Positions 1 to 41,047 of a stretch of 41,047 nucleotides of DNA are shown here, piece by piece. The DNA is from Lachnospiraceae bacterium (GTDB lineage: Bacteria > Bacillota > Clostridia > Lachnospirales > Lachnospiraceae): contig JAFUAE010000087.1 in NCBI GenBank assembly GCA_017460845.1, positions 1 through 41,047 on the forward strand, given 5' to 3'. Each line of letters starts with the position of its first letter. Position 1 is the stretch's first letter. Under the pieces are notes generated by a model, which was given only the letters and a program-made list of their open reading frames with translations, did not search any database and was not told the origin of the DNA. Position numbers and translations under genes: made by a program.

Positions 1-927
1 ATAATACCAGATATGGGAGTTCGTCCGGCTCTGGATCCACTGATTTGCCAGCATGTCGCCTTCCGGCCCCAGATAGTACCAGGCGTCTGTCTGGATCCAC
101 TGGTTTGCACACATATTTCCGGCGCCGTCAAAGTAATACCATTTGCCGTTGATATATTCCCAGCAGCTGACTGCATAGCTGCCGTTGGGGCGGAGATATT
201 TCCAGGCTCCGCTCAGGTTCTGCCAGCCGGTATTTGCTCCGGGACCGGCTGTGGTCGCCGGGGAGCCGCCCGGTCCTGCCGCATAGCTTACGGCGCCTGC
301 GGAACTGCCCGAGCTGCCCGAATTTTTGCTGCGGATGTTCTCCAGCATGTAGGCGTCAACATAGATGTCGTCGGAATTGGTCTCATCCGTATGGCCGCCG
401 CTCCATTTTGCCTTAACCTCAAAGTAATAATTTCCGGTCCTGTTTGCATTTGCAATTGTACTCGTGAAATCATAGCTTTTCTTGCCGCTGGAGGTCTTGG
501 TCGCCACCTTGTATCCGTCTCTGTACAGGGTAAGGGTATAGCTGGCATTGGACTGATAGTCTGCCTCCCAGTGCGCAATGAAGGTATTGGCATTTCCGCC
601 CCAGTAGGCTTCATAGATGGCCGCATCCGCGTATTTGCTGCTGGAGGAGCTGCCCGATGAAGAGGAGCTTGACGGCCAGTAGTAAGCATTTTTGAATTCC
701 GACTCGGTCATCTCCGCATATTCCTCCTCCACAAGCTGACCAGAGCGGTCATATATGGAGAGCGAACTGCCTCTGGCATTATACTCGATCCGGCTTCCGT
801 CGTCATAATAAACGATGCCGCCGTTTCCGCTGCTGACATATCTATCTGCAAATGCGGCCTGACCCATGAGGATCATCAGGACCATGACCGCAGAGCAGAG
901 TATCATCATCTTCCTCTTTGTTTTCAT
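1..927 (-). CDS. Secreted cell-wall-binding repeat protein (3' end outside window)
   Basis: The reading frame runs from an ATG at 927 off the left edge, giving 309 residues with no stop, so the gene is partial. An AAGGAG ribosome site lies about 10 bases upstream. Residues 1 to about 28 form a signal peptide: basic MKTKRK, then a hydrophobic core, then a cleavage-like AFA. A Ser-rich linker follows, then a domain of about 100 residues with a beta-sandwich look (YTLTLYRDGYKVATK, YYFEVKAKW). From about residue 250 there are aromatic Gly/Trp repeats (GWQNLSGAWKYLRPNGSYA, INGKWYYFDGAGNM, TDAWYYLGPEGDMLANQWIQ), typical of choline-binding or glucan-binding cell-wall repeats. The product is probably exported and held non-covalently on the wall. 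Its enzymatic role, if any, lies in the missing part or does not exist. The mRNA leader carries tandem repeats. Confidence 0.85.
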   Translation of the reverse strand, partial: MKTKRKMMILCSAVMVLMILMGQAAFADRYVSSGNGGIVYYDDGSRIEYNARGSSLSIYDRSGQLVEEEYAEMTESEFKNAYYWPSSSSSSGSSSSSKYADAAIYEAYWGGNANTFIAHWEADYQSNASYTLTLYRDGYKVATKTSSGKKSYDFTSTIANANRTGNYYFEVKAKWSGGHTDETNSDDIYVDAYMLENIRSKNSGSSGSSAGAVSYAAGPGGSPATTAGPGANTGWQNLSGAWKYLRPNGSYAVSCWEYINGKWYYFDGAGNMCANQWIQTDAWYYLGPEGDMLANQWIQSRTNSHIWYY

Positions 928-942
928 CGTTTTCAGGCTCCT

Positions 943-1028
943 TTCCATATTTCTTCCCGGTTTCCTTCCATATTTCTTCCCGGTTTCTTTTCCGGTTTCT
1001 TTTCCGGTTTCTTTTCCGGTTTCTTTCC
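943..1028. repeat. Compound tandem repeat in the leader of the secreted protein gene
   Basis: Two copies of a 22-bp unit (TTCCATATTTCTTCCCGGTTTC) start at 943 and 966. They are followed by four 12-bp units beginning CGGTTTCTTTTC at 981, 993, 1005 and 1017, the last slightly degenerate. Read as mRNA from the minus strand this is a purine-only tract rich in GGAA and GGAAAAG, and the gene's real ribosome site (GGAAAGGAGCC) looks like a diverged unit. Copy number could change by slippage. Confidence 0.85.
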
Positions 1029-1047
1029 AGGCTTCTTTCCCGCAATC

Positions 1048-1053
1048 ATTATA
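1048..1053 (-). promoter_or_regulatory. Probable -10 box of the secreted repeat protein gene
   Basis: A perfect TATAAT on the minus strand lies about 120 bases above the start at 927. No good -35 box is visible 16-18 bases further up, so it may depend on an activator or an alternative sigma factor. Transcription from here would make a leader formed almost wholly of the purine repeat tract. Confidence 0.4.
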
Positions 1054-1261
1054 CCGCTTTTTTATTCCGCAGGCATTCCCCCGGCGAAAGTCTGTTGTTT
1101 AATTCTGTTGTTTAATTTGCTTAGTTTTAAAACATTTAAATATCTGTTCAGGAGCATTTTAAGCAATATACTCGAAATATATATAATACATCACTCGAAT
1201 TTCACAAAACAAAATATTAGAAAAATTTAAAATAAAACTTTCGAAAAAGCATAAATGGTAT

Positions 1262-1305
1262 TTGCTGTACAGCATTTCTTCTGGTACAATCAAGATGTCA
1301 GGAGG
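1262..1305 (+). promoter_or_regulatory. Candidate promoter and ribosome site of the DUF4143 ATPase
   Basis: TTGCTG (1262-1267) and TACAAT (1285-1290) are 17 bases apart. A strong AGGAGG at 1300-1305 sits 5 bases before the ATG at 1311. The start of transcription would fall only a few bases before the ribosome site, so the promoter call is weaker than the ribosome-site call. The rest of the 928-1310 gap is very AT-rich, with only the leader repeat and -10 box noted separately. Confidence 0.45.
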
Positions 1306-1310
1306 TAATT

Positions 1311-2618
1311 ATGTATTATATCAGACGTATTGTTGATGATGTACTCGATAAAAAAGCGGATGCTTTTAACGCAATTAACATTGTCGGTCCTAAAGGCTGC
1401 GGAAAGACTCGAACTGCTAAAGAACGCAGCAAAACCATTATCGAATTTCAGGATGAGGCTAAGAGAGATGGTTATATTGCAGTTGCTGAAACAGCGCCAG
1501 CTCTTTTTCTCAGTAATCCAAAACCAATTTTGTTCGACGAATGGCAGGATGCACCTAAAATATGGGGAATGATCAGAAAATATTGTGATGATCATCCGTC
1601 GGCTGTCGGGGAATACTACCTTACCGGTTCGACCAGTAAAAAAGTATCTGTCCCTCATAGCGGAACCGGCAGAATTTCGGAATTAGTCATGTATCCAATG
1701 ACGCTATGGGAAATGGGGGAATCAACCGGCTCAGTTTCGCTCTCCCGTATTTTAGAAGATGACACTTATTCTGTTGATGGTTGTTCCGGAAATATTTCCC
1801 TGGAGCAATTATTCTTTTCAGCATGCAGGGGCGGATGGCCAAGATGCCTTGCTCTCAAGAAAGATACAGCAAAACTGGAAATCGCAAAGGACTATTTTTA
1901 TCAAATCTGTCATAAAGACAGCTCCGCAATTGATGGAGTCAGACGAAATCCGGAATGGATGAGAACTCTCCTCTGGTCCTATGCCAGGAATATGGCAACA
2001 ACTGCAAAAAAAACAAGTATTTATGCTGATGTAAAAGCAACTCATCCGGTTACAGACATTACGCTCTCTTCTTACATTCAAGTGCTGGAGGAACTATTCG
2101 TAATCAGGGATATTGACGCATGGACACCGCAGATCCGCTCTAAGACCGCGATCCGTTCCGCCAAAAAACATATTTTTTCGGATCCCTCTATTGGTCTGGC
2201 CGCCTTGGGACTTGACCCCTCATATTTCTACAATGACCTGGACCTCTTTGGTCATGTTTTTGAAAATATGGTTCTGCGGGATCTTATTGTATTCGCTCAG
2301 GCTCATAATGCGCGTATCATGCACTATACCGATGATATGGGTCTTGAGGCTGATGCTGTATATCAGGCAGCGGATGGACGGTATGCACTCATTGAAATCA
2401 AACTGGGCACAAATAAAATCCCGGCCGCAGAGCAAAGTCTGTTAAAATTCAATGAGCTAATTAAGAAGCATAACGAGAAAGCGATGTCAAATTCCGTCCA
2501 TCCCCGGGCTGTCTTCCGGGAGCCATCCGCTTTAATCATAATATGTGCAACTGCACCGATCTCCTATACAACACAGAATGGAGTTAAAGTAATACCATTC
2601 GGTTGTTTAAAAGATTGA
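1311..2618 (+). CDS. AAA ATPase of the AAA_14/DUF4143 type
   Basis: The 435-residue protein has an N-terminal P-loop domain with Walker A GPKGCGKT near residues 26-33 and a Walker B-like strand ILFDEWQ near residue 73. A sensor-like YYLTGST follows, then the C-terminal DUF4143 part. The C-terminus holds GLEADAV followed by ALIEIKLG, the E...D...ExK pattern of a PD-(D/E)XK-like nuclease fold seen in this family. Members are common, often lone genes, and of unsettled function. The start is fixed by a strong AGGAGG. It is one of only two intact plus-strand genes and is visibly more AT-rich than the housekeeping genes nearby, which suggests horizontal acquisition. Its 3' end overlaps the convergent neighbour by 12 bases. 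No antitoxin-like or restriction partner is visible. Confidence 0.9.
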   Translation: MYYIRRIVDDVLDKKADAFNAINIVGPKGCGKTRTAKERSKTIIEFQDEAKRDGYIAVAETAPALFLSNPKPILFDEWQDAPKIWGMIRKYCDDHPSAVGEYYLTGSTSKKVSVPHSGTGRISELVMYPMTLWEMGESTGSVSLSRILEDDTYSVDGCSGNISLEQLFFSACRGGWPRCLALKKDTAKLEIAKDYFYQICHKDSSAIDGVRRNPEWMRTLLWSYARNMATTAKKTSIYADVKATHPVTDITLSSYIQVLEELFVIRDIDAWTPQIRSKTAIRSAKKHIFSDPSIGLAALGLDPSYFYNDLDLFGHVFENMVLRDLIVFAQAHNARIMHYTDDMGLEADAVYQAADGRYALIEIKLGTNKIPAAEQSLLKFNELIKKHNEKAMSNSVHPRAVFREPSALIIICATAPISYTTQNGVKVIPFGCLKD

Positions 2619-3878
2619 TCTATTAATTTTCTGCATATTCTTTTCATGGCGGTCCATAAACCACTCTTCCAGAGCATTCAGATTTTCATCTGAGTGTTCT
2701 ATTTCTCTGGCATAACGGTAAACTGCTTCCGTCAGGCCTCCCGGAAAATGATTTGCAGCCCCGATCCTGAATATCCAGTATGTGCTGCAGACCGCCAGCA
2801 TGGCTTTGGAATAGATCCACCCGTCATAGACAGCCCCGCAAAAGTAAGTGTAGATCCAGAACATGAGCAGCTGCTCCGCCCTGATCTCATCCTCCGGATC
2901 CATTGTCCCGTCACAGGAAGATGCCGGAGCCTTCTGCTCCTCTGCCTTCCACTCCCTCCAGGTCCGGTCAAGCACATCCGGCCAGTCCTTTTTCAGAAAT
3001 TCCAGGTCAAACAGTTTGGAGAACAGATTCCTGTCAAAGGGATCCGCGCCCGCCGGCACCGGCTTTTCCGGAATCGAACTATCCCGACTGCTCATCGGCA
3101 CCGGTTTTTCCGGAATCGAACTATCCCGACTGCTCATCGGCACCGGTTTTTCCGGAATCCCGCTTTCAACGGAATCAAGGTCTTCGCCGCTGCCGTAGAT
3201 CAGCTCATCCAGCTCGTACATTTTGCCCTCATCCAGGCAGTCCTGCATTGCAGCTGCAAATGCTTCGATCCGCAGCGCTTTCTCCCGAAAGCTTAAGCTC
3301 CGGTCCTGCACGGTATGGAAAATCCTTCTGCGTGCATCCGTAAGCTGTGAATACAGCAGAAAGTCAAAATCTTCGTATTCCTCCGGATCGTCTGTCTCTT
3401 CTGTCTCCCACTCGATGAATGTGAGCGGTGCTTTCCGTTCCAGCAGCATCCGTGCCGCCTCCGGACATGACAGCGACAGGGAATACTCCCTGACATCCTC
3501 AAATTCTTCCATATGGCGCGGATAAATGCGGCAGGTATCGCAGAGCGCGTCTTCTCCGAGCGCACGCTGAATGCTGCAGAGTCCGTCCGGATCCAGCATG
3601 AGACAGTGTCCCTGCCCGTCCTGGCGGAAATACTCATTTTCCCAGTCCACACCGTGCAGAAGGCGCCGCCCCAGGGCGCATATATCTTTGGCCCCGGCAG
3701 CCTGGTCTGCCAATGCTTCAGCTTCAGCCTCAGCTTCAGCTTCGGCGGCCAGCCCGGAATAGCGCTTCCGGCTCTCCCCGTCGATCATGATCTGCCATCC
3801 GCCGCTGCAGCAGCTCTCCGGGCACGCGCCCGCCGAACATATGAAGTTGTCGTAGTGATCGCTTTTTGTATTTAACAC
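2607..3878 (-). CDS. FliB-like (flagellin lysine-N-methylase family) cysteine-cluster protein
   Basis: The 423-residue protein opens with the family signature: CSAGACPESCCSGGWQIMID at about residues 14-33. Further cysteines (CSIQ near 100, CDTCRIYPRHM near 120) could complete a metal or Fe-S site, as in FliB/YkgJ-type proteins. FliB methylates flagellin lysines in enterobacteria; in Clostridia many homologues occur away from flagellar genes, so the substrate here is unknown. The start is a GTG at 3878 with AGGAAAA about 8 bases upstream. Two low-complexity stretches are inserted: an Ala-Glu run near residues 45-55 and a 14-residue repeat (SIPEKPVPMSSRDS) near residues 240-275. The gene stands alone between convergent neighbours. 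Confidence 0.8.
   Translation of the reverse strand: MLNTKSDHYDNFICSAGACPESCCSGGWQIMIDGESRKRYSGLAAEAEAEAEAEALADQAAGAKDICALGRRLLHGVDWENEYFRQDGQGHCLMLDPDGLCSIQRALGEDALCDTCRIYPRHMEEFEDVREYSLSLSCPEAARMLLERKAPLTFIEWETEETDDPEEYEDFDFLLYSQLTDARRRIFHTVQDRSLSFREKALRIEAFAAAMQDCLDEGKMYELDELIYGSGEDLDSVESGIPEKPVPMSSRDSSIPEKPVPMSSRDSSIPEKPVPAGADPFDRNLFSKLFDLEFLKKDWPDVLDRTWREWKAEEQKAPASSCDGTMDPEDEIRAEQLLMFWIYTYFCGAVYDGWIYSKAMLAVCSTYWIFRIGAANHFPGGLTEAVYRYAREIEHSDENLNALEEWFMDRHEKNMQKINRSIF
3055..3160. repeat. 2.5 copies of a 42-bp in-frame tandem duplication
   Basis: Units start at 3055, 3097 and 3139 (partial). They are nearly identical, differing by one C/T, so the duplication is recent. It adds a 14-residue Ser/Pro-rich segment per copy to the FliB-like protein without breaking the frame. 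Confidence 0.9.
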
Positions 3879-3908
3879 AGATATTTTCCTATTCGTACAC
3901 TTTTACGA

Positions 3909-3953
3909 GAAAAATGACCCTTTCCCGTCTCTTTCGGTAATCAGGTCATTTTC
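3909..3953 (-). terminator. Intrinsic terminator after ftsH (possibly bidirectional)
   Basis: The arms GAAAAATGACC (3909-3919) and GGTCATTTTC (3944-3953) pair across a loop of about 24 bases. In the ftsH direction the stem ends in a run of T. It closes the hup-to-ftsH transcript 46 bases past the ftsH stop. Confidence 0.7.
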
Positions 3954-3998
3954 TTCTGATAATCCACTTATGAAATATCACACTCTGGCGCAGGCACA

Positions 3999-5786
3999 TC
4001 AGAACAGCGCCGCAAATTCCTCGCCGGTGATTTTCTCCTTCTCGAGAAGCAGCTCACAGCTCTTCTCCAGTACGTTGCGGTGTGACATAATCATGCTCTT
4101 TGCCGCAGTATAGCATTCCTCCACCAGCGCGCGGATCTCCGAATCGATCAGGCTGAGCAGCTCGTCGCTGTAGGTCTTATTGTGCGCAATGTCGTAACCG
4201 AGGAACACATCATCGCCGTTTTCGTCGCAGTTGATCATGCCGATCTTGTCGCTCATGCCGTACTGCATCACCATAGCCCTGGCGATCTTGGTCACCTGCT
4301 TGATATCCTGGGATGCGCCCGTGGTGATATCCTCGCAGATCAGCTCTTCCGCAATGCGGCCGCCCATTGCAGCCATCATCATGTGCTTGAGCTGCGTCCT
4401 GGTGATAAAGCTGTTATCCTTGTCCGGAAGCGGCATCGTGTAGCCGGCGGCGCCTTCCCCGGTCGGGATGATGCTGATCATATGCACAGGTCCCACATCC
4501 TCGAGCAGGTGGAACAGAATTGCATGTCCTGTTTCATGATATGCCGTGATCTTCTTGTCCCTCTCGGAAATCACCTTGGATTTCTTCTCCGTGCCGATGC
4601 CGGTCTTGATAAACGCATCGTTGATATCGGACTGGTTGATCACACTCTTCTTGTCCATGACCGCCTTGATCGCGGCCTCATTCATCAGGTTCTCCAGATC
4701 CGCGCCCGTATAGCCCGCCGTAGTCTGCGCCACGCGCTTCAGGTCCACATCGGCAGCGAGATGCTTATTCTTGCTGTGCAGCTTGAGAATGGACTCTCTG
4801 GCTGCCACATCCGGCTTGCTGACCACGATCTTGCGGTCAAAGCGGCCCGGCCTCATGATGGCCGGATCCAGGATATCCACGCGGTTGGTCGCCGCCATGA
4901 CAATGATGCCCTGATTCTGTGCAAAGCCGTCCATCTCCACGAGCATCTGGTTGAGCGTCTGCTCGCGCTCGTCATGGGAACCGCCGAGACCGGTGCCCCT
5001 GCGCCTTGCAACCGCATCGATCTCATCGATGAAAATGATGCACGGGCTGTTGCGCTTGGCCTCGTCAAACATATCCCTTACACGCGCCGCACCGACGCCG
5101 ACGTACATTTCCACAAAATCAGAACCGGAAATGCTGAAGAACGGCACATTTGCCTCACCTGCAACCGCCTTGGCAAGCAGGGTCTTTCCGGTACCCGGCG
5201 CGCCGACCAGTATGATGCCCTTCGGGATCCTCGCGCCCATCTCGATAAAGGTCTTCGGATTCTTCAGAAACTCAACGATTTCCCGCAGCTCCTCTTTCTC
5301 TTCCACCATGCCGGCAACATTTTCCATGTTAAGATCGGTCCGGACCGCCAGCTTCGCGCGGCTCTTGCCGAAATTCATCATCTGGCCCTGGCCGCGGCCT
5401 CCGGTCATCACTCGGAGGATCACCATAAACATGACCAGCATCACGATATACGGAATAAAATCGTTCAGCCGGTAGCCGGAGTCAAGCTGCACGGTATAGT
5501 CGATCCCTGCCTCCTCCAGCTTTGCCGCAGTCCTGTCAATGTCCGTCAGCGTCGAGCTGTAGACGGAGCCGTTCCGGCTGTGAATGGTGACGGAGCCCGT
5601 ATTGTTGTCCCTGGATGAATTGATCACAACCTCCTCGATCTTTTCAGGGCTCTGCAGCATCTGCTCGAGTCCCTGTGCGCTCAGACGGTTCGTGTTATTC
5701 CGGGATGAAAAGATCAGGCTGCCGTAAATAATGACTATGATCAGCAGCGCGATCCATGGAAATCTGAATGTTTTCTGATTATTCAT
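3999..5786 (-). CDS. ftsH: ATP-dependent zinc metalloprotease FtsH
   Basis: This membrane-anchored AAA+ protease degrades unassembled membrane proteins and regulators. Of 595 residues, segments at about 11-27 and 110-127 are membrane helices flanking a short extracytoplasmic domain. The AAA+ module has Walker A GAPGTGKT (195-202), Walker B IFIDEID (251-257) and the second region of homology with MRPGRFDRK (311-319). The zinc site is HETGH (417-421), with the third ligand likely the Asp of GASQDIKQ. It is slightly shorter than usual, with a short C-terminal tail. The ATG at 5786 has AGGA about 9 bases upstream. It is last in the hup-rqcP-divIC-tilS-hpt-ftsH operon, the order known from Bacillus and Clostridia. 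Confidence 0.98.
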
Positions 5787-5872
5787 ATTAATGGTTCCTG
5801 TTTATGAATGTGGTCGCATGGCAGTCCGGCTGCATTGCAGCGAACCGCAGGCATCGAAAGCCGCCTGAAGGC

Positions 5873-6424
5873 TCAAGCCTCCGGTAGCTCTTCAATCACG
5901 CCGATATAGGGCAGATTGCGGTATTTCTCGTCGAGATCAAGTCCGTATCCCACGATAAACTGATCCGGCACGCCGAAGCCGCAGTAATCGATCTTGACTT
6001 CCCTGATTCTGCGGTCCGGTTTGTTGAGCATCGCCGCAAGCTCAAGAGATGCAGGATTTCTGCCCTTCAAAAGCTCCAGCAGATAAGAAAGCGTATTGCC
6101 CGTATCAATGATATCCTCAACTACGACCACATGTCTGCCTTCAATAGAGTCATCAAGATCCTTCGTGATCTTGACAACGCCGCTTGATACAGTCCCGGAG
6201 CCATAGCTCGAGACTGACATGAAGCCGACTGTGACCGGGATCGTCATATATTTGGACAGCTGTGTCATAAAGTAAGCGCCGCCCTTTAAAATGCAAATCA
6301 GATGAACTACCTGACCCTGATGATTTGCACTGATCTCCTCCGCCATTTCTTTGATCCGCTGCTCAAGTCTTTCCTGCGAGATCAGTTCCGTGATCCTATA
6401 GTTCTTTTCCTGATTTTCCGCCAT
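5873..6424 (-). CDS. hpt: Hypoxanthine(-guanine) phosphoribosyltransferase
   Basis: The enzyme salvages hypoxanthine and guanine with PRPP to give IMP and GMP. The 183-residue protein shows the PRPP-binding motif VVVVEDIIDTGNTL and the family stretches LKGGAYFM and SYGSGTVSSG. I place the start at the ATG at 6424, because GGAGG lies 6 bases upstream and the N-terminus (MAENQEKNYRI) then fits the family. The frame stays open to 6487, but that part overlaps tilS and has no ribosome site. The tilS stop is only 17 bases upstream, so the two are cotranscribed as in Bacillus. Confidence 0.96.
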   Translation of the reverse strand: MAENQEKNYRITELISQERLEQRIKEMAEEISANHQGQVVHLICILKGGAYFMTQLSKYMTIPVTVGFMSVSSYGSGTVSSGVVKITKDLDDSIEGRHVVVVEDIIDTGNTLSYLLELLKGRNPASLELAAMLNKPDRRIREVKIDYCGFGVPDQFIVGYGLDLDEKYRNLPYIGVIEELPEA

Positions 6425-6441
6425 GTCTGTCCTCCATAAAT

Positions 6442-7482
6442 TTATTTTTTGCTCAGCACCGTCTCCCGGTACTGATTGTCTGCACAAACGCCCCCCGGAA
6501 GATCGAGGTGCGTCCCCTTCGGCTTAAAAAGCGCCGCATCGATCTCACTGAAATGCTGCCGCCCCCAATCCTTGAGCGGTACCCCGAGGCGCCTTAACGC
6601 TTCGATTATAACATACCTTCGGAATATCTGTGCTTTTTCTTTCAGAAGAGTCTGGCGCAGGCTGATCCGGCGCACATCCCCCTGCTGCTCTGCAGGATCT
6701 CCCGCCTCAAGAAATGCCGCCGCCTCTGCAGCAAGATAATCATCCGCCTCCAGGATCACTGCGCCCGCAGCCGCAAGATGTTCGGCGGCACGGTCATTGA
6801 CGCTCTGCTCCATTTCCGGAAGGATCACGTTGCGGATACGGTTGCGCGTATGGTCGTTTTCAAAATTGGTCGAATCCTCGACAAACGATATGTTCCGTTC
6901 CGCCAGATAGTCACGGATCGAGCTGCGGCTCAAGCCCAGCAGGGGCCGTATAATATTGTCCCGCTTCGGCCGCATGCCGCCGAGTCCCTTCAGTCCGCTT
7001 CCACGCAGAAGGTTCAGAAGGATCGTTTCCGCCTGGTCGTCCGCATGGTGCGCGACAGCGACCACTGCGCGCCCGGGCGTCTTTAAGTCCTGTCTGTCCG
7101 GCTCCTGCATTTCCGCTGCAAATGCTGCCGCCGCCTTCTGCAGCGCTTCATAGCGCAGCGTCCTGGCGGCCTCCTCCTCGGTCATGCCGGAGGATCCCAC
7201 AAATGCCCGGACGTTGACACTGACAGCGGAAAAGGGGACCCCGAACCGGCTGCACAGCTCCCGGCAGAATGCCTCATCCCGCACGGCTTCGTCGCCTCTC
7301 AGCTGATGATTGACATGGACCGCCTGCAGGCGGATCTTCAGAAGCTGCCTGAGATCCTTAAGCACGAGAAGCAGGCAGACGGAATCAGCTCCGCCGGACA
7401 GTCCGACGGTCACTGCATTCCCTCTGCGGATCAGATCGTTTTCCCGTATGAATTTGAGCACCTGGTTCTGAAGTTTATCCAT
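6442..7482 (-). CDS. tilS: tRNA(Ile)-lysidine synthase TilS
   Basis: TilS ligates lysine to C34 of the AUA-reading tRNA(Ile), changing its codon and aminoacyl identity. The PP-loop motif GLSGGADS lies near residue 28, with the family motifs VNHQLRGDEA and AHHADDQAETILLNLLRGSG following. From the ATG at 7482 the protein has 346 residues, shorter than Bacillus or E. coli TilS, so the C-terminal substrate domain looks reduced. The ribosome site is weak (GGAAGAG, about 13 bases away) and falls at the edge of a 190-bp palindromic element that directly precedes the gene. The frame is open to 7545, but the extra residues come from that element. Confidence 0.95.
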   Translation of the reverse strand: MDKLQNQVLKFIRENDLIRRGNAVTVGLSGGADSVCLLLVLKDLRQLLKIRLQAVHVNHQLRGDEAVRDEAFCRELCSRFGVPFSAVSVNVRAFVGSSGMTEEEAARTLRYEALQKAAAAFAAEMQEPDRQDLKTPGRAVVAVAHHADDQAETILLNLLRGSGLKGLGGMRPKRDNIIRPLLGLSRSSIRDYLAERNISFVEDSTNFENDHTRNRIRNVILPEMEQSVNDRAAEHLAAAGAVILEADDYLAAEAAAFLEAGDPAEQQGDVRRISLRQTLLKEKAQIFRRYVIIEALRRLGVPLKDWGRQHFSEIDAALFKPKGTHLDLPGGVCADNQYRETVLSKK

Positions 7483-7500
7483 GTTATTGTCTGCTGCTCT

Positions 7501-7690
7501 TCCGGCCGGAGTCCCCTGCCCCTGGCGAACTGCCGAGCCGTACAAAACGCGCTTCCAGCGGTCTTCCGGCTTGTCTATCCTCGAAAAATGCTAAGCACGC
7601 ATTTTTCTACGGCTATCCTGCGCCAAAATCCCGGGAAGCGCAGTTTTATCCGTCTATGGCATTCGCCAGGGGCAGGGGACTCCGGCCGGA
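7501..7690. repeat. 190-bp nested palindromic element between divIC and tilS
   Basis: The outer arms are a perfect 29-base inverted repeat (7501-7529 and 7662-7690, beginning TCCGGCCGGAGTCCCCTG). Inside, AAAACGCGCTTCC (7544-7556) faces a near-complement at 7634-7647. The tip is GAAAAATGC (7583-7591) and GCATTTTTC (7599-7607) around a 7-base loop. No frame in it resembles a known protein. Both RNA and DNA could fold into one long hairpin. It resembles a miniature inverted-repeat or REP-like element, and its left end supplies the tilS leader. Confidence 0.85.
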
Positions 7691-7772
7691 CCAGGCATAC
7701 CGCAGGGAAAGCAACAGCCCGGAGATCCGTCTGGATTTCCGGGCCGTGTTATGCAGCATCTGGTCTGAACGA

Positions 7773-8084
7773 TCAATCTTCCCTGGCTTTGATCAGCACT
7801 TCATCCGGGTTCAGAAGACCTAATTTTTCTTTTGCGACCTCCTGAATATACTGGTTCGTCGCAACATACTTCTTGCGCTCGTTCAGAGTTTTTGTACGCA
7901 GCTCCTCTTCCTCGATCTCCCGATTCAGCGTCGCTTCCCGTTCGATATACATCTTTTCCTGGGCGCGCATGTCTTTTTCATCCATGTAAACGGAACCCGC
8001 GATCAGCCCGATCACTATCGTGATGCCGATCATTGCGAGACCGCTGTTCAGATTATTCCCCTTGCGCTTACCCTTCTTAGCCAT
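7773..8084 (-). CDS. divIC: Septum formation initiator family protein (DivIC/FtsB-like)
   Basis: The 103-residue single-pass protein has a basic cytoplasmic N-terminus (MAKKGKRKGNN), one membrane helix at about 15-34, then an extracytoplasmic coiled coil (about 40-75). It ends in the family's short tail (AKEKLGLLNPDEVLIK). DivIC/FtsB pairs with FtsL and FtsQ/DivIB in the divisome. Its position after rqcP and before tilS matches the Bacillus/Clostridium order, apart from the missing yabP, yabQ and spoIIE. The ribosome site is weak, so translation may depend on upstream genes. Confidence 0.9.
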   Translation of the reverse strand: MAKKGKRKGNNLNSGLAMIGITIVIGLIAGSVYMDEKDMRAQEKMYIEREATLNREIEEEELRTKTLNERKKYVATNQYIQEVAKEKLGLLNPDEVLIKARED

Positions 8085-8103
8085 GATTCAAACGGATGTG
8101 CAG

Positions 8104-8129
8104 CTGCCCGGAACAGCTGTTCGGGGCAG
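8104..8129. repeat. 26-bp near-perfect palindrome between rqcP and divIC
   Basis: The left half CTGCCCGGAACAG and right half CTGTTCGGGGCAG are complementary with one mismatch. It directly follows the rqcP stop, and no T run follows it in the direction of transcription, so it is not a standard terminator. It sits where yabP and yabQ would lie in spore formers. Confidence 0.6.
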
Positions 8130-8369
8130 TTACACATATTTGTACATTTCCTTTGCCTCATCCTTCTTCTGTGTTTCCTCAAGAGAAAGCACCTCGACCT
8201 CCACGGCCTTTTCGCCGAAGATGATCGAGATCCTGTCTCCGATTTTCACGTCATAGGATGCCTTCTGCGCTTTGCCGTTTACGCTAACCCGTCCGGCATT
8301 GCACGCGTCGCACGCAACCGTGCGCCTTTTGATGAGTCTGGATACCTTAAGGTATTTATCCAATCTCAT
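8130..8369 (-). CDS. rqcP: S4-domain RNA-binding protein RqcP (YabO)
   Basis: The 79-residue protein is essentially one S4 domain (MRLDKYLKVSRLIKRRTVA, then GRVSVNGKAQKASYDVKIGD). RqcP binds stalled 50S subunits with RqcH and supports alanine-tail addition in ribosome quality control. Its start lies 3 bases after the hup stop, and the ribosome site (AAGAAG) lies in the lysine-rich end of hup, so the genes are translationally coupled. The yabO position next to divIC supports the call over the related heat-shock protein Hsp15. Confidence 0.92.
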   Translation of the reverse strand: MRLDKYLKVSRLIKRRTVACDACNAGRVSVNGKAQKASYDVKIGDRISIIFGEKAVEVEVLSLEETQKKDEAKEMYKYV

Positions 8370-8372
8370 GAA

Positions 8373-8675
8373 TTATTTCTTCTTTTTCTTAGCCGGCTTC
8401 TTAACGTTGACTGCTTCCTTGAGAGCCTTAGCTGTTGTAAACTTAACAACCTTGCAAGCTGCAGACTTCATGTTCTCGCCGGTACGCGGATTGCGAACGA
8501 TTCTCTCAGCTCTCTCATTGACCTTGAAGGATCCCAGCTCCGGAAGCTGAACCTTTCCGCCGTCCTGAAGCTCTTTTGTGACTGCTGCGGTAAGAGCCTT
8601 GATCGTAGCCTCGATATCCTTCTTGGTAATTCCTGTTTCCTTTGCGATTGCTGTTACAAGTTCACCTTTATTCAT
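8373..8675 (-). CDS. hup: HU-family DNA-binding protein
   Basis: The 100-residue protein matches HU: the N-terminal MNKGELVTAIAKETGITKKD, the conserved LPELGSFKV, and the arm RNPRTGENMKSAA. A lysine-only tail (PAKKKKK) extends it about 10 residues past a standard HU. HU bends and compacts DNA as a dimer. GGAGG lies 7 bases before the ATG, and a strong promoter lies 45-70 bases upstream. It is the first gene of the transcript that continues to ftsH. Confidence 0.97.
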   Translation of the reverse strand: MNKGELVTAIAKETGITKKDIEATIKALTAAVTKELQDGGKVQLPELGSFKVNERAERIVRNPRTGENMKSAACKVVKFTTAKALKEAVNVKKPAKKKKK

Positions 8676-8717
8676 GATAATTCCTCCATAAAAAGATAAA
8701 AAGTTACCTTATTTAAA

Positions 8718-8746
8718 AATATAAAAGCTTTGATTTGGATTGTCAA
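8718..8746 (-). promoter_or_regulatory. Strong sigma-A type promoter of the hup operon
   Basis: TTGACA (8741-8746) and TATATT (8718-8723), read on the minus strand, are separated by exactly 17 bases. The leader to the hup ATG is about 35-40 bases and contains the GGAGG ribosome site. Confidence 0.85.
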
Positions 8747-8796
8747 GGCAAAAACCCATAAAAATGGCTTAAATAAAGGAGATTCTGTCATTTTTC

Positions 8797-8819
8797 AGCC
8801 GGGACGCCCAAGCCCGGCT
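8797..8819. repeat. Hairpin just after mfd
   Basis: AGCCGGG (8797-8803) and CCCGGCT (8813-8819) form a 7-bp stem. It starts 3 bases past the mfd stop, but no T run follows on the minus strand, so termination would need help. Its core (GGGACGCCCAAGCCC) resembles a hairpin in the metY leader near 38111-38137. Confidence 0.6.
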
Positions 8820-8821
8820 CC

Positions 8822-11800
8822 TCATCCTCTGATCAGCGGTTCTATGATCTCGGCTGCCTTGCGCATCATATAGGACGGACCGTGATAGCCGGCCTTCTCA
8901 TCCTGGTAGACGAACCGCGGATTCTGGCCGCGCATGAATTTGAGGCGGCCGCGCTCCTTTTCGATCACCTTCGGGATCATGTCCACATTGATGTCTGCGC
9001 GCGGATGCATTGCCATATTGATCATGCCGCCCCGGATCGTAAGATCCGTGATATAGGCTCTTCTTGCTTTCTCCTTGAGGAGGACGATTTCCAGAAGCGC
9101 GCTGACCTCCTTCGGAATATCCCCGTAGCGGTCAATGAGCTCGTCCTGCATATCCTGGTATTCCGCTTCGGTGCGGATCTCGGCGATCCGTTTGTAGATG
9201 TCCAGCTTCTGATACTCGTTCGGGATGTATTCCGGCGGGATATAGGCATCGATATCGCATTCGATGTTGGTGGAAATGTCAGCGCTCTCCTCCTGCCCGC
9301 CGTTCAAAAGACGTACGGCCTTCGAAAGGAGCTTGCAGTAGAGGTCGTAGCCGACTGCCTGCATCTGGCCGTGCTGCTCGGCGCCGAGAACATTTCCCGC
9401 TCCTCTGATCTCCAGGTCGCGCATCGCGATCTTGACGCCGGCGCCGAACTCCGTAAATTCCCGGATCGCCTTGAGACGCTTTTCCGCTTCCTCCGAAAGC
9501 ACCTTGTCCTTGCGGTACATCAGAAAGGCGTAGGCCGTCCTGTTGGAGCGGCCGACTCTGCCCCTCAGCTGGTAGAGCTGGCTTAAGCCCATGCGCTCCG
9601 CGCCGTCCACGATCAGGGTGTTGGCGTTGGGGATATCCAGCCCGGTCTCAACGATCGTCGTGGAGACGAGGACGTCGATCTCGCCGCTGACAAACTCCAT
9701 CATGATGTCCTCGAGCTCCCGCTCGTTCATCTGCCCGTGGGCGTATTCGATGCGCGCCTCCGGGAGGACAGCCCTCAGGTGATCCGTCTTTTCCGCGATC
9801 CCCTGGACACGGTTGTACACATAAAAGACCTGGCCGTTGCGCATCAGCTCCCTGCTGATGGCTTCGCGCGCAAACTCGTCATTGTATTCCATGACGTAGG
9901 TCTGGATCGGCACCCTGTCAAACGGCGGCTCCTCCAGCGTGGAAAGGTCCCGGATGCCGCTCAGCGACATGTGCAGCGTGCGGGGGATCGGCGTCGCCGT
10001 CAGGGACAGCACGTCCAGATCCGTTTTGAGCTGCTTGATCTTTTCCTTGTGCGCCACGCCGAAGCGCTGTTCCTCATCGATGATCAGCAGGCCCGGGTCC
10101 TTAAAGCCCACATCCGCGGACAGCAGGCGGTGTGTGCCGATGACAATGTCAATGGCCCCGCTTTTGAGCTTTTCCGCCGTCTTTTTATTCTGGTCCGAGG
10201 TACGGAAGCGGGACATCATGGCGATTTTTACCGGATAGCGTCCCAGCCTGTCGACGAAGGTATTGTAATGCTGCTGGGCCAGGATGGTGGTCGGGACCAG
10301 GAAAATGACCTGCTTTCCGTCCTGCACTGCCTTAAATGCAGCGCGGATCGCGATCTCGGTCTTGCCGAAGCCGACGTCCCCGCAGATCAGGCGGTCCATG
10401 ATCCGGCCGCTCTCCATGTCTGCCTTGACGGCTGCGATCGCGTTCAGCTGGTCCTCGGTCTCCTCGTAGGGGAAAAGCTCCTCGAACTCCCGCTGCCAGA
10501 CTGTGTCGCGGCTGTAGCGGAAGCCTTTGCCGTTCAGCCGTTTCGCGTAGAGCATGATCAGCTCCTTCGCAATGTCGCTGACCGCCCTGGTGACGCGCAG
10601 CCTTGTTTTCTGCCATTCCACGCCGTTCAGCTTATTGAGCCTCGGCTTTTTGGCATTGCTGTCCGCATATTTCTGGATCAGGTCCAGCCTTGTCGCCGGC
10701 AGGTAGAGGCTGCCGCCGTCCTGGTATTCGATCCGGATATAGTCCTTGCCGATGTTTTCCCTGACGATATGCTCGAGTCCGCGGTAAATGCCGATGCCGT
10801 GTTCTTCGTGCACGACATAATCCCCGTAGTTGAGCTCGTTCAGGGAGATCAGCTTGTCTCCCTCGTATTTCTTTTTCTTCTTTTTCTTTTTGCGGATATT
10901 GCCGGAACCGAACATGTCCGATTCGGTCATCAGGGCGTACTTGATTTCGGGGTACAGGAAGCCCTGGCGCAGGTTTCCGCAAATCACCTCGGTGGTACCG
11001 GGCTGCAATTCCCGGGTCCGCTCGCCGAGGCTGCCTGCAGCAGTGCCTGCGCCGGCGGAGTTGTTTTCGCCGGCAGGTGCCTGTCCTGCGCCGGAAGCAT
11101 TTGCATCCTGATCACCCGCGGCAGGCGCAGCATCCTCCTCAAGGTCCGGACAATAGGCGCGGATCTCATATTCCCGAAGCTCCGCAGCCAGGCGCGAGGT
11201 CCTGGTCCTCGAAGGCGTCAGGACCGTGATGCGGTAGCCCTGCTTTTCATAATTCCGGATATCGCTGATCAGCTTTTCAAAGCTGTCTTTATAATTGCCG
11301 GCAGCCGCCGTACGGAAATGAAAATCCTTCTGCGCGCCGAATTCCTTAAGCGATTCATCGAGTCCCGCGATCAGCAGTGTCCTTCTGCTGCAGAGCGCCT
11401 CCATAGTCTGAGCCGCGGAGAAAATATCCTCCGCCATCTGCCCCTCGTTCAGGATCCCTTTTTCAAGCCGGCGCTGCACGCTTTCGGCAAACTCCGCCTC
11501 CATCATTTCCGCATAGGCTTTGACCCTGTTGGGATCATCCACGACGACCAGGTCCGTGTCCCTGAAATAGGTCGGAAGGGATACGGATGCGGGGCCGGAC
11601 GCGGAACCGGTTGCGGGGCCGGACGCGGGGCCGGACGCATTTCCGGCACCCGTACCTGCATTTTCCGCCGGATAGATCTCAATTTCCGAAACCCGGTCGA
11701 TCGACCTCTGCGAGGCCAGATCGAAGCTGCGGATCGTATCGATCTCATCGTCGAAGAATTCAATGCGGTAAGGCTCCTCCATTGTCATCGGATAGATGTC

Positions 11801-12334
11801 GACGATGCCGCCGCGGACCGTGTATTCGCCGATTGCCGTGACCTCCGCCGCATGATGGTAGCCCAGCTTTGTCAGTGTCCTGCTCAGGTTGACCGTAGAG
11901 ATCACCATGCCTTCAAAAAGCCTGAGCTTTTCCTCCGCCACGGCCTCTCTCGGCCGGATCTTCTCCATCAGGGCGTCCGCAGTCGTGACCAGCACGCCGC
12001 TTTCATCCTCGATCAGGTGCTTGAGCGCGTCCATGCGCTGGTTGCTGATAAAGCTCCCGTGAATGTCGGAGCTGTAGAACAGCAGGTCCTTTGCCGGATA
12101 CTGCCAGACGCTCTTATGGAAATTGCGCAGGTCCTCGGCTGCCGCCGTCACCGCGCGCTCGTCGGGCGCGACATACAGCATCCAGCCCGGCTTCCCGCTG
12201 CCCTTTAAGAGCTCGGAAACCAGCTGGATCTTCTGGGATTCCATACATCCGGATACGCTGAAAGGAGCGGAAGCATTTGACAGCTCCCGCTCTAATTCCC
12301 GAAAGGTATTCAGTTGCCTGACCGCATTATACAT
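8822..12334 (-). CDS. mfd: Transcription-repair coupling factor Mfd
   Basis: Mfd removes RNA polymerase stalled at DNA lesions and recruits UvrA. The 1170-residue protein has the N-terminal UvrB-like region, the RNA polymerase interaction domain (YGDYVVHEEHGIGIYRGLEHI, split around residue 520) and the translocase with Walker A GDVGFGKTE, DEEQRFGV and ETGLDIPNANT. Two Gly/Ala/Ser/Pro-rich insertions (about 11580-11650 and 11030-11120 on the DNA) and an eight-lysine run before the RID are unusual. I choose the ATG at 12334 (MYNAVRQLNTF) because homology begins there. The frame is open to a TTG at 12409. No clear ribosome site is seen. It follows pth, as in Bacillus. Confidence 0.97.
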   Translation of the reverse strand: MYNAVRQLNTFRELERELSNASAPFSVSGCMESQKIQLVSELLKGSGKPGWMLYVAPDERAVTAAAEDLRNFHKSVWQYPAKDLLFYSSDIHGSFISNQRMDALKHLIEDESGVLVTTADALMEKIRPREAVAEEKLRLFEGMVISTVNLSRTLTKLGYHHAAEVTAIGEYTVRGGIVDIYPMTMEEPYRIEFFDDEIDTIRSFDLASQRSIDRVSEIEIYPAENAGTGAGNASGPASGPATGSASGPASVSLPTYFRDTDLVVVDDPNRVKAYAEMMEAEFAESVQRRLEKGILNEGQMAEDIFSAAQTMEALCSRRTLLIAGLDESLKEFGAQKDFHFRTAAAGNYKDSFEKLISDIRNYEKQGYRITVLTPSRTRTSRLAAELREYEIRAYCPDLEEDAAPAAGDQDANASGAGQAPAGENNSAGAGTAAGSLGERTRELQPGTTEVICGNLRQGFLYPEIKYALMTESDMFGSGNIRKKKKKKKKYEGDKLISLNELNYGDYVVHEEHGIGIYRGLEHIVRENIGKDYIRIEYQDGGSLYLPATRLDLIQKYADSNAKKPRLNKLNGVEWQKTRLRVTRAVSDIAKELIMLYAKRLNGKGFRYSRDTVWQREFEELFPYEETEDQLNAIAAVKADMESGRIMDRLICGDVGFGKTEIAIRAAFKAVQDGKQVIFLVPTTILAQQHYNTFVDRLGRYPVKIAMMSRFRTSDQNKKTAEKLKSGAIDIVIGTHRLLSADVGFKDPGLLIIDEEQRFGVAHKEKIKQLKTDLDVLSLTATPIPRTLHMSLSGIRDLSTLEEPPFDRVPIQTYVMEYNDEFAREAISRELMRNGQVFYVYNRVQGIAEKTDHLRAVLPEARIEYAHGQMNERELEDIMMEFVSGEIDVLVSTTIVETGLDIPNANTLIVDGAERMGLSQLYQLRGRVGRSNRTAYAFLMYRKDKVLSEEAEKRLKAIREFTEFGAGVKIAMRDLEIRGAGNVLGAEQHGQMQAVGYDLYCKLLSKAVRLLNGGQEESADISTNIECDIDAYIPPEYIPNEYQKLDIYKRIAEIRTEAEYQDMQDELIDRYGDIPKEVSALLEIVLLKEKARRAYITDLTIRGGMINMAMHPRADINVDMIPKVIEKERGRLKFMRGQNPRFVYQDEKAGYHGPSYMMRKAAEIIEPLIRG

Positions 12335-12433
12335 AATAAGCTTATGCTTTATTTGTTCAAATTTCCATTTTGCTGTAAATAGCCAAAAAAGGACGACTGT
12401 AAATGGCAATCCGACAGTTTTTCTCTGTCCGGG

Positions 12434-13051
12434 TCAGGCTTCGTTCGCCGGATCCGGCTCCGAATCCGGGCTCTTCGGCGCCAGGTCGATCCCATTGTAG
12501 CGGTTCATCGCCTCCACAGTCCCATGCTCCGCAATGCAGAGCGCGGCATCCGCCGCCGCATCAAAGATCCTGTCCATGACCTGGCGGTCGTCGGCGCTGA
12601 ACTTGCCGAGTACATGGGCGATCATATCCTTTTCCGCCTTGTCCCCGATCCCGATCCGCACTCTCGGAAAGGCATCGGTCCCCAGCTGGGCGATGATATT
12701 TTTCATGCCGTTGTGACCGCCTGCGGAACCGCCCGCGCGGATGCGCATCCTGCCGCACTCGAAATTGACATCGTCAAAGAGCACAATGATATGATCCGGC
12801 TCGATCCGGTAAAAGCCCGCTGCCGTCGCAACAGATTCCCCGGACAGATTCATATAGGTCTGAGGCTTGAGCAGCAGATATTTTCTGCCGCCGTAATTGA
12901 CCGAAGCGAGCAGACCCTTGAATTTCTTTTCCTGTATACGGACGCCGAGCTTTTCCGCCAGTCTGTCGATTGCCCTGAAGCCCGCATTGTGTCTGGTCTC
13001 TTCGTACTTTTTATCGGGGTTTCCGAGCCCCGCAATCAGAAATGTTTCCAT
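12434..13051 (-). CDS. pth: Peptidyl-tRNA hydrolase
   Basis: Pth frees tRNA from peptidyl-tRNA that drops off ribosomes. The 205-residue protein carries the family blocks: GLGNPDKKYEETRHNAGF with catalytic His about residue 21, LLLKPQTYMNLSG, and DDVNFECGRMRIR leading to GGSAGGHNGMKNI. A Pro/Asp/Ala tail extends the C-terminus slightly. The ribosome site is poor. The stop is 99 bases before mfd, with a small hairpin (CCGGACAG/CTGTCGG) just past it. Confidence 0.97.
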   Translation of the reverse strand: METFLIAGLGNPDKKYEETRHNAGFRAIDRLAEKLGVRIQEKKFKGLLASVNYGGRKYLLLKPQTYMNLSGESVATAAGFYRIEPDHIIVLFDDVNFECGRMRIRAGGSAGGHNGMKNIIAQLGTDAFPRVRIGIGDKAEKDMIAHVLGKFSADDRQVMDRIFDAAADAALCIAEHGTVEAMNRYNGIDLAPKSPDSEPDPANEA

Positions 13052-13140
13052 ATAAATGTAAATGACTCTGAGGTCTGTGGCCTCAATGATAAAGTTACTG
13101 GTTTGCCGGACCGGCGCAGGTACGATTCAGCCGGCCGGGA

Positions 13141-14547
13141 TCAGGGCTGCGTGTATCCGCCCGTCGCCAGGATCGACTTTGCCACGCAGATCCCGTTTGC
13201 ACTCGCCTGCTGGAGGCCTCTGGTAATGGAGGCGCCGTCTCCCATGGCGCGCAGTCCCCTGACAGAGGTCCTGAACTCCTTATCCACAACGACCTTGTTG
13301 GAATAGAACTTGACCTCAACGCCGTAGAGCAGCGTCTCGGTGGAAGCAATACCGGGCGTGATCTTGTCCAGGGCAAAAAGCATTTCCTTAATATCGGTCA
13401 TGATCCGGTACGGCAGCACAAGACTTAAGTCTCCCGGCACCGCGTCCTTCAGCGTCGGCACCAGATTGCTGCGGAACAGGCGCTCCTCAGTGGTGCGGCG
13501 TCCTCTCAGGAAATCTCCGAAGGTCTGCACCATGATCCTGCCGTCGCAGAGCATATTGGAAAGTCTTGCAACATGCTTGCCGTATTCGATCGGCGTTTTG
13601 AAGGGCTTCGTAAAGTTCTTGGATACGAGCAGGGCGAAATTGGTATTTTCCGTCTTCATATCGTGGGACTTGTAGGCATGTCCGTTAACGACCGCCAGCC
13701 CGTCGTCATAATACTCGGTCGCGACCTCTCCGGACGGGTTGGTACAGAAGGTACGCACCCTGTCGTCAAAGGTCGGCGTCTGGTAGATCAGCTTGGCCTC
13801 ATACAGGTTTTTATTCAGGAAATCCATGATCTCATCGCGGACCTCGACTCTGACGCCGATGTCCACGGTGCCGACCTTTGTCTCGATCCCGTGCATATCG
13901 CAGATCTTCGAGAACCAGTCGGAGCCCTCGCGTCCGATGCCGGCCGCAATTTCGTCTGCCAGATAAGTCTCGCCATGGTCAGTCACAATACCTTTGGCCG
14001 TGCCGTCTTCAATGATAATGTCGGTGACCATGGTGTTGAATTTCATTTCCACGCCCTTGTCGAGCAGGTACTGCTGGATCCTTGCGTAGATCTTATAGCC
14101 CTCTTCCGTGCCGAGATGCCTGATCGGGCATTCGACAAGCTTCAGGCCTGCCGTGATCGCTCTCCGGCGGATCTCCGCGAGCTCCGCCTGCTTATCGACG
14201 CCGTAGACATTTGTATCCGCACCGAACTTGAGGTAGATCGCATCCGACTCCCCGATCAGCTTCTTTGCCTCATCATAACCGAGGATCTCGGGCAGATTGC
14301 CCCCGACATCCGGAGAGAGGGAGAGCTTGCCGTCCGAAAAGGCGCCCGCGCCGGCAAAGCCCGTGGTGATATTGCAGGGCTTGCAGCCCATGCAGCGGCC
14401 GGTGACGCGCTTCGGGCAGCTTCTGTGCTCGATCGCGCGGCCCTTTTCGATCATCAGGATCTTCATGTCCGGCTTTGAGTTGATCAGCTCGTAGGCACAG
14501 AAAATACCAGACGGACCCGCTCCTATAATAATGACATCGTATTTCAT
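13141..14547 (-). CDS. FAD-dependent oxidoreductase of the COG2509 type
   Basis: The 468-residue flavoprotein has the N-terminal dinucleotide site VIIIGAGPSGIFCAYEL. A cysteine cluster follows (CPKRVTGRCMGCKPC, about residues 44-58). The family stretch TTGFAGAGAFSDGKLSL comes next, and the C-terminal GDGASITRGLQQASANG closes the FAD site. The reaction is not known for this family. The ATG at 14547 overlaps the yhaN-like stop by 4 bases (ATGA), so translation is coupled. The frame is open further upstream into that gene, but those residues are not flavoprotein-like. It precedes pth in the same direction. Confidence 0.88.
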   Translation of the reverse strand: MKYDVIIIGAGPSGIFCAYELINSKPDMKILMIEKGRAIEHRSCPKRVTGRCMGCKPCNITTGFAGAGAFSDGKLSLSPDVGGNLPEILGYDEAKKLIGESDAIYLKFGADTNVYGVDKQAELAEIRRRAITAGLKLVECPIRHLGTEEGYKIYARIQQYLLDKGVEMKFNTMVTDIIIEDGTAKGIVTDHGETYLADEIAAGIGREGSDWFSKICDMHGIETKVGTVDIGVRVEVRDEIMDFLNKNLYEAKLIYQTPTFDDRVRTFCTNPSGEVATEYYDDGLAVVNGHAYKSHDMKTENTNFALLVSKNFTKPFKTPIEYGKHVARLSNMLCDGRIMVQTFGDFLRGRRTTEERLFRSNLVPTLKDAVPGDLSLVLPYRIMTDIKEMLFALDKITPGIASTETLLYGVEVKFYSNKVVVDKEFRTSVRGLRAMGDGASITRGLQQASANGICVAKSILATGGYTQP

Positions 14548-16367
14548 GTAAGTACCGCTTTCGAATAAGGAACGCCGAGCGCCTCCAGTGTGCTCTCCTC
14601 CCGCTTCTGGCAGGTGAAGATCAGCAGCTGTCCGCGGTAGCATTCGGAAAGGAATTTCAACGAGGATGTAAGCCTCTGTTCATCATACAGATTGAAGCTG
14701 TCATCCAGGATCAGCGGCAGCGGATCGTCCTCGCCCGCAATAAACCGGATCGTGGCCAGTCTGATCGCGAGATAGGCCTGGTCCGCCGTACCGGCGCTGA
14801 GATCGTTGACAGAGATCATGCCGTCCCCGCTGTTGAGGCTGATATCATAATTGACGCCGGCATTGATGCTGTTGTATGCCCCGTCCGTGAACTCGGAGAG
14901 CATACCCGAGGCTGCGCTGTTAATATAGGTGCCGGCAGCGCTGCGGATCTGTGATGCCAGATCCGTCAGGGTTTCCTCCGCCAGCTCTACTGATTCGATT
15001 TCTTCGCGGAGCTTATTGTTGTCCCTGACCTTTTTATCAAGAGACGCTGCGCGAAGCTGCAGCTGACTGAGCCTTGAAAGGGTTTCCTCCACCTTCTCCC
15101 TGGTCTGCTGCTGGGTCTCCAGATCATTGAGGCAGACCGCGTATTCACGGTTGATCCGCTCACGGTCAGCGGCATATTGCTGCTGCCTGTCCTTGAGCTC
15201 AGCCACCTTTGCGGCAAGCTGCCGGGATTCCTCAATGAACACCCGGAAAAGGTTCACGCGGTCCTCATCGGCACCGTCAAATTCAATATAATCGGAAAGC
15301 CTCTCCTGCGCGCCGAGCCTTGCAGCATTTGCAGCTTTTTTCCTTCCGGAATGCGTACGCAGGCACGCGATTGCAGCCAGAAGCAGAATGACCGCCGCAA
15401 GGACGAAGACCAGGAGCATGTCCTGCTTCTGCAGGACCCAGGGCGCAGCTGCAGAACCGGCCGCCCCGACCAGGAACAGCACCGCGAGAATGAGCGGCAG
15501 CTTTCCTTCTGCCTTAGCCTGCAGTCCCATGTAATCGGCGTAGGCATTTTCCACCGATTCAGAAGCTTCACTGACCTCTTCCATGCCTGAAAATCCGCGT
15601 TCCCGCAGCTTTTCTTCCGTTTCGGTCAGCTCCTCCTGATTGCCCAGGGCCCGCTCGTAAAGCTGGTCGCTTTCAAGGCGGATACGGCTGACCGCATCCT
15701 TATACTGCGGGATCTGGTTTTCATTTTCCGGAAGGCTGAGTTCCTGCTCGATCCGCCGGATCTCACCGAGCACGACATTGTGCTCCTTTGCCGCCTCCTC
15801 GTCGATCTGCGCCTCCAGGGCGCTTTTTTTATTCTGAAGCAGCTCGATCGCACGATCCGCATCCAGATCCGGATTCATCGTGCCGCTGACATTGGAAGCA
15901 TATTTCCTGAGCTCCGCCGCCAGGTCCCGCTGTGTTGCGGCGCCCAGCTGCCCGGAGCTCACCGTATTGACATAGGCCGTCTCGCTGAGTCCGTTCAGGA
16001 AGCGGTCCATCAGCTGCTGCGGCTCCTCGCAGGGCACCGGGCCCTGTTCCGTGATCCGGCTGACCGAAAGATCGTCCGGCGCTTTATTGAAATTTCTTTC
16101 GATTAAATAGCGCGCATTGTCAAATTCGATCTCCATGCTGCCGCCGTATTCTTCCGGATTCTTCCACGGCCGCATACGCTCGTAAACCGACTTCAGGCCC
16201 AGGCGCTTTTTGGTCGAGGCACCGTAGAACATGGAACGGATAAACAGGTGCAGCGTGGTTTTTCCGGCCTCATTGTGTCCGAAAAAGACCGTGAGCTTTC
16301 CGTCCGGCTCGATATCAAATCCGTGAAGCCGTCCAAATCCGTCTATGTGAATCTTTATGATTTTCAC
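14544..16367 (-). CDS. SbcC/YhaN-like ATPase with two membrane segments
   Basis: The 607-residue SMC/Rad50-type protein has Walker A GHNEAGKTT (30-38), long coiled-coil arms, an ABC signature LSAGTADQAY near 525, and Walker B LPLILDDSF near 555. Two hydrophobic helices (about 290-311 and 316-336) interrupt the coiled coil where SbcC has its hinge, so the arms may be anchored in the membrane. It starts with GTG at 16367 after a good AGGAGG and overlaps the stop of its partner by 4 bases. The pair resembles Bacillus YhaN/YhaO, linked to DNA processing. Since the partner looks catalytically dead, nuclease activity is doubtful. Confidence 0.85.
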   Translation of the reverse strand: MKIIKIHIDGFGRLHGFDIEPDGKLTVFFGHNEAGKTTLHLFIRSMFYGASTKKRLGLKSVYERMRPWKNPEEYGGSMEIEFDNARYLIERNFNKAPDDLSVSRITEQGPVPCEEPQQLMDRFLNGLSETAYVNTVSSGQLGAATQRDLAAELRKYASNVSGTMNPDLDADRAIELLQNKKSALEAQIDEEAAKEHNVVLGEIRRIEQELSLPENENQIPQYKDAVSRIRLESDQLYERALGNQEELTETEEKLRERGFSGMEEVSEASESVENAYADYMGLQAKAEGKLPLILAVLFLVGAAGSAAAPWVLQKQDMLLVFVLAAVILLLAAIACLRTHSGRKKAANAARLGAQERLSDYIEFDGADEDRVNLFRVFIEESRQLAAKVAELKDRQQQYAADRERINREYAVCLNDLETQQQTREKVEETLSRLSQLQLRAASLDKKVRDNNKLREEIESVELAEETLTDLASQIRSAAGTYINSAASGMLSEFTDGAYNSINAGVNYDISLNSGDGMISVNDLSAGTADQAYLAIRLATIRFIAGEDDPLPLILDDSFNLYDEQRLTSSLKFLSECYRGQLLIFTCQKREESTLEALGVPYSKAVLT

Positions 16368-17458
16368 CGGCTCACCTCCTGCTTTCCCGTACTGTGCAGA
16401 AGCGCATCCAGCCCGTAATACATCGCACGTTTTTCAACAGCAGACATTTCCTTTTTGTCGCTGACGATCCTGGAAATGTAGAAGCCGATCATGTCCTGCG
16501 GGTGCTCCGCAAACAGCGCCTGATAATCATATCCCGGTTCCGTTTCATCGATCACTTCGCTGATCCTGTATTTGCGCTTCAGTTCCCCGATCGTAAGATC
16601 CGCATCAGGCTCCCTGGTACCGGTGATCTTAAGACGGTAAATGTTGGCAACGCCGCGCTTTTCGATCTCACGGCTGACCAGCTTCTGTATCTCCTCCGCG
16701 GTCGTATCGGGACTGACACTGATCCGCAGGGGAATGTAGGAGGCTGCAGCCATCGGCTTAAACTCGATTTTTTCAAGTACGCCGGACCGGTCGGAGATCT
16801 CACCTTCAAGAATGCCGTGGGTGCCGTTATCACCCATAGAGTCCGGCTCAAAGTAACCGGGGCAGTGCGCGATCGCGGATATGATCCTGCTGCCGGGCCT
16901 GTCGCTTCCGACCGCAACATAGGAAAGCCCGACCCCGCTCAGCCCGTCAGCGATTTCACTGTCATCGCCAGATCTCAGCACCGCGATCCGGACCGGCATC
17001 GCATCTTCCGCCTCCGCACCCTTTCTGACCGCTTCGGCAAAATCCTGTATGGAAGCGCTGCCGTCCTCTGTCACGGAAGCCGCATAGACTTCCGTATGGA
17101 GATTTTCAAATACGATGCGCTGCACCTGTCCGCCAGTCACATAATGGACATGCTCCGGCCATGCGTAGCTCAGCAGCGGACTGCTTCGGCGCACGGGTTC
17201 GGTCTCGCCGGCAATGATTACAAACTGTCTTTCCGGAAAGCGGGAAAACTGTGCTTTCATCTTATCCAGCTCTGCCGTCGTCGGAACATGTGAGAACAGT
17301 CCGCCCGCGATCAGGACCAGGTCCGCGCCGTAGCGCTCGGATTCCCGGATGATCCTGACGAAGCCGTCCTCCAGCTCAAGACGGCGGTCACTTTCCCACG
17401 GGGTGCCGCTCTCGGAGCTGTTGCCGATTCTGATATCATTGAAATGAATAAATTTCAT
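16364..17458 (-). CDS. SbcD/YhaO-like metallophosphoesterase homologue, active site degenerate
   Basis: The 364-residue protein has the layout of the SbcD/Mre11 phosphoesterase fold (MKFIHFNDIRIG... DLVLIAGGLF... FVIIAGETEPV). However, the catalytic motifs have changed: DxH is D8-I-R10, GD is G52-G53, and GNHD is GETE (84-87). Later His motifs are not apparent. Metal-dependent nuclease activity is therefore unlikely, leaving a structural partner role for the adjacent ATPase. The two genes overlap by 4 bases. The ATG at 17458 has only a weak site (AAGAG). Confidence 0.8.
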   Translation of the reverse strand: MKFIHFNDIRIGNSSESGTPWESDRRLELEDGFVRIIRESERYGADLVLIAGGLFSHVPTTAELDKMKAQFSRFPERQFVIIAGETEPVRRSSPLLSYAWPEHVHYVTGGQVQRIVFENLHTEVYAASVTEDGSASIQDFAEAVRKGAEAEDAMPVRIAVLRSGDDSEIADGLSGVGLSYVAVGSDRPGSRIISAIAHCPGYFEPDSMGDNGTHGILEGEISDRSGVLEKIEFKPMAAASYIPLRISVSPDTTAEEIQKLVSREIEKRGVANIYRLKITGTREPDADLTIGELKRKYRISEVIDETEPGYDYQALFAEHPQDMIGFYISRIVSDKKEMSAVEKRAMYYGLDALLHSTGKQEVSR

Positions 17459-17491
17459 GCTTTGCTCTTTTCAGATGTGTTAATATCGGAC

Positions 17492-17614
17492 GCCGGGACG
17501 CTTCTACCCGGGTCCTCTCCCCACTCCGTGCCCGAATGATCTGAATGAAAGAACGGATCATTCGGGCACTGCGTATGGGGCAAACCCTCAGGCCCCGGGT
17601 TGAAACGTCCCGGC
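17492..17614. repeat. 123-bp nested palindromic element between asnS and the yhaO-like gene
   Basis: There are three matched arm pairs. GCCGGGACG (17492-17500) faces CGTCCCGGC (17606-17614). ACCCGGG (17506-17512) faces CCCGGGT (17594-17600). A perfect 14-base pair GTGCCCGAATGATC (17528-17541) faces its complement at 17556-17569. It fills most of the 169-base gap and starts 13 bases past the asnS stop, so it may end or protect the asnS message. No T run follows. Confidence 0.8.
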
Positions 17615-17627
17615 TGAATAACAATAT

Positions 17628-19022
17628 TTACAGCTCGCAGTTGCCTGTCGTACGCGGGAACGGAATGACGTCACGGATGTTCTGCATTCCGGTAATGTAC
17701 ATAACCGCTCTCTCAAAGCCGAGTCCATAGCCGCTGTGGCGTACGGAACCGTATCTCCTCAGATCGAGGTACCAGTCATAGGCTGCTATGTCGAGTCCGA
17801 GTTCCTTCATGCGGCCAAGGAGCTTTTCATAGTCGTCCTCACGCTGGGAGCCGCCCATGATCTCGCCGACGCCCGGTACGAGACAGTCGACTGCCGCCAC
17901 CGTTTTTCCGTCCGGATTCTGCTTCATATAGAACGCCTTGATGTCCTTCGGATAATCGGTCACAAAGACCGGTCTCTTATAGATCTGCTCAGTCAGGTAT
18001 CTCTCATGCTCGGTCTGGAGATCAATGCCCCACTCGACCTTGTTTTCAAACTTCGCTCCGCATTTCTGGAGAATATCAACGGCCTCCGTATAGGTGACGC
18101 GCGCAAACTCACTGTTGACGATGTGGTTGAGTCTGTCGATCAGCCCCTTCTCCACGAAGGAATCGAAGAACTTCATCTCTTCCGGCGCATTGTCCAGCAC
18201 ATATTTGATGATGTACTTGAGCATCGCCTCTTCGTTGTCCATCAGGTCGTTCAGATCTGCAAATGCCATCTCCGGCTCCATCATCCAGAATTCCGCCGCA
18301 TGCCTGGTGGTATAGGAATTCTCCGCGCGGAAGGTCGGACCGAAGGTGTAGACATTGCGCAGGGCCATCATCATCGCCTCTGCGTTCAGCTGTCCGGATA
18401 CGGTCAGGAAGGTAGGCTTGCAGAAGAAGTCCTTTGAATAGTCCACAGTCTTGATCTCACCGCTCGCGATGCGCTCAAGATCCAGCGTGGTGACCTGGAA
18501 CATTTCTCCCGCTCCCTCTGTATCGGAGGAGGTGATCAGCGGTGTGTTGACATAGGAGAAGCCCTGCTCCTGATAGAACTTGTGGATCGCAAATGCCAGG
18601 ATCGAACGCACGCGGAAGACTGCCATAAAGGTATTGGTCCTCTGTCTCAGGTGCGGCATGGTCCGCAGGTACTCCAGCGTGTGGCGCTTTTTCTGCAGCG
18701 GATACTCCGGTGAGGAAACGCCTTCGATTTCGATTGCTTCCGCCTGGATCTCAAACGGCTGCTTGGCCTCCGGCGTCGCGGTCAGTGTTCCCCTGACGAT
18801 CAGGGATGTGCAGACATTGAGTTTTGAGACCTCAGCGAAGTTCGGGAGGCTGTCGGAATAGACGACCTGCAGTGTCTGGAAGCAGCTGCCGTCATTCAGG
18901 ACGATGAATCCGAAGGTTTTGGAATCCCTGACGGAGCGCACCCAGCCGCCGACTGCGACTTTTGTGCCGAGATATTGGTCTGTGTTCTGAAACAGTTCTT
19001 TGACTGTAACTAATTTCTCCAT
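17628..19022 (-). CDS. asnS: Asparaginyl-tRNA synthetase
   Basis: This class IIb synthetase charges tRNA(Asn). Of 464 residues, the N-terminal OB fold ([19 protein letters not shown]) binds the anticodon. Motif 2 is [25 protein letters not shown] and motif 3 is [14 protein letters not shown]. AsnRS rather than AspRS is indicated by the short form (no bacterial AspRS insertion) and the C-terminal [15 protein letters not shown]. The ATG at 19022 has AAAGG about 14 bases upstream. Confidence 0.97.
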
Positions 19023-19114
19023 GGTTTTGTTTTTTACCTTTCAGTTATTGTTCTTGCGGAGCATGGGCAGCGCTGCAGACTGCCGAGACCATTCCCCTGT
19101 TAACATATTATAAT

Positions 19115-20197
19115 TTATTTCGCGTTAAGCCTGCTGACTTCGTCTGTCACGGATGCAGCCTCGCCTGTGTCGACCAGAGCGATCATGCGCTCGATCGTTT
19201 CATGGTTCAGGTTCTTGCTGCCAAGGTACTGGACATAGGTACCGTTGATCTGGTTTTCTTCCATGGATACCTTCTGAGCCATTTCCTCTGCTGCCGCTTT
19301 TGTTTCCGCAGCGGCGGTGGTCAGGTCTGTAAGTCTCTGCGCATAGGTACCGTCGATTTCATTGATCAGCTGCTGCTTTGTTACGGCATCAAACTGGTAC
19401 AATGCCTGGGTCTTCTGCATTTCCAGATCTGCCTTTTCCTGCGCCTTTGCCTGCAGCTCGGCGTCAAAGGATCCGAGGTTATAGGGAGAATCATCCGTAT
19501 CGTTCTGGATGTTCTTTGTGACATTTTCGATTCCTTTTTTGCACTTGGCGATTTCATCGATGAACTGCCTGCAGACACGGACCTCATTCGGGTGCTTTCC
19601 TCTTGTCCTTCCGGCAATAAAGGCATAAAGCAGAGCGAGTGCAATATCGACCATTGCAACGCCAATTGTGGTGTACACCGTGATCTTATGCTGTGAAAGA
19701 AGGTAAATCGCACCGACCAGCGAGCCGATCATCAGCGCCACGATAAAGAGGATCAGGATCCAATCTCCCAGGCGTGCCGGCATAAACAGCTTGTGATAAA
19801 GCGGACTCTTGCAGAGCCCGGACAGCTTGTTTTCCTTGCAGAATGCATCCAGCTGCGCCTTATAATTTGCGATCTCGGCTTTGAAGCCGGCGGTCTGGGC
19901 GGTCACGCGCTCGCTTACGCCCTGCTTTCTTGCCTTGCTTCTGCGGCCCTCGATCGCCGCGACATCATTATCAATGATCCGAAGCTTCCGGTTATATTCC
20001 GCCTCGAGATCCTCTCTCCGGGAATTGACAGTCTTTGTTTTTTCCTGCTCGATATTTTTCTTCAGCGTTTCCAGCTTATTTTCCGCCTCACTGCGGCTCG
20101 CGTTGTTCTGCTGGAGCACTGTCCTGTCCTCATTCAGGGTATCGACCATGCTGAGCGCTTCCTGTAAAAACTCTTTTGGGGAATTGATGTCTGCCAT
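19115..20197 (-). CDS. Coiled-coil protein with two central membrane helices, function unknown
   Basis: I do not recognise a family. The 360-residue protein begins at the ATG at 20197 with GGGAGG 6 bases upstream. Residues 10-125 are charged and likely coiled coil. Helices at about 146-167 and 173-196 form a membrane hairpin. Residues 205-340 are again charged and helical (AELQAKAQEKADLEMQKTQ), with no signal peptide or catalytic motif. Both coiled-coil halves would lie on the same side of the membrane, a layout like a small scaffold or stress protein. The frame is open upstream to 20293, but that stretch has no ribosome site. Confidence 0.7.
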   Translation of the reverse strand: MADINSPKEFLQEALSMVDTLNEDRTVLQQNNASRSEAENKLETLKKNIEQEKTKTVNSRREDLEAEYNRKLRIIDNDVAAIEGRRSKARKQGVSERVTAQTAGFKAEIANYKAQLDAFCKENKLSGLCKSPLYHKLFMPARLGDWILILFIVALMIGSLVGAIYLLSQHKITVYTTIGVAMVDIALALLYAFIAGRTRGKHPNEVRVCRQFIDEIAKCKKGIENVTKNIQNDTDDSPYNLGSFDAELQAKAQEKADLEMQKTQALYQFDAVTKQQLINEIDGTYAQRLTDLTTAAAETKAAAEEMAQKVSMEENQINGTYVQYLGSKNLNHETIERMIALVDTGEAASVTDEVSRLNAK

Positions 20198-20356
20198 AAT
20201 GAACCTCCCTGTCAAACAGTTCCGGAGTGATTCCGGTTTTGCGATACTATTATGAATACAATCGTTTTTTATGCTTTCAAAAATGGCAAGCAAATGCTTC
20301 TGCTATTCGTTTTACATCGGCATGCCATATATTGCGGATAGAAATAGCCGGGTCCG

Positions 20357-20773
20357 TTAAAGGTTTTTCGCGATCGAAGCAGCGATCATCTTCTGCTCCT
20401 CCGGCTCGGATGTAAGCTGCGGCCAGGTCACGATCTTCTCACCGTCCGCATAACGCGGGATCACATGGAAATGCAGATGGTGCACAGTCTGTCCCGCTGC
20501 CTCCCCGTTATTCTGCACGACATTGATGCCGTCGCACTTAAGCGCGGCCTTCTGCGCGCGGGCGATCTTCTGTGCAAGCTTCAGGGCAGCAGATAGTGTC
20601 TCCCCGTCGGCTGTCAGCAGATCATCGAAATGCTGCTTCGGAAGGATCAGGGTGTGTCCCTTTACCGCCGGGCTCAGATCGAGGATCGCACGGAACATCT
20701 CGTCCTCATATACGGTATCGGACGGGATCTCTCCGTTTGCAATCTTACAGAAAATGCAGTCATCTTTTTTCAT
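20357..20773 (-). CDS. HIT-family (HinT-like) nucleotide-binding hydrolase
   Basis: The 138-residue protein has the zinc-like CIFCKIANGEIPSDTVYEDE start and the histidine triad HHLHFHVIPR near residues 98-107. HinT-type enzymes hydrolyse adenosine phosphoramidates and related AMP conjugates. AAGGAG lies 7 bases before the ATG. The C-terminus lacks extra domains. It is preceded by the 568-base repeat-filled gap and stands alone. Confidence 0.93.
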   Translation of the reverse strand: MKKDDCIFCKIANGEIPSDTVYEDEMFRAILDLSPAVKGHTLILPKQHFDDLLTADGETLSAALKLAQKIARAQKAALKCDGINVVQNNGEAAGQTVHHLHFHVIPRYADGEKIVTWPQLTSEPEEQKMIAASIAKNL

Positions 20774-20885
20774 CGTCAGTCTCCTTTTTTGTACCTGTTT
20801 TTATTCGGATCATACACGGATATCCAACCGATGCGGCAATCCTGGCGGATGCCCTGAACTCCGTGCGAATACAAACAAAATTACA

Positions 20886-20926
20886 CGAATAATGTCCGAC
20901 TCTGACATTTCCGGACACTTTATTCG
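20886..20926. repeat. Imperfect hairpin at the edge of the repeat-rich gap
   Basis: CGAATAATGTCCG (20886-20898) pairs with CGGACACTTTATTCG (20912-20926), with a small bulge. It marks the HIT-gene side of the 20774-21341 gap. No protein-like frame is seen anywhere in that gap. Confidence 0.6.
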
Positions 20927-20945
20927 CGTCATGCTAGGTTTATAC

Positions 20946-21128
20946 TATATGAGCTCTCAGAAAGTGGCAGATTTACGGGCGTACGAAGTACGCACGGTAA
21001 ATCGGACACTTGATGAGGCAACCGGTATGAGCAATAAAGTCACGCGAGCAAAGCGAGCGGGACGAGTTGCGAATGCCGGTTGAGGATGACGGGAGTGCGT
21101 AGCACGGAGTCATCCGTCAGCTCATATA
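20946..21128. repeat. Hairpin-rich element containing repeat R1, copy 1
   Basis: The ends are a perfect 10-base inverted repeat, TATATGAGCT (20946-20955) and AGCTCATATA (21119-21128). Inside are GATTTAC/GTAAATC (20970-20976, 20997-21003) enclosing GCGTAC-GAA-GTACGC, then CAACCGG/CCGGTTG (about 21019-21025, 21076-21082), and GGATGAC/GTCATCC (21084-21090, 21109-21115). Positions 20952-21022 match 38901-38971 in reverse orientation with 3 differences in 71. It looks like a non-coding mobile or REP-like element. Confidence 0.8.
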
Positions 21129-21162
21129 CATGGTTGTGCGATTCATCGCATGTAGGTTTACT

Positions 21163-21249
21163 ATAAAAGTCAGTGAGCGAAGCCCATCGGGCGAAGGCGA
21201 CACGCTACTTTTATGTATACGTAGTGCCAACGAAGTTGGCATGAAGTTT
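21163..21249 (+). repeat. Hairpin repeat R2, copy A
   Basis: This 87-bp unit has outer arms ATAAAAGT (21163-21170) and ACTTTTAT (21207-21214). GCCC-ATC-GGGC sits inside, and a second hairpin TGCCAAC-GAA-GTTGGCA follows (21225-21241). It matches 36501-36587 in the same orientation at 78 of 87 positions. Four of the nine differences are two compensating base-pair changes in the second stem. Confidence 0.85.
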
Positions 21250-21341
21250 TGAAGCCATTATAACATAGTTTTATGGATTCACAAAGAAAGAAAAAGAGGC
21301 CGATAGTTCCGTTAGTAGTTTTTCGCGCTTTTTGCAGCTGT

Positions 21342-24233
21342 TCAGTCAACTCTTTCCACCTGAACCAGATTGGTATGCTGCGGATTGCCTTTTGCAAGAG
21401 GAGTCGGAATCACTGAAGTCAGCACATTGACAGAGCCGCGGCAATCTGTCCCATCCTTGTCTGGCATATACCAGGCACCCTGGGCCATGGCGCAGACGCC
21501 TTGCACGATCCGGTTTGTAATCTTAGCCGGAATGCGGCATCTGCCCCTGTGATTGAATACTTCCACCATCTCATGATCAGAAATTCCACGGTCGGCGGCA
21601 TCCTTTGGATGGATCCAAAGCGCTGGCGGTTCCAGTTCTTCGAGAATCGGATTATTGTCATGAATGCTGTGTGTCCTGCGTTTCGTATGCCAGCCGATCA
21701 GCTGCAACGGATATTTCTCTTTCAGCGGATCCTCCGGTCCTTCCGCACACGGAACATATTTCGGAATCGCCGGAATATCTTCCGGCCGGTGTCTGTCATA
21801 CAACACCCGGGAAAAAATCTCGATCTTTCCTGAAGGTGTCCGGAACGGAACTTGCTCCGGAGACCGAATTTGTTCTTCAAACGCAATATAAGGTTTTTCT
21901 CTGTCCAGGCGCCATTGTCCTTTCTTTCGGAAAGTCTGATAATCCGGGAGTCTTGGTTCTTTCGCCCGTGTATTATCATAAATCAGCTCCAGCATATCCT
22001 CGTTTGTCAAACATCCCATGCTCCATTTTTCATAAAGCCCAAGCCCTTTTGCCCATTCCGACACAACTTCATATTCGTAGCGGCAGGCAAACAATGGTTC
22101 TATTGCTTTTCTGACGCAAAGGAGATAATCATTATAGCCGCCCCAGCTGCCGGCCAGATTATCTGCCTCGAACAGTGCGGCTGCCGGCAGAACAACATCC
22201 GAATAGCGGGCGCTCGAAGTCATAAAAATGTCTGATGTCACGATGCTTATACAGAGCGTTTCATCGCGAAGCATTTCAGTCGTAGCATTTATATCCGAAT
22301 GCTGGTTGACAAGTGTGTTGCCTGCAGCATTAAAAATCATCCGGATATTACTGTCAAGGGCATCGACTCCTTCCAGTCCATCACAATCCTTGGTAAAGGA
22401 AGTCCCCCTGCGTACTGCCTCACTCCATAGAAATGAGGGTATTCTCCCGGGATAGGGATTTTGCCCTTCCGGATAAGACGGTTGGATCACGCGGGGAATC
22501 TGATTATATCCTCCCGAACTCCCCCCGGAAATGCCCACGTTTCCGGTCATACAGGCCAAAAGTGCCATCAGTCTGACATTTTGTTCCCCGTTTCCCGTAC
22601 GTTGGCTGCCATATCCCGGCAAAATGCACATTGGCTTGGTGCAGGCCATTTCTCGCGCCAGCGAACAGATTGTTTCCTCAGGTACACCGGTGATTTCAGA
22701 TGCCCACTCCGGTGTTTTCGGAATACCATCTTTCTCACCGGTCAGATAACTAAGATAGCTTTCTCCTTCAGGAATCCCCTCCGGCATATGTTCCTCATCA
22801 AATCCAATACAGTAAGTATTCAGAAAATGGCGGTCAAGCAGCCCTTCCTCTGTCATAACAAAAGCAAGCGCATCAGCCAGTGCGCCGTCCGTAGAAGGGC
22901 GAATGCCGATCCATTGATCCGCCAGACAGGCTGCTGTATCGCTGAAGCGCGGATCGATCGCTATAAATCGCGTACCCCCTTCTTTGGCTTTCAACAGATA
23001 ATAGTTGCGAAAGGAACCGAAAACTGTCTCGGTAAAATTACAGCTCCACAGAATCACAAGCTTGGAATTAACGATATCTTCGATAGAGTTGCCCGCATTC
23101 TCATCCCCGTAGATAAACGGTGTAACATATCTTGTACAGGCCGTGCTGTAAGAATTGTAATACCCAAGATACCCCCCATCCAGAGCAAGGAGCCGCCTTA
23201 TAAATCCTGCGGGGGAAGCCGCAGCATTATATCCGTAACCATAATTCACATAGCGGGCAGCGGGTCCAAATTCGTCCCTGATCCGGATCCAGTCATTCAG
23301 AACACGCCTGTTCGCTTCTTCCCAGGACACTCTGCGGAACTTTCCCGTTCCGCGTGCAGCTCTTCGGATCATGGGATATCTGAGCCTTCGAGGATTCAAA
23401 TATGTATATAGATAGGAACGCCCTCTGGCACAGGCTCTGATCTGCGGTGTTTCATAACCGCAGTCTGTTTCAAGATCCAGAATACAGCCTTCCTGCACAG
23501 TCAGGCAGATAACACATTTCCCACCACAGTTGTTACGGCCGGCAGTCAGTACCTTATACGGTTTTTCCATGGAAATAGGGGCACAGGGTCCTTGCTCCGC
23601 CAATGCATACAACTCCGGGCAGAATCGCCGGAAAACCCCGTCCGGATTATCCGCCAGGCTTGAGACATTTTCATAAGCCGACTCCTCCGCCTCCTCCTGC
23701 ATGGACCAGATCTGTATTCTGCGGAAAAATGAAACAAAGGCGCCCGGACGCTCATAACGATCCGATTCTTCCAGAATCATCCGGAGAGTGTCGAGCAGAT
23801 AACGCTGCAGCAAATGCTCCCTTGCTGCTTCCAGCTCCTTTATGACGCAGCTTTCCGCCTCCCGGGCAACGGTTTGACGGATGCACAACGTCAGATATAG
23901 ATAAAAGCGAAACAGCTGCCCGATATAATCCGGCGGGTTTCCACCCATCGGCACAGGCCGGTAACCCCAGGCGTAATAGAGTTCGACCGCTGAAAGGGTA
24001 TCCCTGTTCAGGAGACGCCCTTCACTGCCTGTGCAGACGGAAGCCCACAATGGAATATAGATATCTGCGTCGGTTCCGCAGAACAGGTCATCATACATCT
24101 GGAGATCCTGCATACAGATTGGCTCCGCTCCATAAATCTCCTCTGCGAAAGCCCCCCAGGCTGTGGGATCTGTCCAGAACAACATTCCTTCCAGCGCCCC
24201 CAGCGCCTGAAAATTCAGCAATCTGTGCTGCAT
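21342..24233 (-). CDS. Fusion of TorD/DmsD-type chaperone to DmsA-type molybdopterin oxidoreductase
   Basis: The 963-residue protein starts at an ATG with AAGGAG 7 bases upstream. Residues 1 to about 225 resemble a TorD/DmsD chaperone (DLFCGTD near 50; NPPDYIGQLFRFYLYL at 99-114, the family's PDH.G..L.F box). Residues 230-963 are a DMSO-reductase-family catalytic subunit: the Fe-S region with C236, C240 and C268, then YYNSYSTACTRY near 358 where the Mo-ligand serine is expected. A C-terminal molybdopterin-binding domain completes it. The first cysteine of the usual Cx2-3Cx3Cx27C set is missing (R233), while extra cysteines lie at 243, 250 and 258. No Tat signal is present, so it should be cytoplasmic. 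It overlaps the upstream flavoprotein by 19 bases. The substrate is unknown. Confidence 0.88.
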   Translation of the reverse strand: MQHRLLNFQALGALEGMLFWTDPTAWGAFAEEIYGAEPICMQDLQMYDDLFCGTDADIYIPLWASVCTGSEGRLLNRDTLSAVELYYAWGYRPVPMGGNPPDYIGQLFRFYLYLTLCIRQTVAREAESCVIKELEAAREHLLQRYLLDTLRMILEESDRYERPGAFVSFFRRIQIWSMQEEAEESAYENVSSLADNPDGVFRRFCPELYALAEQGPCAPISMEKPYKVLTAGRNNCGGKCVICLTVQEGCILDLETDCGYETPQIRACARGRSYLYTYLNPRRLRYPMIRRAARGTGKFRRVSWEEANRRVLNDWIRIRDEFGPAARYVNYGYGYNAAASPAGFIRRLLALDGGYLGYYNSYSTACTRYVTPFIYGDENAGNSIEDIVNSKLVILWSCNFTETVFGSFRNYYLLKAKEGGTRFIAIDPRFSDTAACLADQWIGIRPSTDGALADALAFVMTEEGLLDRHFLNTYCIGFDEEHMPEGIPEGESYLSYLTGEKDGIPKTPEWASEITGVPEETICSLAREMACTKPMCILPGYGSQRTGNGEQNVRLMALLACMTGNVGISGGSSGGYNQIPRVIQPSYPEGQNPYPGRIPSFLWSEAVRRGTSFTKDCDGLEGVDALDSNIRMIFNAAGNTLVNQHSDINATTEMLRDETLCISIVTSDIFMTSSARYSDVVLPAAALFEADNLAGSWGGYNDYLLCVRKAIEPLFACRYEYEVVSEWAKGLGLYEKWSMGCLTNEDMLELIYDNTRAKEPRLPDYQTFRKKGQWRLDREKPYIAFEEQIRSPEQVPFRTPSGKIEIFSRVLYDRHRPEDIPAIPKYVPCAEGPEDPLKEKYPLQLIGWHTKRRTHSIHDNNPILEELEPPALWIHPKDAADRGISDHEMVEVFNHRGRCRIPAKITNRIVQGVCAMAQGAWYMPDKDGTDCRGSVNVLTSVIPTPLAKGNPQHTNLVQVERVD

Positions 24234-25471
24234 AAAGCAACTCCTTTTTCTGCAAGCTTCTCCACTGGCCACCCTTCCCGGACTGCAAGCCGCAGCCGGT
24301 TCATCAGTCTCCAGTCATTGATCATGGCTGCACCAACCACGATTCCCCCTGACACATACACCGATACCAGCGGTTCAAGGCTGCCTGTAATCTCCGGATT
24401 AACCCGAAACCTGTTGCGGCATACATCCATCCTTTCCGGAATCAGCCGTTCATACCGAGAGCCATCCTTTTTTCCAATGTCACCAATCGAATAAAGCCAT
24501 ATCCGACCGCTGTTCAGAATCTTCGGCACCGGGATATCCGGGTAACAGCGGATGCCGCCAGCCATATTCTCCGCAACAAAGGGCGCCTGGGAAAGGATCT
24601 CGGCCCAGGAACTCTCTGCTCTTTGGTTCCTCTGCATACTATCTCCGCAGGTATATACGTCCGGATCGCTGGTCCGAAAGGTATTGTCGGCAATTACCCC
24701 TCTGTCCGTTATAAGGCCGGCATCCTTTGCAAGTCCGGTATTTGGCCGGACCCCCGCACAGAGAATCACCATGTCTCCTTTCAGATTCAGCCCGTCCTTA
24801 AGAACTGCCTGCCAGGCTGTGTGCTCTCTCCTAATTTCGGAGACCGGAGCTCCGGTCAGGACACGGATTCTTTCCAATTCAAGCCTTGTTCTCAGCGCCC
24901 CTGCCATCTGACGATCCAAAAACCTGGATAACAAATAAGAGGCCCCCTCCACAACCGTCACGTCAATTTTGACAGCCGCAAGTGTCAATGCAAGTTCCAG
25001 GCCGATCACCCCTCCTCCAATGATCAGAGCGGTTTTCGCACACGCCAGTCTTTTTTTTAAACGAAAGATATCTTCCGCGGTGCGGATCGTCAGCACGCCC
25101 GGTATGTCTGCGCCTTTGATGGGAGGCAGATAGCTGACAGCGCCAAGCCCATACAGACATTTTTCATAAACAATATCAGTCCCGTCCAAAAGAACAGCCC
25201 TGTGTTCCCCGGGAACCAGCCGTTCCACCGTCGCCTCAGTCTGGATTTCGACTCCCTTCTCCTTATAAAATGCGGGTGGATGAATCAGGTGTTCCTTGGG
25301 ATCATATCCTTTCAGCCATGTCTTGGAAAGACGGGGACGATTGTACGGAAGCTGTGCGCTCTTTTCCAGAATCAGAATGCGGGAGGAGCCGTCAAACTTT
25401 CTGAGTGCCGCCGCAGTACTGACGGAACCGATCCCGCCGCCAAGCAGCAGATATTTTACCTTTTCACTCAT
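24215..25471 (-). CDS. NAD(P)H-dependent FAD oxidoreductase (rubredoxin/nitrite reductase-like)
   Basis: The 418-residue protein has an FAD-binding LLLGGGIGSVSTAAAL at residues 8-23 and the family box LPYNRPRLSK. A NAD(P)-binding IIGGGVIGLELALTLAA lies near 150, and the second FAD box DPDVYTCGDSM near 280. This is the class that passes electrons from NAD(P)H to ferredoxin-like partners or to linked enzymes. The ATG overlaps the stop of the ferredoxin-type gene by 4 bases (ATGA), and its own 3' end overlaps the molybdoenzyme. The three probably form one electron chain: NAD(P)H, flavin, Fe-S, Mo. Confidence 0.88.
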   Translation of the reverse strand: MSEKVKYLLLGGGIGSVSTAAALRKFDGSSRILILEKSAQLPYNRPRLSKTWLKGYDPKEHLIHPPAFYKEKGVEIQTEATVERLVPGEHRAVLLDGTDIVYEKCLYGLGAVSYLPPIKGADIPGVLTIRTAEDIFRLKKRLACAKTALIIGGGVIGLELALTLAAVKIDVTVVEGASYLLSRFLDRQMAGALRTRLELERIRVLTGAPVSEIRREHTAWQAVLKDGLNLKGDMVILCAGVRPNTGLAKDAGLITDRGVIADNTFRTSDPDVYTCGDSMQRNQRAESSWAEILSQAPFVAENMAGGIRCYPDIPVPKILNSGRIWLYSIGDIGKKDGSRYERLIPERMDVCRNRFRVNPEITGSLEPLVSVYVSGGIVVGAAMINDWRLMNRLRLAVREGWPVEKLAEKGVALCSTDC

Positions 25472-26037
25472 AGCATTCTTCTCTCCGTATCCTCTCTGTG
25501 AATGATCAGACTGGAAGGCCGCGTTATAGTCCTTAACGGCAGCAAATTCCGGTATGCCGGCGGTTCCTCAGGATCAGAGAGCCTGTCTTCTGAGATTTCC
25601 AGAAGCTGTAGGGCATAAGTTACACACGCAGCAACACAGGCGGGTTCTCTCCCCTCTGCCCGCAGATCACTGCAAAGATCACACTTCCGTGCTGTTCCGT
25701 ATGATGTGCTGATAAACGGTGCGCCATAAGGACAGGCACGGACACAGCATCCGCATGCTATACAAATTCCATCATCATGCTGTACAGTTCCGTCTGCAGC
25801 TGTATACATCGCTCCTGTCGGGCAGCTTTCTGTGCAGGCAGGGGCACAGCAGTGATTGCAGGATCCTGAATATCGCAACAGGCCAGGTCCTTCTTTTCCT
25901 TCGATTTCCACGAGAACAACGCGGCGAAAAAACTCTCCCGGACCCAGATGATTCCTGCTCTTGCATGCAGTCTGACATGCTCCGCAGCCGATACAGCGGT
26001 CAGCCTGATATACAAATGTCAGTCGGCCGCTTTCCAT
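25468..26037 (-). CDS. DmsB-like four-cluster ferredoxin subunit
   Basis: The 189-residue protein has four cysteine groups: CIGCGACQTACK (15-26), CNHCCAPACTESCP (about 60-73), CIACGCCVRACP (about 92-103) and CDLCSDLRAEGREPACVAAC (about 117-136). This is the layout of DmsB/PhsB electron-transfer subunits with four [4Fe-4S] clusters. It lacks a signal or membrane segment, in line with a cytoplasmic partner. Its ATG lies 2 bases after the stop of the UroD-like gene with no separate ribosome site. A membrane anchor (DmsC) is not encoded nearby; the NAD(P)H flavoprotein takes that place. Confidence 0.92.
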   Translation of the reverse strand: MESGRLTFVYQADRCIGCGACQTACKSRNHLGPGEFFRRVVLVEIEGKEGPGLLRYSGSCNHCCAPACTESCPTGAMYTAADGTVQHDDGICIACGCCVRACPYGAPFISTSYGTARKCDLCSDLRAEGREPACVAACVTYALQLLEISEDRLSDPEEPPAYRNLLPLRTITRPSSLIIHREDTERRML

Positions 26038-26039
26038 TG

Positions 26040-27068
26040 TCAGGGCAGGATCTTCCCTGCGTCAAACGCAGCCTGCACTTCGTCTCTGGTACGACCCACA
26101 AAATGAAGCATTTCCTCATCCAGAGGATACCGGACTACACAGCCGGGGGTCAGCAGCATATTCGTGCCGCGCATCTTTTTGTAACACTGATAAATTTCAT
26201 GCTGGACAGCCGGCCGGTTACGTTTTGTAATATCAAAACGGGCAATCCCTCCCATCGGGCATTTTCCCATCAACGCAAACGCCTCATCCGGATCCGGAGC
26301 TGTTTCCCAGATGTGATAATTCAGGAAGTCCACCGGGTAATCCTTGAGTAGTTCAAAAATGATATTGTTTCCATGACTATGCATGGTATTCATCCAGCCA
26401 CCGGAGGCAGCCTTCAGCACCCGGATGTCATAAGGCATGCCAAACTCCCGGTACTGTTCTGTTGTAAACAGGTCATAGGTGCAAAGCTGTGCTCCCAGGA
26501 AAATACCGTCAGCCCCCATTCGAATGGCCTCCCTTGCCAGATCCTCCGTGGTTCGTGTTATCTCCTCGAGAGCGGCATGCATCTCGTTCCTGTATCCTTT
26601 CTCGATATACTCAGCACGGATCGTTCCCATTTCCCCGCCAATCAGCTTATCAAGAACTGTAATAGGAGAAAAAACCGTAAAGATGACCGGAACCTCTTCA
26701 CCTTTGAATTTTTCAAGCACAAGCCGCAGATGCTCCAGTTCTCTTGCATGAATTCCTTCTGTCGGAGGAAGATATTTAATCTTCAGCATATCCTCCGCAC
26801 TATGAATAGGAGTGGAAACGACCCGGGCAACACCGCCCTTTTCAATCTCAGAATAATCGATAACGGCGCCAAAATTCTCAGCCGCATACATCCCATTATT
26901 CATCGTTTTGATAAAATCCATATCATACTTTTTATAAAATTCCCAGGTCTTCTCCGAAATCGCAACAGGATCCAGATCCACACCGGGCATATGGGTCCAA
27001 AAAGAATAGGGAAGCTTATCCGGCCGTTCTCCTTTTAATACCGCACGAATTCGTTCTTTTTTTGTCAT
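26040..27068 (-). CDS. Uroporphyrinogen decarboxylase/MtaA-family protein
   Basis: The 342-residue protein is a TIM barrel of the URO-D/methylcobamide:CoM methyltransferase family (start MTKKERIRAVLKGERPDKLPYSFW). It lacks the arginine-rich start of true HemE, so haem synthesis is unlikely. MtaA-type enzymes bind zinc with HxC and a later Cys; here the first pair reads H230-S-H232 and the later one is C310 (TPGCVVRYP), so zinc binding with HxH plus Cys is plausible. A methyl or one-carbon transfer in the cluster's pathway is the best guess. No corrinoid protein gene is beside it. AAAGGA lies 8 bases before the ATG. Confidence 0.82.
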   Translation of the reverse strand: MTKKERIRAVLKGERPDKLPYSFWTHMPGVDLDPVAISEKTWEFYKKYDMDFIKTMNNGMYAAENFGAVIDYSEIEKGGVARVVSTPIHSAEDMLKIKYLPPTEGIHARELEHLRLVLEKFKGEEVPVIFTVFSPITVLDKLIGGEMGTIRAEYIEKGYRNEMHAALEEITRTTEDLAREAIRMGADGIFLGAQLCTYDLFTTEQYREFGMPYDIRVLKAASGGWMNTMHSHGNNIIFELLKDYPVDFLNYHIWETAPDPDEAFALMGKCPMGGIARFDITKRNRPAVQHEIYQCYKKMRGTNMLLTPGCVVRYPLDEEMLHFVGRTRDEVQAAFDAGKILP

Positions 27069-27177
27069 ATCCGCATCCTTTCGTGAGTTATAATCTCATT
27101 TTGTTTATATGCAAAATTTCCAGGTTTCAAAAGTCCTGCTGAATATAAGCTGTACATGCTTGTTTGCGTACGCACTT

Positions 27178-28425
27178 TCATTGTTCTGCCTTGATAATAA
27201 TCTTGTCCCGCCTGTACCTTGTCAGAAAATCAAAACCATCTTCTGTAATCACGATGGTATCACTATTACGGATGGCTCCCAGTGAAGTGCTCATGAGTCC
27301 GGGCTCCACGGTAATAACCATTCCGGGCTCAAGCAGACGTGTATTGCCCTTTGTGACAGAAGGATATTCATGTGTCGAAAGCCCCATGCCGTGTCCGCAG
27401 CGTCCCGGAAGAATACTCCCGAACCCCGCATCCTCATAGATCTTCATAGCCGTGATATACAGGTCTTCGAACTTGACACCGGGTTTGATCATTCCGAATA
27501 AGGTCTCCCTGGCATGAAGCATTGCGTCATATGCCCTCTGTCTTTCCGCATTCACATGGCTCACAATAACAGTACGCTCGATCTCCACATTATATCCGCC
27601 AATCCTTGCCCAACTCATAGGCATGGTCACATCTCCCGGCTGAGGCACATAACGCGTCGGGCAGTCTACCCCGTAATTCAGCCTGCTGTTGGACATACAC
27701 CAGACAGCAATCGTATCCATGGCCGCGGTTTCGGAATTGGAAAACCCGGAAACCTCAAGCTCCGGATATTTTTTCTGCCAACATCTGCGAACGGCATACT
27801 GCCCTTCTGTTGTACATTCCTGCTCCGACGCACCGGCCTCAAGCGCTTCGATCGCAGTTCCGACTCCAAGGTCCACCAATTCGGCGGAAATCCTGCACAG
27901 GCGGATCTCATGCGGATCTTTGATCAGGCGGAGATCTGCCGCATCCTGGGCGATATCCGAAAATGAGGAGACATTCAATTTCTCCTTCATCCGTTTCATA
28001 ACATTCATGCTGATATAGTCACCCTCTACGCCCAGTACCTTTGGCTGATCACCGAGCAGCTCTCTGAGAGCGTCATACGGATCCATGGCAACTGGAATCA
28101 CGGATCCCCACTTGCCATAGCAAAGTACCTTATCACAGGCTCCCTCGTTGACAGCATGATCATGCCTAAGGCTATAGACAAGGAGAAACGCGTCATTTCT
28201 TGTAATCACGAAATAAGGCGTTGTACTGATCAGTATAGGGTTGAAATTGCTGAAATAGAAGATATTCTCCGGCCTCAGCAGTATGGCTGCGTCCACATTT
28301 TTCCTGATCATTGCATCCCGCATCTTTGAAATCCTTGCACGGACATACCCGCGCAGTTCCTCGCTGACACGTTTCTCTTCGATGATTGTTTCTTCCGGTA
28401 CATAATGATTTTTAAATTCTGTCAT
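27178..28425 (-). CDS. Creatinase-like M24-fold protein with altered metal site
   Basis: From the ATG at 28425 (GGGAGG just upstream) the 415-residue protein has the creatinase N-domain (1-165) and the pita-bread C-domain. Xaa-Pro peptidases need five metal ligands (D, D, H, E, E). Here H345 (GHGMG) and E374 (VEPG) remain. The first Asp is replaced (GDVTMPMSWA, 264-273), the second is E281, and the Glu of the RxED box is Ser388 (RNSD). Creatinase works without metal on the same fold, so this is more likely an amidino or amide hydrolase than a peptidase. It lies between two other hydrolytic or C1 genes in the cluster. Confidence 0.8.
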   Translation of the reverse strand: MTEFKNHYVPEETIIEEKRVSEELRGYVRARISKMRDAMIRKNVDAAILLRPENIFYFSNFNPILISTTPYFVITRNDAFLLVYSLRHDHAVNEGACDKVLCYGKWGSVIPVAMDPYDALRELLGDQPKVLGVEGDYISMNVMKRMKEKLNVSSFSDIAQDAADLRLIKDPHEIRLCRISAELVDLGVGTAIEALEAGASEQECTTEGQYAVRRCWQKKYPELEVSGFSNSETAAMDTIAVWCMSNSRLNYGVDCPTRYVPQPGDVTMPMSWARIGGYNVEIERTVIVSHVNAERQRAYDAMLHARETLFGMIKPGVKFEDLYITAMKIYEDAGFGSILPGRCGHGMGLSTHEYPSVTKGNTRLLEPGMVITVEPGLMSTSLGAIRNSDTIVITEDGFDFLTRYRRDKIIIKAEQ

Positions 28426-28502
28426 TTTCCTCCCTTTCCTGTTTGGGTTATCATGATCTTCCGTTAAAAAACGGAAACCATACCTCTGCACGATGCTGCC
28501 AG

Positions 28503-29564
28503 TCATCCAAGCGGTGCATGTCTGATACTCATGCATGGATTATCGATCGTTGTCCAGGCCTCCATGTCCTCCAGCACAAACATACTCGAAGAAATCGTCT
28601 GTGCCGGAGCGCCGGGCTGCGGATGCCTGCAAATCGCGTTTACCCCGTTCGCATGATCCGACATAATCCTGTACATATCCTGGAATCTCAGTGTTCCATA
28701 GGAGGCCTTCAGCAGCTCACCTATCCTCTCATACCTCATAAAGGTGGACGGATATTCCTCCCGTTCCGGATTCATATCCGCGAAGCCCTCTGTGGTATAA
28801 TGATTCGTGTGATACAGCAACCCGCATCCATCATCCGCTGTGACATGGCAGTCGTTTTTTGTCATCTCCACCAAAAAGGCATCCGCCGGATCCGCAACAA
28901 TCACATTCAGTCCGTTCAGTCTCGGAGTATTTCTGATTTCTTCCAATGCCTCTCTTGCCGTCCTGCATTTCTCGAGAAGATTGTGTGCATTCAGGAATAC
29001 GTGACCGCTTCCCGGCCTTTCTGCATCCGGCCGCACCTTTCGGGACCAGAATCCCGTATTCGTGACGCCGAGTCCGAAGCTGTTCATTCCGCAGGCAGGA
29101 TAGGTTGTCGTTCCCGCTCCCGTAATCTCTACGATTTTCATTCCATCCGGATAAGTCCGGTGGAGCAGGATCTGTTCAATAAAAATGCTCATGTCGCGAT
29201 TCTTGATGACATAGGTCTTATGATCCAGTGTAGCGCTGCCGCGCGCCAATATCATACTGCATTCCTGTAGAAAGCTTCCGGCCATAAAATAGGCAGGGAT
29301 ATTCAGTTTTATAATATTTTCAAGGGAAATACCAGAGCCATCCGAAATACCTTGAATCTCATCATACACAGAACGGTTCTCCCGCCTGAGAAAATCCAGA
29401 TTATTTTCAACAAACGCATCATAAGCCGCATTGTCTGTCAGATGTTCCCGCTCCAGTTTTCCCAGGATCACCGAAACATTACGTTCTATTATTTCCTTCA
29501 GAAGCTTTCCTTCCTGAACTCCCTGTTCATACGGCGTGCCGCTTACATAAATGACCGGTTCCAT
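28503..29564 (-). CDS. C45-family N-terminal-nucleophile amide hydrolase/acyltransferase
   Basis: The 353-residue protein matches the acyl-CoA:6-aminopenicillanate acyltransferase-like group: CSMILARGSATLDHKTYVIKNRD (102-124) is the autoprocessing Cys followed by the NRD box. Cys102 would become the N-terminal nucleophile after self-cleavage, leaving a small N-terminal subunit of about 101 residues. These enzymes cleave or make amide bonds of small acylated compounds. The start is the ATG at 29564, with GGGAG 6 bases upstream; the longer frame to 29786 overlaps dppF. It follows the transporter, suggesting it acts on the imported compound. No signal peptide, so cytoplasmic. Confidence 0.85.
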   Translation of the reverse strand: MEPVIYVSGTPYEQGVQEGKLLKEIIERNVSVILGKLEREHLTDNAAYDAFVENNLDFLRRENRSVYDEIQGISDGSGISLENIIKLNIPAYFMAGSFLQECSMILARGSATLDHKTYVIKNRDMSIFIEQILLHRTYPDGMKIVEITGAGTTTYPACGMNSFGLGVTNTGFWSRKVRPDAERPGSGHVFLNAHNLLEKCRTAREALEEIRNTPRLNGLNVIVADPADAFLVEMTKNDCHVTADDGCGLLYHTNHYTTEGFADMNPEREEYPSTFMRYERIGELLKASYGTLRFQDMYRIMSDHANGVNAICRHPQPGAPAQTISSSMFVLEDMEAWTTIDNPCMSIRHAPLG

Positions 29565-29631
29565 CTCCTGCTCCCTTTCTGATACAATCTCATTCTCTAT
29601 TGTTTCTCTGCTTCTCTGTTCCGAACCGCCT

Positions 29632-30633
29632 TTAACCTGCTTCTCGATTGTCTGCCAGGCTGTGTGCTTCGTGACAACATACATAATGCTCCGGATCCAA
29701 ATAAACCCTGGACGGTGCAATGCTCCGGCAGCGCTCTCCCGCGTATTCACATCTGGTACAAAAACTGCACCCTTCAGGTCTGTCAATCGGGCTTGGTACT
29801 TCTCCCTTCAAACGAATGCTTTTTCTGGTAAGAAACGGATCCGCGATCGGAACAGCAGTAAGCAGAGCCCTGGTGTATGGATGAACCGGATTCTCAAACA
29901 GCTTTTCCTTCGTTCCGTATTCCGCCAGACCCCCCAGATACATCACTGCAACATGGGAAGAAATATGCTGCACGACTCTCAGATCATGGGAAATAAATAT
30001 GATCGTCAAGCCCAATTCCTTCTGAAGATCCATCAAAAGATTAATGATCTGCGCCTGGATCGAAACATCCAGCGCTGAAACACACTCATCACAGACAAGA
30101 AGATCCGGCCTGACTGCAAGCGCTCTGGCTATACAAATACGCTGTCTCTGCCCTCCTGAAAATTCATGGGGGTATTTCCGTAGACTATCTGTATCCAGAC
30201 CTACCATTTCCAGAAGCTCAGCAGCGTGCCGCCGTACTTCTGTCCCGGAACAGATACCATGAATCAGGAAGGGCTCGCTCAGAGTATCAACGATCCTGCT
30301 GCGGGGATTCAGCGATGCATAAGGATCCTGAAAGACCATTTGCATTCTCCTTCTCTGTTTTCGCAGTTCTTCTCCGGAAAGCCGCGTAATATCCTGACCA
30401 TCAAAAAAGATCTCACCCTCTGTAGAATCCAGCAGGCGAAGCAGGAGCCTTGCAAGAGTAGATTTTCCGCACCCTGACTCCCCAACAATGCCGAGTGTTT
30501 CCCCTCGTCTGATCGTCAGGCTGACATCTTCCACCGCTTTTACATATTTCTGTTCTTTGAAAAAACCGCTTTTGACCGGAAACCACTTGCGGAGATTTCT
30601 CACTTCCATTAACTCATCGTGATTTTCCCGCAT
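29632..30633 (-). CDS. Peptide/nickel-type ABC transporter ATPase (DppF-like)
   Basis: The 333-residue ATPase has Walker A GESGCGKST, signature SGGQRQR and Walker B LLVCDECVSALD. The C-terminal oligopeptide-type tail carries cysteines (CSFCTRCEYAGERC), as in DppF/OppF. I choose the ATG at 30633 because AGGAG is 5 bases away; it overlaps the dppD stop by one base (TAATG). The Walker B reads CDEC where most have ADEP. Confidence 0.92.
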   Translation of the reverse strand: MRENHDELMEVRNLRKWFPVKSGFFKEQKYVKAVEDVSLTIRRGETLGIVGESGCGKSTLARLLLRLLDSTEGEIFFDGQDITRLSGEELRKQRRRMQMVFQDPYASLNPRSRIVDTLSEPFLIHGICSGTEVRRHAAELLEMVGLDTDSLRKYPHEFSGGQRQRICIARALAVRPDLLVCDECVSALDVSIQAQIINLLMDLQKELGLTIIFISHDLRVVQHISSHVAVMYLGGLAEYGTKEKLFENPVHPYTRALLTAVPIADPFLTRKSIRLKGEVPSPIDRPEGCSFCTRCEYAGERCRSIAPSRVYLDPEHYVCCHEAHSLADNREAG

Positions 30634-31613
30634 TACGACTCCTTCCATTCATCTGTGTACCTGAAACAGCGCACGCTATGCCCTTCCTGTCTGATCTCAG
30701 GAGGTTGATTGCCGCGGCACAGGCTGCATGCATACGTGCACCGATTTGCAAATGCGCACCCCTCCGGGAGCTGATACAGGCTTGGAACTGTTCCCTCTAT
30801 CGTCTCCAGTTTCTCTCTGTCTCCTTTCATTTTAGGAATAGCATTCAGAAGTCCGATCGTATAGGGATGCTGAGGATGAGAAAACAACTCTTTGACCGGT
30901 GCGCTCTCCACGATCCTCCCCGCATACATAACCGCAACACGGTCGACCATTTCAGCAATCACGCCGAGATCATGTGTTATCATAATAATCGAAGTATTGA
31001 ACTTCCGATTTAATTCATTCAGCAGATCAAGAATCTGTGCCTGAATGGTTACATCAAGGGCGGTGGTTGGTTCGTCCGCAATCAGAATCTCCGGGTGACA
31101 AAGAAGTGACATTGCAATCATAACACGCTGCCGCATTCCGCCGGATAATTCAAAGGGATACTGGCGCAGCCGTTCCTCGGGAGAGGGTATCTCTACTGTC
31201 CGAAGCATAGCCAGCACCCTTTCACGGGCTTCTGCTTTACTGACCTTCTCATGTATAAACAGTACTTCAGACATCTGATTTCCGATCGTGTAGAGGGGAT
31301 TCAGGCTTACCATCGGTTCCTGGAAAATCATGGATATCTTATTGCCGCGGTAATGCTGCATTGCCTTTTCGGAAAGCCTCAGGAGATCCGTGTCGTGAAA
31401 CAGTATTTCCCCGCTGATCTCCGCCGGAGGAGTCTGCAAAAGCCGGATGATGCTCTTGGAAGTCACGCTCTTTCCAGAGCCGGACTCGCCGACAATACCG
31501 AGTTTTTCTCCTCTGGCCAGACTGAAACTGACATGATTGACAGCTGACGCTGTACCGTATTTGGTATGAAACTTCACCAGCAGATCCCTGACCTGTAAAA
31601 TCTCTTCGTTCAT
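30633..31613 (-). CDS. Peptide/nickel-type ABC transporter ATPase (DppD-like)
   Basis: The 326-residue protein has Walker A GESGSGKSV, signature LSGGMRQR and Walker B ILIADEPTTALD, then the family's cysteine-bearing tail (CAFANRCTYACSLC). The start at 31613 has AGGAG 5 bases upstream, 13 bases past the dppC stop. It pairs with DppF-like on the inner face of the membrane. Confidence 0.94.
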   Translation of the reverse strand: MNEEILQVRDLLVKFHTKYGTASAVNHVSFSLARGEKLGIVGESGSGKSVTSKSIIRLLQTPPAEISGEILFHDTDLLRLSEKAMQHYRGNKISMIFQEPMVSLNPLYTIGNQMSEVLFIHEKVSKAEARERVLAMLRTVEIPSPEERLRQYPFELSGGMRQRVMIAMSLLCHPEILIADEPTTALDVTIQAQILDLLNELNRKFNTSIIMITHDLGVIAEMVDRVAVMYAGRIVESAPVKELFSHPQHPYTIGLLNAIPKMKGDREKLETIEGTVPSLYQLPEGCAFANRCTYACSLCRGNQPPEIRQEGHSVRCFRYTDEWKES

Positions 31614-31626
31614 CGTCACTCCTATA

Positions 31627-32472
31627 TCAGATATCCAGCTTGGGATCAAGATAATCCCGCAGCCAGTCACCCATCAGATTCACCCCGAGAACTGTCAGCG
31701 TAATCGCCAGTCCGGGCAGGATAGCCATCCAGGGATTTGTCAGCATATAATCCCGTCCTTCTGAAAGCATTCTGCCCCAGGTAGGCACCTCCAGAGGGAC
31801 TCCGAGACCAAGGAAGCTGAGTGACGCTTCCATCAGTATAATCCTTGCCATGCCAAGCGTCGCCTGAACGATCACCGGGCTGATGACATTCGGAATCACA
31901 TGATGCAGAATAATCCAGTTATTCTTTGCGCCGACAGACCGGATCGCCTCAATATACTCAAGTTCCCTGACATTCAGTATTTCACCGCGAATCAGCCGGG
32001 CGTACTGGACCCAGCTGGAAACAGCCGCAACGATAATCACATTCCTAAGGCTTCTTCCCAGGACAGCGGCGACAAACAGAGCAAGCAAAACAAAGGGAAA
32101 TGACAGCTGGATATCCACAATGCGCATTATAACGGCGTCTACCCATTTTCCGTAATAACCGGAGACAGCGCCGAGCATAACACCGATCAGCCCGGCCAGG
32201 ACAGTTCCGAAAAAGGCAACCAGAATCGTCACACGGCTGCCGTAGATCAGCCTTGAAAGTATATCTCTTCCGAGCTGATCCGTCCCAAGCAGATGATCTG
32301 AAGTTCCTCCGGCAAATATCGGATCGGCAAGTTTGTGCATCAGATCCTGCTTGCCCGGTGCATAGGGTGCAAGTATGGGTGCCAGAATTGCGGTCAGTAC
32401 GACCAGAAGCACAATCAGAACCCCAAGCATCCCTGTCTTGCTTTCTCTGAGGCTTTTCCAGAATAATCTCAT
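31627..32472 (-). CDS. Peptide/nickel-type ABC transporter permease (DppC-like)
   Basis: The 281-residue protein starts with the N-terminal helix of the DppC/OppC group (MLGVLIVLLVVLTAILAPIL). The family box HLLGTDQLGRDILSRLIYGSR follows, and an EAA loop near EYIEAIRSVGAKNNWIILHHVIPN, with about six membrane helices. AAGGAGG is 4 bases before the ATG, 9 bases after the dppB stop. Confidence 0.95.
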   Translation of the reverse strand: MRLFWKSLRESKTGMLGVLIVLLVVLTAILAPILAPYAPGKQDLMHKLADPIFAGGTSDHLLGTDQLGRDILSRLIYGSRVTILVAFFGTVLAGLIGVMLGAVSGYYGKWVDAVIMRIVDIQLSFPFVLLALFVAAVLGRSLRNVIIVAAVSSWVQYARLIRGEILNVRELEYIEAIRSVGAKNNWIILHHVIPNVISPVIVQATLGMARIILMEASLSFLGLGVPLEVPTWGRMLSEGRDYMLTNPWMAILPGLAITLTVLGVNLMGDWLRDYLDPKLDI

Positions 32473-32481
32473 ACTTCCTCC

Positions 32482-33399
32482 TTACTGCAGACGGATCCTG
32501 GGATTAATCACACAATAGAGAATATCCACAATAAAGTTAATGATAACGAATGCTGTCGCTATCAGAAGGACAATCACCTCTACGACCATGAAATCACTCT
32601 TATTGATAGATTGTACCAGAAGGCGGCCGATCCCGGGCCATGCAAAGACCGTTTCCGTGATCACAGCCCCTCCAAGCAGACTGGCAGCCTGCATTCCGAT
32701 TATGGTCATAATGGAACTCATTGCATTCTTGAAAGCATGTTTCATAATAATGACAAAAGCGCCCAGCCCCTTTGCTTTGGCAACATCGATATATTCCCTT
32801 CCCATGATCTCAATCATATTTGAACGGAGCATCCTTGTAATCGTTGCTGCCGTAAATAAGCCCAGGGTAAATGCAGGCATGACCAAAGAGCCCCAGGTCT
32901 CAAATCCCGATGTCGGCAGCCAGTGAAGTCTGACCGCAAACAGAAGCATCATCATAATCCCGAGCCAGAAAGCGGGCACGCACTGCCCCAGCAGAGCCAG
33001 CGAACGGATCACGGTATCAGTAAGTGTATTGCGTTTTACAGCAGAAATAATACCGGCGGGAATGCCGATCAGAAGGGAGACACCAAGTGCTGCAAGGGTA
33101 AGTGTCACTGTCGCGGGAACACGTTCCAGCACCACATCAAGTGCCGGCTGGTTATAATTGTAGGAAAGGCCAAAATCTCCTCTGACCGCATTAAGCAGGA
33201 ACCTGCCGTACTGAACCAGAATCGGATCATTGAAGCCCAGTTTCTGTCTCATTGCTTCAATTTCTTCAAAGGATGCTGTTTCGGGAAGCATCAGTGTTAC
33301 CGGGTCACCGGTAATATTCAGTACAATAAATACGATCACCGTGATTCCCAAAATCGCAATCAGGGATTGTACAAGTCTTTTCGATAAATATTTCAGCAT
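32482..33399 (-). CDS. Peptide/nickel-type ABC transporter permease (DppB-like)
   Basis: The 305-residue protein has the N-terminal helix (RLVQSLIAILGITVIVFIVL) and the DppB signature RLGFNDP-like stretch (KLGFNDPILVQYGRFL). The EAA loop is EYIDVAKAKGLGAFVIIMKHAFKN, and the end is VDILYCVINPRIRL. AAGGAG lies about 10 bases before the ATG. A 413-base gap with an intrinsic terminator and a transposase remnant separates it from the binding-protein gene, so it may need its own promoter or read-through. Confidence 0.95.
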   Translation of the reverse strand: MLKYLSKRLVQSLIAILGITVIVFIVLNITGDPVTLMLPETASFEEIEAMRQKLGFNDPILVQYGRFLLNAVRGDFGLSYNYNQPALDVVLERVPATVTLTLAALGVSLLIGIPAGIISAVKRNTLTDTVIRSLALLGQCVPAFWLGIMMMLLFAVRLHWLPTSGFETWGSLVMPAFTLGLFTAATITRMLRSNMIEIMGREYIDVAKAKGLGAFVIIMKHAFKNAMSSIMTIIGMQAASLLGGAVITETVFAWPGIGRLLVQSINKSDFMVVEVIVLLIATAFVIINFIVDILYCVINPRIRLQ

Positions 33400-33534
33400 A
33401 AAGACCTGACTCCTTACATAAAATGACTAAAACATCCCACACCTGAAAGGTGTGAAGAACCTTAAAAATTCAATAAAGCAGGCAATTTAAAAGACAACGG
33501 GAAGTAGTACACTAATTATCATCCTTTTTCTCTC

Positions 33535-33690
33535 ATGATCCTGGGCAAAAGTCTTTGCCGAGGAAGCATTTCCCATCTGTCAGATCCCCGGTACCAGTAT
33601 GCGCTGCATACCACAAGCTTTGAGGAGCAGCCGATCAGTGACAAAACTCTTTCGCGGTTCCGGAAACGCTGCTATAACTATAAAATCTAA
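33535..33690 (+). pseudogene. Remnant of an IS1182-type transposase
   Basis: The plus-strand frame 33535-33690 (51 codons) reads DPRYQYALHTTSFEEQPISD followed by KTLSRFRKRCYNYKI and a stop. This is the central stretch seen in IS1182-family transposases as I know them. The rest of the transposase is missing on both sides, so it is a relic. It lies between the binding-protein and permease genes of the ABC operon. Confidence 0.75.
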
Positions 33691-33728
33691 AAGGGACTGC
33701 CGTTCATTAGATGATCGTCAGTCCCTTT
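33690..33728 (-). terminator. Intrinsic terminator after the substrate-binding protein gene
   Basis: AAAGGGACTG (33690-33699) and CAGTCCCTTT (33719-33728) form a 10-bp perfect stem over a 19-base loop. Its T-rich side works in the minus direction. Partial termination here would give more binding protein than permease, as is common. It overlaps the stop of the transposase relic and may have come with it. Confidence 0.75.
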
Positions 33729-33812
33729 CTTTCTGTTCTGTATTCGGGGTGCCGTTCATGACCGACACAGCCTGAACAGGATTCCTATACCGGAAATATT
33801 AAAGTCTGGAAA

Positions 33813-35453
33813 TCATTTTACCGGCTTTGCATCAATCAGAACCATCAGTTCGTCAGTTCTCGGAGACCACTCCAGCTTATCCTTGTTATACGCATAAGTC
33901 TGAGCAGCGCGGTACATCGGAATAACGCAGGCATTCTCAAATGCATACTGCTGGATCGCCGTATAGACCTCCTGATCGGTATCCGGTCCCGGGACTGTCG
34001 CAAGCTTATGGAGAAGCTCATCACACTCCGGTGTACTCCATGCGGAAGCTCTCTGTCCGGTCCCGAGTACGCAGCGCATGATCAACTCCATGTCAATATA
34101 CGGACCGCCCCAGCTGAAGAATGTCAAAGGATAAGTTGTCTTATTGCCATATTTGCTGCGTGTGGTGTTATTGTCTTCCTCGTAAATCGTAGTGCGGATG
34201 CCTACCTCATTAAGCTGAGCCGCAACTGCCTGTACGACATCGCTTCCGTTCAGAAGATCTGTAAAGAATCCACCGATTTCAAGGTCAAATCCGTCTGGAT
34301 ATCCGGCTTCGGCAAGAAGTGCACGCGCTCCGTCGGGATCATACGGGTAACCCTCTATGGAATCATCATATCCGTCATACAGAGGTATCGGAAGCTGCTC
34401 GGCCGCTGCGCCGTACCCGTCCAGAACGCTTGCGACGATCGTCTTGTTGTCAATTGCCATGTTCATGGCCTGCCGTACCTTCAAATCCTGAACCGGAGAG
34501 CCTTCCGCAAAGGAATTGAAGGTGAAATACACACTTCTGGTACTGGGCTTGGATTCAACCGCGATATTGCCAAGGGTCTCCAGACGTCCGAGCTGAGTCG
34601 GGGTCACATTGGAGATCAGATCGACTTCGCCTGCCTCCAGGGCTGCAATTCTGCCAGATGCTTCCGGGATGATCTTACAGATCAGATGGTCAATCTCACG
34701 TTTTCCGCCAAAATAGTCATCGAACGCTTCCAGTTCGATCACGGCATCCTTCTCCCATTTCACAAACTTGTATGGGCCGGAACCCACCGGATGCTTCTCA
34801 AACTCTTCATTTCCAACTTCTTCTACATAATCCTTCGGAATGATCTTGACATAGGTCAGTCTGCGGAGCGTGGAGGGGTTCGGTTCCTCTGTCTTAATCA
34901 GCAAGGTATAGTCATCCTCTACCTCGCAATTAAAGAATGTGAAGTCTGCCTTCAGATTCCACTCCTTATCCTCTTCATGAAGAGTATCAATCGTATACTT
35001 AATATCCTCCGCGGTCAGATCCTCTCCGTTATGGAACTTTACGCCTTGGTGAAGGTGGAAGCGATATGTCCGGTCATCTACCGCCTCCCAGGATTCCGCC
35101 AGATCCGGAACAACTTCAAATTCCTCGTTTGTTCTTACAAGGCTGCTGTAAACATTGTACATCATTGCAGCTGTAAAGGTAGACAGTGCATTTCTCGGAT
35201 CCCATCCGACAATATCACTGGACTGCGCATAAGTAATAGTAATCTCTTCATCATTCGCTGCTTCTGCCTGCGCAGAAGTTTCACTGGCCTGGGCCGCAGC
35301 GGCAGCCTGTGCAGTCGTCTCGACCTGTGCCTTGGTTTCTCCCGCGGCAGGAGCAGCCGAAGTCTGGGAACTTCCGGACGGTTTGCCGCAGCCTGTCAGT
35401 ACGCCGGATACAAGCGCAGCTGTCAGCAGAATGCCAATCAATCTTTTCTTCAT
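33813..35453 (-). CDS. Substrate-binding lipoprotein of a peptide/nickel-type ABC importer (family 5)
   Basis: The 546-residue protein has a lipoprotein signal (MKKRLIGILLTAALVSGVL then lipobox LTGC, Cys about 22). An Ala/Thr/Gln-rich linker runs to about residue 70, then the family-5 binding fold. Typical blocks are LAESWEAVDDRTYRFHL, GVKFHNGEDLTAEDIKYTID, HPVGSGPYKFVKWEKD and VRQAMNMAIDN. The ligand cannot be read from sequence. The downstream hydrolase, C1 and redox genes suggest a small acylated or peptide-like compound. The ATG at 35453 has AAGGAAG 7 bases upstream. It lies only 52 bases past cysK with no clear terminator, so it could be partly cotranscribed with the sulfur genes. Confidence 0.95.
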   Translation of the reverse strand: MKKRLIGILLTAALVSGVLTGCGKPSGSSQTSAAPAAGETKAQVETTAQAAAAAQASETSAQAEAANDEEITITYAQSSDIVGWDPRNALSTFTAAMMYNVYSSLVRTNEEFEVVPDLAESWEAVDDRTYRFHLHQGVKFHNGEDLTAEDIKYTIDTLHEEDKEWNLKADFTFFNCEVEDDYTLLIKTEEPNPSTLRRLTYVKIIPKDYVEEVGNEEFEKHPVGSGPYKFVKWEKDAVIELEAFDDYFGGKREIDHLICKIIPEASGRIAALEAGEVDLISNVTPTQLGRLETLGNIAVESKPSTRSVYFTFNSFAEGSPVQDLKVRQAMNMAIDNKTIVASVLDGYGAAAEQLPIPLYDGYDDSIEGYPYDPDGARALLAEAGYPDGFDLEIGGFFTDLLNGSDVVQAVAAQLNEVGIRTTIYEEDNNTTRSKYGNKTTYPLTFFSWGGPYIDMELIMRCVLGTGQRASAWSTPECDELLHKLATVPGPDTDQEVYTAIQQYAFENACVIPMYRAAQTYAYNKDKLEWSPRTDELMVLIDAKPVK

Positions 35454-35505
35454 AAATAAGCTTCCTTCCCAAATTAAATCGCCCCGTCAGCCGGTGCATT
35501 ATCTG

Positions 35506-36438
35506 TTATTCCGTAAACAGCGCGGTCGAATAATACCTGTCGCCGCTGTCCGGAAGCAGGGCTACGATCACCTTGCCCTTATTTTCCGGCTTCTTCGCAT
35601 ACTCGATCGCTGCATGCAGCGCAGCGCCGGAGGAAATGCCGACGGAGATACCTTCCGTCTTTGCCAGAAGCTTTGCAGCTGCAAATGCATCCGCGCTCTC
35701 AGCCTTGAAGATTTCATCATAGATTCCGGTATTCAGTACTTCGGGGACAAAGCCGGCACCGATACCCTGGATCTTGTGGGATCCGCTCCTGCCCTCGGAA
35801 AGGACGGGTGAATCCGCCGGCTCTAAAGCCACCACGCGCACTGCCGGATTCTGCTCCTTCAGATATTCCCCCGCTCCGGTCACGGTACCGCCCGTGCCTA
35901 CACCCGCGATAAAGATATCGACCTTTCCGTCCGTATCCTTCCAGATCTCGGGTCCGGTCGTCGCCTTGTGAATTGCCGGGTTCGCGGGATTGACGAACTG
36001 TCCGGGAATAAATCCGCCCGGGATTTCCTTCGCGAGTTCCTCTGCCTTTGCGATCGCCCCTTTCATGCCCTTCGCGCCTTCGGTCAGCACCAGCTCCGCG
36101 CCATAGGCCTTCAGGATGTTCCGGCGTTCCACACTCATGGTTTCCGGCATGGTCAGGATAATGCGGTATCCCTTGGCTGCAGCGATCGCCGCAAGGCCGA
36201 TCCCGGTATTGCCGCTGGTAGGTTCAATGATTACGGATCCTTCTTTCAGCAGACCTTTCTCCTCAGCATCCTCGATCATCGCTTTCGCGATTCTGTCTTT
36301 TACACTTCCGGCCGGATTGAAATATTCCAGCTTGACCAGGACGGTCGCTTCCAGCCCGAGTTCCTTTTCCAGGTTGACCACTTCTACCAGCGGTGTGTTT
36401 CCGATCAGTCCAAGAGTTCCCTTATAAATATTTGACAT
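35506..36438 (-). CDS. cysK: Cysteine synthase A (O-acetylserine sulfhydrylase)
   Basis: The PLP enzyme makes cysteine from O-acetylserine and sulfide. The 310-residue protein shows the PLP lysine in [15 protein letters not shown], the asparagine loop [11 protein letters not shown], the phosphate loop [15 protein letters not shown], and the ending [15 protein letters not shown]. The family fit favours CysK over CysM. The ribosome site is modest (AGGGAAG). A 222-base gap holding repeat R2 separates it from metY upstream. Confidence 0.97.
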
Positions 36439-36500
36439 ATTTCTTCCCTTCTTTCTCTATTTTCTTCCGGTATTCAGGCCGGATGTCCTGTTTTGTTACA

Positions 36501-36587
36501 ATAAAAGTCAGTGAGCCTGGCCCATCGGGCGAAGGCGACACGCTGCTTTTATGTATGCGTAGTGACAGCGAAGCTGTCATGAAGTTT
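36501..36587 (+). repeat. Hairpin repeat R2, copy B
   Basis: This 87-bp unit matches copy A at 21163-21249 in the same orientation. The second stem reads TGACAGC-GAA-GCTGTCA (36563-36579) against TGCCAAC/GTTGGCA in copy A, so both paired positions changed together. It occupies the metY-cysK gap. Confidence 0.85.
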
Positions 36588-36660
36588 ATTTTAATCGCTT
36601 CAGTCTCTGAATTCAATGCTGCGGCACCCCGTCTGAATATCCGGCAACTTTGTATTGTGC

Positions 36661-37944
36661 TTATTTCAGCGCTTCAAACCCAAGCTCCAGGTCCGCGATG
36701 ATATCGTCGATGTGCTCCGTACCGATCGACAGACGGATGGTGTTCGGGAAAATGCCCTGGTCCGCCAGTTCTTCCTCCGTCAGCTGGGAATGTGTCGTGC
36801 TCGCCGGATGGATCACCAGGCTCTTGACGTCAGCAACATTTGCCAGCAGCGAGAATATCTTCAGGCTGTCAATGAATTTCCACGCTTCTTCCTTGCCGCC
36901 CTTAATCTCAAAGGTGAAGATCGTCGCGCCGCCATTCGGGAAATAGCGCTCATACAGCGCATGATCCGGATGATCCGGGAGTGAAGGATGGTTGACTTTT
37001 TCCACCAGCGGATGGGCATTTAAATATTCCACGACCTTCTTCGTGTTCTCCGCATGCCGCTCCAGTCTCAGGGACAGCGTCTCAACGCCCTGCAGCAGGA
37101 GAAATGCATTGAACGGGGAAATGCAGGCACCGGTATCGCGGAGCAGGATTGCACGGATGTAAGTGACAAATGCTGCCGGTCCTACTGCATCGTAGAAGGA
37201 AAGTCCGTGATAGCTCGGATTCGGATCCGCGATCTGCGGATATTTTCCGGATGCCTTCCAGTCAAATTTTCCTGCTTCAACTATAATTCCGCCCATCGTG
37301 GTGCCGTGTCCTCCGATAAATTTGGTTGCGGAGTGGACTACGATATCCGCGCCGTGCTCGATCGGGCGGATCAGATACGGTGTGCCGAAGGTATTGTCAA
37401 TCACCAGAGGCAGCCCGTGTCCGTGTGCGATCTGTGCAATTGCGTCGATATCCGGGATATCACTGTTCGGATTGCCGAGGGTCTCCAGGTAGATCGCCCT
37501 GGTGTTGGACTGAATGGCTCCCTCTATTTCCGAAAGGTCATGTGCGTTGACAAAAGTTGTTGTAATCCCGTACTGCGGAAGTGTATGGCTCAGCAGATTG
37601 AAGCTGCCGCCGTAAATTGTCTTCTGGGCTACGATATGTCCGCCGTTTGCGGCCAGTGCCTGGATGGTATAAGTGATTGCTGCCGCTCCGGATGCAAGTG
37701 CCAGCGCTGCGCTGCCGCCCTCAAGAGCTGCGATTCTTCTTTCCAGGACATCCTGGGTCGAGTTGTTCAGTCTGCCGTAAATGTTTCCTGCGTCTGCCAG
37801 TCCGAAACGGTCAGCTGCGTGCTGGCTGTTATGGAAGACGTATGATGTCGTCTGGTAAATCGGGACCGCACGGGAATCAGTTGCGGGGTCTGCTGTTTCC
37901 TGTCCTACGTGAAGCTGCAGTGTTTCAAATCTATAGTTACTCAT
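36661..37944 (-). CDS. metY: O-acetylhomoserine sulfhydrylase (MetY-type)
   Basis: The 427-residue PLP enzyme of the Cys/Met-metabolism family opens with FETLQLHVGQETADPATDSR and the PIYQTTSYVF motif. The PLP lysine lies in VVHSATKFIGGHG, and the C-terminal HPASTTHSQL is typical. The length and the long form near GKYPQIADPNPSYHG point to MetY rather than MetB/MetC. It combines sulfide or thiols with O-acetylhomoserine to make homocysteine or methionine. AGGAG lies 8 bases before the ATG at 37944; the open frame to 38028 has no such site. Expression is likely set by the operator and attenuator upstream. Confidence 0.95.
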   Translation of the reverse strand: MSNYRFETLQLHVGQETADPATDSRAVPIYQTTSYVFHNSQHAADRFGLADAGNIYGRLNNSTQDVLERRIAALEGGSAALALASGAAAITYTIQALAANGGHIVAQKTIYGGSFNLLSHTLPQYGITTTFVNAHDLSEIEGAIQSNTRAIYLETLGNPNSDIPDIDAIAQIAHGHGLPLVIDNTFGTPYLIRPIEHGADIVVHSATKFIGGHGTTMGGIIVEAGKFDWKASGKYPQIADPNPSYHGLSFYDAVGPAAFVTYIRAILLRDTGACISPFNAFLLLQGVETLSLRLERHAENTKKVVEYLNAHPLVEKVNHPSLPDHPDHALYERYFPNGGATIFTFEIKGGKEEAWKFIDSLKIFSLLANVADVKSLVIHPASTTHSQLTEEELADQGIFPNTIRLSIGTEHIDDIIADLELGFEALK

Positions 37945-38069
37945 GATCTGTTCTCCTTTTCCTTTGTGCTTTTCAGTTCTAATCTCTGTATTCCGGATTA
38001 TTTTCCGGATCGAAGGGTCTGCCAACAATTTGTGATTTTTGCGAGTCTCCGGGATTTCTTATGCAAATG

Positions 38070-38137
38070 AAAAAGCCCGGGACTCATGATTGCTCCCGGG
38101 CCAAAATAAATGCCCGGGGCTTGGGTGCTCCCGGGCA
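38070..38137 (-). terminator. Tandem CCCGGG-core hairpins forming a likely transcription attenuator
   Basis: Reading along the metY mRNA, the first hairpin pairs 38130-38137 with 38111-38118 (TGCCCGGG arms). The second pairs 38094-38101 (GCCCGGGA in the mRNA) with 38075-38082 and is followed at once by TTTTT, a textbook intrinsic terminator 126 bases before metY. All arms share the palindromic core CCCGGG, so arms of the two hairpins can swap partners. A further CCCGGG lies at 38228-38233 inside the leader peptide gene. No T-box or SAM-riboswitch hallmark was found. Confidence 0.8.
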
Positions 38138-38162
38138 AATGACATTGGAAAAGATGTATGCT

Positions 38163-38291
38163 TCAGATCATCGAATTCCTTGGAGACGCGCTGCAGGTAC
38201 AGCCGGCCGTCCCAGTCATAAAATATGCCCGGGAGTACAGCATTCGACAACACATGCAAGAATTCTGTCCAAAATGCTTCTGCTCAAACAT
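38163..38291 (-). CDS. Cysteine-rich leader peptide (42 residues) upstream of metY
   Basis: The ATG at 38291 follows AGGAAAGGAA with a spacing of about 11 bases. The peptide begins MFEQKHFGQNSCMCCRM and has five cysteines (12, 14, 15, 31, 33) in 42 residues. The cluster Cys-Met-Cys-Cys near the middle and Cys-Thr-Cys near the end look like stall points under cysteine shortage. It lies between a promoter at 38416-38448 and the tandem hairpins, and no other frame there has such a site. Function as an attenuation peptide is inferred; a small metal-binding peptide is the alternative. Confidence 0.6.
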   Translation of the reverse strand: MFEQKHFGQNSCMCCRMLYSRAYFMTGTAGCTCSASPRNSMI

Positions 38292-38415
38292 GATCTGCGT
38301 TTCCTTTCCTAAGCTTCGTAAATACAAATACTTTGTTTCATACTGGGGGTAGTTATGAACTATCGTGTGTGGGAAACGATGCCTTGACAAAACCGTTTTC
38401 CGTTCGATTGAGTGC

Positions 38416-38448
38416 ATCTTATCACTATAATCCTATCATGTCAATAGG
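38416..38448 (-). promoter_or_regulatory. metY promoter with palindromic operator over the -35 box
   Basis: TTGACA (38439-38444) and TAAGAT (38416-38421), read on the minus strand, are 17 bases apart. The dyad CCTAT-N7-ATAGG (38432-38448) covers the -35 box. A related 17-bp site (13 of 17 identical) lies over the iscS promoter. The leader to metY is about 465 bases. Confidence 0.75.
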
Positions 38449-38458
38449 TTTTATAGCT

Positions 38459-38836
38459 TTACTTGGAATTTTTCTTTTTATAGTCATCCAGTGCAGCCTG
38501 TATTGCTTCTTCCGCAAGGACGGAGCAGTGCATCTTGTAATCCGGGAGCCCGTCCAGTGCCTCGGCGACTGCCTGATTGGTCAGCTTCATTGCCTCGGAT
38601 ACCGGCTTGCCCTTGATCAGTTCCGTGGCCATGGAACTGGAAGCGATCGCGCTGCCGCAGCCGAAGGTTTCAAATTTCACATCCTGAATGACCTCGTCCT
38701 CGATCTTCAGGTACATTTTCATAATATCGCCGCATTTTGCATTTCCCACTTCACCGATGCCGTCTGCGTCCTCGATCACGCCGACGTTGCGCGGATTACG
38801 GAAATGATCCATTACTTTTTCACTGTAGAGTGCCAT
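38459..38836 (-). CDS. iscU: Fe-S cluster assembly scaffold IscU (NifU-like)
   Basis: The 125-residue protein carries the three scaffold cysteines: C35 (GNAKCGD), about C60 (TFGCGSAIASSS) and about C104 (MHCSVLAEEAI). IscU assembles [2Fe-2S]/[4Fe-4S] clusters on these with sulfur from IscS. The N-terminus (MALYSEKVMDHFRNPRNVGVI) is canonical and there are no extra NifU domains. It follows iscS across a gap holding repeat R1. The next transcript's -35 box begins 15 bases past its stop. Confidence 0.96.
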   Translation of the reverse strand: MALYSEKVMDHFRNPRNVGVIEDADGIGEVGNAKCGDIMKMYLKIEDEVIQDVKFETFGCGSAIASSSMATELIKGKPVSEAMKLTNQAVAEALDGLPDYKMHCSVLAEEAIQAALDDYKKKNSK

Positions 38837-38900
38837 TGTTTTTTCCTTCCATTTTCTGAGAACTCATTATTTGCTGCGCGCAGCTTTTTTCCTCATACTT

Positions 38901-38971
38901 GTTGCCTCATCAAGTGTCCGATTTACCGTGCGTACTTTGTTCGCCCGTAAATCTTCCACTTTCTGAGAGCT
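38901..38971 (-). repeat. Dispersed hairpin repeat R1, copy 2
   Basis: Reverse-complement match to 20952-21022, 68 of 71 identical. The central stem of copy 1 (GCGTAC-GAA-GTACGC) has lost one pair here (GCGAAC). It directly abuts the iscS stop, and the last codons of iscS (Tyr-Ile-Leu-stop) may come from the element edge. In relation to the genes, the two copies lie in opposite orientation. Confidence 0.85.
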
Positions 38972-40155
38972 TATAATATATATTTCCGCTTTCCGGACTG
39001 CAGGTCTCTCCAGATCGGGGAGAAGCCGCGAAGATAGGCTACGACCTCTTTGACCGAGCGGATGATTTCTTCGATTTCCTCATCCGTGATGCCCTCACCG
39101 ATACTCAGTCTCAGGGATCCGTGCGCCACGTCATGCACTCTGCCGATGGCAAGCAGCACATGGCTCGGATCTAGCGCACCCGATGTACATGCGCTTCCGG
39201 AGGATGCCATGATTCCCTTATCATCCAGCAGCAGGAGCAGGGATTCGCCCTCGATGCCTTCAAAGCAGAAGTTGACATTTCCCGGAAGTCTGCAGACAGC
39301 GTCTCCGTTGAGCGCGGAATGCGGGATTTCCTTCAGACCTTCGATGAGCCGGTCTCTCTTCGGGATCAGATCCGCCGCATTTTTCTCTCTCTTTGCGTTG
39401 ATCTCCGTAAGCGCTGTCGCCATAGCTGCAATGCCGGGAACATTTTCCGTGCCTGCACGCCTGCCTCGTTCCTGTGCGCCGCCCTCGATCAGATTAAAAA
39501 GCGGCGCTCCCTTCTTTACATATAAGAATCCGACGCCTTTCGGGCCGTGGAACTTGTGTGCAGAGGAGGAGAGCATATCAATGTTATCGTCGGCAACATT
39601 TACAGGGATGTGCCCGATCGCCTGCACCGCATCCGTATGGAACAGGACGCCGTGCCTGCGGCAGATCTCTCCGATCCTGCGGATCGGCTGAATGGTGCCG
39701 ATCTCATTGTTGGCATACATGACGGTTACCAGGCATGTATCTTCCCGGATCGCCGCTTCCACTTCCTCCGGCCGGACGATGCCGTCCTCATGCACATCCA
39801 GCAGTGTAACCTCAAAGCCTTCCTTCTCCAGCTTCTGCAGGGTGTGAAGAATCGCATGATGCTCAAAGGCCGTAGAAATCAGGTGCTTTTTCCCTTTGCG
39901 CCGTCCCGCCTCCGCAGCCGAGAGGAGCGCCTGGTTGTCCGCTTCGCTGCCTCCCGATGTGAATATAATTTCACGCGGGCTTGCGCCGATCACCGCGGCA
40001 ATATCTTCTCTTGCTTTTTCCAGGATTTCCTTTGCTCTCTGGCCCAGGCCGTAGAGGCTCGAAGGGTTTCCGTAATTTTCCTGCGCTACGGTCGTCATCG
40101 TATGGATAGCCGCGTCGCTCATTCTGGTGGTTGCGGCATTGTCTGCATAAATCAC
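38971..40155 (-). CDS. iscS: Cysteine desulfurase IscS (NifS-like)
   Basis: The PLP enzyme takes sulfur from cysteine for Fe-S clusters and thiolation. I choose the GTG at 40155, since GGAGGAG lies about 8 bases upstream and the protein then opens with the family's VIYADNAATTRMSD. This gives 394 residues, the usual length. The longer frame to 40350 runs through the promoter. The PLP lysine lies in SSSAHKFHGPKG, and the catalytic cysteine in ASSGSACTSGALDPSHV. The C-terminal tail ends at repeat R1. The gene is read away from iscR. Confidence 0.96.
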   Translation of the reverse strand: MIYADNAATTRMSDAAIHTMTTVAQENYGNPSSLYGLGQRAKEILEKAREDIAAVIGASPREIIFTSGGSEADNQALLSAAEAGRRKGKKHLISTAFEHHAILHTLQKLEKEGFEVTLLDVHEDGIVRPEEVEAAIREDTCLVTVMYANNEIGTIQPIRRIGEICRRHGVLFHTDAVQAIGHIPVNVADDNIDMLSSSAHKFHGPKGVGFLYVKKGAPLFNLIEGGAQERGRRAGTENVPGIAAMATALTEINAKREKNAADLIPKRDRLIEGLKEIPHSALNGDAVCRLPGNVNFCFEGIEGESLLLLLDDKGIMASSGSACTSGALDPSHVLLAIGRVHDVAHGSLRLSIGEGITDEEIEEIIRSVKEVVAYLRGFSPIWRDLQSGKRKYIL

Positions 40156-40263
40156 GCTGTAATCTCCTCCTGCAATAGATTTGCGGCGGTCAGATCCCTG
40201 ACAGCAGGTCAGGACTGACCGTTTCATTGCTTTCTGTTTTGGGAATATCCCAAGTGCGAGCTC

Positions 40264-40296
40264 ATTATATTCCCATTCGCCTACTATGTCAATGGG
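40264..40296 (-). promoter_or_regulatory. iscS promoter with IscR-type operator candidate
   Basis: TTGACA (40287-40292) and TATAAT (40264-40269) are both perfect and 17 bases apart. The dyad CCCAT-N7-GTAGG (40280-40296, minus strand) covers the -35 box and resembles the metY operator. The roughly 100-base leader contains overlapping GGTCAG/CTGACC hairpins before the GTG start. Confidence 0.85.
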
Positions 40297-40306
40297 TAAA
40301 TAGTTC

Positions 40307-40336
40307 TTGATTTCATTTCCTGCTTTGGAGTATACT
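40307..40336 (+). promoter_or_regulatory. Candidate iscR promoter
   Basis: TTGATT (40307-40312) and TATACT (40331-40336) are 18 bases apart and face away from the iscS promoter. The iscS operator lies only 11 bases upstream, so one regulator could act on both. The leader holds a GCCGG...CCGGC hairpin (about 40377-40399) and an AAGGCGGG ribosome site before the ATG at 40443. Confidence 0.6.
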
Positions 40337-40442
40337 GTGTATCGGGACAATTGCCCGAATTACGCAAAAAAATGCAGCCGGCAGTCTCTGCACCGGCAAA
40401 ATCCGATTACAAAATCTGACTGATCATAAGGCGGGAACGATA

Positions 40443-40844
40443 ATGATTTCAACGAAAGGCCGTTATGCGATCCGGGTCCTGCTCGACCTGGCTGAACATG
40501 AAGACGGAGAGTATATTCCATTAAAGGAAATTGCTGCAAGACAGGGAATTTCCAAGAAGTATCTGGAAATTATTGTGAAAGACTTGGTGGGCGGCGGCCT
40601 GCTGACCGGCGCAAGCGGCAAGGGCGGCGGTTATAAGCTCTGCCGTAAGCCTGAAGAATATAATATCGGAGAGATCCTGGAGCTGATGGAGGGATCTCTT
40701 TCTCCCGTTGCCTGCCTGACGGATCGTAGTACGCCCTGCCCGCGGCGGGCAGACTGCCAGACGCTTCCGATGTGGGAGGAATATGACAGGCTTGTGCATG
40801 ATTTCTTTTCACAGAAAAAGCTGAGCGACCTGATCGGGTCCTGA
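40443..40844 (+). CDS. iscR: Rrf2-family regulator, IscR-like
   Basis: The 133-residue protein has the Rrf2 winged helix (MISTKGRYAIRVLLDLA to GKGGGYKLCRKPEEYNIGEI). Cysteines lie at 91, 99 and 105, where IscR binds a [2Fe-2S] cluster. The spacing is Cx7Cx5C rather than the Cx5Cx5C of E. coli IscR, and it differs from CymR of Bacillus, which lacks this triad. Its place next to iscS and the shared operators at iscS and metY suggest it senses Fe-S or cysteine status and represses both. Confidence 0.9.
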   Translation: MISTKGRYAIRVLLDLAEHEDGEYIPLKEIAARQGISKKYLEIIVKDLVGGGLLTGASGKGGGYKLCRKPEEYNIGEILELMEGSLSPVACLTDRSTPCPRRADCQTLPMWEEYDRLVHDFFSQKKLSDLIGS

Positions 40845-40890
40845 TGCAGTTTAGAATAATATGATGTAAGGGTCAAAAGCCATGATCCCA

Positions 40891-41014
40891 TGATGAGCTT
40901 GCTCATCAGTGGGAGCACTGGCTTGGGGCCCGCTGGACATGAGTAAGCAGTGGGGTGCTGCGTGCCAGTGGCACGCGTTTAGCACCGACCGAAGCGGAGC
41001 GTAGAAGGGGCCCC
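40891..41014. repeat. Hairpin-rich repeat region after iscR
   Basis: TGATGAGC/GCTCATCA (40891-40908) is an 8-bp stem with a 2-base loop. GGTGCT/AGCACC (40954-40959, 40981-40986) encloses a perfect GCGTGCC-AGT-GGCACGC (40960-40976). GGGGCCC (40925-40931) faces GGGGCCCC (41007-41014). No gene is visible from 40845 to the window end. It resembles the other palindromic elements in style, but no matching copy is present in the window. Confidence 0.65.
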
Positions 41015-41047
41015 ACGGATTACGAATGGCCAGCAGGATTGTGGGAG

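Follow-up and report, generated by a model that had tools for sequence, protein, structure and literature searches.

A putative ribosome-mediated cysteine attenuator upstream of metY in a Lachnospiraceae bacterium, with related leaders before sulfur genes of other anaerobes

The window analysed here, a stretch of 41,047 nts from a Lachnospiraceae bacterium, is contig C15 of a 2.4 Mb genome in 198 contigs. The minus strand carries, in this order, nifS, iscU, a leader region, metY and cysK, and a gene encoding an Rrf2-family regulator lies divergently (Table 1). Two Clostridiales-1 RNAs of Rfam (RF01699) are also present in the window, at 20949-21125 and 40862-41047, the second being cut by the contig end.

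Table 1. Genes and leader elements at the metY locus, in window coordinates
Feature	Position	Strand	Evidence or remark
cysK, cysteine synthase A, next downstream of metY	35506..36438	-	TIGR01139, 445.5 bits (cut-off 350.95)
metY, O-acetylhomoserine aminocarboxypropyltransferase	36661..37944	-	TIGR01326, 625.7 bits (cut-off 495.1); proposed regulated gene
Putative terminator 2: arm D GGCCCGGGAG, arm E TCCCGGGC, tail TTTTT	38070..38102	-	
arm3 (C), GCCCCGGGCA, with U-rich tail TTTATTTT; 3′ half of putative terminator 1	38103..38120	-	
arm2 (B), TGCCCGGGAG; candidate antiterminator partner of arm1 or 5′ arm of terminator 1	38128..38137	-	Covariation, folding
b2, GTCAT	38139..38143	-	Covariation (helix 2)
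b1, ATGAC, partner of b2	38215..38219	-	Covariation (helix 2)
arm1 (A), CTCCCGGGCA, inside the uORF	38226..38235	-	Covariation, folding, pattern-site test
Five CCCGGG copies	38233-38228, 38135-38130, 38118-38113, 38100-38095, 38081-38076	-	
Cys-Met-Cys-Cys codons, proposed stall site	38247..38258	-	Last Cys codon 38249-38247; Cys/Met cluster also in relatives
uORF (leader-peptide gene), 42 codons and stop, five Cys codons	38291-38163	-	Peptide MFEQKHFGQNSCMCCRMLYSRAYFMTGTAGCTCSASPRNSMI
Promoter, TTGACA-17-TAAGAT, TG preceding the -10	38444-38416	-	-35, 38444-38439; -10 (TAAGAT), 38421-38416
Palindrome CCTATTGACATGATAGG over the -35, candidate operator	38432..38448	-	0 mismatches; flanks shared with relatives
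Rrf2-family regulator gene	40443..40844	+	Scores below IscR and CymR cut-offs; candidate palindrome reader

An earlier note on this DNA had placed a promoter ahead of the leader, and the element listed in Table 1 bears this out. A promoter scan of 1 kb returned two promoter-like sites against 1.1 expected, and the sequence surrounding the -35 is found again in relatives. Among the homologous leaders described below, a promoter-like match is present in 102 of the 163 with sufficient upstream sequence, and TTGACA is flanked by CCTA..TAGG-type sequences in 74 of these 102 sites, typically as ACCTATTGACATAGTAGGT, a count made without a shuffled control. A palindrome of the CCTATTGACATNNTAGG type also occurs, with one mismatch, at 40280-40296, over the -35 of the nifS-iscU promoter adjoining the Rrf2 gene. 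Allowing up to two mismatches, it is found at four places in the genome: the metY leader, the nifS-iscU promoter, a second copy of the leader and a site upstream of a LysR gene, which is followed by an apparent trans-sulfuration enzyme (judged by eye). Because a reversed control pattern occurs eight times in the same genome, this number is not an enrichment and it is the locations that carry the weight. An operator for an Rrf2-type protein is the natural guess.

The leader itself contains the 42-residue frame that had been proposed, with a Shine-Dalgarno candidate (AAAGGA) upstream of the start and Cys at residues 12, 14, 15, 31 and 33; the peptide has no match in NCBIfam or Pfam. Five of the 20 CCCGGG of the 41-kb window fall within 158 nts (38076-38233), the first beginning 13 nts past TGTTGT inside the uORF, as had been noticed before. 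Two CCCGGG hairpins follow the uORF stop, also as claimed; only the second had been taken for a terminator, but both look like terminators, with the U-rich tails TTTATTTT and TTTTT, respectively. A consensus scan of the leader region, whose rule accepts loops of 3-8, listed no terminator; the loops of the window hairpins are longer or the hairpins are bulged. The fold of the whole leader is not unusually stable (z of -1.54; 8 of 100 shuffles equal or better). No Rfam 15 family reaches its gathering score at the window leader or at 17 loci of relatives; the matches below threshold at the leader (anti-hemB, E 0.0011; sX11, E 0.055; six weaker) all score far under it. That the layout goes beyond chance follows from the occurrence of homologous leaders in many other genomes.

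A peptide search in 299 genomes of the same family gave a long and noisy list including CCRMxxSRA uORFs upstream of metY and other genes. The covariance model R1, built from 17 leaders, gives the window leader 114.2 bits and matched in 47 of 348 same-family genomes (E ≤ 0.1), three of which (G074, G080 and G288) hold weak matches that were dropped or left unexamined. A second model, R2, built from 57 leaders, matched at E ≤ 0.001 in 20 of 295 genomes of the order, 12 of 341 of the class and 3 of 348 of the phylum, in samples that overlap and include the genome of the window, stricter filters applying for more than 40 of the genomes. With nothing but a Cys codon, Arg-Met and arm1 fixed, the DNA pattern TGYCGAATGNNNNNCTCCCRGGCA occurs in at least 118 stretches of named genomes, and each of the 118 listed is also matched by a covariance model (R1, 80 of 80; R2, 38 of 38; L174, L184 and L203 are cut at one end). 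Among the matches listed, the labels include Lachnospiraceae, Ruminococcaceae, Saccharofermentans, Blautia, Christensenella, Clostridium porci (L197) and, three times, Anaerovibrio, a genus of Negativicutes (L105, L146 and L201); L105 comes from the cultured Anaerovibrio lipolyticus DSM 3074, and a bin labelled Eggerthellaceae (L176) may be misbinned. Altogether, 170 distinct leaders were gathered from sets of 61 kept, 81 and 34 after removal of identical ones, two of them from Anaerovibrio. Left out before counting were L022 (from A1 and A2), L068, L095, L096 and L098 as doubtful, and five antisense matches; the 38 loci L182-L219 entered the pattern-site tests and stand outside the 170. L130 (1046-1196) contains the start of a leader twice, almost identically, on either side of a run of N, which might be a product of assembly.

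These leaders precede metY, cysK, cystathionine synthases and transporters of the cystine/methionine type. When the longest nearby ORF was taken for each of 142 leaders, duplicates kept, 130 downstream ORFs were obtained, and a profile scan of cluster representatives only was used to name them. One PLP cluster (MetY, cystathionine synthase/lyase) accounts for 74 and solute-binding proteins, represented by a cystine-like SBP_bac_3 and MetQ, for 37; the others are four amino-acid permeases, three CysK, two GST-like and two MetN-like proteins and eight singletons, including a glutamate-cysteine ligase family protein, a MoeB-type protein, a PFL-like enzyme and a homocysteine S-methyltransferase. 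Hence 116 of the 130 belong to the MetY/cystathionine-synthase, solute-binding-protein, CysK and MetN-like clusters.

The pairing of arm1 with arm2, extended by b1 with b2, is conserved. In a sequence-only alignment (A4) of 57 of the 61 leaders, L022, L080, L088 and L097 having been dropped for odd lengths, these pairs form in 89.2% of cells, compared with 22-47% in slid controls. Eleven of the 15 pairs have changed on both sides, giving 43 double-change cells versus 11.5 ± 2.9 in shuffles (0 of 500 as high). For example, CCCGGGCA is found with TGCCCGGG, CCCAGGCA with TGCCTGGG, CCCGGACA with TGTCCGGG and GATCCCGG with CCGGGATC, and the ATGAC/GTCAT of b1 and b2 in the window is ATGGC/GCCAT in many relatives. 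Sites selected by the pattern provide an independent test, since the pattern contains no arm2 information: among the matches listed, 111 of 112 sites have an arm2 complement of at least 9/10 downstream, compared with 0 of 110 controls taken upstream and 5 of 560 shuffles (seven loci with short or N-containing flanks were skipped). A T-rich run follows arm2 at 108 of these 112 listed sites versus 9 of 109 control segments 600-770 nts further downstream. The pairing of arm2 with arm3 in the terminator is found in 67.1% of alignment cells with a varying register, and its double-change pairs are no better than shuffles (298 of 500), so that its covariation support is mixed.

In predicted folds of a transcript ending at arm2, arm1:arm2 has a probability above 0.5 in 170 of 170 leaders, a figure partly built in, since the best helix on offer had been picked beforehand. 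Deleting arm1 gives arm2 a downstream partner at above 0.5 in 142 of 170. With the whole leader free, arm1:arm2 passes this threshold in 136 of 170 leaders and is 0.10 in the window copy. The loop between arm1 and arm2 is poorly conserved. A third helix within it (GGCG/CGCC) was rejected, 2 of 100 swaps having reached the native value and shuffles scoring 11.37 versus 11.70, and a CGAATG:CATTTG pairing near arm2 was considered and discarded by eye.

A Cys codon precedes arm1 in 90 of 92 leaders chosen without a Cys pattern, and at least one lies in frame within 45 nts upstream of arm1 in 168 of the 170; the two leaders without one are L065, of the same genus (MMYDMRM), and L070, of the genome of the window (MTFRM). 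Codons could be parsed in 58 of 61 leaders, three being left unparsed. In the four codons before Arg-Met of the parsed leaders, Cys accounts for 120 of 232 codons, compared with 0.7% in neighbouring genes, and Met for 74 of 232, compared with 1.2%. Cys is kept through TGT/TGC swaps and codon-sized indels, and its frequency peaks 4-5 codons before the codon in which arm1 begins, that of Met 6-7 codons before it. From the first base of the last Cys codon to the start of arm1, the distance is 14 nts in the window and in 100 of the 170 leaders, and 12-15 nts in 128. A frame with a start and a Shine-Dalgarno sequence stays open to arm1 in 152 of 170 leaders, versus 7 and 8 in the other frames; uORFs start at a median of 18.7 codons ahead of arm1 and stop at a median of 26 nts before arm2. 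Counts of TGT/TGC by frame (397 versus 372) were set aside as uninformative, since an ATG followed by T gives TGT in the +1 frame. Separately, 48 of the 170 peptides end in Cys right before the stop, often as Arg-Cys-stop.

Very probably, then, the element is a ribosome-mediated transcription attenuator sensing charged tRNA-Cys and perhaps also tRNA-Met. Comparison of the leaders supports the uORF with its Cys codons, the arm1:arm2 and b1:b2 helices, the conserved spacing, a U-rich tract and the setting among sulfur genes; that ribosomes stall, that the arms switch and in which direction the system responds is what we infer. When cysteine is ample, the ribosome would pass through the uORF and disturb arm1, leaving arm2 to pair with arm3, and transcription would end before metY. 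Under cysteine shortage, stalling at Cys-Met-Cys-Cys would hold the leading edge of the ribosome just before arm1 and allow arm1 and b1 to pair with arm2 and b2, which would block terminator 1 and let metY be transcribed; in the window, the second terminator would have to be overcome as well. The earlier idea of a Cys-codon attenuator whose CCCGGG arms swap partners is strongly supported by comparison, but its proposal that a stalled ribosome masks the CCCGGG of the uORF is probably wrong. The leading edge of a ribosome lies about 12-13 nts beyond the first base of the A site and, given the 14-nt offset, a stalled ribosome should leave arm1 free. Low cysteine would hence favor the antiterminator and expression, in the manner of trp-type antitermination rather than by masking.

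The conserved residues around arm1 could alternatively reflect nascent-peptide arrest, in which a CCRM...SRA peptide would stall the ribosome, perhaps upon sensing a thiol, a metal or SAM, and not the charging of tRNA-Cys. Arg-Met does precede arm1 in 79 of the 92 pattern-free leaders (the 58 of 58 in parsed leaders is by construction, the parser requiring this Met) and SRA is common over arm1. However, the Arg codon is CGA in 78 of these 79 leaders, compared with 5.7% of Arg codons in neighbouring genes, which points to a constraint on nucleotides and not on residues. Pairing of TGTCGAATGC with GCGTTCGACA, located after b1, gives a possible protector helix spanning the last Cys codon, the native score of which, 14.27, is reached in 0 of 100 swaps (mean 13.74), although a strict partner, GC[AG]TTCG, is found in only 34 of 170 leaders and, by eye, not in the window copy. 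The SRA codons are arm1 itself and covary with arm2. In L236, moreover, MCCC is retained although arm1 (10 bp) falls in a different frame and encodes different residues, which favors codons over peptide-sequence arrest; L235 (8 bp) and L254 (6 bp) are less clear examples. Peptide arrest is therefore regarded as very unlikely. Sulfur genes of Gram-positive bacteria are often controlled by riboswitches, and the presence before such genes of a leader with structure and a terminator would suit a metabolite-binding RNA with an incidental ORF, but the lack of an Rfam match at gathering score, the poorly conserved inter-arm loop and the preservation of frame, start and Shine-Dalgarno sequence make this reading extremely unlikely.

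The element has not been kept evenly. That Cys codons would be conserved in relatives holds across the family (168 of 170) but is eroded in the immediate genus, where L065 (G009) and L070 have none before arm1 and L064 (G012) has one. Within the genus, a match at E ≤ 1 is found in seven of 25 genomes, and in five, namely G000, G004, G009, G012 and G024, its E value is below 1e-5. A metY at least 72% identical is carried by five of the 25, the genome of the window included, and the element by three of these five; by eye, the metY of G014 has a remnant leader only and that of G010 none. The remnant (L263), also judged by eye, has a uORF reading MYRKLYFEKLIRSNFRFGRM that ends in Arg-Met-stop, lacking Cys codons and arm1. 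L070 (G000:C105:6223-6379), the second copy in the genome of the window, reads MTFRMFSFRT and precedes a homocysteine S-methyltransferase gene that appears, by eye, to be broken by an in-frame TAG.

Of 166 leaders tested, that of the window is the only one to repeat the arm2 core exactly further downstream. Arms C and D can form 7 bp, and a relay could result, in which formation of A:B frees C for D and blocks the terminator D:E; the predicted energies leave this undecided. Stalling would then give A:B and C:D with read-through, and its absence B:C and D:E, two stacked terminators. With the whole leader free, the best predicted fold contains both terminators (-65.0 kcal/mol), followed by A:B with D:E (-62.9 kcal/mol) and A:B with C:D (-61.6 kcal/mol), and imposing A:B raises the energy by 2.1 kcal/mol. 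Once transcription reaches B, the best fold is A:B (-40.9 kcal/mol), and C:D is the best continuation at D after A:B, the unforced fold at that point being different and lower (-60.5 versus -56.7 kcal/mol). Without the relay, terminator 2 would leave metY mostly off. The window copy, as distinct from the family, might accordingly be a decaying member whose two terminators, with b1:b2 backing only the first arm2, keep metY mostly off at any cysteine level. The eroded elements of the genus (L065, L070 and L263) and the best fold of the free leader are in line with decay, but the window copy retains its Cys codons, arm1, b1:b2 and arm2 and its 114.2 bits, and A:B is favored once arm2 has been transcribed, with C:D as its best continuation, so that decay is judged unlikely. 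A fuller scheme, in which a multivalent sulfur attenuator with Cys and Met codons, widespread in gut anaerobes, is combined with an Rrf2-type promoter operator and, in the window, the five-arm relay, is offered tentatively and is rather doubtful as a whole. If true, operator and attenuator would constitute two layers of sulfur sensing.

In the attenuator of the trp operon, a uORF carries codons for the regulated amino acid just before the first arm of mutually exclusive antiterminator and terminator structures. The present element shares the uORF, the pathway-amino-acid codons just upstream of the first arm and a predicted pair of exclusive structures, and differs in its Cys (and Met) codons, its Bacillota hosts, the location of arm1 well inside the uORF and the shared promoter palindrome; it would work like a trp-type attenuator, as a variant of a known mechanism. 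The uORFC-8-2 motif, described before cysS in Rhodobacterales, has two tandem Cys codons in a uORF and a downstream intrinsic terminator (PMC8632094). Compared by description only, our element shares the tandem Cys codons in a uORF and has a putative terminator downstream, but uORFC-8-2 is reported from Alphaproteobacteria, before cysS only and with the Cys codons in the first stem (PMC8632094), whereas several sulfur genes of Bacillota are concerned here. In the part of PMC1262725 available, short ORFs with Cys runs are described ahead of cys operons in Actinobacteria, with no conserved terminator hairpins reported in Mycobacterium, for which Rho was suggested. These leaders resemble ours in a short Cys-rich ORF before sulfur genes and, as far as described, differ in that a covarying antiterminator and a putative intrinsic terminator are present here. 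The Cys run near the stop, a trait of the actinobacterial leaders, was not found in the leaders here, in which the Cys cluster lies a few codons before arm1 and the stop beyond arm1, although 48 of the 170 peptides have one further Cys at their end. A cysteine leader peptide in Mycobacterium was reportedly treated by Canestrari in 2020.

In low-GC Gram-positive bacteria, the sensing of amino acids by RNA is mostly credited to T-boxes and riboswitches. The described clostridial solution for cysteine is the cysteine T-box, as in Clostridium perfringens, which allows read-through of sulfur genes upon cysteine shortage (PMC2940859). As described, the T-box shares this read-through with the response proposed for our element and differs in that the RNA reads the tRNA directly, with no uORF. 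The T-box covariance model has no match at the leader at its gathering score, nor at E up to 10, and gives five matches below the curated cut-off elsewhere in the genome; the SAM (S-box) riboswitch model RF00162 has no match at the leader and none at E ≤ 0.001 in the genome. Leader-peptide attenuation in Firmicutes has been described before hisS/hisZ in bacilli (PMC2965389), a system that, compared by description, differs in its histidine codons and its genes. Its authors state, in the part available, that to their knowledge, ermC aside, no leader-peptide system had been shown outside Proteobacteria and Actinobacteria before the histidine case (PMC2965389). The available parts of PMC11109978, PMC6429828 and PMC2965389, supplements aside, do not mention a clostridial cysteine leader, and searches of the text of open-licence PMC papers on leaders, structured RNAs and Rrf2 regulons gave no prior description of the element. 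With a conserved cysteine leader switch, the sulfur metabolism of rumen and gut Clostridia and Anaerovibrio would have a second means of sensing the charging of tRNA, and metY, cysK and importers of the cystine/methionine type would be linked by it. Natural variants, namely SRA, SQA, SRT and SRI arms and leaders lacking Cys, are available for direct tests. In L240, the uORF (ICCRMR, then stop) ends directly before arm1, providing a natural test of the need for translation over arm1.
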